Shown here one piece after another: positions 1 through 64,000 of a stretch of 64,000 nt of DNA. How positions within the stretch are numbered: position 1 is the stretch's first letter; the number at the start of each line of letters is the position of its first letter. The stretch is from Bradyrhizobium oligotrophicum S58 (lineage in GTDB: Bacteria > Pseudomonadota > Alphaproteobacteria > Rhizobiales > Xanthobacteraceae), in NCBI RefSeq assembly GCF_000344805.1, contig NC_020453.1, forward strand, positions 6,295,001 to 6,359,000, in the 5' to 3' direction. The position numbers were made by a program, and so were the translations under genes. Under the pieces are notes generated by a model. That model was not told the origin of the DNA and searched no databases. It worked only from the letters and a program-made list of their open reading frames with translations.

Positions 1-31
1 AACGACGTGAGAATCCTGCAGCCTTGGCCAT
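1..31 (-). CDS. 5' end of a leftward gene, cut by the window edge
   Basis: Only the first ten codons are inside the window (MAKAAGFSRR). The call rests on an ATG at 29-31 on the minus strand preceded by a near-ideal ribosome binding site (AGGAGGA, about six bases upstream) in an otherwise gene-free stretch. Too little is visible to name a product. Confidence 0.5.
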   Translation of the reverse strand, partial: MAKAAGFSRR

Positions 32-483
32 CCGTTCCTCCTCTGATCCGAGCCTTATGTTGGCCCGGGAGTCACCCGGCCTCATCAGGCGTTTGATTTG
101 CCAATGTGTCGGCAGCAGCTGCGGGCTTCGCACACCCAAGGATGCAAGATAGATCAGCGCAATCTCAGATTACCGTCGTCCTCGCTTTGGCGGCAATGAA
201 AAAGACGCCAAGGACGGAATGTTTCAGCGCTGCAGTCGCGAAGCTTCAGCTTCGCGCCCACGCGCTTTCGACAGGCCGTCCATTCGCCGTTGCGGTCGCC
301 AGCCAGGGTCCCATTGTCGGCGAACAGAAGCGCGGGCAACCGCGCCGGTTCCCGCTGCAGGACCCCTTTACGACTTCCGTTCATTGCCGATTCAACATGC
401 GGGCAAAGTGCAGTTGCGCGGTAACAGATTGAGAATCGTTTGCGCAAACAGTTGGCACAACGAGAACAACCGATGATGCCATC
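32..483. other. Intergenic stretch, no gene recognised
   Basis: About 450 bases between a leftward gene start and the rightward diguanylate cyclase, so it should carry two divergent promoters. Short open frames exist on both strands, but none has a good ribosome binding site or a recognisable product. No clear promoter motif or operator was found. Confidence 0.4.
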
Positions 484-2223
484 ATGTTCCAGACCCTCAA
501 GGACCGGATACGCGCGGTCGAAAACCGCCTCAGCGTACGCATGCAGATCGCAGCAGCGACGGCCGCCATCTCGCTCATGCTCATCGGAGCCTTGGCCGCG
601 AGCGCGGCCTTCGTCAGTTACCACAATACCGCAGCGTTGTTGAACGGCAATCTCACGAACCTCGCGACCAACGCAGCCGGCCGGCTGGACCGCTTCATGG
701 CGGTGCGCCAGCAGGAAATGAGCCTGCTGTCGCAATTGCGGCCTCTGCAGAAAGTCTGGCACGGCGAGCCGGGCGAGGTCCGGAATGTGCTCGAGCAATT
801 GCAGCGCACCTTTTCGGAATTTGCCTGGATCGGCTTTGCCGATGTCGACGGCAAGGTGATCGCGTCGACCGGCGGATTGCTGCAGGGCCAGTCGGTCGCG
901 GCGCGGCCATGGTTCAAGAATGGCCTGCAGCGCATGGCGGTCGGCGACGTCCACGAGGCCATCCTGCTCGCCTCGCTCCTGACCCAGCGTGCCACGGACG
1001 AGCCCTATCGCTTCGTCGACCTGTCGATGCCGGTGTTCGACGCCGACGGCAAGCTGCTGGGCGTGCTCGGCGGCCATCTGAACTGGGACTGGGCCAGCGC
1101 GCTCATCAAGGACATCGAAGACAATGACGGCGGGGCCGACACCCGCCTTGCGATCATCGGCAAGGACGGCACGGTCCTCGTCGGCGCCCAACGCGACACG
1201 GTCAAGTACAGCGGTGAACAGCTCGCCGGCATTCTCAAGAACCGAGACGGCACCTTCATCGAGACGGCCGGCGACGAGAAGATGCTGACCGCCTTCCATG
1301 TCGGAACCGGACATCGTGAATATCAGGGCCTGAACTGGATCGTGACCGCCAGCCAGCCCGCAAGCGTGGCGCTGGCGGCCGCGATGCGATCGGCAGAGAT
1401 CATTCTCGGCATCGGCGCTGCGGTCGCGCTGATCGGTGTCTCGCTTGCGCTGCTGATGGCGCGGCGAATTGCGGCCCCGATCCGGGCCGTGACCCAAGAG
1501 GCTGACCGGATCGGGCGCCTCTCCGGCCCCTCCATGCTCGCCCGGCAGGGCGGATCGGCCGAAGTGGTGCAGCTCACGCGCGCGCTGCGGTCGCTGCTGC
1601 GCCGGATCGGCCTTGCCGAGGAGCGCACCAAGGAGGCCGAGCTGCGTGCGACCGAGAACGCGCTGCAATTCCAGGACGATCTGACCAGGCTGCAGCGACT
1701 GGCCGACCAGGACTTCCTGACCGGCCTGATGAACCGGCGCGCTTTCGTTGCCGCGGCCGACGACGCGATGCAGTATTGCCGGCGATACCAGCGCGGTCTG
1801 GGAACACTGATGATCGACATCGATCATTTCAAGAAGATCAACGATACGCACGGCCATGCGGTCGGCGACCAGGCGATCAAGGCGGTTGCCGACATCATCA
1901 ATGGCTCGATCCGGACCACCGACAAGGCGGCACGCTTCGGCGGCGAGGAATTCGTGGTTCTGTTGCGCGAAATCGACGAGCCCACCGCCATGCTGCTCGC
2001 CGAACGTATCCGGCGCAACATCGAGGTGGCGACCATCGAGAACGGGGCCAGCTGCGTGCCGGCGACCGTTTCGATCGGGCTGTCCCTGCTCGAAGAGAAC
2101 GACCGCGACATCCAGGACATGATCGAGCGCGCAGACCAGGGCTTGTATGCAGCCAAGACCACCGGCCGCAACCGCGTCGTCCTGATGGCGCCGTCTCCAA
2201 CCAGCCTGGCCCGCGCCGCCTGA
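484..2223 (+). CDS. Membrane-bound diguanylate cyclase (sensor-HAMP-GGDEF)
   Basis: Predicted to make cyclic di-GMP from two GTP at the inner membrane. The 579-residue protein has a transmembrane helix near residues 24-46, a periplasmic Cache-like sensor region to about 300, a second helix at about 306-325, a HAMP segment, a short coiled coil and a C-terminal GGDEF domain. The active-site loop is GGEEF at 486-490. An RTTD inhibitory I-site starts nine residues before it, so product feedback inhibition is expected. There is no EAL domain. The ligand of the sensor is unknown. It stands alone: the upstream gene runs the other way and a degraded mutY end lies downstream. The ATG at 484 lacks a strong Shine-Dalgarno sequence, so the start is only probable. 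Confidence 0.9.
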   Translation: MFQTLKDRIRAVENRLSVRMQIAAATAAISLMLIGALAASAAFVSYHNTAALLNGNLTNLATNAAGRLDRFMAVRQQEMSLLSQLRPLQKVWHGEPGEVRNVLEQLQRTFSEFAWIGFADVDGKVIASTGGLLQGQSVAARPWFKNGLQRMAVGDVHEAILLASLLTQRATDEPYRFVDLSMPVFDADGKLLGVLGGHLNWDWASALIKDIEDNDGGADTRLAIIGKDGTVLVGAQRDTVKYSGEQLAGILKNRDGTFIETAGDEKMLTAFHVGTGHREYQGLNWIVTASQPASVALAAAMRSAEIILGIGAAVALIGVSLALLMARRIAAPIRAVTQEADRIGRLSGPSMLARQGGSAEVVQLTRALRSLLRRIGLAEERTKEAELRATENALQFQDDLTRLQRLADQDFLTGLMNRRAFVAAADDAMQYCRRYQRGLGTLMIDIDHFKKINDTHGHAVGDQAIKAVADIINGSIRTTDKAARFGGEEFVVLLREIDEPTAMLLAERIRRNIEVATIENGASCVPATVSIGLSLLEENDRDIQDMIERADQGLYAAKTTGRNRVVLMAPSPTSLARAA

Positions 2224-2226
2224 TCG

Positions 2227-2480
2227 GCTGAGCTCGTGCCCCGCCACCCTGTGTATGACGTTGGGCAGCGCCTCGCCATCGCGCGTCGCGGTCGGCACCC
2301 AGCGCCTCCCGCCCCCGCGCGCGCTCGTGACAGCGCCTTTGCGGTGTAGACCACGGGCTCGAGCGGGAAATGCGCAAAGACATGCGTGACGACGCCGAGT
2401 TCTCGGTACTGGCGGATCACGTCCGCCATTTTCGGCACCTGCGCGTTGGCATCGTCCTGTCCGGCAAGCAGACATGAGCC
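2227..2480 (-). pseudogene. Degraded 3' end of mutY, first stray copy
   Basis: The minus strand still encodes LAGQDD, then RELGVVTHVFAHFPLEPVVYTA, shifts frame, and continues WVPTATRDGEALPNVIHRV. This matches the C-terminus of the intact MutY at 9719-10822 (LGVVTHVFTHFPLEIVVYTA and WVPIATLDGEALPNVMRKV). Only about the last 80 codons are present, with a frameshift and scattered substitutions, so it cannot make a glycosylase. It has the same orientation as the intact gene and as the second stray copy at 6099-6240. Confidence 0.75.
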
Positions 2481-3033
2481 CTCCGTCTCGCGGCGCGCGA
2501 TGCGCCCGAGTGATTGCTGAGGATGAACCCTCCAAGCGAAGAGGGCGCAGGGAATGCCGGGTGCTGGCCGCAACCCATGGCCCGCCTGCGAAAAAAATGC
2601 AGGCGGCAGGAACCACAGGTCCAGCCGGTCATCCGGCATTCCCTGCGCGATGGGCTTCCGTCTTATACGTGATCTCCCCGGGGACCGGCTGTTTTGCCCC
2701 CGTCACCGGCGGATCATCATCACCACCAGCTTGGCATCAGCGTCGGGATGCCAGGACCACACGATTTCAACGTCCGCGAAAGACCTCGCACCGGCACCAC
2801 GACGGCAAGCCGCTGCAGCACTGGACGAAGCCGGTCGACGTCGCTCGTCCTAACGACGCCGTCGCAGCCACCGCATCCCGCCCCGCGTGTCGTGACGACG
2901 CGTACGCCCCTCCTACTGGGACGGAACGGGGCGGATAAGACACCTGATTTGGGGGTGGAGTCAAGAAATATTCTGAAAAACGGAAGACACGTCGCGGGAC
3001 GCCATGGAGGGATGGATCGGCATGACGATGAAC
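2481..3033. other. Gene-free stretch with repeat-like sequence
   Basis: No convincing gene on either strand. The first 80 bases (CGCCCGAGTGATTG, then AAGAGGGCGCAGGGAATGCCGGG) resemble parts of the interspersed repeats at 24660-24830 and 26123-26294. The rest looks like decayed sequence between the mutY remnant and the end of the SDR gene. Confidence 0.4.
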
Positions 3034-3846
3034 TCACGCCGGGCGCTTCCACTCGAGTTTCGCGACAATGCGCGCGCCGAGCTGACGTGCAATCGATGGG
3101 AAGAGCCGAAGGCCGAGGACGGCCAGCCGGGCGCGCCCACCCGGAACGATGAAATACCGATCGCGCTGGATTCCCCGCAATGTGTCCGCAACAACGATGT
3201 CCAAGGGAGTTCTCGGGATGGCAAGCGTATGTCGCCGGTTCTCCGGTGTCCGATAGGAATCGAGCTCCGCCACCATCGGCGTCTCGAACTCCGCCGGACA
3301 GACGAGGTGAACCTTGATACCTTGGCGCGGCAGCTCGTAGTGCAGGCATTCGGTAAAGCCGACCAAGGCGTGTTTCGCAGATCCATAGGCGGTGAAACCG
3401 AAAATGCCGGCCAAACCAGCGACCGATGCTATATTTATCAACCGCCCGCCCGTGGCGCCCAGATGGGGTAGAGCAGCCCTCGTGACATTGACCGCACCAA
3501 AGAAATTGGTTTGCATCACGGCCCGGAAGTCATCGTCGGTGAGAGTCTCGAACCGCCCCTCGCGCATCACACCTGCATTGTTGAACACCATGTCGATCCC
3601 TCCACGGCGCCGGGCAACCTCCTCGATAGCCTGGAACGCTGCAATTGGATCGCCAACATCGACGGTCTGAACCTCGATATCGGCGCCGGCGTGTCGCCGA
3701 CGAAGTTCCTGAACCGCGCGATCCAGATTGTCGGTTTGCCGCGAGAGGAGCGTCAGCCGAGCTCCTTCGGACGTAAGCGCATTCGCTATCGCAAAGCCCA
3801 GGCCCGTCGCTCCCCCGGTGATGACAATGCTGAGTGAACGGAACAT
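3034..3846 (-). CDS. Short-chain dehydrogenase/reductase
   Basis: A classical SDR oxidoreductase of 270 residues, probably NADP(H)-linked; substrate unknown. Visible motifs are the N-terminal Rossmann TGGATGLG, the structural NNAG, the catalytic serine in the strand ending INIAS, and the YGSAK active site. The sequence around the active site and the hydrophobic C-terminus resemble the 3-ketosphinganine-reductase-like branch of the family, but that assignment is only suggestive. It lies alone on the minus strand between two accessory segments; the HIT gene upstream has the same direction but is about 190 bases away. Confidence 0.85.
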   Translation of the reverse strand: MFRSLSIVITGGATGLGFAIANALTSEGARLTLLSRQTDNLDRAVQELRRRHAGADIEVQTVDVGDPIAAFQAIEEVARRRGGIDMVFNNAGVMREGRFETLTDDDFRAVMQTNFFGAVNVTRAALPHLGATGGRLINIASVAGLAGIFGFTAYGSAKHALVGFTECLHYELPRQGIKVHLVCPAEFETPMVAELDSYRTPENRRHTLAIPRTPLDIVVADTLRGIQRDRYFIVPGGRARLAVLGLRLFPSIARQLGARIVAKLEWKRPA

Positions 3847-4032
3847 AGGAGAATCCTTGCTGAGCCTCCCAAGTGCCGTTGCTGAGCAGGACTTCGGACA
3901 AGCTCCGTGCGTTTGATACCCCGCAGGGCGACGACGCGTCGCCGCAAGGCATCGCTACATTTATTTGTGCTGCCACATCCGAGCTTTTCCGATCGGTATT
4001 TGAGCGACAGCAGACCGCATGCCGGGCTGCGG

Positions 4033-4470
4033 TCAATCGAGCGCAGCGGCGATGCGGTCGGCGAGGGCGAGCAGGGTTTCTGGTTTACCCATCGGCGCCT
4101 CCCCGTGGCCCTTCATCGGAACGTCCGCCCAGCGAGGTATGATATGGAAATGCAGGTGGAAGACGGTCTGACCGCTGGCTGCGCCGTTCAACTGCGCGAT
4201 CAGGAAACCCTCCGGTGCGAGCGCCTTGACCACGGCCCGGGCGGTGCGTCGGGTGGCTACGGCCATCCGAGCGAGCACGTCCGGCTCCACGTCCAGCAGG
4301 GTGCGGGCCGTCGAGGTCTTCGAGATTACCAGGATATGCCCCTCGGCCTGGGGAAAGGCGTCCATGAATGCGAGGACGTGATCGTCCTCCCAGACCTTGG
4401 CGGCAGGGACTTCGCCGCGAAGGATTCGGCCAAAGATGTTGTTGGGGTCGTAGGGGACGGTGAGGGTCAT
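4033..4470 (-). CDS. HIT family nucleotide-binding protein
   Basis: A 145-residue histidine-triad protein; such proteins hydrolyse or transfer nucleotidyl groups from small substrates. The signature HLHFHIIP (H-x-H-x-H) is intact near the C-terminus, and the N-terminal half has the usual IFGRILRGEVPA segment. The start at 4470 is preferred over a longer frame because GGAG lies eight bases upstream and the family normally begins close to this point. It is transcribed toward the SDR gene. The physiological substrate cannot be read from the sequence. Confidence 0.9.
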   Translation of the reverse strand: MTLTVPYDPNNIFGRILRGEVPAAKVWEDDHVLAFMDAFPQAEGHILVISKTSTARTLLDVEPDVLARMAVATRRTARAVVKALAPEGFLIAQLNGAASGQTVFHLHFHIIPRWADVPMKGHGEAPMGKPETLLALADRIAAALD

Positions 4471-5101
4471 CTGGTGCTCCGGAGTATGGGAGAGACTGCG
4501 GTGGGGCGGTTTTGTGTGACGGCGCGGTGCTCCATCGGCTGAGGACGTGTGGTCCCCGGCACGGCGGCTCAATCGCCGAAGGGGGTCTCGTGTGCCGGGC
4601 GCGGCGCGGGGGACACGGACTGTCGTCTCTTAGTCCGGCTGAGGCCGACCGTGCGCGTGTTGCAAGCGGGCGATACCGCGTGGCGCGCTTAAACTTCTCG
4701 TGTGACAGGCGTTCAAATCCGGCTCTTCGGGTGATCGTTGAAAGCTACACGCCGTCGCGAGGAAGGTGATCGCGCGCTGACGGCGATCACGTTGACGCCC
4801 CGTGGCCAAGAGCTCGGCCGCGCAAATTCTGCAAGAACCAATCAGACAAATGAACACATTGACGCCGCGATGGCAGAGGTCGGCGCAAACAGGCGTCTTG
4901 ACTTCGGGCGATGCCATCATGCGGCGGCATTTCCAGATGCCGGCCACGGCAAGAAGCCGCCACAACTCAATAGTCGAAATCAAGAGAGCGCTGGACATTA
5001 TTTCCCCAAACACATCTTTCCGCTATGGACGCCGCGTACGACAAGAGCTTGCGCGCCTCGGTCGCTGGATTGCGTCGGCGTGATCTTCTCGAAGCATAGA
5101 C
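4471..5101. other. Gene-poor stretch with a possible MarR-family fragment
   Basis: No intact gene. On the plus strand near 4770-4830 the frame reads ALTAITLTPRGQELGRA, which resembles the wing and following helix of MarR-family regulators, but no start, recognition helix or clean end accompanies it. It may be a remnant of a lost regulator. Codon and base use look unlike the neighbouring real genes. Confidence 0.3.
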
Positions 5102-5923
5102 GTGTGGAGGAATGGTCGCTTGCCAGAATCGGCTACCAATTTCGACAAGAGGGCTTTGTTGTGCCTCTGGCCCCAACGAATGATGTTCATCGGGCGTCTG
5201 GGCGCGCTGCCGCTGCACCGGCATCCAATATCGGTCTGCCTGGTGGCCCTTCAGGCCCCTCTGCGGATCGGCACCACAATGTCCGAGCAGAGCCTGGCCT
5301 GCCTTACGGCGATCATTCCCGCAGGCTTGTCGCATACCCTTGATCTAAGCGGGGCGCCGGTCGCCGTGATATACAATGATCCTGACGATCCTTACTATCG
5401 GCGCCTCTCGCCCCATCAGGGATGTGGCCTGAGCTCACTGGACCCTGATGTCGAAAGTTCGCTTATCGCCGCTGTGCGGAATCTCTACGTGTTGCATCAG
5501 GCAGGTGACAAGCTTCGCTTCGACGAATTCGATTTCGCTGCTGAACAGGCATTGGGGATCGAACCGCGCCCACCACGAATCGATGCGCGGGTTGAACATA
5601 TCGTATCGATCATAAGGGCTGACATCGCCCGCAATCACTCGATCCAGGAACTGGCCCGGCGAGTCGACCTTTCCCCCAGTCGCCTGCAGCATCTGTTCGT
5701 CCAAGAGATTGGGGTGCCGTTGAGGACGTTCAGGATTTGGATTCGTTTCCGGCACGCTGTGAAGCGTGTGGGAGGCGGCGATTCCATCACGTCGGCGGCC
5801 CTCGATGCAGGCTTTGCGAGCTCCAGCCATTTCAGCCACGCCTTCAAGGCAACCTTTGGCGCTACTGCGGCCAGCGTGCTCAAGGACGCTCCGTCCAGGG
5901 TCCAGATTCAATTGATCGAGTAA
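5102..5923 (+). CDS. AraC family transcriptional regulator
   Basis: A 273-residue regulator. The C-terminal third carries the paired helix-turn-helix of AraC proteins: first HTH around IQELARRVDLSPSRLQHLF, then the SITSAALDAGFASSSHFSHAFKATFG segment. The N-terminal part is weakly conserved and probably forms a cupin-like sensing domain. The start is uncertain; the ATG at 5102 gives a normal length but has no strong ribosome binding site. No obvious target gene lies next to it: the flanks are a decayed stretch and the second mutY remnant. This is consistent with an accessory gene separated from its regulon. Confidence 0.8.
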   Translation: MWRNGRLPESATNFDKRALLCLWPQRMMFIGRLGALPLHRHPISVCLVALQAPLRIGTTMSEQSLACLTAIIPAGLSHTLDLSGAPVAVIYNDPDDPYYRRLSPHQGCGLSSLDPDVESSLIAAVRNLYVLHQAGDKLRFDEFDFAAEQALGIEPRPPRIDARVEHIVSIIRADIARNHSIQELARRVDLSPSRLQHLFVQEIGVPLRTFRIWIRFRHAVKRVGGGDSITSAALDAGFASSSHFSHAFKATFGATAASVLKDAPSRVQIQLIE

Positions 5924-5977
5924 CTACGATGGCCGCCACCGGCACGGCGGTCGAGCGTCGAGATCGGCCGAGGTCAG

Positions 5978-6050
5978 GTAGGGTGGGCACGGCGCGCGAA
6001 ACAGCGCGCCCGTCGCGAGCTGTGGTGATGCGCGCCTTTGCCTACCCTAC
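5978..6050. repeat. Interspersed palindromic repeat next to the mutY remnant
   Basis: GTAGGGTGGGCA at 5978 and CCTACCCTAC ending at 6050 form an imperfect inverted repeat. A related element sits at 9584-9662, again just beyond a mutY 3' end, so the duplication includes the repeat as well as the coding end. Confidence 0.6.
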
Positions 6051-6098
6051 GTCAGCTAATTCGGCCGGGCTCTTCAGCCTCCGTCACAGACGCCGCCT

Positions 6099-6240
6099 CA
6101 GTCCCCCAGCCCATGCGCGACGACCTTGCGCATCACGTTGGGCGGCGCCTCGCCGTCAAGCGTGGCGATCGGGACCCAGCGCATGCCGGCCGGCGCGCGC
6201 GTGCGGGCCGGCACTTTGGCCGTGTAGACCACGAGCTCGT
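6099..6240 (-). pseudogene. Second stray copy of the mutY 3' end
   Basis: The minus strand encodes VVYTAKVPARTRAPAGMRWV and continues through ATLDGEAPPNVMRKVVAHGLGD to a stop, the last 47 or so residues of MutY. A hand alignment with 9720-9860 gives about 15 mismatches over 141 bases, close to 89 percent identity. Homology stops abruptly near 6240, where unrelated sequence begins. The fragment has no start or catalytic domain. It is a direct repeat of the intact gene's end and bounds the segment that holds the flavoprotein and STAND regulator genes. Confidence 0.85.
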
Positions 6241-6304
6241 GCCGGGCCGGAGGCCGACGAGCGCGAACTGGTGGCGGCTCGAGTAGTGAAAGCGCATGCA
6301 TCAC

Positions 6305-7312
6305 TCAGGCCTCCTCCCTGGCAGCGAGACGGTCGAGCGCCGCCTTCGCCTCACGTGTCATGCGCCGGACGATCTCGCCGGCCGGCAGGATCTCGTCGAT
6401 GTTGCCGACGCTCTGCCCGGCAGTCAGGCAAGCCTGCTCGATGTCGCCGTCGAAATCGCGGGTCGGCAGGATGGCGCTATAGCGCGGGAGGGGGATCGTC
6501 TGCCCATTGAGGATCGTCGAACCGATCACCTGGCCCTCGGCATCCTTTATGGCCTCGGCTTCTCGCCCCAACGCCACGCGCGCACCGTCATTGACGATCG
6601 CTCGCATGGCCTGACCAGGCCACTCGGGGCCGTAGATGGAGAGGATCGCCGTATCGCCGACATCGGCAGACACCACGCGATCCTTGTAGCTCGCGTGAGC
6701 TTCCGCCTCTGTCGAGGCGAGAAAGCGGCTGCCGCACCAGACCGCATCGGCGCCGAGCACGAGTGCGGCCGCCATGGTCGTACCATCGACGATGCCGCCG
6801 GCGGCGAGCAACGGCAGGCGGGGGAAGCGACGCCGAATGCGCGGGAAGAGCGTCATGGTCGACGCCTCGGCTCGATTGTGCCCGCCCGCCTCGGCGCCCT
6901 GGATGATGAGTGCATCGGCGCCGAGTGCGGCCGCCTGCTCGGCTTCGGCGACGCGGCCGACCTGCATCCAGACCTTGATCCCGGCCTGCTTCAACCGTTG
7001 GACAAGCTCTGGCGTCGGCAACGTCCAGAAGAAGATGGCAAGCGCTACCTGTTCCTCAATGAGGACGGAGATGTGGTCATCGGTGAGGAAGTCGCCGATC
7101 AGATCGACGCCGAAAGGCCGTTTCGTCAGTGTCTTCGTCTGTCGGACGAGATCGCGCAGGACGTCGGGCGGATTGATGTCGGAGCCGATCGTACCAAGCC
7201 CGCCGGCCTCGCTGACCGCAGCCGCGAGTGCGGGACGCGCGATCATGGCCATGCCTGCATTGACGATCGGGGTCGTGAGCCCGAAGGCCCGGGTAATCGA
7301 AGTTGAAAACAT
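6305..7312 (-). CDS. Nitronate monooxygenase-like flavoprotein
   Basis: A 335-residue FMN-dependent TIM-barrel oxidoreductase of the 2-nitropropane dioxygenase/nitronate monooxygenase superfamily. Evidence: the N-terminal TPIVNAGMAMIARPALAAAV barrel start, the GADALIIQGAEAGGH segment carrying the catalytic histidine, LLAAGGIVDG and the phosphate-binding GADAVWCGSRFL. Many relatives are NADH:quinone reductases or enoyl reductases, so the substrate is open. The start at 7312 has AGGA ten bases upstream; a longer frame to 7387 is less likely. It is divergent from the large regulator at 7557, which probably controls it. Confidence 0.88.
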   Translation of the reverse strand: MFSTSITRAFGLTTPIVNAGMAMIARPALAAAVSEAGGLGTIGSDINPPDVLRDLVRQTKTLTKRPFGVDLIGDFLTDDHISVLIEEQVALAIFFWTLPTPELVQRLKQAGIKVWMQVGRVAEAEQAAALGADALIIQGAEAGGHNRAEASTMTLFPRIRRRFPRLPLLAAGGIVDGTTMAAALVLGADAVWCGSRFLASTEAEAHASYKDRVVSADVGDTAILSIYGPEWPGQAMRAIVNDGARVALGREAEAIKDAEGQVIGSTILNGQTIPLPRYSAILPTRDFDGDIEQACLTAGQSVGNIDEILPAGEIVRRMTREAKAALDRLAAREEA

Positions 7313-7556
7313 CCTGAATATCCTTTGATTGTAATGAGGCGACCGGCGCCCGCGCGCCGGCTGGAAATCGTCAAGACGCGATGTCATTCGCGAGGCCGCG
7401 CGAGGCTTCCGTCAGTTCCTTTCCCGACGGGCCGGGGAACGGAGACTGAAACAGGAATGCGTCTTCATGCTCGTGTCCCCTCAGGCTGCAGGAATGTCGC
7501 AGCCCGCATATAGACTCACCGCGTGGACGGGATCATGATGGCGCGATGAGTATTCG

Positions 7557-9521
7557 ATGAGAAACTCTCTCATGGATGCGATGACGATTGCCGGCCTGAT
7601 ACGCCAGGGGCATCGCACTGCTCTGGCCGGACGCGACGCTGAACTGCGCCTGCTGCGCCAGGTGACGGCGCCTGGAGGACCTGTTGTCGCCTACGTTCAC
7701 GGCCCCGCCGGCATCGGCAAGACAACGCTTGTTTCGGCGCTGGATGCCTGCCTCGAGGATCAGGGTGTCCGCCGTCTGCATATTGCGGCGGGCGCCGTGA
7801 AGCCCACGCCGACGGCGATCCTGACGGCGCTCGGCAGCGTCGTTAGTCACGACGTCCGAACGGTCGCCGAGCTTGCAGCCGCGCTTGCGGGCGTCGGGGA
7901 TATCACCGTCGTGATGGTCGACGACGTCGACACCTGGCGCCTGGCGGCGTCGTGGCTTCGCGCTGACCTCATTCCCGCTCTCCCCGCAACTACGCGCTTT
8001 GTCCTCGCCGGCTCCGTCCCTCCACCGCCTGCCTGGTCGGTCGAGTACGGGCAGTACTTCCTCGACATCAAGCTCGGTACGCTTCCGAGGGCGGAAAGCG
8101 ATGCGGCGGTCGCAGCGGCGGGTCTCTCGGCTGATATCGCCGAGCGCATCTGGCTCTTGAGCGGCGGTTATCCTCTTGGCCTGCGAATGGCGATCCACGC
8201 GGCACGTACCGGTTCGCTTGGCACCGCGCGCGACGTCGGCGAACTTGCCAATGCGATCCTGCACGCCATCGGCGACAGCGCCTTGCGCCGAGCGGTCGAA
8301 GCATGCGCCATCGTTCGGCGAGCCAACCGCGCCCTGCTCTCGACCATCCTGGAAACAGGGGAGCCGATCCCGCTTTCGCTGATCGAGGCGATCGAAACAC
8401 TGCCATTCGCGAAGCGCGATGCGGAAGGAATCTATATCGCCGAACCAGTGCGGCGAGCGATCGTCGACTGGATGTCTGCCGTTGAACCCGAACGCTACCA
8501 GCTCTGGCGCAAAACCGCAGCGGACTGGATCGTCAGCCATCTTCGCGCGGCGGGACGCTCCGGCCGTTGGCGCCTCATGGCCGATCTTCTGCACCTCCTG
8601 GAGCAGCCGGCACTTCGCAACGCGTTCTTCCCGCCGGGAGAGGAAGCGCCTCCTGTCGATCCAGCCCGCGCTGACGATTTCGACCAGATCCTCGATATCG
8701 CCGAACTCCGTGACGGCGCCGACGAGCGCGCCCGCATCGAGGTCTGGGCCCAGCGGTTGCCGCATCGCTTTTCCGTGGCAAGGGGACCGGAGGGCGAAGT
8801 GTTGGCCTTCTATCTGTTCGCACGGCAGGACGATCCGCATTCAGGGCTCGGCGCTGTCGACCCTCTGTTTGCCGCGTGGCAGGCTCATCTGGCCGCCAAT
8901 CCCGTCGAAGGAGAAATCCTGTTCATCCGCCAGATGGCCGCAAGAGCCAATGGAGCCAATCCGCCTGGCCGCACCGCTTGCATCCTCGACTTGAAGCGCA
9001 ACTACATTGAGCGCCGGGGGGTGGCGCGAATCTACACCTGCGCAGTTGCAGAGGATCGCGACCTTCTGCACCGGCTCGGATTTCGTCCTCTGGAACAACC
9101 GCGAACCGGCACGCCGGACACGATGGTGCTCGATATCCCTGGAGGCGACATGATCGCGTGGTTTGCGGCTCTGATCGATGCCGGTCCGGGTGGAATCGCC
9201 CGCCTGGATTTTGCACGCGATCGGCGCGAGGTCATGGTGGAAGGACGCGCAATCGAGCTAACGCCCATGGAAGCGCAGGTTCTTGGCGAACTGATCGATC
9301 GTGCGCCGGCAGTGGTGCGCCGGGAAGATCTTATCGAGCGCATCTGGCGACGGGCCCATGTCGGCAGCAACGTCGTCGATACGCTCGTGCGCACGCTGCG
9401 CAAGAAGCTGGGTCCCAGACGAGACTGCATTCAGACGGTCCCCAAGGCGGGTTATCGCTACGTCGCATTCGGCACGTCCGCTGAACCAGAACGGGCAAGC
9501 CAGCAGGCTCTCAGCCGTTGA
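7557..9521 (+). CDS. STAND-type ATPase regulator with C-terminal winged helix
   Basis: A 654-residue regulator with an unusual layout. An N-terminal P-loop ATPase has Walker A HGPAGIGKTTL at about 48-58 and Walker B ITVVMVDDVD at about 116-125. A helical region follows, then a segment around residues 400-520 that reads like a GNAT-type fold (VLAFYLFARQDD, then LHRLGFRPLEQP). The C-terminal 90 residues are an OmpR/PhoB-type DNA-binding domain (ELTPMEAQVLGELIDRAPAV to VPKAGYRYVAF). ATP-dependent switching on binding an unknown signal is expected. The divergent flavoprotein gene is the obvious target. The GNAT-like reading is tentative; the ATPase and DNA-binding domains are clear. Confidence 0.82.
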   Translation: MRNSLMDAMTIAGLIRQGHRTALAGRDAELRLLRQVTAPGGPVVAYVHGPAGIGKTTLVSALDACLEDQGVRRLHIAAGAVKPTPTAILTALGSVVSHDVRTVAELAAALAGVGDITVVMVDDVDTWRLAASWLRADLIPALPATTRFVLAGSVPPPPAWSVEYGQYFLDIKLGTLPRAESDAAVAAAGLSADIAERIWLLSGGYPLGLRMAIHAARTGSLGTARDVGELANAILHAIGDSALRRAVEACAIVRRANRALLSTILETGEPIPLSLIEAIETLPFAKRDAEGIYIAEPVRRAIVDWMSAVEPERYQLWRKTAADWIVSHLRAAGRSGRWRLMADLLHLLEQPALRNAFFPPGEEAPPVDPARADDFDQILDIAELRDGADERARIEVWAQRLPHRFSVARGPEGEVLAFYLFARQDDPHSGLGAVDPLFAAWQAHLAANPVEGEILFIRQMAARANGANPPGRTACILDLKRNYIERRGVARIYTCAVAEDRDLLHRLGFRPLEQPRTGTPDTMVLDIPGGDMIAWFAALIDAGPGGIARLDFARDRREVMVEGRAIELTPMEAQVLGELIDRAPAVVRREDLIERIWRRAHVGSNVVDTLVRTLRKKLGPRRDCIQTVPKAGYRYVAFGTSAEPERASQQALSR

Positions 9522-9583
9522 AGGTGTTCTGCTTATTTGGGATTAGACGCAGACTTGCGATGACGGTGCCCTTAGTTCACCGA

Positions 9584-9662
9584 AATGGTGCGCACGGCGC
9601 GCGCGAGAGCGCGGCATGAGGCGTGCGCTGTTGGGGGGGGGGCGCGCCTTTGCCCACCCTAC
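9584..9662. repeat. Interspersed palindromic repeat beyond mutY
   Basis: Imperfect inverted repeat (GGTGCGCACGGCGCGC near 9587 and GCGCGCCTTTGCCCACCCTAC ending at 9661), related to 5978-6050. It contains an uninterrupted run of ten G at 9633-9642. It probably lies in the transcription end regions of mutY and the STAND regulator. Confidence 0.55.
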
Positions 9663-9718
9663 ATCAGCTACATCAGTCAGTTCGCAAAGCGCCTTCAGCT
9701 TCCATCATACGCGCAGCC

Positions 9719-10822
9719 TCAGTCCCCGAGCCCGTGCGCCACGACCTTGCGCATCACGTTGGGCAGCGCCTCACCGTCGAGCGTCGCGATCGGCACCCAG
9801 CGCATGCCGCCCGGCGCGCGCGTTCGCGCCGGCACGTTGGCGGTGTAGACGACGATCTCGAGCGGGAAATGCGTGAAGACGTGGGTGACGACGCCGAGCC
9901 TGCGATGCCAGCGTTTCACGCTTGCGAGCTCCGGCGCCTGGGCGAGCGCGTCGGAATCGTCCTGGCCGGCCAGCCACTCCGAGCCGGGGACCTCGGTCAT
10001 GCCGCCGAGCAGGCCCTTTGCGGGGCGCGAGCGCACCAGCAGTTCGTCGCCACGGGTGACCACGAACGCCGCACCGCGCCGCAGCGCGCCGGTCTTCTTG
10101 GCGGCCTTGCGCGGAAAGCTCTCCTGATCGCCGCGCTCACGCGCTGCGCAATCCTCGTTCAGCGGGCACAGCGCGCAGGCCGGCTTCTTCGGTGTGCAGA
10201 TGGTGGCGCCGAGATCCATCAGCGCCTGCGCGCTGTCGCCCGCGCGCGAGGGTCCGAGCAAGGTCGACGCGAGCGCCTGGATCTGCGGCTTGGCCTGCGG
10301 CAGCGCGTCTTCGACGGCGAACAGGCGCGACACGACGCGCTCGATGTTGCCGTCGACCGGCATGGTCAGGCGATCGAACGCGATCGCGGCGATCGCCGCC
10401 GCGGTGTACGGACCGATGCCGGGCAGCTTGCGCAGCCCCTCCTCCGTGTCCGGGAACACGCCGCCATGCTCGCGCATCACGGTGACGGCGCAGGCATGCA
10501 GGTTGCGCGCCCGCGAATAATAGCCGAGCCCGGCCCACATCCGGAGCACGTCGTCGAGATCCGCGCTGCCGAGCGCCGTGACCTCAGGCCAGCGCGCCAG
10601 GAATTTTTCGAAATACGGCCCGACCGCCTTCACCGTGGTCTGCTGCAGCATGATCTCGGACAGCCAGACCCGATACGGATCGGAGCGCTGCCCGGCCGGC
10701 GCACGCCATGGCAGCCGCCGGCGATGGCGGTCGTACCAGGCGAGCAGTTGCGCCGGACGCTCGGCGGCCGGATCAATCCGCTGTCGGTTCTTGCGCTTGG
10801 AAGGAAGGGCTGATGACACCAT
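9719..10822 (-). CDS. mutY: A/G-specific adenine glycosylase MutY
   Basis: Removes adenine mispaired with 8-oxoguanine in base excision repair. The 367-residue protein has the catalytic glutamate in SEIMLQQTTV, the helix-hairpin-helix LPGIGPYTAAAI, the catalytic aspartate in MPVDGNIERV and the iron-sulfur motif C-x6-C-x2-C-x5-C (CTPKKPACALCPLNEDC). A C-terminal NUDIX-like domain follows, including the LGVVTHVFTHFPLE segment. Length is normal for the family. It diverges from the DUF721 gene. The last part of the gene is repeated at 6099-6240 and, more decayed, at 2227-2480. Confidence 0.97.
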   Translation of the reverse strand: MVSSALPSKRKNRQRIDPAAERPAQLLAWYDRHRRRLPWRAPAGQRSDPYRVWLSEIMLQQTTVKAVGPYFEKFLARWPEVTALGSADLDDVLRMWAGLGYYSRARNLHACAVTVMREHGGVFPDTEEGLRKLPGIGPYTAAAIAAIAFDRLTMPVDGNIERVVSRLFAVEDALPQAKPQIQALASTLLGPSRAGDSAQALMDLGATICTPKKPACALCPLNEDCAARERGDQESFPRKAAKKTGALRRGAAFVVTRGDELLVRSRPAKGLLGGMTEVPGSEWLAGQDDSDALAQAPELASVKRWHRRLGVVTHVFTHFPLEIVVYTANVPARTRAPGGMRWVPIATLDGEALPNVMRKVVAHGLGD

Positions 10823-10941
10823 TGGCTTAATCTAGTACGTCAGGAGCCGTCGTCGCCCGTTGGACCGCGATCTCGTCGGCGGCATCCACGGCTTTCTTCG
10901 AGCCCGGACCGACGATAAGCACCACGAGACCACCGTTCATC

Positions 10942-11421
10942 ATGGCAAAGCCCGGCCGCCTCACCGCAAAGCCTCTCGCACTCATGATGGGCGACGTGCT
11001 GACGGCTGCCTACGCCAAGCAGGGGTTTGCCGCGCGTGAACTCGTGACGCGCTGGCCGGAGATCGCCGGCCGCGACATCGCCGAGCATGCCCAGCCGCTG
11101 AAGATGCAATGGCCGCGGCCGGTGGAGGGCCAGCCGCAGGAGCCGGCGACCTTGATCCTGCGCGTCGAGGGGCCGATGGCGCTGGAGATCCAGCATTCCT
11201 CGGACGTGATCCTGGAGCGGGTCAACCGCTTCTTCGGCTGGCATGCCGTTGGCAAGCTGGCGCTGCGCCAGGGCCCGCTGTTGCGGCCGCCCGTGAAGCG
11301 CCGCCCGGCGCCACCCGATGCGAAGACGGTGGCGAAGGTCGCCTCGACCCTGACCGCGATCGAGGACGACGCCCTCCGGGACGCCCTGGCCCGGCTCGGC
11401 GCTGCCATCAAGCGAAATTGA
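10942..11421 (+). CDS. DUF721/DciA-like protein
   Basis: A 159-residue protein with the DUF721 fold (LTAAYAKQGFAARELVTRWPEIAGRDIAEHAQPLKM), related to the DciA helicase-loading factors of bacteria without DnaC. A role with the replicative helicase is an inference from the family; this alphaproteobacterial branch has not been tied to it here. It is followed by the dsbA-like and smc genes in the same direction and is divergent from mutY. Confidence 0.82.
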   Translation: MAKPGRLTAKPLALMMGDVLTAAYAKQGFAARELVTRWPEIAGRDIAEHAQPLKMQWPRPVEGQPQEPATLILRVEGPMALEIQHSSDVILERVNRFFGWHAVGKLALRQGPLLRPPVKRRPAPPDAKTVAKVASTLTAIEDDALRDALARLGAAIKRN

Positions 11422-11515
11422 CGCCCGGCCTTTGATCCCGCTTTGCGGCCCGGCATTGCCTCCGGGTGGGTTTCAAGCTAGCGAAAAGCCAAGTTGTGAG
11501 CGTTTCAGGCGCGAG

Positions 11516-12196
11516 ATGCGCCCATTTCGGAGCAGAGCCTTGATCATCACCCGCCGCGCCTTCACCGCCGCCTTGTCGCTGACCGGCCTCGCCGCCCTGG
11601 CGGGCCTGTCCCCGCTGCGGCTGATCTCGGACGCCATGGCGCAGAGCGCGTCCGATGTCGCCAAGCCGGTGTCGCTGCCCGATATGGTGCTCGGGCCGGC
11701 AGACGCCGCGGTCACCATCACCGAATACGCCTCGATGACCTGTCCGCATTGCGCGGCGTTCAACGCGACGGTGTTCCCGAAGCTGAAGGCCGAATACATC
11801 GATACCGGCAAGGTGCGCTACATCTTCCGCGAGTTCCCGTTGGACATCAAAGCCGCCGCCGGCTCGATGCTGACGCGCTGCATCGCCAATGGCGACGCAC
11901 AGAAGTATTTTGCGGTCACCGACATGCTGTTCCGTTCGCAGAACGACTGGGTGGTGAAGAACACCACGGAGACCCTGACCCGGATCGGCAAGCAGGCCGG
12001 ACTCAGCCAGCAGCAGGTCGAGGCCTGCCTGAAGGACCAGGCGCTGCTCGACAAGATCGCCGCCGACCAGAAGTATGCGAGCGACGTTCTTAAAGTGGAT
12101 TCGACGCCGACCTTCTTCGTCAACGGCGACAAGATCAAGGGTGAGACCTCGATCGAGGAGTTTCAGAAGAAGATCAATCCGCTTCTGAAGAGCTGA
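11516..12196 (+). CDS. DsbA family periplasmic thiol-disulfide protein
   Basis: A 226-residue exported thioredoxin-fold protein. The N-terminus has ITRRAFTAALSLTGLAALAGL, a twin-arginine-like signal segment. The redox motif is CPHC in ASMTCPHCAAF, and the cis-proline loop is DSTPTFFVNG. It probably oxidises or shuffles disulfides of envelope proteins. The start is uncertain: ATG at 11516, or TTG at 11540 with GGAG nine bases upstream, which would place the signal at the extreme N-terminus. It lies between DUF721 and smc, with a strong terminator after it. Confidence 0.88.
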   Translation: MRPFRSRALIITRRAFTAALSLTGLAALAGLSPLRLISDAMAQSASDVAKPVSLPDMVLGPADAAVTITEYASMTCPHCAAFNATVFPKLKAEYIDTGKVRYIFREFPLDIKAAAGSMLTRCIANGDAQKYFAVTDMLFRSQNDWVVKNTTETLTRIGKQAGLSQQQVEACLKDQALLDKIAADQKYASDVLKVDSTPTFFVNGDKIKGETSIEEFQKKINPLLKS

Positions 12197-12226
12197 TTCG
12201 AATCACTGAGTCCTGGAGGACACAGC

Positions 12227-12252
12227 GCGGCCCCCTTCGTGGGGCCGCTTCT
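12227..12252 (+). terminator. Rho-independent terminator after the dsbA-like gene
   Basis: Perfect 8-bp stem GCGGCCCC/GGGGCCGC around a six-base loop, followed by TTCTGTTT. It lies 30 bases after the stop codon and separates the dsbA-like gene from smc. Confidence 0.75.
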
Positions 12253-12440
12253 GTTTGGTGGACAGGTTGCCACGAGAAAGCCTTGGAAAAGCAGGGCCGG
12301 CGGGTTGCCCTGAGGGGCGGCCCTCGCCATTGTCCGGCCCCTAGAACGGGGCGCCACGGCGACTCAGTCCACATTGACATTGCCTTCCATGGTATTGTCG
12401 GGGCTGGGAGATTCGTCTCCCGCCAACAGAGAATCTGTGC

Positions 12441-15400
12441 ATGAAACTCACGCGTCTTCGTCTTCACGGTTTCAAGACGTTCGTCGAACCGACTGACTTC
12501 GTGATCGAACCCGGCCTCACCGGCGTCGTCGGCCCGAACGGCTGCGGCAAGTCGAATCTGGTCGAAGCACTGCGCTGGGCGATGGGCGAGACCTCGCACA
12601 AATCTCTGCGCGCCGCCGACATGGACGCGGTGATCTTCTCCGGGTCGAACACGCGCCCGTCGCGCAATCACGCCGAAGTGGTGATGACGATCGACAACAG
12701 CGATCGCACCGCGCCCGCTGCCGTGAACGACCGTGACATTCTCGAGATTTCGCGCCGCATCGAGCGCGAGGCCGGCTCGGTCTATCGCATCAACGGCCGT
12801 GACGTGCGCGCCCGCGACGTGCAGATCCTGTTCGCCGACGCCGCCACCGGCGCGCGCTCCCCGGCGCTGGTCCACCAGGGCAAGATCGGCGAGATCATCC
12901 AGGCCAAGCCCGAGCAGCGCCGCCGCGTGCTGGAAGACGCCGCCGGCGTCGCCGGCCTGCATGCGCGCCGCCACGAGGCCGAGCTGCGCCTGAAGGCAGC
13001 CGAGACCAATCTGCTGCGCGTCGAAGACGTCATCGGCCAGCTCGCCGGCCAGATGGAAGGGCTGCGCAAGCAGGCCCGCCAGGCGATCCGCTATCGCGAG
13101 GTCGCCGCCAAGGTGCGCAAGGCGGAAGCCACGCTCTATCATATGCGATGGATGGGCGCGCATGCCGATCTGAACGACGCCGCACGCGTGCACGATGTCA
13201 GCGTGCGCGAGATGGCGGAGCGGACCCGCGAGCAGGCCGAATCGGCGCGCATCCAGGCCATCCGCTCCTCGCATCTGCCGGCGCTGCGCGAGGCCGAGGC
13301 CCGCGCCGCCGCGACCATGCAGCGGCTGAAGAACGCCCGCGACCTGCTCGACCGCGAGGAGGTGCGCGCCAAGGAGCGCGTCGGCGAGCTCGATCGCCGC
13401 CTGATGCAGCTCACCGCCGACGTCGCGCGCGAGCAGCAGCAGAACCAGGACGCGCAGGTCGCGCTGCAGCGCCTGGAGACCGAAGACGCGGAGCTGAAGG
13501 AAGAGATCAAGGCGCGCGTCGAGATGCGCAGCGGCGTCGACGAGCGCGTCGCCGAGGCCGAGGCCAATCTGTCAGAGATCGAACGTCAGTTCACCGAGCT
13601 GACGACGCAGCTCGCCGACCTGACGGCGCGGCGCAACCAGTTAGAGGCCAACGTCCGCAGCCATCGCGATCGCCTCGCCCGGCTCGACCAGGACATCGCC
13701 AATGTCCGCGCCGACGAGGAGCGGCTGGCGCAGGAGACCGCCCATCTCGGCGATCTCGATACGCTGGCGGCCACGCTCGAAGCCGCTGAGGAATCCGAGG
13801 CCCAGGCCGAGGCTGCCGTGCAGACCAACGAATCTGCACAGGCCAATGCGCGGCAGAAGCTCGAAGCCTCGCGCGCCCCGCTCGCCGAAGCCGACAAGCG
13901 GGTGCAGCGGCTCGAGACCGAGGCGCGCACCATCTCCAAGATGGTCAACAGCGAGACCAAGAATCTGTGGCCGCCGATCATCGACGGCGTCACCGTGGCC
14001 AAGGGTTTTGAGAAGGCGCTCGGCGCCGTGCTAGGCGACGATCTCGACGCACCGGTCGATGCATCGGCGCCGATGCACTGGACCGTGGCCGGTGCAGAAG
14101 TCACCGACCCCGCGCTGCCGGACGGCGTCGAGCCGCTCGCGGCCTATGTCCAGGCGCCGCCGGAGCTGTCGCGCCGTCTCGCCCAGATCGGCGTGGTGTC
14201 GCGCGATCGCGGTGCGCAGCTGGTGTCGCAGCTCAAGACCGGCCAGCGGCTGGTCTCTTCCGAAGGCGACGTCTGGCGCTGGGACGGCTTCATCGCGGCG
14301 GCGCATGCGCCGACCGGTGCGGCCCGGCGCCTGGCCGAGCGCGCCCGCTTGATCGACATCGAGAGCGAGCTGGAACAGGCGCGCATCGATGCGACCAACA
14401 AGCGTCAGGCGCTCGAGAGCGCCGAGGCCGAGGTGAAGGCGGCCACCGCCGCCGAGAGCGCCGCGCGCGAAGCCTGGCGCGCTGCCCAGCGCGAGGTCAA
14501 CTCCGCGCGCGAGCGCCACGCCAATGCCGAGCGCGAGATCAATCGCCATTCGGCGCGCAAATCGGCGCTGGTCGAAGCGTCGACGCGTCTCGCCCATGAT
14601 CGCGCCGAGATCGCCGAGCTGCACCAGAATGCGCTCGAAGCGATCGAGGAGCTGCCGGCGACCACCGAAGCCGACGGCCGCCTTGCCGCCGTGCGCGCGG
14701 ATATCGAGGCCAGGCGCCGCGCCGCGGCGCAGGTTCGTGCCGAAGCGCAAGCCCTCGCCCGCGAGGCCGAGCTGGCCGACCGCCGCGTGCAGGCGATCAT
14801 CAGCGAGCGTAACGACTGGTTCAACCGCATCCGCGGCGCCGGCTCGCAGATCGCGACCATCGAGGCCCGCATCGCCGAGGTGAAGGACGAACGCGCCGAG
14901 CTCGACAATGCGCCGGAGATCTTTGCCGAGAAGCGCAGCGCGCTGATCGACGAGCTCGAAATCGCCGATGGCGAGCGCCAGGTCGCCGCCGATGCGCTGG
15001 CCGAAGCCGAGACCGCGATGGGCGACACCGACCGCGCCGCCAAGGCGTCGTTGGAAGCGTTGTCGAAGTCGCGCGAGGCAGCGGCCCGCGCCGAGGAGCG
15101 GCTGGAGAGCGCCAAGCGCCGCGTCGGCGACGTCGAGCGCGAAATCCACGACATGCTCGAATGCGAGCCGCAGGCCGTCGCGGCCATGGCCGAGATCGGC
15201 CCGGACACCCAGCTGCCGCCGCTGCACGAGATCGAGGACAGCCTGGAGAAGCTGCGTCGCGATCGCGAGCGGCTCGGCGCCGTCAATCTGCGCGCCGAGG
15301 AGGAGCTAACGGAGGTCGAGGGCTCGCACACCGCGCTGACCACCGAGCGCGACGACCTCGTCGAGGCCATCAAGCGGCTGCGCCAGGGCATCCAGAGCCT

Positions 15401-15905
15401 CAACAAGGAGGCGCGCGAGCGGCTGCAGGCGTCGTTCGAGACCGTCAACGACCACTTCAAGCGGCTGTTCACCGAGCTGTTCGGCGGTGGCGAGGCTGCA
15501 TTGCACCTGATCGAGAGCGACGATCCTCTCGAAGCGGGTCTCGAGATCATCGCCAAGCCGCCGGGCAAGAAGCCGCAGACGCTGTCGCTGCTGTCGGGCG
15601 GCGAGCAGGCGCTGACGGCGATGGCACTGATCTTCGCGGTGTTCCTCACCAACCCCTCGCCGATCTGCGTGCTGGACGAGGTCGACGCTCCGCTCGACGA
15701 CCACAACGTCGAACGCTTCTGCACCCTGCTGCACGAGATGAAGGGCTCGACCGAGACCCGCTTCATCATCATCACCCACAACCCGATCACCATGGCGCGC
15801 ATGAACCGGCTGTTCGGCGTCACCATGGCCGAGCGCGGCGTGTCGCAGCTCGTCTCGGTCGCGCTCGACGAGGCCGTGAAGATCCTCGACCAGCAGGTGG
15901 CATGA
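12441..15905 (+). CDS. smc: Chromosome segregation protein SMC
   Basis: Structural maintenance of chromosomes ATPase, 1154 residues, the normal size. The N-terminal head has Walker A GPNGCGKSN at 31-39. Long coiled coils rich in Glu, Arg and Ala flank a hinge at roughly 505-650 (beginning NLWPPIIDGVTVAKGFEKAL). The C-terminal head has the signature LSGGEQALTAMAL from residue 1051 and Walker B CVLDEVDAPLDD near 1076. It loads onto DNA with ScpA/ScpB, which are not in this window. It is separated from the dsbA-like gene by a terminator and so probably has its own promoter in 12253-12440. Confidence 0.97.
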   Translation: MKLTRLRLHGFKTFVEPTDFVIEPGLTGVVGPNGCGKSNLVEALRWAMGETSHKSLRAADMDAVIFSGSNTRPSRNHAEVVMTIDNSDRTAPAAVNDRDILEISRRIEREAGSVYRINGRDVRARDVQILFADAATGARSPALVHQGKIGEIIQAKPEQRRRVLEDAAGVAGLHARRHEAELRLKAAETNLLRVEDVIGQLAGQMEGLRKQARQAIRYREVAAKVRKAEATLYHMRWMGAHADLNDAARVHDVSVREMAERTREQAESARIQAIRSSHLPALREAEARAAATMQRLKNARDLLDREEVRAKERVGELDRRLMQLTADVAREQQQNQDAQVALQRLETEDAELKEEIKARVEMRSGVDERVAEAEANLSEIERQFTELTTQLADLTARRNQLEANVRSHRDRLARLDQDIANVRADEERLAQETAHLGDLDTLAATLEAAEESEAQAEAAVQTNESAQANARQKLEASRAPLAEADKRVQRLETEARTISKMVNSETKNLWPPIIDGVTVAKGFEKALGAVLGDDLDAPVDASAPMHWTVAGAEVTDPALPDGVEPLAAYVQAPPELSRRLAQIGVVSRDRGAQLVSQLKTGQRLVSSEGDVWRWDGFIAAAHAPTGAARRLAERARLIDIESELEQARIDATNKRQALESAEAEVKAATAAESAAREAWRAAQREVNSARERHANAEREINRHSARKSALVEASTRLAHDRAEIAELHQNALEAIEELPATTEADGRLAAVRADIEARRRAAAQVRAEAQALAREAELADRRVQAIISERNDWFNRIRGAGSQIATIEARIAEVKDERAELDNAPEIFAEKRSALIDELEIADGERQVAADALAEAETAMGDTDRAAKASLEALSKSREAAARAEERLESAKRRVGDVEREIHDMLECEPQAVAAMAEIGPDTQLPPLHEIEDSLEKLRRDRERLGAVNLRAEEELTEVEGSHTALTTERDDLVEAIKRLRQGIQSLNKEARERLQASFETVNDHFKRLFTELFGGGEAALHLIESDDPLEAGLEIIAKPPGKKPQTLSLLSGGEQALTAMALIFAVFLTNPSPICVLDEVDAPLDDHNVERFCTLLHEMKGSTETRFIIITHNPITMARMNRLFGVTMAERGVSQLVSVALDEAVKILDQQVA

Positions 15906-15916
15906 TCTTGCTGCAT

Positions 15917-15949
15917 CATTCCGGATCGCCGCGAGCGGCGTCCGGAATG
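15917..15949. repeat. Hairpin between smc and the rsm22-like gene
   Basis: CATTCCGGA and TCCGGAATG enclose an inner perfect pair CGCCGC-GA-GCGGCG, with a single unpaired T. It could act as an smc transcription end, but there is no T-run and the palindrome resembles dispersed repetitive elements. Confidence 0.55.
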
Positions 15950-15966
15950 GCGCGTGGAGAGGACCG

Positions 15967-16956
15967 ATGATCTCTCCCGATCTCCCCGCCGCGCTGAAGG
16001 CCAGCCTGGAAGCCAAGCTGCACGGGCAGTCGCGGCAGGATGCAGCGGTCCGCGCGGCGCGCATCTCGGCGGCCTATCGCAGTGGCGGCAATTCCGGAAC
16101 GATCACGAGCGACGCCGACGCGATCGCCTACGCCACCGTGCGGATGCCGGCGACCTATGCTGCGGTGGCGGCGAGCCTGAATGCCCTGATGCAGGCCAGC
16201 CCGGAGTTCGCACCCGTCTCGCTACTCGATATCGGCGCCGGGCCGGGCACCGCGAGCTTCGCTGCGGCGGACGTATTCTCGTCGCTGACGTCGTTCAACG
16301 CCGTCGATTCCAATCCCGCCTTGCGCACGCTCGCGCTGGCGCTCGCTGATGACACGATGCGCATCCGCGATCTCGACTACGCGCTGGGCCCGGCACGGAC
16401 GCTGCTCGATCGCGCTGACAGCGCCGATCTCGTCGTCGCCAGCTACATGATCGGCGAACTGAGCGACGCCGAGCGCCTTCACCTCGTCGACGCGCTCTGG
16501 GCGAGGACGGATGACACGCTTCTGATCGTCGAGCCCGGCACGCCCGCCGGCTATCAGCGCATCATCGCGGCGCGCGACCGCCTGATCGTAGCCGGGGCTC
16601 ATGTCGCGGCGCCCTGCCCGCATGCGGCGGCGTGTCCGCTCGTCGCTCCGGACTGGTGCCACTTCGCCCAGCGGCTGGCGCGCTCGCGGGCGCATCGCGA
16701 GCTCAAGGGCGCGGACGTCCCGTTCGAGGACGAGAAGTTCAGCTTCATCGCCTTGACCCGTCAACCCGTCCCGCACCGGCCTGCCGCGCGCGTCCTCGCG
16801 CCGCCAGCGGTGACGAAGATCGGGGCCATGGCGAAGCTTTGTCAGGCGAACGGGACCGCGACCGTCGTCGCCATTCCCCGGCGCGACAAGGCCGCGTTCG
16901 CCGCCGCGCGGCGCTGGGACTGGGGCGACGGCGTGGAGCCGCCGCCGCGCCCGTAG
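15967..16956 (+). CDS. Rsm22-like small ribosomal subunit methyltransferase
   Basis: A 329-residue class I SAM-dependent methyltransferase-fold protein of the Rsm22 family, linked in mitochondria to small-subunit assembly. The SAM loop LLDIGAGPGTASFA is intact, and the family cysteine cluster CPHAAACPLVAPDWCHF near residue 220 may bind a metal or iron-sulfur cluster. It follows smc in the same direction after a 60-base gap containing a hairpin. Its RNA target in bacteria is not established. Confidence 0.86.
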   Translation: MISPDLPAALKASLEAKLHGQSRQDAAVRAARISAAYRSGGNSGTITSDADAIAYATVRMPATYAAVAASLNALMQASPEFAPVSLLDIGAGPGTASFAAADVFSSLTSFNAVDSNPALRTLALALADDTMRIRDLDYALGPARTLLDRADSADLVVASYMIGELSDAERLHLVDALWARTDDTLLIVEPGTPAGYQRIIAARDRLIVAGAHVAAPCPHAAACPLVAPDWCHFAQRLARSRAHRELKGADVPFEDEKFSFIALTRQPVPHRPAARVLAPPAVTKIGAMAKLCQANGTATVVAIPRRDKAAFAAARRWDWGDGVEPPPRP

Positions 16957-17100
16957 ATACCGCCGCGGCCCGGCTTGGTTAACGTCAGGTCGTGTTTGTC
17001 TCTCATTTTCGCGACTTCGCGAAACCCGAGAGAAATTCGTGTTTGCTACGGTGAGCTGCAACGGGCGCTGAGGGCGCTGCTCACAAGGGAACGCGTTTCG

Positions 17101-17532
17101 ATGTTCAGGACGATGACGATCGCTGCGATGCTGCTGGCCTCGGCAGGAACCGCCTTCGCGGGCGGCCATGGCGGCGAATCCTCGGCACCGCCGCCGGCCC
17201 CGAAGCAGGAAGGCCCGCCGGCCAAGGCGACCATCGGCAAAAACGGCCCGATCCTCACCGACCTCAAGGGCATGACGCTGTATTATACCGAGCGCGACAA
17301 CACCGGGACCAAGTCGACCTGCGACGGCGACTGTGCCCAGAAGCGCCCGCCGCTGACTGCGCCCGACAACGCGATCGCCAGCGGCGATTTCACGGTCATC
17401 ACCCGCAGTGACGGCAAGAAGATGTGGGCCTATCGCTATCGGCCGCTTTACACCTCGCAGCTCGACAGCGCACCAGGCGAGGTCAATGGCCACAATCCCG
17501 CCCAGCAGTGGAAGGTCGCCCGCCCCTATTGA
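17101..17532 (+). CDS. Secreted COG4315-like small protein
   Basis: A 143-residue exported protein with a clean signal peptide (MFRTMTIAAMLLASAGTAFA, cleavage after AFA). The mature part has the MTLYYTERDNTGTKSTCDGDC and PPLTAP pattern of the secreted-repeat/COG4315 family, whose function is unknown. Two cysteines in the CDGDC motif may form a disulfide or bind metal. The start was chosen at 17101 because it begins the signal peptide and has AAGGGA upstream; a longer frame from 16975 is unlikely. It is probably monocistronic. Confidence 0.82.
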   Translation: MFRTMTIAAMLLASAGTAFAGGHGGESSAPPPAPKQEGPPAKATIGKNGPILTDLKGMTLYYTERDNTGTKSTCDGDCAQKRPPLTAPDNAIASGDFTVITRSDGKKMWAYRYRPLYTSQLDSAPGEVNGHNPAQQWKVARPY

Positions 17533-17713
17533 GCCCTCGGCACCGCCGTTTCTCGGCGGCCAGGCGCGCATTGAAGCAGCCATTCAATGCAGCGCGGCTT
17601 GAACGGGCATCCGTTCTGATGCGACCAATGCACGCCGGTCCGCGCGAGGGCCGGCGGCGCCGCCATGTGTCGGCCGCCTCGTCCTCCTCCTGCCCTCTCC
17701 CTCGGAGCCCGTC

Positions 17714-18271
17714 ATGTCCGGCTGGATCGTCCTCGGCATCATCGTCGTTCTCGTGCTGTTCGCCTTCGGCGCCTACAACCGGCTGGTGGCCCTCGGCCAG
17801 CGGGTCAGCCAGGCCTTTGCCGACATCGACGTCCAGCTCAAGCAGCGCCACGACCTGATCCCGAACCTGGTCGAGACCGTGAAGGGCTATGCCGCGCATG
17901 AGCGAGGCACCCTGGACGAGGTGATCAAGGCCCGCAACGCCGCCATGTCGGCGCAAGGACCGTCCCAAGTCTCGGCGGCAGAGGGCCAGCTCTCCGGCGC
18001 GCTGGGGCGCCTGATCGCGCTGTCCGAGGCCTATCCGGACCTCAAGGCCAACGCCAACTTCCAGCAGCTCGCCAGCGAGCTGTCCGACCTCGAGAACAAG
18101 ATCGCCGCCAGCCGCCGCTTCTTCAACAGCGCGGTGCAGGAGTACAATACCGGCATTCAGCAGATGCCGGCGGCCTTGTTCGCCGGCACCTTCGGCTTCA
18201 CCCGCAAGGAATTCTTCGATCTCGGCGCCAGCCGGACCGAGGTCGAGGCCGCCCCCAGCGTCAAGTTCTGA
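17714..18271 (+). CDS. lemA: LemA family membrane protein
   Basis: A 185-residue protein with one N-terminal membrane anchor (SGWIVLGIIVVLVLFAFGAY) and a long helical LemA domain (DVQLKQRHDLIPNLVETVKGY and EYNTGIQQMPAALFAGTFGF). LemA proteins are usually encoded beside M48 proteases, as here: the next gene starts 33 bases later. GGAG sits a few bases before the ATG. The molecular role is not settled; a partnership with the protease is inferred from the pairing. Confidence 0.93.
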   Translation: MSGWIVLGIIVVLVLFAFGAYNRLVALGQRVSQAFADIDVQLKQRHDLIPNLVETVKGYAAHERGTLDEVIKARNAAMSAQGPSQVSAAEGQLSGALGRLIALSEAYPDLKANANFQQLASELSDLENKIAASRRFFNSAVQEYNTGIQQMPAALFAGTFGFTRKEFFDLGASRTEVEAAPSVKF

Positions 18272-18304
18272 GCCAGCGCCTTCGCGCCTGAAGGGCCCGA
18301 CGCC

Positions 18305-19525
18305 ATGGCCGCCTACGGTCTCTACACCCACATCGCATCGAACAAGACCCGGTCGATGCTGCTGCTCGGCGGCCTGTTCCTGCTGATCTACGTGCTGGTG
18401 TTCGCCGGCGCGCTGATCGCGGAGGTCATGATCAACGGCAATGGCAGCGTCGCCTATTACATGAACGCCGCCACGCGCGACCTGATGAAGGCGCTGCCCT
18501 GGGCCACGCTCGGCGCGGCCGCCTGGATCGTGATCGCCTATTTCTTCCATCAGAAGATGATCGACGCGGTGACCGGCGGGACTGCCGTGACCCGCCAGGA
18601 GCAGCCGCGGCTGTACAATCTGCTCGAAAACCTCTGCATCTCGCGCGGCATCACCATGCCGCAGCTGAAGATCATGGACAGCCCGGCGCTGAACGCGTTC
18701 GCCACCGGCCTGAACCCGCGGCAATACGCGGTCACGGTCACGACAGGTCTTCTGGAGGCGCTCGACGACCAGGAGATCGAGGCCGTGCTCGGCCACGAGC
18801 TCACCCATATCCGCAACGGCGACGTCCAGCTGATGGTCGTGGCTGTCATCATCGCCGGCGTGGTCGGCTTCTTCGGCGAATTGTTCTTCCGCCTGTTCAC
18901 CAACATGAGCTGGGGCGGCGGGTCCTGGGGCGGCTCCTCGTCGTCCTCCTCTTCATCGTCGTCGTCGTCCTCTGACCGCAAGAACTCCGGCGGCGGCGCG
19001 GTCATCGTCGTGATCATCGCAGTGGTGCTGATCGTGCTGGCCTGGCTGCTGTCCCAGGTGGTCAAGCTGGCGCTGTCGCGCACCCGGGAATACCTCGCCG
19101 ATGCCGGCTCGGTCGAGCTCACCAAGAACCCGGACGCCATGATCAGCGCATTGCGCAAGATCGAGGGCCGCGGCGAGCTGCCCGGCGCAACCTCAGCCGT
19201 GATGGAATTGTGCGTCGACAATCCGCGCGAGGGCTTTGCCGACCTGTTCGCCACCCACCCCTCGGTCGATGCCCGCGTCCAGGCGCTGATCAAGTTCGCC
19301 GGTGGCCACGATCCGGGCCCGCTGGCGCTGCCCTCGGACGAGGCAGACGAGGCACAGCCGGACGAGACAGGCACTGAGGCGACAGACGGCAACGCTCCGC
19401 CGCCGCTGCCGTCCAGCGGCCCGTGGGGCCATGCCGATGGCCCGACCACGCCATCCGGCCAAGGACAGGCCACTCCCGGAGGACCTTGGACCACACCCGC
19501 GACGGGTCCCTGGGGCCAGCACTAG
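18305..19525 (+). CDS. M48 (HtpX-like) membrane metalloprotease
   Basis: A 406-residue zinc protease. Two N-terminal membrane segments precede the HELTH zinc motif at 164-168, two more flank the catalytic part, and the third-ligand region is LALSRTREYLADAGSVELT. Such proteases degrade damaged membrane proteins. A run of about 13 serines encoded by TC-rich triplets (18935-18973) interrupts the loop after the third helix, and the C-terminal 80 residues are low-complexity (Pro, Gly, Thr), both unlike E. coli HtpX. It forms an operon with lemA. Confidence 0.92.
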   Translation: MAAYGLYTHIASNKTRSMLLLGGLFLLIYVLVFAGALIAEVMINGNGSVAYYMNAATRDLMKALPWATLGAAAWIVIAYFFHQKMIDAVTGGTAVTRQEQPRLYNLLENLCISRGITMPQLKIMDSPALNAFATGLNPRQYAVTVTTGLLEALDDQEIEAVLGHELTHIRNGDVQLMVVAVIIAGVVGFFGELFFRLFTNMSWGGGSWGGSSSSSSSSSSSSSDRKNSGGGAVIVVIIAVVLIVLAWLLSQVVKLALSRTREYLADAGSVELTKNPDAMISALRKIEGRGELPGATSAVMELCVDNPREGFADLFATHPSVDARVQALIKFAGGHDPGPLALPSDEADEAQPDETGTEATDGNAPPPLPSSGPWGHADGPTTPSGQGQATPGGPWTTPATGPWGQH

Positions 19526-19789
19526 ACGTCACCTCCACAGCGGGATTCCGGTGCCGATCCCGCGCGACGGGCAATCGTCTTGCCACTCTCTTGCAAGTGC
19601 TTCCGCACCGGGGCGAACGTTTCGGCCGGAATGCTTGCGATTGCTCCGGTCTGTTGCAGCCAAGGTGCAAATTTCCCCTGTCCCGTGCTGCAATGAATTT
19701 GAATTCTCCAGCGTTTCTGCCATGTTCGCGCCCAAAGCAGAATGCAATGCGCCGGCCCCCTGGCCGGCCTCAGGGCTGAAGGACTTTCC

Positions 19790-20551
19790 ATGGCGAAACC
19801 GGCAGTGGTGGTGGTGGGCGCGGACAAGGGCGGGGTCGGCAAGACCACGGTGTCGCGGACGTTGCTCGATTATTTCAGCGCCAACAACGTCCCCACAAGG
19901 GCGTTCGACACCGAGCATCCGCGCGGCACCCTGAAGCGCTTCCACCCCGAAATCACCGAGATCGTCGACATGAATTCGACGCCGGACCAGATGAAGATCT
20001 TCGACACCCTGAGCGCGGTGGCGCCCTCGGTCACCGTGATCGACGTCCGCGCCGGCCTGATGTCGCCGACGCTCGCCGCGCTCAGGGACATCGGCTTCCT
20101 CGACGCCGCTCGCTCCGGCCAGATCACCTTCGCCGTGTTCCACATCCTGGGATCGTCGATCGCCTCGCTCGACGAGATCGCCGAGACGGCGAGCTACATG
20201 ATCGGCGCGAAATATTTCCTGGTGAAGAACTTCATCAACAACACCAGCTTCTTCGAGTGGGACCAGGCGACCTATAATTCCTACTTCCACCGCATCAAGG
20301 ATGCGACCGAGCTGACCATCCCCAAGTTGAACGAAATGGCGTTCGAGCAGGTCGAGGTCGCCTCGGTGCCGTTCCTGAAATTCGTCGCCAACAAGGGTCC
20401 GCACGACGAGGCCGCCAACTATTCGTTCGTGCTGCGCGGCTACGTCCGGCATTGGCTCGCCAATGTCTGGAGCGAATACGACCGCATCAAGCTGACCGAC
20501 ATCGTCGGATCGACCAAGCAGCCGGCGTCGCGGCCGGCCGGGGAAAAATAG
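19790..20551 (+). CDS. ParA-like ATPase
   Basis: A 253-residue deviant-Walker ATPase (GADKGGVGKTTVSRTLLDYF) of the ParA/MinD superfamily. The start at 19790 has AGGAC just upstream. The switch region reads VTVIDVRAGLMSPTLAALRD. No ParB or parS is nearby, and a second P-loop protein follows after 56 bases, so the pair may position a cellular structure or act in a non-plasmid process. The role is unknown. Confidence 0.8.
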   Translation: MAKPAVVVVGADKGGVGKTTVSRTLLDYFSANNVPTRAFDTEHPRGTLKRFHPEITEIVDMNSTPDQMKIFDTLSAVAPSVTVIDVRAGLMSPTLAALRDIGFLDAARSGQITFAVFHILGSSIASLDEIAETASYMIGAKYFLVKNFINNTSFFEWDQATYNSYFHRIKDATELTIPKLNEMAFEQVEVASVPFLKFVANKGPHDEAANYSFVLRGYVRHWLANVWSEYDRIKLTDIVGSTKQPASRPAGEK

Positions 20552-20607
20552 CGTCTCCGTGAATGATGGGACTTTATCGCAATCGCATTTGACCTGATAT
20601 AGGTCTG

Positions 20608-21276
20608 ATGCCCGCGACGCCCGTCTACATCGTCTGCTCGCCCCGGCCGCAGTCCGGGAAGACGCTGCTTGCGCGGGTGCTGAGCGAGTTCCTGCTGCTG
20701 AAGAACGGCCAAGTGCTCGCCTTCGACGTCACCTTGCGTGAGCCGTCGCTGCTCGACTTCCTGCCGCAGATCACGGAGACCGCGTCGATCGAGGACACCT
20801 ACGGCAAGATCCAGCTGATGGATCGGGTGATCCTCAACGACGGCATCGCCAAGGTGATCGACCTCGGCTACTACTCGTTCGACGAGTTCTTCAAAATGTC
20901 CGAAGAGATCGGCTTTTTGAAGGAGGCCTCGCGGCGGAAGGTGGTCCCGATCGTGCTGTACTGCGCCGAGGGCGACCGGGTCTCGATGCGGGCCTACGAC
21001 GCCCTGCGGCGCCAGATCCCGCGGCAGCAGCTGATCGTGGTCGAGAACGAGCACGTGCTGCGTGAAGACCTTCCCGAGCTGTACAGCCGCAGCAGGCACC
21101 TGCGGATCGCCGCTTTGCCCGCGTTCCTGAAGACCTACATCGAGCGTTTCTCGTTCTCCTTCACAGGCTATCTGCGCCAGGAGAAGGACCCCTCCACCGA
21201 GCTCTATCAATGGATCCGTCGCAACTACTACGAGCTGCGCGAGATCGAGAAAGAGCTGCTGATGCAGCGGTCCTGA
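20608..21276 (+). CDS. P-loop ATPase, probable partner of the ParA-like protein
   Basis: A 222-residue protein with a phosphate-binding loop SPRPQSGKTLLARVLSEFLL near the N-terminus and the general layout of a small ParA relative, including LAFDVTLREPSLLDFLP. It has no recognisable Walker B of the classical type. It is encoded 56 bases after the ParA-like gene and probably cotranscribed. The paired arrangement suggests a two-component ATPase, but neither substrate nor partner can be named. Confidence 0.7.
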   Translation: MPATPVYIVCSPRPQSGKTLLARVLSEFLLLKNGQVLAFDVTLREPSLLDFLPQITETASIEDTYGKIQLMDRVILNDGIAKVIDLGYYSFDEFFKMSEEIGFLKEASRRKVVPIVLYCAEGDRVSMRAYDALRRQIPRQQLIVVENEHVLREDLPELYSRSRHLRIAALPAFLKTYIERFSFSFTGYLRQEKDPSTELYQWIRRNYYELREIEKELLMQRS

Positions 21277-21293
21277 GGCCCGCCTCGCTGCCC

Positions 21294-21833
21294 TCAGTGC
21301 CCTTCGAACGCGATCAGCGTGCGCACGGGAACGTCGAGCGCGCGCAGCTTGGCGGCGCCGCCGAGATCCGGCAGGTCGATGATGAAGCAGGCCGCCACGA
21401 CGGTGGCGCCGATCTGCCGCAGCAGCTTCACCGCGCCCTCGGCCGTGCCGCCGGTGGCGATGAGGTCGTCGACCAGGATCACGCGCTCACCGGGCTCGAC
21501 CGCGTCGACATGCATCTCCATCTCGTCGGTGCCGTATTCCAGCGCATAGGACATGCTGACGGTCTTGTGCGGCAGCTTGCCTTTCTTCCGGATCGGCACG
21601 AAGCCGGCCGAGAGCTGATGCGCCACCGCCCCGCCGAGGATGAAGCCGCGCGCCTCGATGCCCGCGACCTTGTCGATCTTCGAGCCGGCCCAGGGATGCA
21701 CCAGCTCATCGACCGCGCGGCGGAACGCACGCGCATCCGCCAGCAGGGTCGTGATGTCCCGGAACAGGATGCCCGGCTTCGGATAGTCCGGAATGGTGCG
21801 GACCGTGTTCTTGATGTCCAGATCGAACGTCAT
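21294..21833 (-). CDS. apt: Adenine phosphoribosyltransferase
   Basis: Purine salvage enzyme converting adenine and PRPP to AMP. The 179-residue protein has the family start [20 protein letters not shown], the loop [17 protein letters not shown] and the PRPP motif [14 protein letters not shown]. The start at 21833 is chosen because the known family begins here; the upstream extension to 21941 runs through an interspersed repeat and is not credible. It is convergent with the ATPase gene at 20608. Confidence 0.96.
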
Positions 21834-21874
21834 CGTGCTCTCATTGCCTTGTTTGGCCGTGACCGCGAGGAATT

Positions 21875-21957
21875 CGTCATTGCGAGCGAAGCGAAGCAAT
21901 CCAGGGCCGCGAAAACAAGTCTGGATCGCTTCGTCGCTCACGCTCCTCGCGATGACG
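21875..21957. repeat. Interspersed inverted repeat between apt and trpE(G)
   Basis: CGTCATTGCGAGCGAAGCGA at the left and CGCTCCTCGCGATGACG at the right form a long imperfect stem; CAATCCAG and CTGGATCG pair further in. This is a common type of dispersed palindrome in Bradyrhizobium and relatives. Confidence 0.8.
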
Positions 21958-21968
21958 GTGACCTTCTA

Positions 21969-24131
21969 TCACCCCGGCTGACTGAGCCGGAACGCATTCT
22001 CCACGATCCTCAAACCGACGGCATCGCCGAGCGACATCAGCGATTCCGGATGGAACTGCACGCCGCCGACCGGCAGCGTCTTGTGCTCGATCGCCATCGC
22101 CACGCCGTCCTCGGTCGCCGCCGTCACCGTCAGCACCTCGGGCATGCTGTCGCGCTCGACGAACAGCGAATGATAGCGGCCGATGACGATCTCGTTCGGC
22201 AGCCCCTGCATCAGGCGCCCGCCGCGCACCTGCACCCGCGACGGCCGGCCATGCGCGGGCTGGCCGAGCTGGCCGAGCCGGCCACCGAAATACTCGCCCA
22301 TCGCCTGCACGCCGAGGCAGACGCCGAAGATCGGCAGCTTCTTTTGAAGCGCGGCCTCGATGGTGGTCGAGATCTTGAAGTCCTCGGGGCGACCCGGCCC
22401 CGGCGACAGCACGATCAGATCCCAGCTGCGCTCGGCCAGCATCTTCAACGCATGGATGTAACGCACCACGGTGACGTTGGCGCCGACCTGGCGGAAATAA
22501 TCGGCCAGCATGTGCACGAACGAATCGTCGTGGTCGATCAGCAGCACGTTCTTGCCCGAGCCGGTCGCATCCGGCGCAGTCGAGGACAGCGGCTTCGGCG
22601 GATCGCCGCGCAGCGCCTGAAACAAGGCCGCCGCCTTGACCTGGCACTCGCGATCCTCGGCCGCGGGATCGCTATCGAACAGACAGGTGGCGCCGACGCG
22701 GACCTCGGCGAGGCCGTCCTTCATGCGGATGGTGCGGATGGTCAGACCGGTGTTGATCGAGCCGTCGAAGTTCACGGCGCCGATCGCGCCGGCATACCAG
22801 CGCCGCGGCGTGCGCTCATTGTCCTCGACGAACTGCATCGCCCAGAGCTTTGGCGCGCCGGTCACGGTGACGGCCCAGGCGTGGGTCAGGAACGCGTCGA
22901 GCGCGTCGAAGCCCGGCCGCAGCATGCCTTCGACGTGATCGACCGTGTGGAACAGCTTCGAGTAGGTCTCGATCTGGCGGCGCGCCAGCACCTTGATGGT
23001 GCCGGGGACGCAGATGCGCGCCTTGTCGTTGCGGTCGACGTCGGTGCACATGTTGAGCTCGAACTCGTCCTTCTCCGAGTTCAGCAGCTGGCGGATCTGC
23101 TCGGCGTCACCGATGGCGTCGCGGCCGCGCGCGATGGTGCCGGAGATCGGACAGGTCTCGACGCGTCGGCCGTCGGAGCGCACGAACATCTCCGGCGACG
23201 CCGAGACCAGAAACTCGCCATCGCCGAGATTCATCAGCGCGCCATAGGGCGATGGATTGATGCGGCAGAGCCGCTGGAACACCTCCGCCGGCGAGCGCTC
23301 GCACGATTCGGCAAACAGCTGGCCGGGCACCGCCTCGAACAGATCGCCGCGGGCGAACGCCGCGCGCGCTTTCTCGACCGTGGCCTGATACTCGCCGGGC
23401 GCGTGGTCCGCAAAACCCTGGCGCGGCTCCTTGAGATAGACGCTGGCATCGGTGTCGCGGGGCAGGCCTGATGTCGACTGGCCGTTCCAGGCAAAATCAT
23501 ACGACAGCACCACACCACGGCCGGTGGCGCGGTCATAGGCCAGCAGGCGATCGGGCACGTAGAGCACGATGTCGCGCTGGTCGGCCTCGCGCGGGCGCTT
23601 TTGCACCAGATCCTCGATCTGGAACACGAGGTCATAGGCAAAGGCGCCGAACAGGCCGAGCAGCGGATCGTCGTTGGCCGAGAGTGTCGCGATCAGCGCG
23701 CGCACCAGCGACATCACGCTGGCGCGGCGGGTGCGCTGGTCCTCCTCGACCGGAGCGGGGCCACGCACGATGTGACCAGCCAGCCGCGCGGGCGAGGCCT
23801 CGGTGATGACGACGCAGGGCTCGCGCAGCGTGTCCTTGAGGAAGGCGATCAGCACCTCGCCGCGGCGGTTCAGCGCCTGCAGCGTGAACTTGGTGCCCCT
23901 GGTCTCCAGCACCAGCGGCGGATCGGCAAAGCCGAGATCGAAGCTGTCATAGCGGCCGGGCACGGTCGTGCCCGAGGACAGCACCACGCCGGGGCGGCGG
24001 TCGAGCAGGTCGATCAGATCGTCGAGCCGGCTGGCGCCGCCGGAAAACTGTTCGGCAGCGCGCGTGATCGCAAGCCCGCCACGGGTGCGGTAGTCGCTGA
24101 GCGCCGGGAGGGCAAAAACGGTCCTGTTCAT
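21969..24131 (-). CDS. trpE(G): Fused anthranilate synthase TrpE(G)
   Basis: First committed step of tryptophan synthesis: chorismate plus glutamine to anthranilate. In one 720-residue chain, a TrpE chorismate-binding part (DGEFLVSASPEMFVR, CPISGTIARGRD and the DVDRNDKARIC stretch) is joined to a C-terminal class I glutamine amidotransferase with the nucleophile in FGVCLGVQAMGEYF and a catalytic histidine in VQFHPESLMS. The fused form is typical of rhizobia and some other alphaproteobacteria. GAGGAC precedes the ATG. A leader peptide and hairpins upstream indicate attenuation by charged tRNA-Trp. Confidence 0.96.
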   Translation of the reverse strand: MNRTVFALPALSDYRTRGGLAITRAAEQFSGGASRLDDLIDLLDRRPGVVLSSGTTVPGRYDSFDLGFADPPLVLETRGTKFTLQALNRRGEVLIAFLKDTLREPCVVITEASPARLAGHIVRGPAPVEEDQRTRRASVMSLVRALIATLSANDDPLLGLFGAFAYDLVFQIEDLVQKRPREADQRDIVLYVPDRLLAYDRATGRGVVLSYDFAWNGQSTSGLPRDTDASVYLKEPRQGFADHAPGEYQATVEKARAAFARGDLFEAVPGQLFAESCERSPAEVFQRLCRINPSPYGALMNLGDGEFLVSASPEMFVRSDGRRVETCPISGTIARGRDAIGDAEQIRQLLNSEKDEFELNMCTDVDRNDKARICVPGTIKVLARRQIETYSKLFHTVDHVEGMLRPGFDALDAFLTHAWAVTVTGAPKLWAMQFVEDNERTPRRWYAGAIGAVNFDGSINTGLTIRTIRMKDGLAEVRVGATCLFDSDPAAEDRECQVKAAALFQALRGDPPKPLSSTAPDATGSGKNVLLIDHDDSFVHMLADYFRQVGANVTVVRYIHALKMLAERSWDLIVLSPGPGRPEDFKISTTIEAALQKKLPIFGVCLGVQAMGEYFGGRLGQLGQPAHGRPSRVQVRGGRLMQGLPNEIVIGRYHSLFVERDSMPEVLTVTAATEDGVAMAIEHKTLPVGGVQFHPESLMSLGDAVGLRIVENAFRLSQPG

Positions 24132-24181
24132 GGTGTCCTCTTACGAACTTTGCCGAGGAAACGCCACACAGGACCAACCGG

Positions 24182-24256
24182 AAGCCGCCGCTGCGTGGCG
24201 GCCCCTAAGCGATTGAATGTCAGACAAATCGCACCGGCCACCTTTTACAAGGTGCG
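24182..24256 (-). promoter_or_regulatory. Attenuator hairpins in the trpE(G) leader
   Basis: On the transcript strand, CACCTT-GTAA-AAGGTG forms a perfect 6-bp stem at 24241-24256, with the stop codon of the leader peptide in its loop. Further down, GCCGCC-ACGCA-GCGGCGGC forms a GC-rich stem at about 24183-24203. The second lacks a clear T-run, so whether it terminates transcription or acts on translation is not certain. Confidence 0.55.
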
Positions 24257-24292
24257 CCACCAGAAACGGGCTGGGCGGAAGGCGGTGCTCAT
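24245..24292 (-). CDS. trpL: trp operon leader peptide with tandem Trp codons
   Basis: A 15-codon frame upstream of trpE(G) encodes MSTAFRPARFWWRTL and stops at TAA. Two adjacent tryptophan codons near the end, a stop lying inside an RNA hairpin, and a position about 110 bases before trpE(G) are the hallmarks of an attenuation leader; trpE(G) of Sinorhizobium meliloti is controlled by a similar leader. No strong ribosome binding site is visible upstream, which is the main weakness of the call. Confidence 0.78.
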   Translation of the reverse strand: MSTAFRPARFWWRTL

Positions 24293-24426
24293 GGCGCGGA
24301 AATGACCACGCGGGGCGGCCGAGGTCAAGGGCCGCGGGGCCACAGGTGGAGGCTCCTACAACGACCGCTTGCTTGGTTCGCTCAGGCTCTCGACGTTTGC
24401 ACCACCCACGGTGTCGGGCCGGCTGC

Positions 24427-24588
24427 CACCCTCCCCTGGAGGGGGAGGGTCGGCTCACGGTGAGCGCAGCGAAGCGTGAGACGGGGTGGGGTGATGTCTC
24501 CACATACACCGGTCTCCGCGGCTTCACCCCACCCCGCCGCACAGCGCTGACGCGCCGTGCAGCGACCCTCCCCCTCCAGGGGAGGGTG
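24427..24588. repeat. Long palindromic intergenic element
   Basis: CACCCTCCCCTGGAGGGGGA at the left and its reverse complement at the right end (CCCCCTCCAGGGGAGGGTG) enclose GAGACGGGGTGGGGTGA and TTCACCCCACCCCG as an inner stem. A closely related copy lies at 37380-37528. Confidence 0.85.
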
Positions 24589-24659
24589 GGCAGCGTGCGC
24601 GCGTCGCCGGCCTGATCACCAAGCTTCAACCGGGCATTGCGACTCCGACCGAGTATCGC

Positions 24660-24830
24660 GTCCACCAGCGCTTCAGCTCCACTCGAGGGGCCGCGGCGTA
24701 CTGGATCCCCGCTTTCGCGGGAATGACAAATGAGTATGGAGAAGCATTCTCGCGACACATGATCTGCCCGAGTGATGATCATCGGCACCGCCGTCCCGAA
24801 GTCGACGCAGGGAAGGCCGGGCCTCGATTG
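24660..24830. repeat. Dispersed repeat, left copy flanking the TetR/tautomerase pair
   Basis: Shares GTCCACCAGCGCT, GGGCCGCGGCGTACTGGATC, the CGCTTTCGCGGGAATGAC palindrome, CATTCTCGCGACAC and ATCTGCCCGAGTGA with the copy at 26123-26294, in the same order and orientation. Together the copies bracket the tetR-like and tautomerase genes. No gene is seen from 24593 to 24930. Confidence 0.7.
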
Positions 24831-24930
24831 AGGCCAGAGGCCTTGCCCCCGCGTCGTCGGGCTCGACGCACCGCTGTTGGGGCGAGCGGCAACTCACAAA
24901 TTGCGAAGCCGTGGCTGCGCGGCGACTGCA

Positions 24931-25503
24931 CTACAGAAGCGCGAGCGCGGCCTGCTTGAGGTGGGCGGCGATGGCATCGCGGGCTTCGCGGGAGGCGACG
25001 CTGCGCGCCATGGTCACGCCTCCCGAGAGCAGCGCCATCAGCGCCCAGGCCTTTTGCAGCCGGGCCTGCTCGCTGCTTCCCTGCAACCCTTTCGCGATCT
25101 GCCGGGCGACCCGTTCGAGCGCGGCACCGTAGCTGGCCTTGGTGGCCTCGCTGGCGCGGGTGACGTCCGGGGTCAGGCTCTGCAGACCGCAGCTCGCATC
25201 CAGCCCGCAAGTGAGGCGCTCACCGAGATAGAAGGCGATGAACGCCTCGGCCCAGCGGGCGCCCTGCTCGTCCTGAAGGCCTGCGATGCCCGCCCGGAGG
25301 TCGTCCAGCCCGGCCAATGCGGCCGCTCCGAAGGCGGCATCCTTGGACTTGAAATGACCGTAGAACGCGCCGGAGGTGACGCCGGCCTCCTTGGCAAGGC
25401 CGTCGACGCCGATCCCGCCATAGCCCAGCCGGCGAAATCCGCGGCCGGCGGCCTCCAACAATTTCGCCTTCGCTTCCTGCTTGTGCTCGGCCTGGTACCG
25501 CAT
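24931..25503 (-). CDS. TetR family repressor
   Basis: A 190-residue regulator. The N-terminal helix-turn-helix is clear (GVDGLAKEAGVTSGAFYGHF), followed by a helical ligand-binding domain with two cysteines (CGLDASCGLQ) of the TetR_C type seen in YcdC/AcrR-like proteins. It is divergent from the tautomerase-like gene across a 133-base gap holding three matches to TAACGATCGTTA, so it most likely represses both itself and that gene. Confidence 0.9.
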   Translation of the reverse strand: MRYQAEHKQEAKAKLLEAAGRGFRRLGYGGIGVDGLAKEAGVTSGAFYGHFKSKDAAFGAAALAGLDDLRAGIAGLQDEQGARWAEAFIAFYLGERLTCGLDASCGLQSLTPDVTRASEATKASYGAALERVARQIAKGLQGSSEQARLQKAWALMALLSGGVTMARSVASREARDAIAAHLKQAALALL

Positions 25504-25516
25504 CTGACGCTTTCCA

Positions 25517-25581
25517 TAGCGATCGTTATTTCATGATTGACTCGTAACGATCGTTATTCTACCAATTCATCACGGTCGTTA
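25517..25581. promoter_or_regulatory. Probable TetR operators
   Basis: TAACGATCGTTA at 25545-25556 is a perfect 12-bp palindrome. TAGCGATCGTTA at 25517-25528 and TCACGGTCGTTA at 25570-25581 are imperfect versions. All lie between the divergent tetR-like gene and the tautomerase gene, at spacings of 28 and 25 bases, the expected arrangement for autoregulation. Confidence 0.75.
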
Positions 25582-25636
25582 CATAATGGACCGTCGTTCC
25601 CCGGACAACCGCCATACAGCCATCACAGGAGGAGTC

Positions 25637-26053
25637 ATGCCGATCAGTCTCACGCTCACGGAAGGCGTCATCGCCGCCGACAAGGCGCCGATTGCCGTCG
25701 CGCGGATCACGGAATCGTTCCTGAAACACCATGGTCTCGCGGGAAACAGGATCATGACGGCGAACGTCACCGCCCATCTGAACATCCTGCCGAAGGGCCA
25801 GACCTTCGCCGGCGGCAAGCCGGTCGATGGCGCCTGGATCGAGACCAAGACGCCGTCATTCGCGCTCGCCAGCCACGACATCCAGACGGCGTTCTTCGGC
25901 GAAGCCACCGACATTTTGCATGAGCTCTCCGGCGGCGCGCTCGCCAGGGACCGGATCTGGTCCAACGGCGTCCACGCCGTCGACGGCACCTGGAATCTGC
26001 ACGGCAGGCCGATGACCAACGACGCGCTTGCGGGAGCCATCACCGCGGGCTGA
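25637..26053 (+). CDS. Tautomerase/MIF superfamily protein
   Basis: A 138-residue protein beginning Met-Pro-Ile (MPISLTLTEGVIAADKAPI), as in tautomerases whose catalytic base is proline exposed after removal of Met. The length fits two fused beta-alpha-beta units. The start has an ideal AGGAGG upstream; the longer frame from 25586 is not needed. Divergence from a TetR gene with shared operators suggests induction by a small aromatic or electrophilic compound. The exact substrate is unknown. Confidence 0.75.
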   Translation: MPISLTLTEGVIAADKAPIAVARITESFLKHHGLAGNRIMTANVTAHLNILPKGQTFAGGKPVDGAWIETKTPSFALASHDIQTAFFGEATDILHELSGGALARDRIWSNGVHAVDGTWNLHGRPMTNDALAGAITAG

Positions 26054-26122
26054 CGCCCGCGAGCAAACGCGGCCGCGGCGATTTTCACCGGCGTCATGTC
26101 CGCGAAGGCGGGCATCCAGTAG

Positions 26123-26294
26123 TCCACCAGCGCTGCGGTTCATATCGATGGGCCGCGGCGTACTGGATCCCCGCCTTCGCGGGGATGACAGCGGAATGTG
26201 CGGCAGCATTCTCGCGACACGATCTGCCCGAGTGAAGACCATCGAGACCGCCCTCTTCAGAAAGCCGAGGGCGCAGGGGAGGCCGGACCTCGAT
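26123..26294. repeat. Dispersed repeat, right copy flanking the TetR/tautomerase pair
   Basis: Same succession of blocks as 24660-24830, with the CGCCTTCGCGGGGATGAC palindrome near 26170. The 26054-26401 gap contains this repeat and no gene. Confidence 0.7.
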
Positions 26295-26401
26295 ACTGGA
26301 AACTCCAGGATGTCGGCCACGATGTTCTGGTTCGGGACCGACCGAGCTTGCGCAGCGAACGGGGTCCATGACGGGGCAACCGTTTCCGGCCGCCCCGTGG
26401 G

Positions 26402-28087
26402 TTAGGCCGCAGCCCTCGTGGCGAGGGCCTGGGCTTCGGCGGCGGCGCGAGCCATGCTGGACGACATTTCGTTCGTCACCGTGCTCTGTTCTTCGACCGC
26501 AGCCGCCGTCGAGGTCACGTATTCGCTGACGTTGGTGATCGCCTGCTTGATGGAGCTGAGCGCCGTAACGACATCTCCGGAGATGTTGTTGAGATTGTCG
26601 ATCTCCTGCGCGATCTTGTCGGTGGCCTGCTTGGCCTGGTTGGCGAGGCTCTTGACCTCGGATGCGACCACGGCAAATCCCCGGCCCGCTTCGCCTGCCC
26701 GGGCGGATTCGATGGTGGCATTCAGCGCCAGCAGGTTGATCTGGCCGGTGATGTTGTTGATCATCTCGACGATGCCGCTCATGGCCTGAGCGGCATCTGA
26801 CAGGCGCAGGGCCTGACCATCCGCGGCGGCGACCTGCCCCACGGCGCCCATCGCCGTCTCGCGCGACTTGGTCATCGCTTCGGAGATCTCGCGAACCGAC
26901 GCGTTCAGCTCCTCCGAGCCCGCGGCGACGGATTCCATCATCGCGCGGACGCGCTCGTTGCCCATCCGCACCAGCACCTGGCGGGTGACATCCGATGCAT
27001 ATTTCACCACCTTGAACGGCTTGCCGTTCAAATCGAGGATCGGGTTGTAGGAGGCCTGGATGTAGACCTCCTTGCCGCCCTTCCCGATCCGCTTGTATTC
27101 CGCAGCCTGATATCGTCCACGGTTCAGATCCGACCAGAACTCGCGATAGGCGGCACTGTCGCGCTCCGACGGCTCGACGAACATGCTGTGGTGCTTGCCC
27201 CTGATTTCGGCCAGGGTGTAGCCGAGCGCATGCAGGAAATTGTCGTTCGCCGTGATGACCGTCCCATCCATGTTGAACTCGATCACCGCCTGCGATTTTC
27301 CGATCGCGTCGATCTGGCCGGCCAGATCTGCGTTCTTGAGCTTCTGCGCGGTGATGTCCGTTGCGAATTTGACGACGCCGAACGGTTTGCCGGACGTGTC
27401 GAGCACGGGGTTGTAGGTGGCCAGAATCCAGACCTCCTTGCCGCCCTTGCCGATGCGCTTGTACTCGCCGCTCTGATATTCGCCGCGATTGAGAGCCGCC
27501 CAGAACTCGCGATAGGCCGCGCTGTCCCGCTGCGACGCCTCCACGAAAATACTGTGGTGCCGCCCCTGAATCTCATCGAGGCGATAGCCCAGCGCGTCGC
27601 AGAAATTCTGGTTGGCCGTCACCACCGTGCCGTCGAGCTTGAATTCGATCACCGCCTGGGCGCGATCGATCGCGACGATCTTGGACGCATCCGCCATGCT
27701 GCGGAGCTTCTTCGCGGTGATGTCGGTGGCGAATTTCACCACCTTCATCGGCTTCCCGTTGCCGTCGAGAATGGGATTGTAGGACGCCTCGATCCAGACT
27801 TCACGCCCCCCCTTCGCGATCCGCTTGAATTCACCGGCCTGGAATTCACCGCGATTGAGAGACGTCCAGAACTCGCGATAGGCCGCGCTGTCCCGCTCAT
27901 CCGGTGAAACGAACATGCTGTGATGTTTGCCCTGGATCTCATCGAGCCGGTATCCAAGCGCTTCGAGGAAGTTCTTGTTCGCGGTGATGATGGTGCCGTC
28001 CAGATCGAACTCGATCATCGCCTGGGAGCGGCTGATCGCATTGATCATCGCCTGCGCGTCACCCTTGGTTGTCCTACGGCCGAACAT
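26402..28087 (-). CDS. Soluble methyl-accepting chemotaxis protein with three PAS domains
   Basis: A 561-residue cytoplasmic chemoreceptor: no membrane helix and no HAMP. Three PAS domains of about 122 residues are arranged in tandem (about 13-135, 136-257, 258-380), each with the pattern G(Y)xLxEI(Q/R)G(K/R)HHS and [10 protein letters not shown] and ending in KFATDIT or KYASDVT. The signalling domain follows, with [20 protein letters not shown] and [18 protein letters not shown] as its conserved tip. The similarity between PAS units implies recent internal duplication. PAS domains of this kind often bind heme or flavin for redox sensing, but no ligand can be named. Confidence 0.93.
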
Positions 28088-28491
28088 TCACTTCCTCCGT
28101 ACTCCGGCGCTGCCGCTGCGGCGTCCGCGCGTTTCGTCAAAGCTCGTGGGATCGCGGATGCCGCCGGCAGCAAGCTTCCGCCCCAGTGCGGGCGGAACCT
28201 ATTTGAATCGATTTATCAAAGTATTTGTCCGATCTCCGACAGAATGGCCGATTTCTGCCGTCGCCATTAACTTGATCGAGATGGTCGCATCGTTGGCCCC
28301 GCCCCTCAGGACTCCGAAGGGTATGACGATGCGGCGTGGGATTGACGGCCAACTCTGCTCGCGGCTGCGCCGCGCCGGATCTGGCCGTAGTAATACGGAA
28401 TGATCCGGGAAAATGCGGATGGCCGCGCAGCCTCTTCATAGCAGTTCGCGACAAGCCCGGCTCGTTGACGAGGACCAACAATGCGCTGAGT
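28088..28491. other. Divergent intergenic region, no gene recognised
   Basis: About 400 bases between the chemoreceptor and an AraC regulator. It is locally AT-richer near 28200-28230 (TTTGAATCGATTTATCAAAG), a likely promoter zone, but no operator was identified. Confidence 0.35.
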
Positions 28492-29592
28492 ATGCTTGCT
28501 GATTCCCTGACGCAACGGCGCGGATCTGGGCACAAGTCGGTGACGGCGCCGCGCAAGGATGTAAACCGGGCGGGCCGATTGCGCGACATCTCCTATCTCG
28601 ATCGCTATCCGTTGTTTCGATCGCGAGACAGCGAGTTCGTGCGCGATCGATTGATGAGCATCTACGGCGTCGATCGCTTCGACATTCACGACGCCGGTTT
28701 CGGCCTTGAGGCCAACCTCGCGCCATTGAGCGCCACGGGGCTGGCGTTCTGCGGCTATGCAGGCGCGACCTCGCTTTCATTTCCGGAATCGACCATCGTC
28801 CGGCAGTTCTTTTCGATCCGGGGGACGGCAGGCTATCGGACAGCTGGATCCAGTCACGCGATTGCCGCGTGGAGCCCGATCATATCCGGTCATTCGAGAC
28901 TGGACCTGGATTTCCCTGCCGGATATCGCCAGTTGGTGGTGAGGGTCGAGGTCGTGCCCTTGCAAGGCCTGCTGAGAGCCATGCTCGGCGACGACAGCGA
29001 TAAAGGGTTGAGCTTCGAGGAGGACGATCCTGATCCGACGATGATGGCGTTCGTTCGCCGCGATGTTTTCAGGCTTGCGGAAGAGTTGCAGGCGTTCGGG
29101 CAGAACTATTCGCCGATCGCGATCGCTGAGCTCGAGCGCAGCTTGATGACAAAGCTGCTGCTGGCGCATCGACATAATTTCAGCGACCGGCTGCGTACCG
29201 CCCCGCGACGCGCCGATCGCACCATTGTCGACCTCGTCGAGTCCTATATCGAGGCTCATTGGGACGAGCCGCTTGATCTCGAAAGGGTCGCCGGCATCAC
29301 GGGCGTCAGCGTCCGGTCGATCTTTCGGGAGTTTTCGGAAACGGGACGCGGATCGCCTGGCCAGTTCGCCAGGCGCGTGCGACTGCGGCAAGCGTCGGAG
29401 CTTCTGCGACGACCGGATGAGAAAACCAGCGTCGTGTCCGTCGCGTTCAAATGCGGATTTGGCAATCTCGGCCGTTTTGCCGCGGAGTACCGCCGGCAAA
29501 TTGGTGAGCTCCCCTCCGAGACCTTGCGGAAAGCAAGAAGGACCGAGGGCCACGCCATGGACGGCTTCGACACCGACGCCAGCCCATCCTAG
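28492..29592 (+). CDS. AraC family regulator with AraC-binding-like domain
   Basis: A 366-residue regulator with an N-terminal AraC_binding_2-like sensing region (LSATGLAFCGYAGATSLSFPE onward) and a C-terminal AraC DNA-binding domain (LERVAGITGVSVRSIFREF and VVSVAFKCGFGNLGRFAAEYR). Relatives control aromatic or alkane catabolism. The start is uncertain between 28492 and upstream positions to 28336; 28492 gives the usual length. The neighbours give no clear target. Confidence 0.82.
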   Translation: MLADSLTQRRGSGHKSVTAPRKDVNRAGRLRDISYLDRYPLFRSRDSEFVRDRLMSIYGVDRFDIHDAGFGLEANLAPLSATGLAFCGYAGATSLSFPESTIVRQFFSIRGTAGYRTAGSSHAIAAWSPIISGHSRLDLDFPAGYRQLVVRVEVVPLQGLLRAMLGDDSDKGLSFEEDDPDPTMMAFVRRDVFRLAEELQAFGQNYSPIAIAELERSLMTKLLLAHRHNFSDRLRTAPRRADRTIVDLVESYIEAHWDEPLDLERVAGITGVSVRSIFREFSETGRGSPGQFARRVRLRQASELLRRPDEKTSVVSVAFKCGFGNLGRFAAEYRRQIGELPSETLRKARRTEGHAMDGFDTDASPS

Positions 29593-29626
29593 AGCGGCGT
29601 GCATCGTCGCAGTCGCAGGTTTGTAG

Positions 29627-30682
29627 CTACGGCAGCGTCGGCTTGACCAGCCCGAGCTCGGCAAACTTCAGCTCCGTCGCCACCACCGCATTCTCATACA
29701 CCTCGCCGCGCTCGACGAAGTAGTTGAAGTAGCCGGCCGGCGTTTCCGGCTGGATCTCGACCAGCTCGACGCTCTTGTATTTGGGATCGGTGATCACGCC
29801 GCTCGCGATCAGATCGTTGATGCGCTTGAGCGCGTCGACCTCGGCCTTGTAGCCGACCGAGAACCACATCTCGGTGGTCCAGTCCTGTACCTCGAACCAG
29901 TTCTGCGGCGCCTGGCCCTGCCAGCCCTGGGCGAGCGGGCGGACGGCGAAGATGCGGTCGAAGCCGTGCAGCTCGGAGATGATGCTGGCGCGGTGATAGG
30001 CGCCGTCCATCTGTCCCTGGGGCAGCCTGGTGAAGCCGTACAGCGACAGCCATAGCGCGGCCTTGATCGCCTCCGGCGTGATCGGGCGGATGGCGCGCTC
30101 GGCCTGCACGTCGGAGGCATAGCGCAGGTCGCGCTTGGCCGCCGATTGCCGCGCCTTGGCGGCATGGGCGTTGGGAACCGATTTCTCCGACGGCAGCAGC
30201 GCCCGCGCCGCGTCGTTGCCGTAGAGCCATCCAGTGCCGGTCTCGGGATCGTAGGTGTTGAAGACGACGCCGATCGGCGTCGCGTTCAGGGTCTCCGCCG
30301 CCTGGACGAAGTCGGCCTCGCTGCGCACCGGGACGTATTGCTGCGCCGGCAGCAGACGGTCGGCGAGGACATTGAATGGGCCGTCGCGCCAGTCCGGCCA
30401 GGAGACGAACCGGGTCAGCGCCTCGGCATAGGCCGGGCGAAACACGCCGGGATAGCCGAACATCACCGTGCGCAGCTGCGACGCCGGATCGGTGACCCGG
30501 TCCGAGGAGATCAGCTGATGGCGCAGGTCGAGACCCTGCAGCCAGGCCGACAGCACCAGGATCTGGCCGGACGTCGCGGTGACCAGATCAGGTGTCACGC
30601 CCCAGGCACGGGCGGTGTCGAGGAAGCCAGCGCCATGGGCGTTCAAGCCGCCCAGCCCGGCCAGCGCAAAGGCCACGCGCAC
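29627..30682 (-). CDS. Patatin-like protein with an altered serine motif
   Basis: A 351-residue protein that looks like a patatin phospholipase. The N-terminal glycine-rich loop FALAGLGGLNAHGAGFLD and an aspartate-glycine pair in QGQMDGAYHRAS fit the family, but the nucleophile elbow reads TATSGQI instead of G-x-S-x-G. The serine is present while the flanking glycines are shifted. It may be an inactive or specialised hydrolase. It is convergent with the AraC gene and probably monocistronic. Confidence 0.6.
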   Translation of the reverse strand: MRVAFALAGLGGLNAHGAGFLDTARAWGVTPDLVTATSGQILVLSAWLQGLDLRHQLISSDRVTDPASQLRTVMFGYPGVFRPAYAEALTRFVSWPDWRDGPFNVLADRLLPAQQYVPVRSEADFVQAAETLNATPIGVVFNTYDPETGTGWLYGNDAARALLPSEKSVPNAHAAKARQSAAKRDLRYASDVQAERAIRPITPEAIKAALWLSLYGFTRLPQGQMDGAYHRASIISELHGFDRIFAVRPLAQGWQGQAPQNWFEVQDWTTEMWFSVGYKAEVDALKRINDLIASGVITDPKYKSVELVEIQPETPAGYFNYFVERGEVYENAVVATELKFAELGLVKPTLP

Positions 30683-31054
30683 GGCTCTCTCCGTCAGCAG
30701 AAGGACAGGAGAATGCTACCTCAGATTGTTTCGGCGATGCAACGGAGAAGCTGATGGCGTTCGACCGACGAACAATGGGGCGCGTCCACGAACATGGACG
30801 GCGCTCAAAACCCGCAAAATTCCGGTGATTCGCCGGGCCGTGACAACGCCGGAAGGGCACAAAATCTGCAGCCACGGGCTGCACGGCGCCTCACAACCTC
30901 ATGTTGCGCGCGTGCACACTGCCAAATCTGCCTACCAATGGTTGCTCAGAGCCCAAAAAGTTACATAACTTGGCCGTGCGCGAGAGCAACACTGTTGTCT
31001 ATCTGCAATAGTGTGGCAATGATTGGTTAACCATATTGAATTACCTTGGTAAAC
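30683..31054. other. Intergenic stretch, AT-richer than the surroundings
   Basis: About 370 bases between the patatin-like gene and a small open frame. From 30900 the GC content drops (AAAAAGTTACATAAC, GGTTAACCATATTGAATTAC), consistent with promoters on both strands. No defined site was recognised. Confidence 0.35.
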
Positions 31055-31273
31055 ATGGCTCGCGGCAAACAGCCTTCCGTGTCGCATGCGCTTCCGAAGC
31101 AGCAGACGCTGCTCGATTGCTTCCTCGAAGCGCAGGCGAAGAGGACGAAGCGTCGACGGCGCTCCCCCGACGCGGCGACCGGCGCCGACCCCTTGCAACA
31201 TTCGGACGATGCATCGGCTCTCGATGACGCCGAGTCGCCGCCGGACGGCGTCAAGGCCGCCCGCGCAGTCTGA
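31055..31273 (+). CDS. Small basic hypothetical protein
   Basis: A 72-residue frame beginning MARGKQPSVSHALPKQQTLL with a strongly basic middle (KRTKRRRR) and an acidic tail. It follows an AT-rich promoter-like stretch and has a plausible bacterial codon pattern, but no good Shine-Dalgarno sequence and no recognised family. It may be a real small nucleic-acid-binding protein or a chance frame. Confidence 0.4.
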   Translation: MARGKQPSVSHALPKQQTLLDCFLEAQAKRTKRRRRSPDAATGADPLQHSDDASALDDAESPPDGVKAARAV

Positions 31274-31319
31274 CTGCGAGGCAGCGCGACCCGAGGGGCC
31301 GCGCGCCCCTGCCCTCAAC

Positions 31320-31994
31320 TCAGCCGAGATGCTTGTGGAAGAACGAAGTGGCGCGGCCCCAGGCGAGCTCGGCCGCCGCGCGGTCGTGCACGGTCATGCG
31401 CTGCTCGTTCACGAAGGCATGCTCGGCGTCGTAGCGATAGAGCTCCAGCGACTTGCCGGCCGCCTTCATCGCCGCTTCGAAGCCATCCACCAAAGCCGGC
31501 GTGCACCAATCGTCCTTGTTGGCGAAATGGGCCTGCAGCGGGATCTTGACGTCGGCGGGCTTGGCCGCCTGCTCCGGCGGGATGCCGTAGAACACCACGC
31601 CTGCGGTGAGCTCATCGATCCTGGTCGCGCCGATGATCGTGACCGCGCCGCCGAGGCAGAAGCCGGTGAGGCCGACCTTGGCGCCGTTGCGGGCGAGATA
31701 TTGCGCGGCGCCGCGCACGGTCTGCGTGGTCGCGTCCATGAAATCGAGCGAGTTCATCTCGCGGCCGGCGGCATCCGTGTCGTGATAGGGCACCACCGTG
31801 CCCTTGTAGAGATCCGGCGCCAGCGCGTTGAAGCCCGCCAGCGCGAAGCGGTCGCACATCCCCTTGATCTGGTCCTGCAGGCCCCACCATTCCTGGATGA
31901 CGACGACGCCCGGCGCATCGGCCTTCGCCGCCTTGGCCAGATAGCCCTTGGCCTCCTGGCCGTCGGGGCGCTTGAAGCTGACGAGTGTGCCCAT
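31320..31994 (-). CDS. Dienelactone hydrolase family protein
   Basis: A 224-residue alpha/beta hydrolase with the cysteine nucleophile of dienelactone hydrolases in GLTGFCLGGAVT, the acid in HFANKDDWCTP and the histidine in YDAEHAFVNE. In aromatic degradation such enzymes open dienelactones to maleylacetate, but many genomic homologues act on other esters. No chlorocatechol genes are nearby, so the pathway is unknown. Confidence 0.9.
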   Translation of the reverse strand: MGTLVSFKRPDGQEAKGYLAKAAKADAPGVVVIQEWWGLQDQIKGMCDRFALAGFNALAPDLYKGTVVPYHDTDAAGREMNSLDFMDATTQTVRGAAQYLARNGAKVGLTGFCLGGAVTIIGATRIDELTAGVVFYGIPPEQAAKPADVKIPLQAHFANKDDWCTPALVDGFEAAMKAAGKSLELYRYDAEHAFVNEQRMTVHDRAAAELAWGRATSFFHKHLG

Positions 31995-32098
31995 GATGGT
32001 CCTCCGTAGTTTCTGGTCGGGGATTGGAGATGCGGTTTAGCCCAAATACGTGTCCGGCGCGACTGGAGGCGATCGGCGTCGCTCGAACGTGACCGCGT

Positions 32099-32183
32099 CG
32101 TAGCCCGGATGAGCGCAGCGACATCCGGGTTAACAACGGTGTCAGCGATGACCCAGGATGTCGCTGCGCTCATCCGGGCTACG
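32099..32183. repeat. Inverted repeat upstream of the dienelactone hydrolase gene
   Basis: CGTAGCCCGGATGAGCGCAG at 32099 and CTGCGCTCATCCGGGCTACG ending at 32183 are reverse complements, with further imperfect pairing inside (GCGACATCCGGGT and ACCCAGGATGTCGC). It is a dispersed palindromic element. Confidence 0.85.
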
Positions 32184-32194
32184 GCAGGGTTGCG

Positions 32195-32527
32195 CTACGC
32201 CGGCATCGCGCGCGGCGCGAACAGGATCACGGCCATCCCCGCAAGACAGATCAGCGCGCCGGCGACGTCCCAGAGATCGGGACGGTGGCCTTCGATCAGC
32301 CAGCCCCACAACAGCGCGGCAGTGATGTAGATGCCGCCATAGGCGGCATAGGCGCGGCCGGCGAGCGGGCTGTCGGCCATGGTGAGCAGCGTCGCGAAGC
32401 CGGCGAGCGCGGCCATGCCGGGCAGCAGCCACAGCGGCGACTGGCCGAGCCGCAGCCACGCCCAGAATGCGAAGCAGCCGCCGATCTCGAGCACGGCGGC
32501 GGCAGCGAAGGCGAGGAGTGATGGCAT
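32195..32527 (-). CDS. YnfA/UPF0060 family small membrane protein
   Basis: A 110-residue inner-membrane protein with four predicted helices, ending in [20 protein letters not shown]. The sequence is typical of UPF0060 ([21 protein letters not shown] and [18 protein letters not shown]), which resembles the small multidrug resistance fold. GGAG precedes the chosen ATG. Transport substrate unknown. Confidence 0.92.
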
Positions 32528-32620
32528 GCGGAGAACTCCGTTGTCTCGCTGGTTAGGCCAGCGCACGCGGCTTGCGATCGGCGTTTCTTGTGGCTTCGGT
32601 CTCAGCGGCTCACTCGGTGC

Positions 32621-32760
32621 ACCTCTCCGCGCAAGCGGGGAGAGGTCGGATTGCATCGCCAGATGCAATCCGGGTGAAGGGGGTACAGGTCTCTCCACAA
32701 ACACTTCCCGTGCGGCTGCCCCTCACCCCAACCCTCTCCCCGTAAAGAACGGGGAGAGGG
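32621..32760. repeat. Paired hairpin repeat element
   Basis: Two hairpins: ACCTCTCCGC with GCGGGGAGAGGT at 32621-32645, and a perfect 11-bp stem CCCTCTCCCCG/CGGGGAGAGGG at 32732-32760. ATTGCATC and GATGCAAT pair between them. Interspersed-repeat type, located upstream of the UPF0060 gene. Confidence 0.75.
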
Positions 32761-32842
32761 AGCGCACTGCCCGCTCGGCGGAATCCTGGCTCCAAGTCAG
32801 CAATTGCAACTGACAGAGGCGAGGAACTAACAGACAGCCAAC

Positions 32843-32868
32843 AAAAAAGCCCCCGCGGGGGCTTTTTC
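32843..32868. terminator. Bidirectional rho-independent terminator
   Basis: AAAAAAGCCCCCGCGGGGGCTTTTT: a perfect GCCCCC/GGGGGC stem flanked by A and T runs, just after the fbcH stop codon on the minus strand. It ends the fbcFH operon. Confidence 0.92.
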
Positions 32869-32894
32869 AATTCAGCTTTGCTCGATCGCACCGC

Positions 32895-34961
32895 TCAGTG
32901 CGCGGCGGCCCAGACGCGCTTCTTGGTGAAGTACATCAGGCCGGCGAAGATGATCAGGAAGATGAACACCTGGTAGCCGAGGCGCTTGCGCGCTTCCATG
33001 TGCGGTTCGGCGGTCCACATCAGGAAGGTCGCGACGTCATGGGCGTACTGCTTCACGGTGGCCGGCGAGCCGTCGTCGAACGTCACCTGGCCGTCGGACA
33101 GCGGCGACGGCATCTTGATCGCGTGGCCGGGGAAGTACTTGTTGTAGTACGAGCCGTCTGGGATGGTGACGCCGTGCGGCGGGGTTTCTTCATAGCCCTG
33201 CAGCAGCGCGTTGACGTAGTTCGGGCCCTGCTCCTGGAACTGGGTGAAGAAGTCGACCAGGAACCAGGGGAAGCCGCGCTTGTAGGAACGCGCCTTGGCG
33301 ATCAGCGACAGGTCCGGCGGAGCCGCGCCGCCGTTGGACGCACGTGCTGCCTGCTCGTTCGGGAACGGCGACGGGAAGTAGTCCGCCGGGCGGCCCGGAC
33401 GCTCGAACATCTCGCCGGCATCGTTCGGACCGTCCTTGATCTTGTACTCGGCCGCGAACGACGCCGCCTGCGCCGTGGAGTAGCCGGGCCCGCCGGGTTC
33501 GGCGAGGTTGCGGAACGCCACATACTGCAACGAGTGGCAGTTGGAGCAGACTTCCTTGTAGACCTTGAGGCCGCGTTGCACGGCGCCGCGATCGAACTTG
33601 CCGAACGGACCGGCGAACGACCAGCTCGCCGACGGCGGGTTCTCCTGGCCCTCGCTGGCACGGGCGTCGCCCATGCTGCCGGCGAGCAGCGACACGGCGG
33701 CGACCAGCGCGATCACGGTCGAGACCATCGGCGCGCGGCCGGACTTCGCCAGCACGTCGTCGGCGATCGAGTTCGGCAGCGGCCGCGGCGTCTCGATGCG
33801 GGCGAGCAGCGGCAGCACGATCAGGAAGTAGGCGAAGTACAGCACCGTCAGGATGCGGCCGGCGATGACGTAGATGCCCTCCGGCGGCTGCGCGCCCAGA
33901 TAGCCGAGCAGCACGCAGACCACGACGAAGATCCAGAAGAACTGCTTGCCGAGCGGGCGGTACTTGTTCGAGCGGGTCTTGGCCGCGTCGAGCCAGGGCA
34001 GGAACACCAGCACGATGATGGCCGAGAACATCGCGATCACGCCGGCGAGCTTGTTCGGCACCGAGCGCAGGATGGCGTAGAACGGCAGGTAGTACCATTC
34101 GGGCACGATGTGCGCCGGCGTCACGGCCGGATTGGCCGGGATGTAGTTGTCGGCGTCGCCGAGATAGTTCGGCATGTAGAAGATGAACCAGGAATAGAAG
34201 ATCAGGAAGCAGGTGACGCCGAAGAAGTCCTTGATCGTGGCATAGGGCGTGAACGGCACCATGTCCTTTTCGGTCTTCGGTTCGACACCGGCCGGATTGT
34301 TCTGGCCGACCACGTGCAGCGCCCAGACGTGCAGCACGACCACGCCGGCGATCAGGAACGGCAGCAGGTAATGCAGCGAGAAGAAGCGGTTCAGCGTGGG
34401 ATTACCGACGGAGTAGCCGCCCCACAGCAGGGTCACGATGCTCTCGCCGAAATACGGCACGGCCGAGAACAGGTTGGTGATCACGGTGGCGCCCCAGAAG
34501 CTCATCTGGCCCCACGGCAGCACGTAACCCATGAAGCCTGTCGCCATCATCAGCAGGTAGATGATGACGCCGAGGATCCACAGCACCTCGCGCGGCGCCT
34601 TGTATGACCCGTAATAAAGGCCGCGGAACATGTGGATGTAGACGGCGAGGAAGAACATCGACGCGCCGCAGGCATGCATGTTGCGCAGCAGCCAGCCGTA
34701 GTTCACGTCGCGCACGATCAGCTCGACCGACTTGAAGGCGAGGTCGGCGTGCGGCGTGTAGTGCATCGCCAAGATGACGCCGGTGACGATCTGCACGCCC
34801 AGCATGATCGATAGGATGGCGCCGAACGTCCACCAGTAGTTCAGGTTCCGCGGCGTCGGATAGGCAATGAAGGACGAGTGGACCAGGCCGATGATGGGGA
34901 GTCGCTGCTCGAACCACTTCAAGGCGGGGTGGCTCGGCTGGTAGTCAGATGGTCCACTCAT
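32895..34961 (-). CDS. fbcH: Fused cytochrome b/cytochrome c1 precursor of the bc1 complex
   Basis: One 688-residue reading frame contains the whole cytochrome b (eight membrane helices, heme histidines in the helix around [21 protein letters not shown], and the quinol-site PEWYYLPFY), then an internal signal sequence ([21 protein letters not shown]), then cytochrome c1 with heme-binding CSNCH and a C-terminal anchor ([16 protein letters not shown]). In Bradyrhizobium the polyprotein is cut by signal peptidase into two subunits. It oxidises ubiquinol and reduces cytochrome c. AGGAA precedes the ATG at 34961. It is cotranscribed with fbcF. Confidence 0.97.
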
Positions 34962-35023
34962 GATGCGTTCCTGAAAGAAATTATCTTGCACGATCGAGCG
35001 TGAGCTGAAGACGAAACGTCCGC

Positions 35024-35551
35024 TCAGCCGATCTGGATCTTGGTGTCGGAAACGAACTGATAGGGCGGGACGGGAAGGTTGAGCGGCGCCGGTCCCTGGC
35101 GGACGCGGCCGGAGGCGTCGTACTGCGAGCCGTGGCACGGGCAGAAGAAGCCGTCGTAGTTGCCTTCATGCGCGATCGGGATGCAGCCGAGATGGGTGCA
35201 GATGCCGATCACGACCAGCCACTGCTCATGGCCGTCCTTGGTGCGCGACTGGTCGGACGCCGGATCGGGCAGGCTCGACACCGGAACGGCGCGGACCTCG
35301 TCGACCTGCTTCTTGGTGCGATGGGAGATGTAGATCGGCTTGCCGCGCCAGAACACCTTGATGTCCTGTCCTTCGGCGACCGGGGCGAGGTCGACCTCGA
35401 TCGGCGCACCGGCCGCGATGGTCGAGGCGTCGGGGTTCATCTGGGAGATGAACGGCCACAGGGCGACCACACCGCCGACTGCCGCGGTTGCGCCCGTGGC
35501 GACGAAAAGAAAATCCCGGCGTGTCGGATGATCCGCAGTAGACGCTGTCAC
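35024..35551 (-). CDS. fbcF: Rieske iron-sulfur subunit of the bc1 complex
   Basis: A 175-residue subunit carrying the 2Fe-2S cluster that takes electrons from ubiquinol. The N-terminus has a twin-arginine motif ([20 protein letters not shown]) that also serves as membrane anchor. Cluster ligands are in CTHLGC and CPCHGS. A GTG start at 35551 with AAGGG upstream gives the length known for rhizobial FbcF; the frame extends further only by chance. It is first in the fbcFH operon, 62 bases before fbcH. Confidence 0.95.
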
Positions 35552-35836
35552 GATTCCAACCCTTTCTTCGTTGCAGCCGGTGGAACCGCCCCGCTCGACG
35601 CATGAGATCTCGCTGGGAGAGATCACGTGACCGGGAGATGCCTGCCGGCGCCCGCGTCCCCCGCGGCGGCAGAAAACGGCTCTCTCCACCGCCCCGGGTG
35701 GGAAAAAGCCGTCCAGAATCGTTCTATTGGCACCCTTGCGATACGAGCGCAAGCCCGCTATCGGCCCTGCAGCACGCCATGCACCAATTCCCGCTTCCCA
35801 AGCGGACTTTCCGCATCATCCTTAAGACCAATTCGC

Positions 35837-36322
35837 ATGCAGATCGCGCTCTATCAGCCCGACATTCCGCAGAACACCGGAACGATTCTGCGCCTGTGCG
35901 CCTGCCTGGGGCTGCAGGCGCACATCATCGAGCCGGCCGGCTTTCCGGTGTCGGACCGGCAATTCCGCCGCGCCGGCATGGACTATCTCGACCAGCTGAA
36001 TTGGCGGCGGCATGATTCCTGGAGCGCGTTCGAAAGCTGGCGCGCCGCGCAGGGCCACCGCCTGCTGCTGCTCACGACCAAGGCTACGACGTCCTATCTG
36101 GATTTCGGCTACAGGGCGGACGACATCCTGCTGCTCGGACGCGAGAGCGCCGGTGTGCCCGAGACGGTGGCCGATGTGGCCGACGCCCGGCTGCGCATCC
36201 CGCTGCAGCCGGGTTTGCGATCGTTGAACGTGGCGATCGCGGCGGCGATGGCTGCCGGCGAGGCGCTGCGCCAGACTGGACATTTCGTCCAATTGCCATC
36301 CGGCGAAGGAGCGAGCGAGTGA
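35837..36322 (+). CDS. trmL: tRNA (cytidine/uridine-2'-O-)-methyltransferase TrmL
   Basis: A 161-residue SPOUT methyltransferase that modifies the wobble ribose of tRNA-Leu. It has the family start MQIALYQPDIPQNTGTILRL, LLLGRESAGVPETV and the knot segment LRIPLQPGLRSLNVAIAAAM. The start at 35837 is the family's usual first residue. Its stop overlaps the queE start by four bases, so the two are probably translationally coupled. Confidence 0.94.
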   Translation: MQIALYQPDIPQNTGTILRLCACLGLQAHIIEPAGFPVSDRQFRRAGMDYLDQLNWRRHDSWSAFESWRAAQGHRLLLLTTKATTSYLDFGYRADDILLLGRESAGVPETVADVADARLRIPLQPGLRSLNVAIAAAMAAGEALRQTGHFVQLPSGEGASE

Positions 36323-36951
36323 GCTACGCGGTCAAGGAAATCTTCATGACCCTGCAGGGCGAAGGCGCCCAGGCGGGCCGCGCCGCCGTGTTCTGCCGCT
36401 TCGCCGGCTGCAACCTGTGGAGCGGCCGCGAGGCCGACCGCGCGACCGCGACGTGCCGGTTCTGTGACACCGATTTCGTCGGCACCGACGGCACGCTGGG
36501 CGGCCGTTACGACAGCGCCGCGGCGCTCGCCGATACCATCGCCGGGCAATGGACAGGCGGCGCGGCCGACCGCTATACGATCCTGACCGGCGGCGAGCCG
36601 CTGCTGCAGGTCGATGCGGACCTGATCGCGGCGCTCCATGCGGAGGGCTTCGCGGTCGGAATCGAGACCAATGGCACGCTGCTGCCGCCAGAGGGAATCG
36701 ACTGGATCTGCGTCAGCCCGAAGGCCGGCGCGGAGCTGAAGCTCCGGCATGGCCACGAGCTGAAGCTGGTCTATCCGCAGGACGGTGCCGCGCCGGAGCA
36801 GTTCGAAGCGCTCGCCTTCCGCCGCTTCTCGCTGCAGCCGATGGACGGGCCCGATGCGGCCGCGAACACGGCGCGCGCCATTGACTACTGCCAGCATCAT
36901 CCGCAATGGCGGCTCAGCCTGCAGACGCACAAGATGATCGGCATCAGATAG
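36319..36951 (+). CDS. queE: 7-carboxy-7-deazaguanine synthase QueE
   Basis: A radical-SAM enzyme of queuosine synthesis, 210 residues. The cluster motif is C-x14-C-x2-C (CNLWSGREADRATATCRFCD), the spacing typical of QueE rather than the usual C-x3-C-x2-C. The GEGAQAGRAAVFCRF and ILTGGEPLLQVD motifs support the call. It starts at GTG 36319 inside GTGA shared with the trmL stop. queD follows after five bases. Confidence 0.94.
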   Translation: MSYAVKEIFMTLQGEGAQAGRAAVFCRFAGCNLWSGREADRATATCRFCDTDFVGTDGTLGGRYDSAAALADTIAGQWTGGAADRYTILTGGEPLLQVDADLIAALHAEGFAVGIETNGTLLPPEGIDWICVSPKAGAELKLRHGHELKLVYPQDGAAPEQFEALAFRRFSLQPMDGPDAAANTARAIDYCQHHPQWRLSLQTHKMIGIR

Positions 36952-36956
36952 GGATT

Positions 36957-37337
36957 GTGACTGAACCGATGTGGGAATTGACCAAATCCTTCACCTTCGA
37001 GGCCGCGCACACGCTGCCGATCACGACGCTCGGCGAAGCCAGCCAGGAGATCCACGGCCATTCCTTCCGCGCCGAGGTGACGGTGCGCGGCGACACGACC
37101 AATCCCGAGACCGGCATGGTGGTGGATTTCGGCGTGCTGACGCAGCGGCTGGGCGAGATCCAGGCCATGCTCGACCACAAGTTCCTGAACAAGATCGAGG
37201 CCATCGGCCTGCCGACGCTCGAGAACCTGTCGCGCTTCATCTATGAGCGCGTCCGCCATATCGGCCACGTTACCAAGGTCAGCGTTCACCGCGACAGCTG
37301 CCGCGAGACCTGCACCTATTTTGGCCCGCGGGATTGA
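36957..37337 (+). CDS. queD: QueD-like 6-carboxytetrahydropterin synthase family protein
   Basis: A 126-residue member of the pyruvoyl-tetrahydropterin synthase family. Zinc ligands are H18 (EAAHTL) and H33, H35 (IHGHSF). Canonical QueD has a catalytic cysteine four residues before the HGH motif; here that position is serine (ASQEIHGH). It could therefore be a QueD2-type variant or use another residue, for instance a cysteine of the unusual DSCRETC near the C-terminus. Context after queE supports a queuosine role. The start is GTG 36957, with ATG 36969 as the alternative. Confidence 0.85.
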   Translation: MTEPMWELTKSFTFEAAHTLPITTLGEASQEIHGHSFRAEVTVRGDTTNPETGMVVDFGVLTQRLGEIQAMLDHKFLNKIEAIGLPTLENLSRFIYERVRHIGHVTKVSVHRDSCRETCTYFGPRD

Positions 37338-37379
37338 TCGATTGTGGTAGGACCGAACCGTAGCGACGCGGACGGTCCT

Positions 37380-37528
37380 CACCCTCCCCTGGAGGGGGAG
37401 GGTCGGCTCACATGAGCGCAGCGAATGTGAGACGGGGTGGGGTGAAGCCGGCAGTGACGGCTGTGGCTTCACCCCACCCCGATCGCCCGCTTCGCGCGCG
37501 ATCGACCCTCCCCCTCCAGGGGAGGGTG
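37380..37528. repeat. Long palindromic intergenic element, second copy
   Basis: Outer arms CACCCTCCCCTGGAGGGGGA and its reverse complement near 37509-37528; inner arms GGGGTGGGGTGAAG and CTTCACCCCACCCC. Closely related to 24427-24588. It lies between queD and hemF. Confidence 0.85.
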
Positions 37529-37557
37529 ACGAAGAACCAGCCCGGGGGAAAACAGCC

Positions 37558-38445
37558 ATGACCACCGCCGCCATCGAGGATCGCAAGGCCCGCGCCCGCG
37601 CCTGGTTCGAGAGCCTGCGCGACCAGATCTGCGCGGCGTTCGAGCGGCTCGAGGACGAGGCTCCGGCCGGGCTGTATCCACGCGAGGCCAGCCGCTTCGT
37701 GCGCACGCCCTGGGAGCGCACCGACCATGGTGGCGGGCATGGCGGCGGCGGCGTCATGAGCATGATGCACGGGCGGCTGTTCGAGAAGGTGGGCGTGCAC
37801 TGCTCGACCGTGCATGGCGAGTTCGCCCCGGAATTCCGCAGCCAGATTCCGGGCGCCTCCGAGGACCCGCGGTTCTGGGCCTCGGGCATCTCGCTGATCG
37901 CACATCTGTGGTCGCCACACGTGCCGGCGGTGCACATGAACACGCGCTTCGTCGTCACCACCAAGGCCTGGTTCGGCGGCGGCGCCGACCTGACCCCGGT
38001 GCTGAACCGCAGGCGCAACCAGGAAGACGCGGACACGATTGCCTTCCACGCCGCGATGAAGGGCGCCTGCGACGCGCACGCTGCCGTGGCCTCCTACGAC
38101 AAGTACAAGCGCTGGTGCGACGAGTACTTCTACCTGCCCCACCGCAAGGAGCCGCGCGGTATCGGCGGCATCTTTTACGACCACCACGATTCCGGCGACT
38201 GGGAGGCGGACCTCGCCTTCACCCAGGACGTCGGGCGCGCCTTCCTGAACATTTATCCGGAGCTGGTCCGGCGCAATTTCGCCGTACCCTGGACCGAGGC
38301 CGACCGCGAGGAGCAGCTGGTCCGGCGCGGCCGCTATGTCGAATTCAACCTGCTTTATGACCGCGGCACCACATTTGGGCTGAAAACGGGTGGCAATGTG
38401 GAGTCCATCCTGTCGTCGATGCCACCCGAGGTGAGATGGCCCTGA
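37558..38445 (+). CDS. hemF: Oxygen-dependent coproporphyrinogen III oxidase
   Basis: Heme synthesis: oxidative decarboxylation of coproporphyrinogen III to protoporphyrinogen IX with O2. The 295-residue protein has the family motifs [31 protein letters not shown] and [19 protein letters not shown]. Length is normal. It is followed by the HAD gene after 31 bases and probably shares its transcript. Confidence 0.97.
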
Positions 38446-38476
38446 AACCCACGAGACGCCGCCGCGTAGATCAATC

Positions 38477-39205
38477 ATGACCGCCCCCCTGCCCCGCGCC
38501 ATGCTGATCGACATGGACGACACCATTCTGTCGGCCTATGGCCGGCCCGAGATCGCCTGGAACATCATCGCCACCGAATTCGCCGACGAGCTGTTGCCGC
38601 ATCGCTCGCAGGAGGTGGCGGCCGCGATCCTGGCCTCGGCGCGCAGCTTCTGGTCGGTGGCCGGCGCCGAATGGCGGATGAAGCTGATCCAGGCGCGCCA
38701 GGAAGTGGTCAAGCGTGGCTTCGCGGCGTTGACTGCCGCAGGTCCGGCGCTGCCGACCGAGCTCGCCATCCGCATGGCCGACCGCTTCACCCGTTATCGC
38801 GACGAGCAGATGTTCGTCTTCCCCGGCGCGCACGAGGCGATCGACGAATTCAAATCCCGCGGCATCAAGCTCGCGCTGGTCACCAATGGCGAGGCTGGAC
38901 AGCAGCGCAAGAAGATCGAGCGCTTCGCGCTGGCGCACCGCTTCGACCACATCCAGATCGAGGGCGAGCACGGCTTCGGCAAGCCGGAGGAGCGCGCCTA
39001 TCTGCATGCGATGGAGCGCCTCGGCGTCGGCCCGAAAGACACCTGGATGATCGGCGACAATCTCGAATGGGAGATCGTGGCGCCGCAGCGGCTCGGCATC
39101 TATTCGATCTGGATCGACGTCCATGGCGATGGCCTGCCCGCAAACTCCAACGTCAAGCCCGATCGCATCATCCGCTCGCTGACCGAGCTGGTGCCCGAGG
39201 CATAG
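38477..39205 (+). CDS. HAD family phosphatase
   Basis: A 242-residue haloacid-dehalogenase-type hydrolase. The nucleophile motif is LIDMDDT (D12, D14), motif II is LALVTNG, and the acidic motif is TWMIGDNLEWEI. The closest general type is the YjjG/N-acylneuraminate-9-phosphatase group, but the substrate is unknown. It probably follows hemF in one operon. The last 115 bases are repeated at 44323-44446 with about 83 percent identity. Confidence 0.9.
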   Translation: MTAPLPRAMLIDMDDTILSAYGRPEIAWNIIATEFADELLPHRSQEVAAAILASARSFWSVAGAEWRMKLIQARQEVVKRGFAALTAAGPALPTELAIRMADRFTRYRDEQMFVFPGAHEAIDEFKSRGIKLALVTNGEAGQQRKKIERFALAHRFDHIQIEGEHGFGKPEERAYLHAMERLGVGPKDTWMIGDNLEWEIVAPQRLGIYSIWIDVHGDGLPANSNVKPDRIIRSLTELVPEA

Positions 39206-39232
39206 TCCGCGTCGATCGAGGCTGCCGACCGC

Positions 39233-39979
39233 TTACCCCTTGGATTGCTGGCGGGTGAGCCGGGTCGAGTAGCGATAGCGGTCGGCGGGATGAATGCTGA
39301 GCGAGACCTCGGCCATCTCGTTCGAGGCAAACAGATACTGCCGCCGGATCGAGAGCGCATGCGCGCCGGCGGTTGCCTTTAGCGGCTCGGCCATCTGCGC
39401 CGGGACGCCGACCGCAGAGATGTCCTGGCGGATCTCCGCGATCCGCCGGCCGGAAATCTTCTCGATCAGGGTGCCGAAGATCTCGTGATGGCCCGCCATC
39501 CGCGCGCGGACCTCGTCCGCGAACGCGGCGTCGAGATAGACGTCGGTCCAGCAGATCGGCGTGCGCGTGGCGTCGCCGGGGATCATGCGAAGGCTCGAAA
39601 TGCACAGCCAGCGGCGGCCGGGCCGGCATCCGAGCTCATCCGCCAGCTGATTGTCGGTGACGACGTCGGCCACGCGCTGAACATGTCGCTCGGTCTCGGT
39701 GCCGAACTGCTGGACGGCCTCGATCGTCGCCAGCGCCTGCGTGAAGCCGCTCCCGCTGCGATCCGGCGTCCGTGCCTCGACCCGCGTGCCGGCGTTGCGC
39801 TTGCGGCTGACGAGCCCTGAGGCCTGCAGCTCCCGCATCGCCGCGCGCACCGTTGAGCGGCTGACGGCGAACTGGTCGGCCAGCTCGAACTCGTTCGGCA
39901 GCACCGAGCCCACCGGATGGCGCCCTTCGGCGATGGCCTCCGCGAGCGCCCGGGCCACGATCGCATAGCGCTTTTCCAC
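39233..39979 (-). CDS. GntR/HutC-type repressor with UTRA domain
   Basis: A 248-residue regulator with an N-terminal winged helix (NEFELADQFAVSRSTVRAAMRELQASGLVSRKRNAGT) and a C-terminal UTRA ligand-binding domain. The GTG start at 39979 is supported by AAGGAGAG six bases upstream. It is divergent from the lyase gene at 40115, and a perfect palindromic operator lies between them. It should repress the lyase/transporter/fumarase operon and be released by a pathway metabolite, possibly a dicarboxylate or the amino-acid adduct. Confidence 0.92.
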   Translation of the reverse strand: MEKRYAIVARALAEAIAEGRHPVGSVLPNEFELADQFAVSRSTVRAAMRELQASGLVSRKRNAGTRVEARTPDRSGSGFTQALATIEAVQQFGTETERHVQRVADVVTDNQLADELGCRPGRRWLCISSLRMIPGDATRTPICWTDVYLDAAFADEVRARMAGHHEIFGTLIEKISGRRIAEIRQDISAVGVPAQMAEPLKATAGAHALSIRRQYLFASNEMAEVSLSIHPADRYRYSTRLTRQQSKG

Positions 39980-40065
39980 CCGCTCTCCTTCGCAAACGGC
40001 ATCGATCCACGGGCATGGAAGCCCGATGCGACCGGGATTCGTCAAGGAAGCCCATTGACGGGATC

Positions 40066-40100
40066 AATATGTTCGTACATTTTATATGTACGAACATATT
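40066..40100. promoter_or_regulatory. Perfect palindromic operator for the GntR-type repressor
   Basis: AATATGTTCGTACAT, a five-base spacer TTTAT, then ATGTACGAACATATT: two perfectly inverted 15-base arms. Each arm is itself nearly palindromic (ATGTTCGTACAT), suggesting two adjacent repressor-dimer sites. It ends 14 bases before the lyase start and probably overlaps its promoter. Confidence 0.85.
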
Positions 40101-40114
40101 ATCGAGGAGGATCC

Positions 40115-41482
40115 GTGGGCAGCACCGTTTTTGATTCCGTCCTTTTTCGCGACATGTTCGGGACCGCCGAGATGCGCGACGTCTTCAGCGACGAAGCCAT
40201 GGTAGGGCGCTACATCGAGGCGGAGGTTGCGCTGGCCCGCGCCCAGGCGCGCATGGGCGTCGTGCCGAGGGATGCCGCCGCGGCGATCGCCACCGCGGCC
40301 AAATCCATCCAGATCGATTTCGCCAAGCTGCGGCACGAGACCGAGATCGTCGGCTATCCGATCCTGCCGCTGGTCCATCAGCTGTCCGAAGCCGCCGGTG
40401 AGGCCGGACGCTATGTCCATTGGGGCGCCACCACCCAGGACATCATGGACACGGCCAACGTGCTGCAGCTTCGCGCGGCACTGGAGATCGTCGCGCGCGA
40501 CCTGCGCGAGATCAGGGACATCCTGACGGCGATGGCGCGCAGATATCGCGACACGCCGATGGCGGGGCGGACTCATCTCCAGCAGGCGCTGCCCGTCACC
40601 TTCGGCTACAAGGCCGCCATCTGGCTGTCGTCGATCGACCGCCATATCGAACGCATCGATCAGGCGCTGCCGCGCATCCTGCTCGGCGAATTCTCCGGCG
40701 CCGCCGGCACGCTCGCCTCGGTCGGCACGAACGGGCTCGAGATGCAGAAGCTGTTCTGCGAAGAGCTCGGTCTCAACCAGCCCTCGATCACCTGGCACGT
40801 CGCGCGCGACGGCATCGCCGAAGCCGTCACCCTGCTCGGCCTCATCACCGGCAGCCTCGGCAAGATCGCGACCGACGTCATGCTGATGTCGTCGACGGAA
40901 TTCGGCGAGGTCTCCGAGCCGTTCGTGCCGGGACGCGGCGCATCGTCGACGATGCCGCAGAAGCGCAATCCGATTTCGAGCGAACTGATGCTCGCGGCCG
41001 CCAAGGCCGTGCGCCAGCACGTGGCGGCGATGCTCGACGGCATGATCCATGATTTCGAGCGTGCCACCGGTCCCTGGCACCTCGAATGGATCTCGCTGCC
41101 GGAAAGCTTCCTGCTGACCGCGGCCTCGCTCGCCAACGCCAAGTTCATGCTGGCCGGACTGGTCGTGCACGAGCAGCGGATGCTCGACAACCTCGGCCTG
41201 ACGCACGGGCTGATCGTCGCGGAGGCGGTGATGATGGCCGCCGCCCCCAAGCTCGGACGCCAGCACGCGCATGACGTCGTCTATGCCGCGTGCCGCAAGG
41301 CGATCGAAGGCGGTGGCCAGCTTGCCGACATTCTGTCCGACGTGTCCGAGATCGTCGCCGCGCTCGGCGGCAAGGATGCGATCGCGCATCACTGCGACCC
41401 CGCCAACTATCTCGGCCTGTGCGGACCGATGGTCGATCGGGCGATCGACCTGTCCGGCGCGGCATCCCGCGCGACCGGCTGA
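40115..41482 (+). CDS. Aspartase/fumarase superfamily lyase (adenylosuccinate lyase-like)
   Basis: A 455-residue lyase of the superfamily that includes adenylosuccinate lyase, 3-carboxymuconate cycloisomerase and lyases of N-substituted aspartates. The mobile catalytic loop GASSTMPQKRNPISSEL is at about 275-290, and HWGATTQDIMDTA and GRTHLQQALPVTF are also conserved. The GTG start follows GAGGAGG. Being the first gene of a repressed operon with a dicarboxylate transporter and fumarase, it more likely cleaves an imported compound to fumarate than serves purine synthesis. Cycloisomerase activity is an alternative. Confidence 0.88.
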   Translation: MGSTVFDSVLFRDMFGTAEMRDVFSDEAMVGRYIEAEVALARAQARMGVVPRDAAAAIATAAKSIQIDFAKLRHETEIVGYPILPLVHQLSEAAGEAGRYVHWGATTQDIMDTANVLQLRAALEIVARDLREIRDILTAMARRYRDTPMAGRTHLQQALPVTFGYKAAIWLSSIDRHIERIDQALPRILLGEFSGAAGTLASVGTNGLEMQKLFCEELGLNQPSITWHVARDGIAEAVTLLGLITGSLGKIATDVMLMSSTEFGEVSEPFVPGRGASSTMPQKRNPISSELMLAAAKAVRQHVAAMLDGMIHDFERATGPWHLEWISLPESFLLTAASLANAKFMLAGLVVHEQRMLDNLGLTHGLIVAEAVMMAAAPKLGRQHAHDVVYAACRKAIEGGGQLADILSDVSEIVAALGGKDAIAHHCDPANYLGLCGPMVDRAIDLSGAASRATG

Positions 41483-41556
41483 CCGCCTCAAACCGACCGA
41501 TCACGACAAGGCGCCCCAGAGCGCCGTTTCGGACATCAAACATCGAGGAAGCGAAC

Positions 41557-42885
41557 ATGGGAACGATCGCAGCGGCGCAAAATGACGGCCGCGCAACAAG
41601 TGTCGCCACGGCCAGGAAGAAGCCGCTGTGGCGGAGCCTCGGCCTGCAGGTCGCCGTCAGCATGGTGCTCGGCATCGCCGTCGGCCTGCTGTGGCCGGAC
41701 TTCGCCACCTCGCTGAAGGTGCTGGGCGACATCTTTCTCCGCCTGATCAAGACCGCGGTCGCGCCGCTGGTGTTTCTCACCGTCGTCGTCGGCATCGTCG
41801 CGGCCGGCGACATCAAGCGCGTCGGCAAGGTCGGGCTGATCGCGATCCTCTATTTCGAGATCGTCTCGACGGTCGCCCTGGCGCTCGGCCTGATCTTTGG
41901 CAATGCGATCGGCGTCGGCAAAGGCCTCGGACAGATCACGGCCTCCGCAGCCGCCACCAAGGGCGCCGAAGCCGCGGCCAAGGCGGCCGCCTCGTCGCAC
42001 ACCACCTTCGATCAGTTCCTGCTCAACGTGTTTCCCGACAATTTCCTCGGCGCTTTCGCGCGCGGCGAGCTGCTTCAGGTGCTGGTTATCGCCCTCATCT
42101 TCGGCTTCGGCCTGATGGCGCTGTCGCCCGAGCGGCGAGCGCCGATCGAAAGCGGACTGAACACCATCTCCACCGCGTTCTTCGAGTTCATCCACATCAT
42201 CATGTCGCTGGCGCCGATCGGCACGTTCGGTGCGGTTGCCTATGCGGTCGGCTCCAACGGCACCAGCGTGCTGATCGCCCTCGCCTACCTGGTGCTGACG
42301 TTCTACGCCCTGGTCGCGCTGTTCATCCTGGTCGTGCTCGGCGCCATCTGCGCGCTGTTCGGCATCAACATCCTGCATCTGCTGCGCTACATCCGCGAAG
42401 AAATTCTCATCATGCTCGGCACCGCGTCATCCGAAAGCGTGCTGCCACGGCTGCTGGAGAAGCTGCCGTCCTATGGGCCGTCGACGCAGACCGTCGGTCT
42501 CGTGCTGCCGACCGGCTATGCCTTCAATCTCGACGGCACGTCGCTGTTCATGTCGATGGGCGTGATCTTCCTCGCCAACGCCTATGGCGTGACGCTCAGC
42601 TGGGAGCAGGAGCTGGGCATTCTCGCCATCATGCTGCTGACGTCGAAGGGCGCTGCCACCGTCTCCGGCGGCTCCTTCGTCGTCTTCGCGGCGACGGTCA
42701 CCGCGTCCGGCATCCTGCCGGTCGACGGCCTCGCATTGATCTTCGGCGTCTACCGCTTTCTCTCGATCGCGGTATCGACGTGCAACGTCATCGGCAACAC
42801 GGTGGCCGCGGTCGTCGTCGCCAAGATCGCCGGAGAGTTCGACGGTGATACGTTGCGACGTGTCGACGCCGCCGAGGTGAATTGA
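41557..42885 (+). CDS. Dicarboxylate/amino acid:cation symporter (DctA/GltP family)
   Basis: A 442-residue inner-membrane symporter with the SLC1-type fold. It has a helix-rich N-terminus (LGLQVAVSMVLGIAVGLLWPDF), a serine-rich hairpin (ILIMLGTASSESVLPRLLEKL), the substrate-site motif PTGYAFNLDGTSLF and the TSKGAATVSGGSFV hairpin. It would import C4-dicarboxylates or acidic amino acids with cations. GAGGAA lies upstream of the ATG. It is the middle gene of the GntR-controlled operon. Confidence 0.93.
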   Translation: MGTIAAAQNDGRATSVATARKKPLWRSLGLQVAVSMVLGIAVGLLWPDFATSLKVLGDIFLRLIKTAVAPLVFLTVVVGIVAAGDIKRVGKVGLIAILYFEIVSTVALALGLIFGNAIGVGKGLGQITASAAATKGAEAAAKAAASSHTTFDQFLLNVFPDNFLGAFARGELLQVLVIALIFGFGLMALSPERRAPIESGLNTISTAFFEFIHIIMSLAPIGTFGAVAYAVGSNGTSVLIALAYLVLTFYALVALFILVVLGAICALFGINILHLLRYIREEILIMLGTASSESVLPRLLEKLPSYGPSTQTVGLVLPTGYAFNLDGTSLFMSMGVIFLANAYGVTLSWEQELGILAIMLLTSKGAATVSGGSFVVFAATVTASGILPVDGLALIFGVYRFLSIAVSTCNVIGNTVAAVVVAKIAGEFDGDTLRRVDAAEVN

Positions 42886-42907
42886 GCGCTGGCCAGGGAG
42901 AGCGTCA

Positions 42908-44314
<1,407 letters not shown>

Positions 44315-44322
44315 ACGCGGCG

Positions 44323-44446
44323 ATGGAGCGGCTCGGCATCTATGCGATGGGGATGGACGTCCATCGCAACGGCCTTTCCGCGAACTCCAATGTCAGGCCC
44401 CACGGCATCATCCGCTCCCTGACCGAGCTGGTGCCGGCGCGATAGA
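44323..44446 (+). pseudogene. Stray copy of the HAD gene 3' end
   Basis: Encodes AMERLGIYAMGMDVHRNGLS and continues ANSNVRPHGIIRSLTELVPAR to a stop. This matches the last 40 residues of the HAD phosphatase ending at 39205 (RLGIYSIWIDVHGDGLPANS, then IIRSLTELVPEA). A hand count gives about 20 mismatches in 115 bases. It starts within ten bases of the fumC stop and has no start or catalytic part. With the intact gene it brackets the GntR-lyase-transporter-fumarase module as a direct repeat. Confidence 0.85.
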
Positions 44447-44525
44447 ATGCCCGCGACCCGTCCGTCGGGACAATGGCTCGTCGTCTTCGTGATCGTTCTG
44501 CCCTTTGCTGTTGCGATCGACGTTG

Positions 44526-45590
44526 CTAGGTGGCTGGCGGACGGAGAGCGTCTGCGAACCATGCGGCTGCCAGCTCATTGCGTGCAGCGGCGTGGTTGTA
44601 GATGGTGTGCTCGCCATCCGGCCACGTCTCGACGCGTGACAGCGGATGGCAATTGCCTGTCAGGAAGCTCCGCTGCTCGCCGAGAGCGACCACCGGATCC
44701 GCGCCGCCTTCCAGCACCAGCGTGGGACAGGCGAGCGGCGCACGCTCGCCGTCGAAGACCAGCGACGGCAAGACGCCCGCGAGCTCTGCAGCCTCACCGA
44801 CGCCGAACAGCGCCGCGAGTTGCTCCTGCACGGTGCGGTACGGCGGGATTTGGGGGCGTGCGGGCGAGCCGTTGATGCAGCAGGCGGCGATCCGTCGATC
44901 GCGCACCGCCGTCAGTGCGGCGAACAGTCCGCCGAAACTGTTGCCCCAGATCCCGACCGGTCGTCCGGGCGCGACGACGAGATCGACGAACCGGCTGAAT
45001 CCGGCCGTGACGTCGGCGTCGGCGAACACGCCGCCCTCGATGCGGCTGTTGCCCTGACCGGGACCGTCCACCAGCAAGCAATCGAGGCCGCGCCTGCACA
45101 GCGCTTCCGCCATCGTGCGGTAGGCGGTCGACCAGCCGCTCATGCCGCCGAACACGATCACGGCGCCCAAGGCGTCGCTGCAGGCATGAAAGTGCCAGCC
45201 GAACAGTGCGCCGCCGCGGTGAGGCACTTCGATGCCGGAGACCCGGAATTCGGACAGTGCGGCGAAGCGGCCGAAGCAGCGCGTCATCTCTCGGTAGAGC
45301 GCGCGCTTGCGCCCGCCGTCGGCGTTGAAGGCCATCTGGGCGAAGACCAGACACGCCGCGGCGGCGTGCCAGGCGTCGCGTGCGCGGACCGGGTCTTCCT
45401 CTGCCCGGGCGCACGCTTCCTGGTCGCGGCCCAACTCCTCCAGCACCGCGTCCCAGGGTGCGCCCGCGCGGACCTGCTGGTGCGCGCGCTCGGCGAGGTC
45501 GCGGGGCACGCCGTAGTCCACCATGCGCGAGACGGGCATCGCGCGGCAGAGGGCCTCGATCTGCTTGAACTGGTCTTCACTTGGCCGCAT
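44526..45590 (-). CDS. Alpha/beta hydrolase (FrsA/DHPON hydrolase-like)
   Basis: A 354-residue serine hydrolase. An N-terminal helical region precedes an alpha/beta hydrolase fold with nucleophile elbow GIWGNSFGGLFA, acid loop LEGGADPVVALGEQ and a histidine in DGEHTIYNH. Enzymes of this type include C-C bond hydrolases of aromatic and alkaloid breakdown. The start at 45590 overlaps the end of the monooxygenase gene by 14 bases, so the two should be cotranscribed and coupled. It probably acts on a product of that enzyme; the specific reaction is unknown. Confidence 0.85.
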   Translation of the reverse strand: MRPSEDQFKQIEALCRAMPVSRMVDYGVPRDLAERAHQQVRAGAPWDAVLEELGRDQEACARAEEDPVRARDAWHAAAACLVFAQMAFNADGGRKRALYREMTRCFGRFAALSEFRVSGIEVPHRGGALFGWHFHACSDALGAVIVFGGMSGWSTAYRTMAEALCRRGLDCLLVDGPGQGNSRIEGGVFADADVTAGFSRFVDLVVAPGRPVGIWGNSFGGLFAALTAVRDRRIAACCINGSPARPQIPPYRTVQEQLAALFGVGEAAELAGVLPSLVFDGERAPLACPTLVLEGGADPVVALGEQRSFLTGNCHPLSRVETWPDGEHTIYNHAAARNELAAAWFADALRPPAT

Positions 45591-47187
45591 GCGCGAGATC
45601 TCCCGTTGTTGCTCGGGCGACCATCGCGGCCTTGCGCCAGCCGAGCTTGTGGCGGAGCTCGTCGACGAGGCGTGGCAGGTCGGCTGTATCTGCGGCAAAG
45701 CCGAACAGGTTGGTGTCCGGGCGCGTCAGCATCGCGGCGACATGCTTTTCGGCCAGATACGCCGCATAGACGCCCTCGACGTCGACGATCCGCTCCACGC
45801 CGGGGCCCGCATCGTCGGCCAGCGTGAACAGCCGGCACCCGAGATCCTTCAGGAAGGCAATCCTGGACGCATCGAGTACCACGGCAGGATTTCTCTCAGC
45901 GATCAGCGCGAAGCGATAGCCGACATGGTCGTCGAGCCTCGCCGTCGTTCCGCCGACGCGCACTTGCCCCTGCGGCGGCACCGAGCCGACGACCTTGCCG
46001 GCCACGCCGCCACGGTCGTTCTGGATGAGACCGGCGCTGAAGGACGGAAACGGTGGCGGTGGCGGAAGCAGGTTGAGGCGGAACGCCAGGTCGCGGATGA
46101 ACGCCAGAGCGCGGTTGTGGGTGTTCGATACCTTGCCGAGCATCACCGCGGTCTTCATGATGCTGGCGACATGCGGACGCCGCTCCGCTTCATAGCTGTT
46201 GAGAATGTCCGGCGTCGCGACGCCGCGCATCACGAGGTCGAGCTTCCAGGCGATGTTGGCGGCATCGCGGATGCCGGAACACGCCCCCTGCCCCAGGGAG
46301 GGCGGCATGGTATGAGCCGCGTCGCCGCCGAGGAAGGTTTGTCCCTTGCGCCAGCTGTGGGCCATGCGACTTTCGAAGGTGTAGACAACCTGGCGGATGA
46401 TGCTGATGTCGTCCGGCCCGACGTCGTGATAGTGCTTGAGGATCTTCCAGGCGGTCTCCGGCTTCTCCATCGTCGCCGTGTCCTCGTGCTTCAGCACCGC
46501 GAATTCGAACCGCTGGCGGTTCTTGCCGATCGGCAGGAACATGTGGCCCCGTGCCGGATCGCAGTACATCTTGGTCTCATCGAAGCTTGACGCCAGCGGC
46601 CGCTTGCGCTCGCCGTCGATGTTGAGCCAGCGCTCGTGGAAGCCGCTGTCGTCGCGCTGGATGCCGAGCGCGGAGCGGACGAAGCTGCGGGCGCCGTCGG
46701 CACCGAAAACGTAACGCGCGCGCAACGTCTGGGTGCGCTCGCCGGCTTTCACCGCGAGCTCGACCGATCCGCCCGCGCTCGTCAGTCCGGTGAGCTCGGT
46801 GCCCTGGCGTACGCTGACGTTCGGCAGCGTGCGTACCCGGCGGTCGATGGCCGCCTCGATGTCGGGCTGGTGGATCGAGATGTGTGCCGGGAAGCCCATC
46901 GGAATGGTCGGAATCGCGCCGGCGTCGATGAGGCGCTGGCCCTTCGCATTGTAGAAGATGAAGGATTTGATCGGCGACGATTCGCGCAGCGCCTCGCCGA
47001 TGTCGCAGGCGAAGCTGAGGAGCCGTGCCGTCTCCCCGTCGATGTGGGTCAGCCGCGGCAGGCCGTACAGCGTCGGCCAGCGCTCGATGACCACGACGCG
47101 GTGGCCGAGCTGGCCCAGAAGCGATGCGGCGGTCAGGCCGGTCGGTCCATAGCCGACGACGGCCACGTCGAAATCTGTCTGCACCAC
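45577..47187 (-). CDS. FAD-dependent aromatic hydroxylase (MhpA-like)
   Basis: A 536-residue flavoprotein monooxygenase. The FAD-binding Rossmann motif [20 protein letters not shown] is at the N-terminus, [16 protein letters not shown] is the DG motif, and the second FAD motif is [22 protein letters not shown]-terminal thioredoxin-like domain completes the phenol hydroxylase/MhpA architecture. Such enzymes hydroxylate phenolic rings using NAD(P)H and O2. The GTG start follows GGGAGGA. A nod box lies 45 bases upstream and a NodD-like gene is divergent, so a flavonoid or related phenolic is the most likely inducer and perhaps substrate. Confidence 0.9.
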
Positions 47188-47232
47188 GAAAGGTCCTCCC
47201 TTGATTTTGGGGACGACCTTGTGGGATTGGCT

Positions 47233-47281
47233 GGCATTAGTAAAATCGATTGTTTCTATGGGAAGTATCCACGTTTCGGAT
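47233..47281 (-). promoter_or_regulatory. nod box upstream of the flavin monooxygenase operon
   Basis: Read on the minus strand, the 49 bases start ATCCGAAACGTGGAT (a perfect ATC-N9-GAT) and end with AAACAATCGATTTTACTAAT plus GCC. The classical nod box has the same two modules at the same spacing, the second reading ACAATCAATTTTACCAAT. About 35 of 49 bases match the textbook sequence as I recall it, and most differences fall at known variable positions. It lies between a NodD-like gene and a divergent catabolic operon rather than nod genes. Confidence 0.85.
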
Positions 47282-47292
47282 GGATGGACCGC

Positions 47293-48216
47293 ATGCGCTT
47301 CAACGGCCTCGACCTGAACCTGCTCGTCGCGCTCGACGCGCTGCTGACCGAGCGCAACCTCACGGCGGCGGCTCGCAACATCAACCTCAGTCAGCCGGCG
47401 ATGAGCGCAGCGGTGGGACGGCTGCGAACCTATTTCAAGGACGACCTGTTCATCATGCGTGGGCGGGAGCTGGTGCCGACGCCGCTTGCGGAATCCCTCG
47501 CCGCGCCGACGCGCGAGGCGCTGCTGCACATCCAGCTGACGATTTCGAGCCGGGAGGCATTCGATCCCGCGAAGTCCGACCGGCGCTTCCGCATCGTCGT
47601 ATCCGACTTCATGACCATCGTGTTCTTCCGCAGGATCATCGAGCGGGCCGCGCGGGAAGCGCCCGGCGTCAGCTTCGATCTGCTGCCGTTCGACGATCAG
47701 CCGGACGAGCCGCTGCGGCGGGGTGAGATCGATTTCCTGATCTTCCCCGAGGTGTTCATGCCGCCGGGCCACCCGAAGACGAAATTGTTCGATGAGACCA
47801 TGGTCTGCGTCGGCTGCCGCTCGAACCGGCAGCTGAGGGGCAAGCTGACGTTCGAGACATACATGTCGATGGGGCATGTGATGGCCCAGTTCGGCAAGAC
47901 ACGAAAGCCATCGATCGACGAATGGCTGCTGCTGGAGCACGGCATCAAGCGGCGAGTTGAAGTGTCGGTCCAGAGCTTCGCCATGATCCCGCACTGCCTG
48001 CTGGAAACCGAGCGCATCGCGACCATGCACCGGCGCCTGGCGCTGCACTTCGCAAAGACCATGCCGCTGCAGATCGTCAAGCTGCCGGCGCATCTTCCCG
48101 CCTTCACCGAGGCGATCCAGTGGCCGGCCCTGCACAACAGCGATCCGGCCAGCGCCTGGCTGCGGGGTATGGTGCTAGCCGAGGCCAAGCGCATGCGCGT
48201 TTCGCACGGCTCCTAG
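47293..48216 (+). CDS. NodD-like LysR family regulator
   Basis: A 307-residue LysR-type regulator strikingly close to NodD. The N-terminus [20 protein letters not shown], the helix-turn-helix [21 protein letters not shown] and the stretches [35 protein letters not shown] and [14 protein letters not shown] follow NodD almost position by position. NodD proteins bind nod boxes and activate on flavonoids; a nod box is directly upstream, divergent to a flavin hydroxylase operon. No nod genes are present. The start is 47293 by homology; 47284 is also possible. Either leaves only a few bases between the box and the start codon. Confidence 0.92.
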
Positions 48217-48343
48217 AGGACCTCCGTGGAGCCTTCTGCTGAAGGACATCCGCCGGCGAAAGGTCGACGACGATCACCGCGAGCCGCGGCCCATCCGCCG
48301 GTCGCGGAGCCGCAGCGCACTCACGGCGCTTGCAGCACCGACG

Positions 48344-49258
48344 TCACCGCGTTCGCTTGGGACCTCCGGCAGCCGTGCGCTTGTGCTCGTCCATGAGCAT
48401 TGCCACGAAGGCTGTCACCTTCGGCGCGCGAAAGCGGGCTGCGGGGAAGACGGCGTGGATGCCGCCGGACGGCAGCGTCCAGGATGGCACGACGTGGACG
48501 AGGCGGCCTGCCGCGAGATCGTCCCTGATCAGGAAGTCGGGCAGCACCGCAAGACCGCCACCGGCCAGCGTCGCGGAGAGAACCGCAGGCGTCGTGTTGA
48601 TGGTCAGCGTCCGGCTCATCTCAACGCTTTCCCGCTCTGTCTCGCTTCGCGCGAACTGCCATATCAGCGGCTCCTTCAACGCAGCGTTCGCAACAAACGG
48701 CAGCGAGGCGAGGTCCCGCGGATGCGCGACACGCTTGACCACGCCGGGAGCCGCCACCAGCAGCTGACGAAAGCTGCCGATCCGCCGCGTCTGCAAGGTG
48801 GAATCGTCGAGCCATCCGACGCGGATCGAGAGATCGATCTGATTGGCGATGAGGTCGACCTTGCTGTCGGCGAGGACGAGATCGACCCGGCACGCCGGAT
48901 AGGTCCGGGAGAACGCCGTCGCAATCGTAGCAAGGATGCATGTGCCGTAGTCGTTCGGCGCGGCAATCCGCAACAGCCCCATCGGCTCGGCGTTGCTTTG
49001 CGCGAGCTCGGCCATCGCGCTCTCGGCCTCGCGCAGGATGGCGGCGCATCGCGCATGCAGCATGCGGCCTGCCTGCGTCGGCTCGACGCGGCGGGTCGTG
49101 CGCACCAAAAGGTCGGTCTTCAGCTCACGCTCGAGCGCGGCGACCTGTTGGCTGACCACCGCCTTGGTGATCCCCAGCCGATCCGCCGCGCGGGTGAACG
49201 ACGCGGCATCCACGACCGCGGAGAAATAGACCAGGCGATTGAGATTGATCGGCTCCAC
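48344..49258 (-). CDS. LysR family regulator (AaeR/DmlR-like)
   Basis: A 304-residue LysR-type regulator with N-terminal helix-turn-helix LVYFSAVVDAASFTRAADRL through GITKAVVSQQVAALERELK and a periplasmic-binding-protein-like effector domain. It is not close to NodD. It is divergent from the DsbA-family gene; the intergenic region contains an inverted repeat suited to LysR binding. The probable target is the DsbA-like gene and possibly the MBL-fold gene behind it. Confidence 0.9.
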   Translation of the reverse strand: MEPINLNRLVYFSAVVDAASFTRAADRLGITKAVVSQQVAALERELKTDLLVRTTRRVEPTQAGRMLHARCAAILREAESAMAELAQSNAEPMGLLRIAAPNDYGTCILATIATAFSRTYPACRVDLVLADSKVDLIANQIDLSIRVGWLDDSTLQTRRIGSFRQLLVAAPGVVKRVAHPRDLASLPFVANAALKEPLIWQFARSETERESVEMSRTLTINTTPAVLSATLAGGGLAVLPDFLIRDDLAAGRLVHVVPSWTLPSGGIHAVFPAARFRAPKVTAFVAMLMDEHKRTAAGGPKRTR

Positions 49259-49290
49259 GCGTTGGGCCCTCGGCGCGATTGTCTATCTTT

Positions 49291-49319
49291 AGCATACAGC
49301 CTGTCTCTTTATGCTGTAT
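49291..49319. promoter_or_regulatory. Inverted repeat, candidate LysR site
   Basis: ATACAGC at 49294-49300 and GCTGTAT at 49313-49319, perfect seven-base arms 12 bases apart, in the divergent region between the LysR and DsbA-family genes. It overlaps a second nested pair AGCATA/TATGCT. Confidence 0.5.
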
Positions 49320-49353
49320 TTATGAACAAACGAGAACCCGCTATGTCAGCGCC

Positions 49354-50010
49354 ATGCCGATCCAAGACAGGGTGCCGGAGATGCGACTGACCTATCTGTT
49401 CGATCCGCTCTGCGGATGGTGCTACGGCGCCGGCCCGGCAATCGAAAAGCTCGCCGGCCACGACAACGTCACGCTCGAACTGCTGCCCACCGGCCTGTTT
49501 GCTGGGCGTGGCGCCGGCAGGATGGATGCGCAATTTTCCGAATATGCCTGGAGCAACGACCAGCGCATCGCCAAGCTGACCGGCCAGCGCTTTACCGACG
49601 ACTACCGCACCCGCATTCTCGGCGCGGGCGGCGCGTTCGACTCGACGGCTGCCTCGCTCGGCCTGACGGCGGTCCACGCCACCGACCCCGGCCGTGAGCT
49701 CACGGCCCTGAAGGAGCTGCAGTTGGCGCGCTACGTGCGCGGACAGGACATCGTGAGCGTCGCGGGCGTCGGCGAGATCCTTCTATCGCTGGGTCTTGCG
49801 AAGGCCGCCGAGCGGATGCTGGCGCGGGATCCCGCTCTCGTCGAAGCCTATGGCCGCCGGATCCAGACCGCGCGCACCTTGATGCGACGCCACGGATTGT
49901 CCGGCGTCCCGGCCCTGTTGGCTGGTGAGGGCCCGGGGCAGAGGCCGCTGCCGGGCAACGCCTTGTACGAACCGCTCGAGGGCCTGCTCGCGCAACTCGG
50001 AGCGGCCTGA
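49354..50010 (+). CDS. DsbA family protein
   Basis: A 218-residue thioredoxin-fold protein with active site CGWC (FDPLCGWCYGAGPAI) and no signal peptide, so probably cytoplasmic. It resembles the COG3531/FrnE-like disulfide isomerase-type proteins. The C-terminal LSGVPALLAGEG holds the cis-proline. The start could be 49354 or 49381; neither has a strong ribosome binding site. Its expression is probably under the divergent LysR regulator. The next gene, also exported and redox-neutral, starts about 105 bases later. Confidence 0.84.
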   Translation: MPIQDRVPEMRLTYLFDPLCGWCYGAGPAIEKLAGHDNVTLELLPTGLFAGRGAGRMDAQFSEYAWSNDQRIAKLTGQRFTDDYRTRILGAGGAFDSTAASLGLTAVHATDPGRELTALKELQLARYVRGQDIVSVAGVGEILLSLGLAKAAERMLARDPALVEAYGRRIQTARTLMRRHGLSGVPALLAGEGPGQRPLPGNALYEPLEGLLAQLGAA

Positions 50011-50116
50011 GTCGATCCGCCACTTATGCCTCGCACACGTTCACCCGGCGGTTGCGCACGGCAGGAGCGCCGCTTGCTGCCTGGCAGCATCATTCCATCA
50101 CGCCAAGGAGACTGAC

Positions 50117-51016
50117 ATGCCCACACGGAGACAGATCATGACGACAGCCGTTACAGGGACCGCCGCAGCCATTCTCGGCTCTTCCGGGATTGGCCATGCC
50201 GCGGAGAGCAAGCTGAGCTGGACGCATTTCCCCGCAGGCCCGAACGGCTTCTTCCGGGCGCCCGTGCTGCTCTCGGGTCCGACCGAGGCGCTGCTGATCG
50301 ACGGCGGCTTCAACTATCCGGACGGCCGCGCGGTGGCGGCTGCGATCAAGGCGAGCGGCAAGAAGCTGACCGCGATCTACATCAGCCAGTCGGACCCGGA
50401 CTATTACTTCAGCCTCAAGCCGATCCGGGAAGCCTTTCCAGAGGTGAAGGTCATCGCCGCGACCGCGACGATCGCGGCGATCAAGGGCAATGTCGAAAAG
50501 AAGCTCGCGGTCTGGGGCCCGCAGTTGAAGGAGAACGGCCCGCAGACAATGGCCGATATCGTTCTGCCCGAGGCTTTCGATGGCCCGTCTCTCGCGGTCG
50601 ATGGCGAGACGATCGAGATCGTCGCCGCCGAGGGTCTCGCCAACCGCCGCACTCTCTGGGTCCCGTCACTGAAGGCTGTCTTCGGCGGCGTCATGATCTT
50701 CTCCGGCGTCCATGTCTGGACCGCGGACACGCCGACCAAGGAGCAGCGCGCTGCCTGGATCGCGAACCTCGACAAGATCGCGGCACGCGCTCCCGCCATC
50801 GTCGTCGCCGGGCATGCCGTCGCCGACGCTGCGACCGATCTCTCCGGCATCCGGCACACGCGGGCCTATCTCGTCGCGTTCGAGGAAGAACTCGCCAAGG
50901 CCAAGGACGCAGCGGCATTGAAGGCTGCGATGGAGGCGAAGTTTCCCAACCTCGCCATGGGCGTCGCCCTCGACATCGGCGCCAAGGTGGCGAAGGGCGA
51001 GATGAAGTGGGGCTGA
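50117..51016 (+). CDS. Exported metallo-beta-lactamase-fold protein, metal motif degenerate
   Basis: A 299-residue protein with a twin-arginine signal (TRRQIMTTAVTGTAAAILGSS, ending near GHAAE). The fold fits the MBL hydrolases: LLIDGGFNYPDG, the strand before the motif, and a distal VVAGHAV. The zinc motif H-x-H-x-D-H is replaced by SQSDPDYYF, so both first histidines and the last are lost while the aspartates remain. It may be inactive, use one metal, or be a binding protein. AAGGAG precedes the ATG. Confidence 0.75.
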   Translation: MPTRRQIMTTAVTGTAAAILGSSGIGHAAESKLSWTHFPAGPNGFFRAPVLLSGPTEALLIDGGFNYPDGRAVAAAIKASGKKLTAIYISQSDPDYYFSLKPIREAFPEVKVIAATATIAAIKGNVEKKLAVWGPQLKENGPQTMADIVLPEAFDGPSLAVDGETIEIVAAEGLANRRTLWVPSLKAVFGGVMIFSGVHVWTADTPTKEQRAAWIANLDKIAARAPAIVVAGHAVADAATDLSGIRHTRAYLVAFEEELAKAKDAAALKAAMEAKFPNLAMGVALDIGAKVAKGEMKWG

Positions 51017-51058
51017 GGCGCCCCGGCAATCCGACTGCAGCCGGCTCACGATGACGCC

Positions 51059-51094
51059 GGCCCCGGCACGAGGCTCATGGCCCATGCCGGGGCC
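51059..51094 (+). terminator. Strong hairpin after the MBL-fold gene
   Basis: GGCCCCGGCA and TGCCGGGGCC form a perfect ten-base stem with a 16-base loop, 43 bases after the stop codon. There is no T-run, so termination strength is uncertain. Confidence 0.5.
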
Positions 51095-51297
51095 GAGTTA
51101 GTACGACGTTCACTGTTCCGGCACACCTGCCCTTAACCAGACGCCCCATTGGCGCCGCTCTCCGGGGTGCTACGGAGCCCCTGTAACCGAATCGAAATTC
51201 GGCCAAGCGTCTAGTTGTTGCGGGGCTTGTGGGGATAAGGCGCCAGTTCGTGCGCGCCGCTTCGACTGATGCAAGCCGTTCGTGCAGCGTCGGTGCC

Positions 51298-53238
51298 ATG
51301 TCTCTCAATCTGCCGCAGATCTCCTTGAGCGTGTCGATCAAGAACTCGCTCCTGACCTCCGTCTTCCTGCTGCTGGCGATCCTCGGCGGTGTATCCGTCA
51401 TGGCGACGATGCGGCTGTCGGCGCTGCAGGATGCCGTCGAGAGCATCGACCGCGACCGACTGCCGAAGATTCGCGCTCTCGGCGACCTCAACGCCGATAT
51501 CGCCCACACCCACCTCGTCGCGATCCGCGCCGCGTTGTCCTCGGTGGCCGAGCCGCGCGCTGCGGCCGAGCAGGAGCTGAGACGCCGCACCACGGAGGTC
51601 GATGCAAGGATCGCGCACTTCAAGGAAACGATCGGCGCCGACGCGCCGATGAGGATGGCGTTCGACCAGTTCGTCAACAAATGGGACCTGTACCAGAAGC
51701 AGCAGGCCGTGATGCTCGAGCCGGATGTCGGGGCGAACCGCGACCGTTTGGAGCACGTCGTCAACATCGAGACGCCGCCGATCTTTCAGGCATTGGTCGA
51801 CGCGATCGGGCACGGCATCAGGCTCGCCGATCATCGCGCGGACAGCGCGATCGACAGCGCCACCCTGGATGCCCAGGTGTTTCGCCTCGTGCTGTGGTCG
51901 GTCAACGGCGTCAGCATCCTGATCGGGCTGGCGACGCTGCTGTTCGTCATCCACGATGTCTCGACACCGATCTTCCGCATCACGCGCAGCATGGAGGCGA
52001 TCGCCGAGGGCGAGCTGCAGACCGAGATTCCCTACGCCGATCATACCAACGAGCTCGGCATGATGGCACGGGCACTGGCCGTGTTCCGCACCAGCCTGGT
52101 CGAGAACGAGCGCCTCAACGCGGCGACACGCACGCTGTCCGAGCTCAGCGAATGGCTGCAATCGGCCAAGTCGGAACCCGAGCTCTACCAGATGATTTCG
52201 ACGGTGCTCGGCGGCCTGATGCCCGAATGCACCGGCGCCCTCTACATCTACGCCGACAGCCGCGACGTTCTCGAAGTGGCGTCCGAATGGAACGGCGCGG
52301 CACTCACCCGGAGCCTGCATCCGGACGATTGCTGGAGCCTGCGCCGCGGCCACGTCTATATCCATGGCACCAACGAGGTCGAATTCCGCTGCGATCACGT
52401 CCATGACGGGGTCGACGAGAACTATTGCTGCATCCCGATCCTGGCCCATGGCGAGATCGTCGGCCTGCTGCATGTCGAGTACAATTTCACAGGCGCCGAA
52501 ACCGCCGCCGAGGCCAAGGCGCGCTTCGCCGATCGCGCCCGGCTCGGGCTCGCCTGCGCCGAGCATCTGTCGATCGCCATCGCCAACATGAAGCTGCGCG
52601 AAGGCTTGCGCGACCAGTCGCTGCGCGACGCGCTGACCGGCCTGAACAACCGGCGCTATCTGATCGAGACGGCGCGCCGCGAATTGCTGCGCGCGTCGCG
52701 CAGCGGCGCGCCGTTGAGCGTCGTGACGCTGGACATCGATCACTTCAAGTCGTTCAACGACAATCATGGCCATGAGGCCGGCGACGCGGTGCTGCGCCAC
52801 GTCGGCGACATTCTCAAGGCGATGTTCACCGGCTGCGATGTGCCCTGCCGCCTCGGCGGCGAGGAGTTCGTCGTGATGCTGCCGAACTGCACCATCGAGG
52901 AAGCCGCACTGCGCGCCGAGGAACTGCGGGCCCGCGTCGAGGCGCTCAACATCAGCTATGGCGAGAGCATGCTGCCGCGGGTGACGATCTCGGTCGGCGT
53001 TGCCGCCTATCCGGAAGCCGGCATCGACCTGCCGGAGATCCTGCGCGTCGCCGACGGCGCGCTGTATCGCGCCAAACACAAGGGCCGCAACCGGGTCGAG
53101 CTCGCCTCGGGCGGCATGGTGCCTCCGATCGACGAGATGACGAACCGGGCCGTCGCGGCGCTGGATGCCATCGTGGCGCAGGTCGACACCAGGCCGATCG
53201 CGCCGACCGATGCGGGGAAGGATCAGCAGATCGCCTGA
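51298..53238 (+). CDS. Membrane diguanylate cyclase with HAMP, GAF-like and GGDEF domains
   Basis: A 646-residue sensor. The first membrane helix is near residues 18-40, a helical MCP-like periplasmic sensor follows, the second helix (LVLWSVNGVSILIGLATLLFVI) precedes HAMP, then a GAF-like domain (LMPECTGALYIYADSRDVLE, CCIPILAHGEIVGLLHVEY) and a GGDEF domain with active loop GGEEF (CRLGGEEFVVMLP). The I-site position reads TGCD, lacking arginine, so feedback inhibition may be absent, unlike the first cyclase of this window. The ATG at 51298 is preferred to a longer frame. It is convergent with the TauE-type gene. Confidence 0.92.
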   Translation: MSLNLPQISLSVSIKNSLLTSVFLLLAILGGVSVMATMRLSALQDAVESIDRDRLPKIRALGDLNADIAHTHLVAIRAALSSVAEPRAAAEQELRRRTTEVDARIAHFKETIGADAPMRMAFDQFVNKWDLYQKQQAVMLEPDVGANRDRLEHVVNIETPPIFQALVDAIGHGIRLADHRADSAIDSATLDAQVFRLVLWSVNGVSILIGLATLLFVIHDVSTPIFRITRSMEAIAEGELQTEIPYADHTNELGMMARALAVFRTSLVENERLNAATRTLSELSEWLQSAKSEPELYQMISTVLGGLMPECTGALYIYADSRDVLEVASEWNGAALTRSLHPDDCWSLRRGHVYIHGTNEVEFRCDHVHDGVDENYCCIPILAHGEIVGLLHVEYNFTGAETAAEAKARFADRARLGLACAEHLSIAIANMKLREGLRDQSLRDALTGLNNRRYLIETARRELLRASRSGAPLSVVTLDIDHFKSFNDNHGHEAGDAVLRHVGDILKAMFTGCDVPCRLGGEEFVVMLPNCTIEEAALRAEELRARVEALNISYGESMLPRVTISVGVAAYPEAGIDLPEILRVADGALYRAKHKGRNRVELASGGMVPPIDEMTNRAVAALDAIVAQVDTRPIAPTDAGKDQQIA

Positions 53239-53249
53239 CGAGGCGCTTG

Positions 53250-54026
53250 CTACTCCGTCGGCAGCAAATGGCGGAGCGCCGATGCAATCATCACACCGCC
53301 GCCGGTGATCACGGCGACATCGAGAATAGCGGCGTGGATGTGCACCGGCATGCGCGCGACGAAGGCCTTGGCGAGGAAGGCGCCCGGCACCGCGACTAAG
53401 CCGATCAGCAGCGCGAAGGCCAGCACCTGCGCCGTGACGACGCCGGCCAAGCCAAATACCGAGATCTTGATCACGCCAGTCGCCACCGAGATCATCGCAT
53501 CCGTGGCGATGACCGCCCCGCCTTCGAGGCCGGCCGCCATCAAGAGCGATAGCAGGATCACGCCGGAGCCCGAGGTGCCGCCCACGAGAACGCCGTAGCC
53601 CACGGCGCCGGCGGCGAGCCCGCCATTGCCGATCCGGACCTCGCGCTTGCGCAGGATCCGCCGCAACGGAACGCTCACGATCAGCATGGTGCCGATCACG
53701 AACGCCGCGCCGGCATTTGTCAGGCGCGTATAGCCGTAGGCGCCGATCGCTGTGGTCAGCGCCGCCGCGGCGATCACGATGCCGGCGCGCGTGCGGTCGG
53801 CATGGCTGATATAGGCGACGACGCGGCTGAGATTGGTGAGGATCGCCGAGATCGCGATGATCGGCACCACCGGCTCGGCGCCGACCATCGGCACCAGCAC
53901 GAGCGGCATGAGAGCGCCGGTGCCGTAGCCGGCGAGACCGCCGATGATGGAAGCAAATAGAGCGACGGAAGCGACGAGCAGGAGTTGCAGGAGCGAGATA
54001 TCGGCAAAGCCTGCCAGAAAATTCAT
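53250..54026 (-). CDS. TauE/SafE family transporter
   Basis: A 258-residue inner-membrane protein with about eight helices and the TauE/SafE pattern (IIGGLAGYGTGALMPLVLVP near the start, GVLVGGTSGSGVILLSLLMA in the second half). These proteins export sulfite or sulfur-containing organic anions, or take up anions; no substrate can be assigned. Its ATG overlaps the cca stop in ATGA, so it is the last gene of that operon. Confidence 0.9.
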   Translation of the reverse strand: MNFLAGFADISLLQLLLVASVALFASIIGGLAGYGTGALMPLVLVPMVGAEPVVPIIAISAILTNLSRVVAYISHADRTRAGIVIAAAALTTAIGAYGYTRLTNAGAAFVIGTMLIVSVPLRRILRKREVRIGNGGLAAGAVGYGVLVGGTSGSGVILLSLLMAAGLEGGAVIATDAMISVATGVIKISVFGLAGVVTAQVLAFALLIGLVAVPGAFLAKAFVARMPVHIHAAILDVAVITGGGVMIASALRHLLPTE

Positions 54027-55276
54027 GAACGTCCGTCGCGGTTGACACGCGCCGCCGCCTGATCGGCGATCGCGTTCAGCGATGCCTCGTCGAGCGGGAA
54101 GTCCGCAGCCAACCAGGCATCCTCTGCGAGGGTCAGCACATGACCGAGAAGCGGCCCTTCCGCAACCCCGCGCGCGATGAAATCGGCGGCCTTCAGCGGC
54201 AATTTCGGCGGCGTGAAGCGCTGCGGCAACAGCGCGAACTCGCGCCAGCGCGGCGCGGCGCGATCGCAGCCGGCGCGCGCCCAGCCGAGCAGCAGGCGGT
54301 CGCGATAGACGGTCTCGCCGAGACGATAGAGCAGCCGCCGCGTGCGCGCCTCGTCGGCGGAGGCGAACCGCCACCAGCGATGGCCCATGCCGTCGAGCGC
54401 CTTGGTCTCGGCATTGGAGAGCTTCAGCCTGACGCCGAGCCGGCGCGCATCCTCGGTGACCGCAACCGCGAGCGCGGCGAGACGCCGGACCGCGCTCGCC
54501 GGCAGCGCCAGCTCGTGCTCGATCTCGATCATCGCGGCGAACGGGCCGAGATAGGCGACGCCACCCAGGATCGCGGTCAGCAATCCGCCGTCGGTCATCG
54601 CCGTGACTGCGCCGACCGCACCATCGGTGACGAGCAGCTTCAGCATCTCCATGCGGATACGTTCGGCGGACAGCGTGGCCAGACCGGCGCGGCCGGCGAT
54701 GCAGGCGAGGTAGCCGTCGCGGTCGGGCTCGCCGTGGCCGAAGGCCGAGTGGATGCGGAAGAAGCGCAGGATGCGCAGATAGTCCTCGGCAATGCGCTGG
54801 GCGGGATCGCCGATGAAGCGCACGCGGCGGGCTTCGATGTCAGCGAGACCACCGACATGATCGTGCACGACACCATCGGGCCCCACGGAGAGCGCATTGA
54901 TGGTGAAGTCGCGGCGGTGCGCATCGCCGATCCAATCGCGGCCGAACTCGACCTTGGCCTTGCGGCCGAAGGTCTCGGCGTCCTCGCGCAGCGTCGTCAC
55001 CTCGAACGGATGTCCTTCGAGCACCAGGGTGACGGTGCCATGATCGATGCCGGTCGGCACGCTCTTGATAGAGGCGGCCTTGGCGCGACGGATCACCTCG
55101 GCCGGCAGTGCCGTCGTTGCAATGTCGATGTCGCCGATGGCGATGCCGAGCAGCGCGTTGCGGACGGCGCCGCCGACCACGCGCGCTTCCTCGCCGTCGC
55201 AATTGAGCAGTGCGAGCACCCGCGCGGCCGGACCGGATGAAAGCCAGGGCGCGCTCTGCACCCGCGGATCCATCAT
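54023..55276 (-). CDS. cca: CCA tRNA nucleotidyltransferase/poly(A) polymerase family
   Basis: Adds or repairs the 3' CCA of tRNA. The 417-residue enzyme has the class II nucleotidyltransferase head (ARVVGGAVRNALLG, GDIDIATTA), the HRRDFTINAL motif with D-A-H, and ADIEARRVRFIGDPAQRIAEDYLRILRFFRI. The start is one of two adjacent ATGs at 55276/55273, overlapping the DUF6111 stop; the stop overlaps the TauE-type start. Confidence 0.95.
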   Translation of the reverse strand: MMDPRVQSAPWLSSGPAARVLALLNCDGEEARVVGGAVRNALLGIAIGDIDIATTALPAEVIRRAKAASIKSVPTGIDHGTVTLVLEGHPFEVTTLREDAETFGRKAKVEFGRDWIGDAHRRDFTINALSVGPDGVVHDHVGGLADIEARRVRFIGDPAQRIAEDYLRILRFFRIHSAFGHGEPDRDGYLACIAGRAGLATLSAERIRMEMLKLLVTDGAVGAVTAMTDGGLLTAILGGVAYLGPFAAMIEIEHELALPASAVRRLAALAVAVTEDARRLGVRLKLSNAETKALDGMGHRWWRFASADEARTRRLLYRLGETVYRDRLLLGWARAGCDRAAPRWREFALLPQRFTPPKLPLKAADFIARGVAEGPLLGHVLTLAEDAWLAADFPLDEASLNAIADQAAARVNRDGRS

Positions 55277-55536
55277 CTCTCGACCCCGGGAATGAGCCTG
55301 CCGTTCTCGACATGGGCGGGGACGTAGGTCGAACGCGGCGGCGCGCCGGAAAACTCGGCGACCAGGACCAGACTTGCAATCACCAACACCAGCGCCGCCA
55401 CCGTCAATTTTGCAACCAGATGCAGAGGCCAGTTGGCCGGCACCAAAAGCCCTGCCTGGGTTGCGAACAAGAACAGCACATAAATCGCAAAAGGAATGAG
55501 AAAAATTCCGATTTCCGTCAACACGGGCCGGATCAT
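55273..55536 (-). CDS. DUF6111-like small membrane protein
   Basis: An 87-residue protein with two membrane helices (IGIFLIPFAIYVLFLFAT and LTVAALVLVIASLVLVAEF) and a short C-terminal tail ending RLIPGVER. It overlaps the NUDIX gene upstream and the cca gene downstream by four bases each, so it belongs to the same operon. Function unknown. Confidence 0.82.
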   Translation of the reverse strand: MIRPVLTEIGIFLIPFAIYVLFLFATQAGLLVPANWPLHLVAKLTVAALVLVIASLVLVAEFSGAPPRSTYVPAHVENGRLIPGVER

Positions 55537-56204
55537 GACAGACAGATCCGCTCATAGAGGACCCGGAGGATGCCCGCGGTTGCGCCCCAGATATAGCGCT
55601 CCGCGAACGGCATCGCGTAATATGACCGCTCCATGCCGCGGAATTCCTTGGAATGCAGCTGGTGATTGGCGGGATCCATCAGGAATGCCAGCGGCACCTC
55701 GAAGGCATCGTCGACCTCGCCTTCGTTGATCTTGAGTGAGAATCCCGGCCGCACCCGCGCCACCGTCGGCAGGATGCGGAAGCCAAAGGCGGTGCCGTAG
55801 ACGTCGAGATAGCCGATCGGGTCGACGAAGCTGCGGTCGAGCCCGACCTCCTCCTCCGCCTCGCGCAGGGCCGCATCGAGCGGCGTGGCATCGGTGACGT
55901 CGATCTTGCCGCCGGGAAACGCGATCTGCCCGGCATGGCTCGAGAGGTTCGGTGAGCGCTGCGTCAGCAGCACGGTCGGCTCGGGACGGTCCACCACCGG
56001 GATCAGCACCGCGGCGGGCCGGATCGGCTGCTCGCGGGCGATGATCTCGAGCATGCGATCCGTGCCGGAATCGCCGCTGGTCGGAATCACGTCGGGATCG
56101 AGCAGCGCCGGCGGAACGTCGAAGCCCAGCCGCTCGCGGCCACGTCCGAAGAACTCCGTCGAACTGATCGAAGCCGCCTTGTTCCTCACCATGGGCTCGT
56201 TCAA
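55533..56204 (-). CDS. NUDIX coenzyme A diphosphatase-like protein
   Basis: A 223-residue NUDIX hydrolase. The NUDIX box GGKIDVTDATPLDAALREAE and EEVGL is preceded by the CoA-pyrophosphatase motif LLTQRSPNLSSHAGQIAFPGG, so it probably hydrolyses CoA or its oxidised or acylated forms to 4'-phosphopantetheine. It overlaps DUF1285 upstream by four bases and DUF6111 downstream. Confidence 0.92.
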   Translation of the reverse strand: MNEPMVRNKAASISSTEFFGRGRERLGFDVPPALLDPDVIPTSGDSGTDRMLEIIAREQPIRPAAVLIPVVDRPEPTVLLTQRSPNLSSHAGQIAFPGGKIDVTDATPLDAALREAEEEVGLDRSFVDPIGYLDVYGTAFGFRILPTVARVRPGFSLKINEGEVDDAFEVPLAFLMDPANHQLHSKEFRGMERSYYAMPFAERYIWGATAGILRVLYERICLS

Positions 56205-56803
56205 AGCGCCGCCCTCACCTCTTCTGCGTTGGCCATGGGGAAGAACGCACCGCCCGACTCCACCCCGAACATGACGTTACCATCGATCATCCGCTCCTCA
56301 CCCATGTCAACAAGCTCATAGTAGAGCGCCCGTGTCACCTTGGCCCAGAGATCGGCGCGGACATGCAGATAGGGCGTGAGACCGCCGCTTTCTCCAGGCT
56401 CGAAGCGCAGCCGGTGCTCGGCGTCGCAAGTGACCCAGTCGTCGACATTGGTGCGGAAATGGAGCTGCATGCCGCTATCACCGGCTTCTTTCCGCATTTC
56501 TACGGCCATGAAGGGGACATCATCGACGCGGATGCCGACCTTCTCCACAGGCGTGACCAGGAAATAATGCTCGCCTTCGCGCTTCAGGATCGTCGAGAAC
56601 AGCCGCACCAGCGCCGGCCGGCCGATTGGCGTGCCCAAGTAGTACCAGCTACCATCCCCTGCGATTCGCATGTCGAGATCGCCGCAGAATGGCGGATTCC
56701 ACAGATGCACCGGCGGCAGGCCTTTTCCGGACGTGCCGGCCTGCGTTGCGGCCGAGGTCAGCCGCGCGAGTCCCTGGTCGGTGGTCTGCCCTTGCTTCGC
56801 CAT
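56201..56803 (-). CDS. DUF1285 family protein
   Basis: A 200-residue protein of the DUF1285 family. PPVHLWNPPFCGDLDMRI, DGSWYYLGTPIGRPALVRLF and FRTNVDDWVTCDAEHRLRFE are its conserved stretches. Function unknown. The start at 56803 is chosen by family length; the frame runs further to 56926 without support. It is first gene of the leftward operon ending with the TauE-type transporter. Confidence 0.88.
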   Translation of the reverse strand: MAKQGQTTDQGLARLTSAATQAGTSGKGLPPVHLWNPPFCGDLDMRIAGDGSWYYLGTPIGRPALVRLFSTILKREGEHYFLVTPVEKVGIRVDDVPFMAVEMRKEAGDSGMQLHFRTNVDDWVTCDAEHRLRFEPGESGGLTPYLHVRADLWAKVTRALYYELVDMGEERMIDGNVMFGVESGGAFFPMANAEEVRAAL

Positions 56804-57067
56804 GGTTTGCCCTGAGTTTGCGTATGCCTTGGCACGATTGGTGCAGGATTTCATCGCGCGCGTCTGTGCAAAAGTTCCTGGCGGCAGTGCGCGTGATGTA
56901 AGGTCGCCATAACGTGATGCCGTCAATACCCCGTAATGCCGATAATATGGGGATAGTTTAACTCAACGAATACAGCGCCTTCGCATAGATTAGCATCCGC
57001 TTCCGGACAAACTGGAGCGGATCGTTCGTCCGAAAGTTCAAGATGCGGGGCAGAAGGAGCGACGGGA

Positions 57068-58066
57068 ATGGCTGAGAGTGCCGAGAAGCTCGAGGATGCG
57101 ATCGTCCGATCGGCCGAACAGGTCTCCGGACAGATCCGGGCGGCAAAGGACGCGATTTCCAATGTGATCTTCGGCCAGGACAAAGTGGTGGAAAACACCC
57201 TGGTGACGATCCTGTCCGGCGGCCACGCGCTGCTGATCGGCGTCCCCGGCCTCGCCAAGACCAAGCTGGTGGAAACATTGGGTGTCACGCTCGGCCTCGA
57301 TGCCAAGCGCGTCCAGTTCACCCCCGACCTGATGCCATCGGACATTCTCGGTGCCGAGGTGCTCGACGAGAGCGCCGGCGGCAAGCGCTCGTTCCGCTTC
57401 ATCGCCGGCCCGGTGTTTGCGCAACTCCTGATGGCGGACGAGATCAACCGCGCCAGCCCGCGCACGCAATCAGCGCTGCTGCAAGCCATGCAGGAACAGC
57501 ACATCACGGTTGCGGGCGCCCGCCACGACCTGCCCAAGCCTTTCCACGTGCTGGCGACCCAGAATCCGCTCGAGCAGGAAGGAACCTATCCGCTGCCCGA
57601 GGCGCAGCTCGACCGTTTCCTGATGGAGATCGACGTCGACTATCCCGATCGCGACGCCGAGCGTCGCATCCTGTTCGAAACCACCGGCGCCGAAGAGAGC
57701 GCCGCCAAGAGCGCAATGACCGCGGACGCGCTGATCGCCGCGCAGCGGCTGGTGCGGCGGCTGCCTGTCGGCGATTCCGTGGTCGAGGCGATCCTGTCGC
57801 TGGTGCGCTCGGCGCGTCCAGGTCCCGAGGCCGGTGAGGCCGGCAAGCTGATCGCCTGGGGTCCGGGTCCCCGCGCCAGCCAATCCCTGATGCTCGCGGT
57901 GCGCGCCCGCGCGCTGCTCGACGGCCGCCTCGCGCCCTCGATCGACGACGTGCTCGATCTTGCCGAGCCCGTGCTGAAGCACCGCATGGCGCTGACCTTC
58001 CCCGCCCGCGCCGAGGGCCGCACCATTCCGGACGTGATCCGGCAACTGAAGAGCCGGATTGGCTGA
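57068..58066 (+). CDS. moxR: MoxR family AAA ATPase
   Basis: A 332-residue AAA+ ATPase of the MoxR group. P-loop LIGVPGLAKTKLVETLG, Walker B FAQLLMADEINRASPRTQSALLQAM and the sensor NPLEQEGTYPLPEAQLDRF are clear. MoxR proteins act as chaperones with von Willebrand-type and DUF58 partners encoded next to them, as here. Its stop overlaps the DUF58 start. The AT-rich zone 56910-57000 probably holds the promoter. Confidence 0.95.
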   Translation: MAESAEKLEDAIVRSAEQVSGQIRAAKDAISNVIFGQDKVVENTLVTILSGGHALLIGVPGLAKTKLVETLGVTLGLDAKRVQFTPDLMPSDILGAEVLDESAGGKRSFRFIAGPVFAQLLMADEINRASPRTQSALLQAMQEQHITVAGARHDLPKPFHVLATQNPLEQEGTYPLPEAQLDRFLMEIDVDYPDRDAERRILFETTGAEESAAKSAMTADALIAAQRLVRRLPVGDSVVEAILSLVRSARPGPEAGEAGKLIAWGPGPRASQSLMLAVRARALLDGRLAPSIDDVLDLAEPVLKHRMALTFPARAEGRTIPDVIRQLKSRIG

Positions 58067-59022
58067 TGGCTGCAACACCCGGGCATGCCGACAAGGAGAT
58101 TCTCGCAATCCGGCGTGCCGACGGCGAAAGCCGGACGCTGGCCGCCTCGCTGCCGCGTCTCGTGCTCGAAGCCCGCCAGATCGCCGCCAACGTCATCCAC
58201 GGCCTGCATGGCCGGCGGCGCGCCGGCTCCGGCGAGAGCTTCTGGCAATATCGCCGCTTCGTCTCCGGTGAGCCGTCGCAACGCGTCGACTGGCGCCGCT
58301 CCGCGCGCGACGATCATCTCTATGTCCGCGAGCAGGAATGGGAGGCCGCCCACACCGTGTGGATCTGGCCCGACCGTTCGCCGTCGATGGCCTTCGCTTC
58401 GAAGGGCGCACGCGACAGCAAGCTCGAGCGCGCGCTGATCGTGACCTTCGCGCTGGCGGAACTGCTCGTCGCCGGCGGCGAACGCGTCGGCATTCCCGGC
58501 CTGATCAATCCGACCGCGAGCCGCAGCGTGATCGACCGTATCGCGCAGGCGATGCTGCATGATGAGACGGTCAGGCCGAGCCTGCCGCCGTCCTTCGTGC
58601 CGTCGGCGCTCGCCGAGATCGTCGTGCTGTCGGATTTCTGGTCGCCCATCTCCGAGATCAGCATCATGCTGGCCGGCCTGTCCGCGTCTGGCGCACATGG
58701 CACGATGGTGCAGGTGGTCGATCCCGCCGAAGAAACCTTCCCTTATTCGGGCCGCGTCGAATTCGTCGAGCCGGAAGGCGGCGAGGTGATCACTGCAGGA
58801 CGTGCCGAGAGCTGGGCGCAGGATTACGTCGCCCGCGTCGCGCTGCATCGCGATCAGATCCGCGCCGAGACCGGCAGGCTGGACTGGCTGTTCACGACCC
58901 ACACCACCAGCCGCTCGGCCGCCGAACTGCTGCTGTTCCTGCACGCCGGCATGACGACCCCCAAGGCGGGAGCGCGCGCCAGCGTCAAAGTGGGCGCTGG
59001 CCTGAGAGGGATCGGCGCATGA
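58066..59022 (+). CDS. DUF58 domain protein
   Basis: A 318-residue protein with the DUF58 core (GSGESFWQYRRFVSGEPSQR followed by VDWRRSARDDHLYVREQEWE). It is the second gene of the MoxR cluster, overlapping both neighbours (one base with moxR, four with the next). It probably works with MoxR at the membrane in a complex of unknown purpose, often tied to stress tolerance. Confidence 0.93.
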   Translation: MAATPGHADKEILAIRRADGESRTLAASLPRLVLEARQIAANVIHGLHGRRRAGSGESFWQYRRFVSGEPSQRVDWRRSARDDHLYVREQEWEAAHTVWIWPDRSPSMAFASKGARDSKLERALIVTFALAELLVAGGERVGIPGLINPTASRSVIDRIAQAMLHDETVRPSLPPSFVPSALAEIVVLSDFWSPISEISIMLAGLSASGAHGTMVQVVDPAEETFPYSGRVEFVEPEGGEVITAGRAESWAQDYVARVALHRDQIRAETGRLDWLFTTHTTSRSAAELLLFLHAGMTTPKAGARASVKVGAGLRGIGA

Positions 59023-61841
59023 TGGGTCTGCCGCTGTCGTTCGCCGAACCGTTGCTGCTGACCGGTCTCGTCAGCCTGCCGGTACTGTGGTGGCTGCTAC
59101 GCGTGATGCCGCCGCGCCCGCGGCGGATCGAATTTCCGCCGACCCGCCTGCTGTTCGACATCACGCCCAAGGAAGAGACGCCGTCGCGTTCGCCCTGGTG
59201 GCTCACGCTGCTGCGATTGATTGCAGCGGCGCTGGTGATCTTTGCGGCGGCCGGCCCGATCTGGAATCCACGCACCGAGGCCATCGGCAGCAAGGCGCCG
59301 CTGGTGCTTTTGCTCGATGACAGCTGGAGCGCGGCGGCGAGCTGGGACACCCGCATCAGGGCCGCCGACGAGATCATCGCCAATGCCGATGCCGACCGGC
59401 GCGGCGTTGCGCTGGTGCCGCTGTCCGAACCCGCGCGAGATCTCACCCTGATGCCGGCCGGGGCGGCGCGCGTCGCGCTGCGTCAGATCGCGCCCAAGGC
59501 CTACACGACCGAGCGCGCCGACACACTGCCTCAGCTCGACCGCTTCCTGAAAGCCACCGGCGATGCCGAGATCATGTGGTTTTCCGATGGCGTCGACCCT
59601 GGTCGCGGCAGCGAGTTCGTCACGGGACTTGCCAAGACCATCGGCGATCGCAGCCTGACGGTGTTCGAGGGCGGCACGCTGTCGCCGCTGGCGCTTGCGG
59701 GCGCCGAGAACGCAGCGGCCAAGATGACCGTGAAGGTGCTGCGGGCCGATCTCTCCGTTCCGGGCGGCATCGTCCGCGCGCTCGATGCCAAGGGCTCACC
59801 GCTCGGCGAGGCGTCATTCAGCTTCGCCGCCGGCGCGCATGACGCGGAGGCGAGCTTCGACCTTCCGGTCGAGCTGCGCAACGACATCACCCGGCTCGAG
59901 ATTGCGGGCGAGCACTCGGCCGGCGCCGTGCAGCTGCTCGACAAGCGCTGGCGCCGCCGCGCGGTCGGCATCGTCACCGGCGCCACCAGCGACACCGCAC
60001 AGCCCCTGCTCGCGCCGACCTTCTATCTGACTCGCGCGCTGTCGCCGTTCGCCGATCTCCGGCTCGGTGACCGCGGCGCGCCGCAGCAGGTCATCACGCA
60101 GTTCCTCGATCAGAAAGTGCCGATGATCGTGATGGCCGACGTCGGCACCTTGTCGCCGGAGCTGCGCGACCGCCTCAATGGCTGGATCGAGAATGGCGGC
60201 GTACTGGTACGGTTCGCCGGTCCCCGGCTCGCCCAGGGCGATGACGACCTCGTGCCGGTGAAGCTGCGCCGGGGCGGCCGCACGCTCGGCGGCAGCCTGA
60301 CCTGGGAGAAGCCGCAGCATCTGGCCGCTTTCGCGGCCGACGGTCCGTTCGCCGGCATCAGCGTGCCGAAGGACGTCACCGTCAATCGCCAGGTCCTCGC
60401 CGAGCCCGACGCCGTGCTGGCGACCAAGAGCTGGGCCTCGCTCGAGGACGGCACGCCGCTCGTCACCGGCGAGCATCGCGGCAAGGGCCTGATCGCGCTG
60501 TTCCATGTGAGCGCCGACATGCGCTGGTCCGATCTGCCGATGTCGGGCGCCATGGTCGAGATGCTCCGCCGCATCGTCGACATGTCCGGCTACACCTCGA
60601 CGCCGGGGCCGGGCGCAGCGGGCGAGACCGCCAAGGCCACCTTGGCGCCGCTGCACATCCTCGACGGCTTCGGCGCCTTCGGACCGCCGCCTTCGACGGC
60701 CAAGCCACTGCCGGCCGACTACAACGACCGGGCATCGCTGGATCATCCACCCGGATTTTACGGCCCTGCCGAGGGACCCACCGCAGTGAACACGCTCAGC
60801 CCCGCCGATCGCATTCTGCAGCTCGACACATCCGCCCTGGTCGCCAAGCGCGCCAGCTACACGACGGCGGAGCCGCGCGATCTCCGGGGCATCCTGCTGT
60901 CGACTGCGCTGCTGCTGTTCCTGATCGACGCGGTCATCGTCGCCCTGCTCGGCGGCGCGCTGGCCGCGCTGGTGCGGCGGCGGCGTGCAGCATCTGCGGC
61001 GATCGCGATTGCCATGCTCGCCACCGGCGCCCTGCTCGCGATCGCGATGCCGACCGCCGCGCGCGCTGATGCGGCCAGCGATGATTTCGCGATGCGCGCG
61101 GTCTCGCAGACGCGGCTCGCCTACGTCGTGACCGGCAATGCCGACGTCGATTCCATCGTCAAGGCCGGCCTGACCGGGCTGACCTTGTTCCTGGCGCAGC
61201 GCACGGCGCTCGAGGCCGGCGATCCCGTCGGCATCGATCCCACCCATGACGAGCTGGCCTTCTTCCCGCTGATCTACTGGCCGATCGTGCCGGGTGCGCC
61301 GAAGCCGCCCCAGGACGCGATCAACAAGATCGACGCCTACATGAAGCAGGGCGGCACGGTCATTTTCGACACACGCGACGCCGTCGAGGCGCCGCCGGGC
61401 GACAATGGTGCCCAGCAGACCCCGGGCATGCAGTCGCTGCGCGAGATCCTGTCGTCGCTGGATGTGCCCGAGCTCGAGCCGGTGCCGCGCGAGCATGTGC
61501 TGACCAAGACGTTCTATCTGCTGCGCGACTTCCCCGGCCGCTTCACCGCGGGCCAGACCTGGGTCGAGGCGCTGCCGAAAGATGAGGACGAAGACAGCGC
61601 CTCGCGCCCGGCGCGCGGCGGCGACGGCGTGTCGCCGATCATCATCACCTCCAACGACTTGGCCGGTGCATGGGCGATCCGCCCCGATGGCCAGGCCATG
61701 CTGCCGATGGTCCCGGGCGAGCCACGCCAGCGCGAATTCGCCTTCCGCGCCGGCGTCAACATCGTGATGTACACGCTGACCGGCAACTACAAGGCCGACC
61801 AGGTGCACGCGCCGGCGCTGATCGAACGGCTCGGACAGTGA
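59019..61841 (+). CDS. BatA-like/DUF4159 membrane protein
   Basis: A 940-residue protein. An N-terminal Aerotolerance (BatA) segment with two helices (LLLTGLVSLPVLWWLL, LTLLRLIAAALVIFAAAG) precedes a von Willebrand-like stretch (LVLLLDDSWSAAASWDTRI). A middle amidotransferase-like part follows, then membrane helices near 625-680, and a C-terminal DUF4159 domain (FAMRAVSQTRLAYVVTGNAD to MYTLTGNYKADQVHAPALIE). It is third gene of the MoxR operon. Its role is unknown beyond the cluster association. Confidence 0.9.
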   Translation: MMGLPLSFAEPLLLTGLVSLPVLWWLLRVMPPRPRRIEFPPTRLLFDITPKEETPSRSPWWLTLLRLIAAALVIFAAAGPIWNPRTEAIGSKAPLVLLLDDSWSAAASWDTRIRAADEIIANADADRRGVALVPLSEPARDLTLMPAGAARVALRQIAPKAYTTERADTLPQLDRFLKATGDAEIMWFSDGVDPGRGSEFVTGLAKTIGDRSLTVFEGGTLSPLALAGAENAAAKMTVKVLRADLSVPGGIVRALDAKGSPLGEASFSFAAGAHDAEASFDLPVELRNDITRLEIAGEHSAGAVQLLDKRWRRRAVGIVTGATSDTAQPLLAPTFYLTRALSPFADLRLGDRGAPQQVITQFLDQKVPMIVMADVGTLSPELRDRLNGWIENGGVLVRFAGPRLAQGDDDLVPVKLRRGGRTLGGSLTWEKPQHLAAFAADGPFAGISVPKDVTVNRQVLAEPDAVLATKSWASLEDGTPLVTGEHRGKGLIALFHVSADMRWSDLPMSGAMVEMLRRIVDMSGYTSTPGPGAAGETAKATLAPLHILDGFGAFGPPPSTAKPLPADYNDRASLDHPPGFYGPAEGPTAVNTLSPADRILQLDTSALVAKRASYTTAEPRDLRGILLSTALLLFLIDAVIVALLGGALAALVRRRRAASAAIAIAMLATGALLAIAMPTAARADAASDDFAMRAVSQTRLAYVVTGNADVDSIVKAGLTGLTLFLAQRTALEAGDPVGIDPTHDELAFFPLIYWPIVPGAPKPPQDAINKIDAYMKQGGTVIFDTRDAVEAPPGDNGAQQTPGMQSLREILSSLDVPELEPVPREHVLTKTFYLLRDFPGRFTAGQTWVEALPKDEDEDSASRPARGGDGVSPIIITSNDLAGAWAIRPDGQAMLPMVPGEPRQREFAFRAGVNIVMYTLTGNYKADQVHAPALIERLGQ

Positions 61842-61879
61842 TGATGCGCGTCGTCGGTCTCGATATCGCAACAACAATG

Positions 61880-62010
61880 GTCGTCATGGCCGGGCTTGAC
61901 CCCTCTGCGCGGCCGAAGCCGCTTCGGCGCGGCGAAGGCCCGGCCATCCACGAGCAGCGACGCACGCCGTGCGACATGGATGCCCGGCACGAGGCCGGGC
62001 ATGACGACAA
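61880..62010. repeat. Interspersed repeat inside the MoxR operon
   Basis: GTCGTCATGGCCGGGCTTGA at the left and AGGCCGGGCATGACGAC at the right pair with each other; GAAGCCGCTTCGG and GAAGGCCCGGCC pair inside. It occupies most of the 184-base gap between the BatA-like gene and the next gene, which is otherwise tightly packed. Confidence 0.75.
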
Positions 62011-62025
62011 CTGCGAGTTTGCCTC

Positions 62026-64000
62026 ATGAACTACGGCATCGCGTTCACGCCTCTGGTCCCGACGGTCGTGCTGTGGCTCGCGATCGGCGCCATCGTCGTC
62101 ATCGCCGCATTGCTGCTGATCGGCCGCTCGCGCTCGGCCTGGATCCGCGTCACCGCGCTGGCTCTGATCGCGCTCGCACTCGCCAATCCGCAGTTCACGC
62201 GCGAGGACCGCGAGCCCCTGACCTCGGTCGCCGCCGTCGTCGTCGACAAGAGCCCGAGCCAGAATTTCGGCGACCGCAACAAGCAGACCCAGGCGGCCCA
62301 GGAGGCGCTGGTCGACGGCTTGAAGAAGATCAAGGGCCTCGAGGTCCGCGTGGTCGATGCCGGCCAGGCCGATGGCGAGACCGACGGCACGCATTTGTTC
62401 GGCGCGCTGACTTCGGCGCTGTCGGATGTCCCGGTCGACCGCGTTGCCGGTGCCTTCCTGATCACCGACGGCCGCGTGCACGACATTCCCGGCAACGTCG
62501 CCGCGCTCGGTTTCCAGGCACCGCTGCAGGCCCTGATCACCGGGCAGAAGGCCGAGCGCGACCGCCGTGTCGCAATCACCGCAGCCCCGCGCTTCGGCAT
62601 CGTCGGCCAGCCGCAGACGATCAGCTTCCGCCTCGACGACCAGGGCGTCAGCGGCGCCAGCGCCAAGGTCGTGATCCGCCGCGACGGCGAGGTCATCAGC
62701 GAACGCACGCTGACCAGCGGTCAGGCCGCCAATGTCGACGTCGACATCAAGCACGAAGGCCAGAACATCGTCGAGATCGAGGCCTCGCCGCTCGACAACG
62801 AGCTGACCCTCGTCAACAACCGTGCCGTGGTCTCGATCGACGGCGTGCGCGACAAGCTGCGCGTGCTCTTGGTGTCGGGCGAGCCGCATTCCGGCGAGCG
62901 CACCTGGCGCAACCTCTTGAAGTCCGATGCCAGCATCGATCTCGTCCACTTCACCATCCTGCGTCCGCCGGAGAAGCAGGACGGCACGCCGATCAACGAG
63001 CTGTCGCTGATCGCGTTTCCGACCCGTGAGCTGTTCCAGCAGAAGATCAACGAATTCCAGCTGATCATCTTCGACCGCTATGCCCGCCAGGGCGTGCTGC
63101 CGATCGCCTATTTCGACAACATCGCGCGCTATGTCCGGAATGGCGGCGCGGTGCTGGTCTCGGCCGGGCCGGACTACGCCTCCAACACCAGCATCTGGCG
63201 CACCCCGCTCGACTCGGTGCTGCCCGCCGAGCCGGTCGGCGTCACCGAGAAACCGTTCTATGCGCACCTGTCGGACGCCGGCAAACGCCATCCGGTCACA
63301 CGCGGGCTCGAAGGCTCGGCGTCGGAGCCGCCGCATTGGAGCCGCTTCTTCCGCACCGTCGAGACCCGCAATGCGGTCAGCCCGCCGGTGATGACCGGCG
63401 CCGACGGCAAGCCACTGCTGCTGCTGTCGCGCTTCGGCGCCGGCCGGGTCGCGCTGCTGCTGTCCGACCATATCTGGCTATGGGCGCGCGGCTATGAAGG
63501 CGGCGGCCCGCATCTCGACCTGCTCCGGCGGATGTCGCACTGGCTGATGCAGCAGCCTGATCTGGACGAGGAAGCGCTGCGGCTGCAGATCCAGGGCAAG
63601 GATCTCGCCGTCATCCGCCAGACCATGGGCGACACCGTGCCGCCGGTGACCGTCACCTCTCCGTCCGGCACCACGCGCGAGCTCACCCTCGCTCAAGGCG
63701 ATCCCGGCGAATGGCGCGCGACCTTGCCGGCGAGCGAACTCGGCCTGTGGCAGGCCACCGACGGCACCTTGAAGGCGCTGATCAATGTCGGGCCGACAAA
63801 TCCGAAGGAGTTCTCCGAGGTCACCTCGACCACCGAGACGCTGAAGCCGCTGGCGCAGGCGACCGGCGGCGACGCCCGCCGCATCGCGGACGGATCAAGT
63901 ATCGACATGCCCCGCATCGTCCCTGTCCGGTCATCGACGCTGTTCAGCGGCGACGGCTGGATGGGCGTGCGGATGCGCGACGCCAGCGTCGTCAAGGGCG
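62026..64000 (+). CDS. Membrane protein with glutamine amidotransferase-like domain, runs off the right edge
   Basis: The frame is open from the ATG at 62026 to the end of the window (658 codons so far). It begins MNYGIAFTPLVPTVVLWLAI, with two membrane helices (IGAIVVIAALLLIG, ALALIALALANPQF), then a von Willebrand-like segment (AAVVVDKSPSQNF). Further on, an amidotransferase-like domain is visible (LIIFDRYARQGVLPIAYFDN, GGAVLVSAGPDYA, GRVALLLSDHIWLWARGYEG). It is the fourth gene of the MoxR cluster. The C-terminus is outside the window. Confidence 0.88.
   Translation, partial: MNYGIAFTPLVPTVVLWLAIGAIVVIAALLLIGRSRSAWIRVTALALIALALANPQFTREDREPLTSVAAVVVDKSPSQNFGDRNKQTQAAQEALVDGLKKIKGLEVRVVDAGQADGETDGTHLFGALTSALSDVPVDRVAGAFLITDGRVHDIPGNVAALGFQAPLQALITGQKAERDRRVAITAAPRFGIVGQPQTISFRLDDQGVSGASAKVVIRRDGEVISERTLTSGQAANVDVDIKHEGQNIVEIEASPLDNELTLVNNRAVVSIDGVRDKLRVLLVSGEPHSGERTWRNLLKSDASIDLVHFTILRPPEKQDGTPINELSLIAFPTRELFQQKINEFQLIIFDRYARQGVLPIAYFDNIARYVRNGGAVLVSAGPDYASNTSIWRTPLDSVLPAEPVGVTEKPFYAHLSDAGKRHPVTRGLEGSASEPPHWSRFFRTVETRNAVSPPVMTGADGKPLLLLSRFGAGRVALLLSDHIWLWARGYEGGGPHLDLLRRMSHWLMQQPDLDEEALRLQIQGKDLAVIRQTMGDTVPPVTVTSPSGTTRELTLAQGDPGEWRATLPASELGLWQATDGTLKALINVGPTNPKEFSEVTSTTETLKPLAQATGGDARRIADGSSIDMPRIVPVRSSTLFSGDGWMGVRMRDASVVKG

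Follow-up and report, generated by a model that had tools for sequence, protein, structure and literature searches.

In the 64,000-nucleotide window of the Bradyrhizobium oligotrophicum S58 chromosome analyzed here, a NodD-family regulator and a nod box stand opposite a hydroxylase-hydrolase operon instead of nod genes. On the evidence of sequence we think it fairly probable that this module would work as an inducer-dependent NodD/nod-box switch for the catabolism of an aromatic ring, probably that of a plant polyphenol, possibly in a state near the one that preceded symbiosis. The NodD/nod-box module on a catabolic operon is real and conserved and, in the parts of the literature available to us, it is visible only as the "nodD2" of Bradyrhizobium sp. 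DOA9.

S58 is described as a photosynthetic nodulator of Aeschynomene with a nod-independent route, and its genome as 8,264,165 bases with 65.10% G+C (PMC4861915). The window is part of that single 8,264,165-base chromosome.

Organization of the module

The regulator (307 residues, 47293-48216, plus strand) exceeds the cut-offs of both PF00126, the LysR helix-turn-helix, and PF03466, the LysR substrate domain. The span given for it in the initial annotation, 47188-48216, does hold the regulator and also takes in the intergenic gap, the homologous frame beginning at 47293. An MhpA-like flavin hydroxylase and an alpha/beta hydrolase had been proposed as an operon opposite the regulator, and this is the arrangement found: an MhpA-like FAD-dependent aromatic hydroxylase with a GTG start (536 residues, 45577-47187, minus strand; PF01494, NF004829) and an alpha/beta hydrolase of the FrsA/2,6-dihydroxy-pseudooxynicotine (DHPON) hydrolase/AntI type (354 residues, 44526-45590, minus strand; PF12146), whose frames overlap by 14 bases. 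The nod box lies on the minus strand at 47236-47281, between the divergent genes. For the three module genes, dN/dS against five relatives runs from 0.11 to 0.33 (0.11 to 0.19 for the regulator against five module relatives, and 0.11 to 0.33 for the hydroxylase).

Two neighbors are mentioned for completeness. A further LysR gene (48344-49258, minus strand) follows downstream of the regulator, and a relative of it adjoins the module in only two loci, L073 and L076. At 39233-44314, a GntR regulator, a PcaB-like lyase, a dicarboxylate transporter, and a class II fumarase lie in a row and form a separate metabolic cluster beside the module.

The nod box

Both nod-box half-site pairs are present on the minus strand at the spacing first proposed for them: ATC (47281-47279)-N9-GAT (47269-47267), followed by ATC (47250-47248)-N9-AAT (47238-47236). 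The core, AAACAATCGATTTTACTAAT (47236-47255), occurs with no mismatch at one place only in the 8,264,165-base genome, and one other site has three mismatches. With a relaxed core pattern that tolerated one mismatch, the module box was the only hit in the genome of strain SSBR45G (G222); S58 gave one further hit besides its module box, at a second cluster described below. Pairs of ATC-N9-GAT with a variable gap were rejected as a genome query; all six hits lay elsewhere, and the module box, with AAT closing its last half-site, went undetected.

We scored the element against a 49-column matrix built on 21 distinct boxes, 33 of the 44 nodA-linked loci having yielded one. It scores 19.8 bits, below every canonical box (45.8 to 92.0 bits in leave-one-out scoring) and well above the best score of -10.1 in 8 Mb of first-order Markov random sequence; nothing else in the window exceeds -5 bits. 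The core alone scores 28.0 bits and was matched by none of 500 dinucleotide shuffles. The distance from the box to the regulator start is 50 bases, compared to 49 to 51 in nodD1-nodA loci. By its half-sites, its core, and its spacing from the regulator, the element is a nod box, as the initial annotation had it, and binding by NodD is predicted.

The same box is found in other module loci, being identical in SSBR45G and nearly identical in a Xanthobacteraceae metagenome-assembled genome (L015). In ten of 11 module gaps the 49-column score lies between 1.7 and 41.7 bits, the full box of L078 reaching only 1.7, and in the eleventh, L080, it is -32.8; there a deletion in the nod box has removed the full box. 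Nod-box cores precede the regulator in all nine module loci tested, with no shuffle of 500 as good in any of them, and in eight of these they lie 29 to 36 bases from its start.

The regulator

Among the matches listed (120 of 3,586 at E ≤ 1e-40), the named relatives of the regulator are mostly LysR proteins of Bradyrhizobium and Paraburkholderia, many of them called NodD1, and identity to proteins named NodD1 is 68 to 72%. The fetched nodA-linked NodDs of Bradyrhizobium fall in the same range, so the first description of the protein as following NodD almost residue for residue was overstated. The next-best match inside the S58 genome is 39% identical, and none of the NCBIfam models reached its cut-off with the regulator. 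Two solved ligand domains, labeled only "LysR family transcriptional regulator," match it at E of about 1e-85.

Similarity to NodD is uneven along the protein. Against 21 nodA-linked NodDs the first 65 residues average 84% identity and the ligand domain 63%, and against 11 second-copy NodDs the averages are 81% and 57%. Because the ligand domain averages only 63% identity to NodD1, the inducer may differ from a flavonoid.

We fetched the 48 nearest loci in named genomes, and nodA is in the fetched flanks of 44; the other four have the hydroxylase in place of nodA (L014, SSBR45G; L015, the Xanthobacteraceae genome; L016, DOA9; and L061, B. mercantei). Since the neighbor of the S58 regulator is the hydroxylase operon and the genome search returned no NodA, we take the regulator, from its sequence and context, to be a NodD-family protein that is not a nodulation regulator.

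Distribution of the module and of NodA

The hydroxylase (E ≤ 1e-130) is present in nine of 265 genomes of the genus, and in all nine it is divergent to NodD and in tandem with the hydrolase, the three genes being adjacent. Across the order, a search at E ≤ 1e-110 found it in one of 297 genomes, S58 itself. Named module carriers include plasmid pDOA9 of Bradyrhizobium sp. DOA9, Bradyrhizobium sp. 170, CCGUVB1N3, B. arachidis, and Ec3.3. The only genes common to at least ten of the 11 module loci are the regulator (11 of 11), the hydrolase (11 of 11), and the hydroxylase (10 of 11); one more cluster of this frequency is the antisense frame of the hydroxylase. Neither a ring-cleavage dioxygenase nor mhpBCD or other mhp-type partners are among these common genes.

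Some copies are damaged or incomplete. In L080 (G077), the locus that has lost its full box, the hydroxylase frame breaks off after 70 residues; the frames of regulator, hydroxylase, and hydrolase are all cut short in B. mercantei (L061). Two loci (L084 and L085, in G082 and G021) keep a module-group NodD, 99.7% identical to P0032 and inside group B of a quick tree, and lack the hydroxylase. Next to the module-group NodD, both loci have a MATE transporter gene, and L084 also has a gene of reverse-transcriptase-like (group II intron) type nearby.

Since the box is shared between divergent genes, either gene could be its target, and it might serve only the autoregulation of the regulator gene, the operon being an unrelated neighbor. 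We regard this as very improbable in view of the adjacency, which is kept in all nine carriers of the genus and recurs on two Agrobacterium plasmids with another hydroxylase lineage.

NodA (E ≤ 1e-30) was found in 139 of the 265 genus genomes and NodD (E ≤ 1e-120) in 141. Exactly two genomes have NodD without NodA, S58 and SSBR45G, and both are module carriers; if carriers were spread at random, the chance of both falling among the nine would be 0.001. The initial annotation had noted that nodABC is missing from the window, and for nodA, the part of the set that the genome search covered, the absence extends to the whole S58 genome at E ≤ 1e-30. A Pfam NodA match in S58 of 25.6 bits was discarded, being partial (67 of 195 positions) with no NodA-like frame at the site. 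Table 2 of PMC4861915 gives both nodD and nodABC as absent in S58, and on nodD that record can be corrected, since S58 encodes a protein about 70% identical to NodD1. SSBR45G is reported as a symbiont of A. indica without nodABC (PMC10012927).

NodA is present in the other seven of the nine carriers, an enrichment that is not significant (7 of 9 carriers versus 132 of 256 other genomes; Fisher p = 0.18). Module and nodA share one replicon in DOA9 (C2, the symbiotic plasmid), and they lie about 45, 66, and 82 kb apart in G077, G109, and G196. By replicon, identity, and distance, the DOA9 module regulator is very probably nodD2, BDOA9_0205810, which is described as lying 0.27 Mb from the nod cluster (PMC4339197). 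Both the presence of NodA in these carriers and the proximity of module and nodA speak for a reused copy, that is, for a symbiotic NodD and nod box that were duplicated or captured beside an enzyme operon and were the only copy kept by strains that are now without nodABC. The trees, described below, bear on the same question.

The two enzymes and their likely chemistry

The hydroxylase scores 514.4 bits on NF004829, the model of the MhpA subfamily, against a cut-off of 390 bits. The hydrolase matches the structures 2jbw, the DHPON hydrolase (E = 6.9e-7), and 6hxa, AntI (E = 1.9e-4), and all 11 aligned relatives keep its residues S218, D298, and H328; from motif and invariance, these residues form a putative Ser-Asp-His triad. 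In a fold search with a predicted model, the DHPON hydrolase and AntI are only 15 to 18% identical, and since the model is of low confidence (mean pLDDT, 58.5), this search is only supportive. The DHPON hydrolase takes an acyl chain off a dihydroxy ring. PMC11069340 describes the enzyme as breaking a C-C bond. By analogy, the enzyme pair points to an aromatic ring, and the predicted substrate is probably of the acyl-resorcinol type; the pair would convert an acyl-resorcinol ring, such as that of chalcones, to hydroxyquinol and an acid.

In Pseudosulfitobacter, homologs of the pair have an annotated maleylacetate reductase gene on one side and, on the other, genes encoding an intradiol dioxygenase and an enzyme of 3-oxoadipate cleavage. 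The 3-oxoadipate:acetyl-CoA acetyltransferase exceeds its cut-off; the "maleylacetate reductase" has only general iron-alcohol-dehydrogenase domains and reached no NCBIfam cut-off. Compared with established pathways, these flanking genes look like a hydroxyquinol route. In S58 itself, a 57%-identical relative of the Pseudosulfitobacter reductase lies at 1.88 Mb of the chromosome (C1), one gene from an intradiol dioxygenase. The stretch around it (L108, G000:C1:1876001-1893000), with its intradiol dioxygenase and maleylacetate-reductase-like genes, is a candidate hydroxyquinol lower pathway, and LysR and ABC-transporter-like genes are near.

Membership in the MhpA subfamily fits phenylpropionate substrates too. 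The operon might thus serve ordinary phenylpropanoid catabolism, its regulator answering 3-hydroxyphenylpropionate, a hydroxycinnamate, or an alkylresorcinol and not flavonoids, with the nod box a plain LysR operator. The subfamily score of the hydroxylase agrees with this, as does a ligand domain that is less conserved than the DNA-binding part. However, no ring-cleavage dioxygenase or mhp-type partner is conserved with the module, the partner hydrolase resembles the DHPON hydrolase and AntI, and regulator and box are still of NodD type, so that we find this account doubtful.

Another use of the same chemistry would be to destroy nod-gene inducers or plant defense flavonoids, which would tune signaling or protect the cell instead of feeding it. 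Since seven of the nine carriers have NodA, the operon could shut off its carriers' own signal, and for Variovorax, daidzein is described as antibacterial and the ifc cluster has been proposed to detoxify it (PMC11069340). The two NodA-less genomes, however, offer no endogenous Nod-factor signal that the operon could tune, and S58 possibly has a hydroxyquinol route; signal removal appears quite unlikely to us.

The reading that we prefer remains catabolic, and its steps would be as follows. A NodD-family activator would bind the nod box between the divergent genes, and a plant phenolic, if that is the inducer, would then activate, in place of nod genes, the operon for the two enzymes. Acting on an acyl-resorcinol-type compound, for which a chalcone, a flavanone, or a related polyphenol is a candidate, the FAD hydroxylase and a C-C-bond hydrolase of retro-Claisen type would together strip its ring and hydroxylate it; hydroxyquinol and an aryl acid are the likely products. 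The chromosomal intradiol dioxygenase and maleylacetate-reductase-like enzyme could feed the hydroxyquinol into central metabolism. In evolutionary terms, the module would represent a NodD/nod-box system in its catabolic state, near the state from which symbiotic NodD arose.

Relatives beyond the symbiotic NodDs

In a second S58 cluster (L081, C1:3085001-3098000), a NodD-like regulator of 39% identity is divergent to genes for an FrsA/DHPON-like hydrolase, an FAD monooxygenase, and an extradiol-type dioxygenase of glyoxalase fold; MFS, MetA-type porin, and CoA-transferase genes are near, and the whole looks like an aromatic ring-cleavage cluster. The divergent gap contains a nod-box-like core of 16.2 bits, matched by one of 500 shuffles; over all 49 columns it scores 4.4 and -9.1 in two scorings. 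A second nod-box-like core, of 13.2 bits, lies upstream of the porin gene.

More distant NodD-like regulators were sought in the phylum, where 15 of 398 genomes matched, and in the order, where eight of 347 did, and eight regulators with 39 to 48% identity were taken from these searches. Together with the L081 regulator, four of nine have a nod-box core 31 to 36 bases from the start (L089, L093, L096, and L081), each equaled by at most one of 500 shuffles. At L095 the core is weak, 27 of 500 shuffles equaling it, and none was found at L090, L091, L092, or L094 or at three control LysR genes. Scored over all 49 columns, the elements of L089 and L081 exceed their shuffles, whereas those of L093 and L096 do not, their match being limited to the core. 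Enzyme genes lie beside several of these regulators: a glyoxalase-fold dioxygenase with an FAD monooxygenase at L096 and L090, and FrsA-like hydrolases at L096 and L095; the fetched stretches of L090 and L092 contain a match to the S58 module hydrolase. L089, from a genome of the same genus (G236) with no NodA at E ≤ 1e-30, combines a 48%-identical regulator and a nod-box-like element with a luciferase-like monooxygenase and an FMN reductase.

A similar arrangement outside the genus is found on the Agrobacterium plasmids pAt2 (A. fabrum Kin001) and pAt1D1609a (L103 and L105). A 55%-identical NodD-like regulator is divergent there to an MFS gene, a hydroxylase (45 to 46%), and a hydrolase (46%), and the intergenic nod box (ATCCATCCATAACACGGATGATCTTCATCAAAACAATCGATTTTTATCAT in pAt2) scores 22.6 and 18.5 bits, compared to shuffle maxima of about -7.5. 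With the Agrobacterium regulator as the query, only two of 72,556 plasmid records are above 60% identity, and these are pAt2 and pAt1D1609a. In the hydroxylase tree, the Agrobacterium enzymes are on another branch than those of the Bradyrhizobium module, with the pairs from Ensifer canadensis and Pseudosulfitobacter, which lie near LysR genes that are weakly NodD-like (26 to 33% over part of their length). The tree lends no support to a single inherited module for Agrobacterium and Bradyrhizobium, and because the two hydroxylases are on different branches, the coupling of a NodD-type switch to a hydroxylase-hydrolase pair probably arose twice, which speaks for a ligand class common to switch and enzymes.

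Trees and the origin of the switch

In trees that include it, the S58 regulator falls within NodD, apart from 14 outside LysR proteins, a set in which NahR- and LinR-type proteins of known function are not included. Given a real nod box, a regulator that lies within NodD, a genome search that returned no NodA, and an operon conserved together with this regulator, the initial proposal that the system was made from the NodD/nod-box unit is sound.

The root differed between a tree with one remote outgroup and trees rooted on many outgroups or on the Agrobacterium proteins. The first tree, a quick one with a single remote outgroup, placed a 24-row clade with all ten module NodDs inside the NodD family (SH-aLRT, 98). 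Four careful trees followed other outgroups: two used the 14 outside regulators, one added Agrobacterium proteins, and one had Agrobacterium as the only outgroup. In all four, the symbiotic NodDs form one clade (100/98 to 100/100) with the module NodDs outside it. Nine quick rootings used subsets of outgroups and models; in seven, the symbiotic NodDs are monophyletic, two of the seven also uniting the module NodDs in a clade (support of 6 and 29). The remaining two, with a paralogue-type outgroup only and with the first 95 columns dropped, nest the module clade inside. None of the drawn trees has a nodA-linked NodD among the module NodDs. Tree groups were named after a tree had been viewed, and the hydroxylase and NodD trees disagree over the position of L074.

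AU tests did not reject the module NodDs as one clade (p = 0.15, 0.20, and 0.33). The nested arrangement, in which the module is joined with the symbiotic NodDs of Bradyrhizobium, was rejected with one outgroup (p = 0.0175) and not with two others (p = 0.09 and 0.26). A reused symbiotic copy would accord with the first tree, with its single nested module clade, and with the two quick rootings that agree; but the module NodDs are outside in the best tree of each of the four careful analyses, and catabolic relatives outside NodD bear box-like cores. We therefore consider the reused copy unlikely.

The initial annotation left three options for the system, namely an ancestral form of the NodD/nod-box pair, a means of removing the plant signal, and a reused copy. 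The ancestral order, with the module NodDs outside the symbiotic clade, is favored, though not proven, because of most rooted trees and of the catabolic, nod-box-bearing relatives outside that clade; the reused copy is less favored. We tentatively raise the possibility that the NodD/nod-box pair predates nodulation, having begun as a sensor and switch for plant polyphenol catabolism by a ring hydroxylase and a C-C hydrolase, under which nodABC was placed later, and that photosynthetic, nod-free bradyrhizobia (S58 and SSBR45 among them) and the Agrobacterium plasmids still run the catabolic version.

Comparison with known systems

The module shares with the NodD/nod-box system of rhizobial nodABC its regulator family, box sequence, divergent layout, and 50-base spacing; it differs in its target, a hydroxylase-hydrolase operon, and in the lack of a NodA in the genome. 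A parallel is FdeR of Herbaspirillum seropedicae, described as a NodD-like activator of naringenin degradation (PMC10799723). There too a LysR regulator is found with an operon that begins across an intergenic gap and encodes an FAD-binding monooxygenase, FdeE (PMC11069340). Unlike the module, fde has FdeC, a glyoxalase-type ring dioxygenase, and the sites of FdeR are given as T-N11-A boxes and not as a nod box.

The isoflavone (ifc) cluster of Variovorax likewise combines an FAD monooxygenase with an alpha/beta hydrolase resembling the DHPON hydrolase, but it is larger, with glyoxalase and cupin genes, and the available text mentions no LysR gene; disruption of its hydrolase gene left daidzein degradation unaffected (PMC11069340). 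With MhpA, the 3-(3-hydroxyphenyl)propionate hydroxylase, the S58 enzyme has in common that it passes the subfamily model, whereas, apart from the hydrolase, no enzyme gene is conserved with it. The S58 hydrolase resembles the DHPON hydrolase and AntI in fold family and, as is likely, in a predicted aryl-ketone C-C hydrolase chemistry, although its identity to them is low. Our literature searches found the FdeR and ifc work and no paper describing a NodD/nod-box-hydroxylase-hydrolase module.

Implications

The dialogue between legumes and rhizobia starts at NodD and the nod box. A catabolic NodD/nod-box module in Nod-factor-free symbionts and outside the rhizobia makes the origin of this switch testable. 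It predicts that at least some nod-free symbionts of Aeschynomene still sense plant phenolics via NodD, and it hints at a possible origin of the nodulation switch in the sensing of plant compounds used as food.
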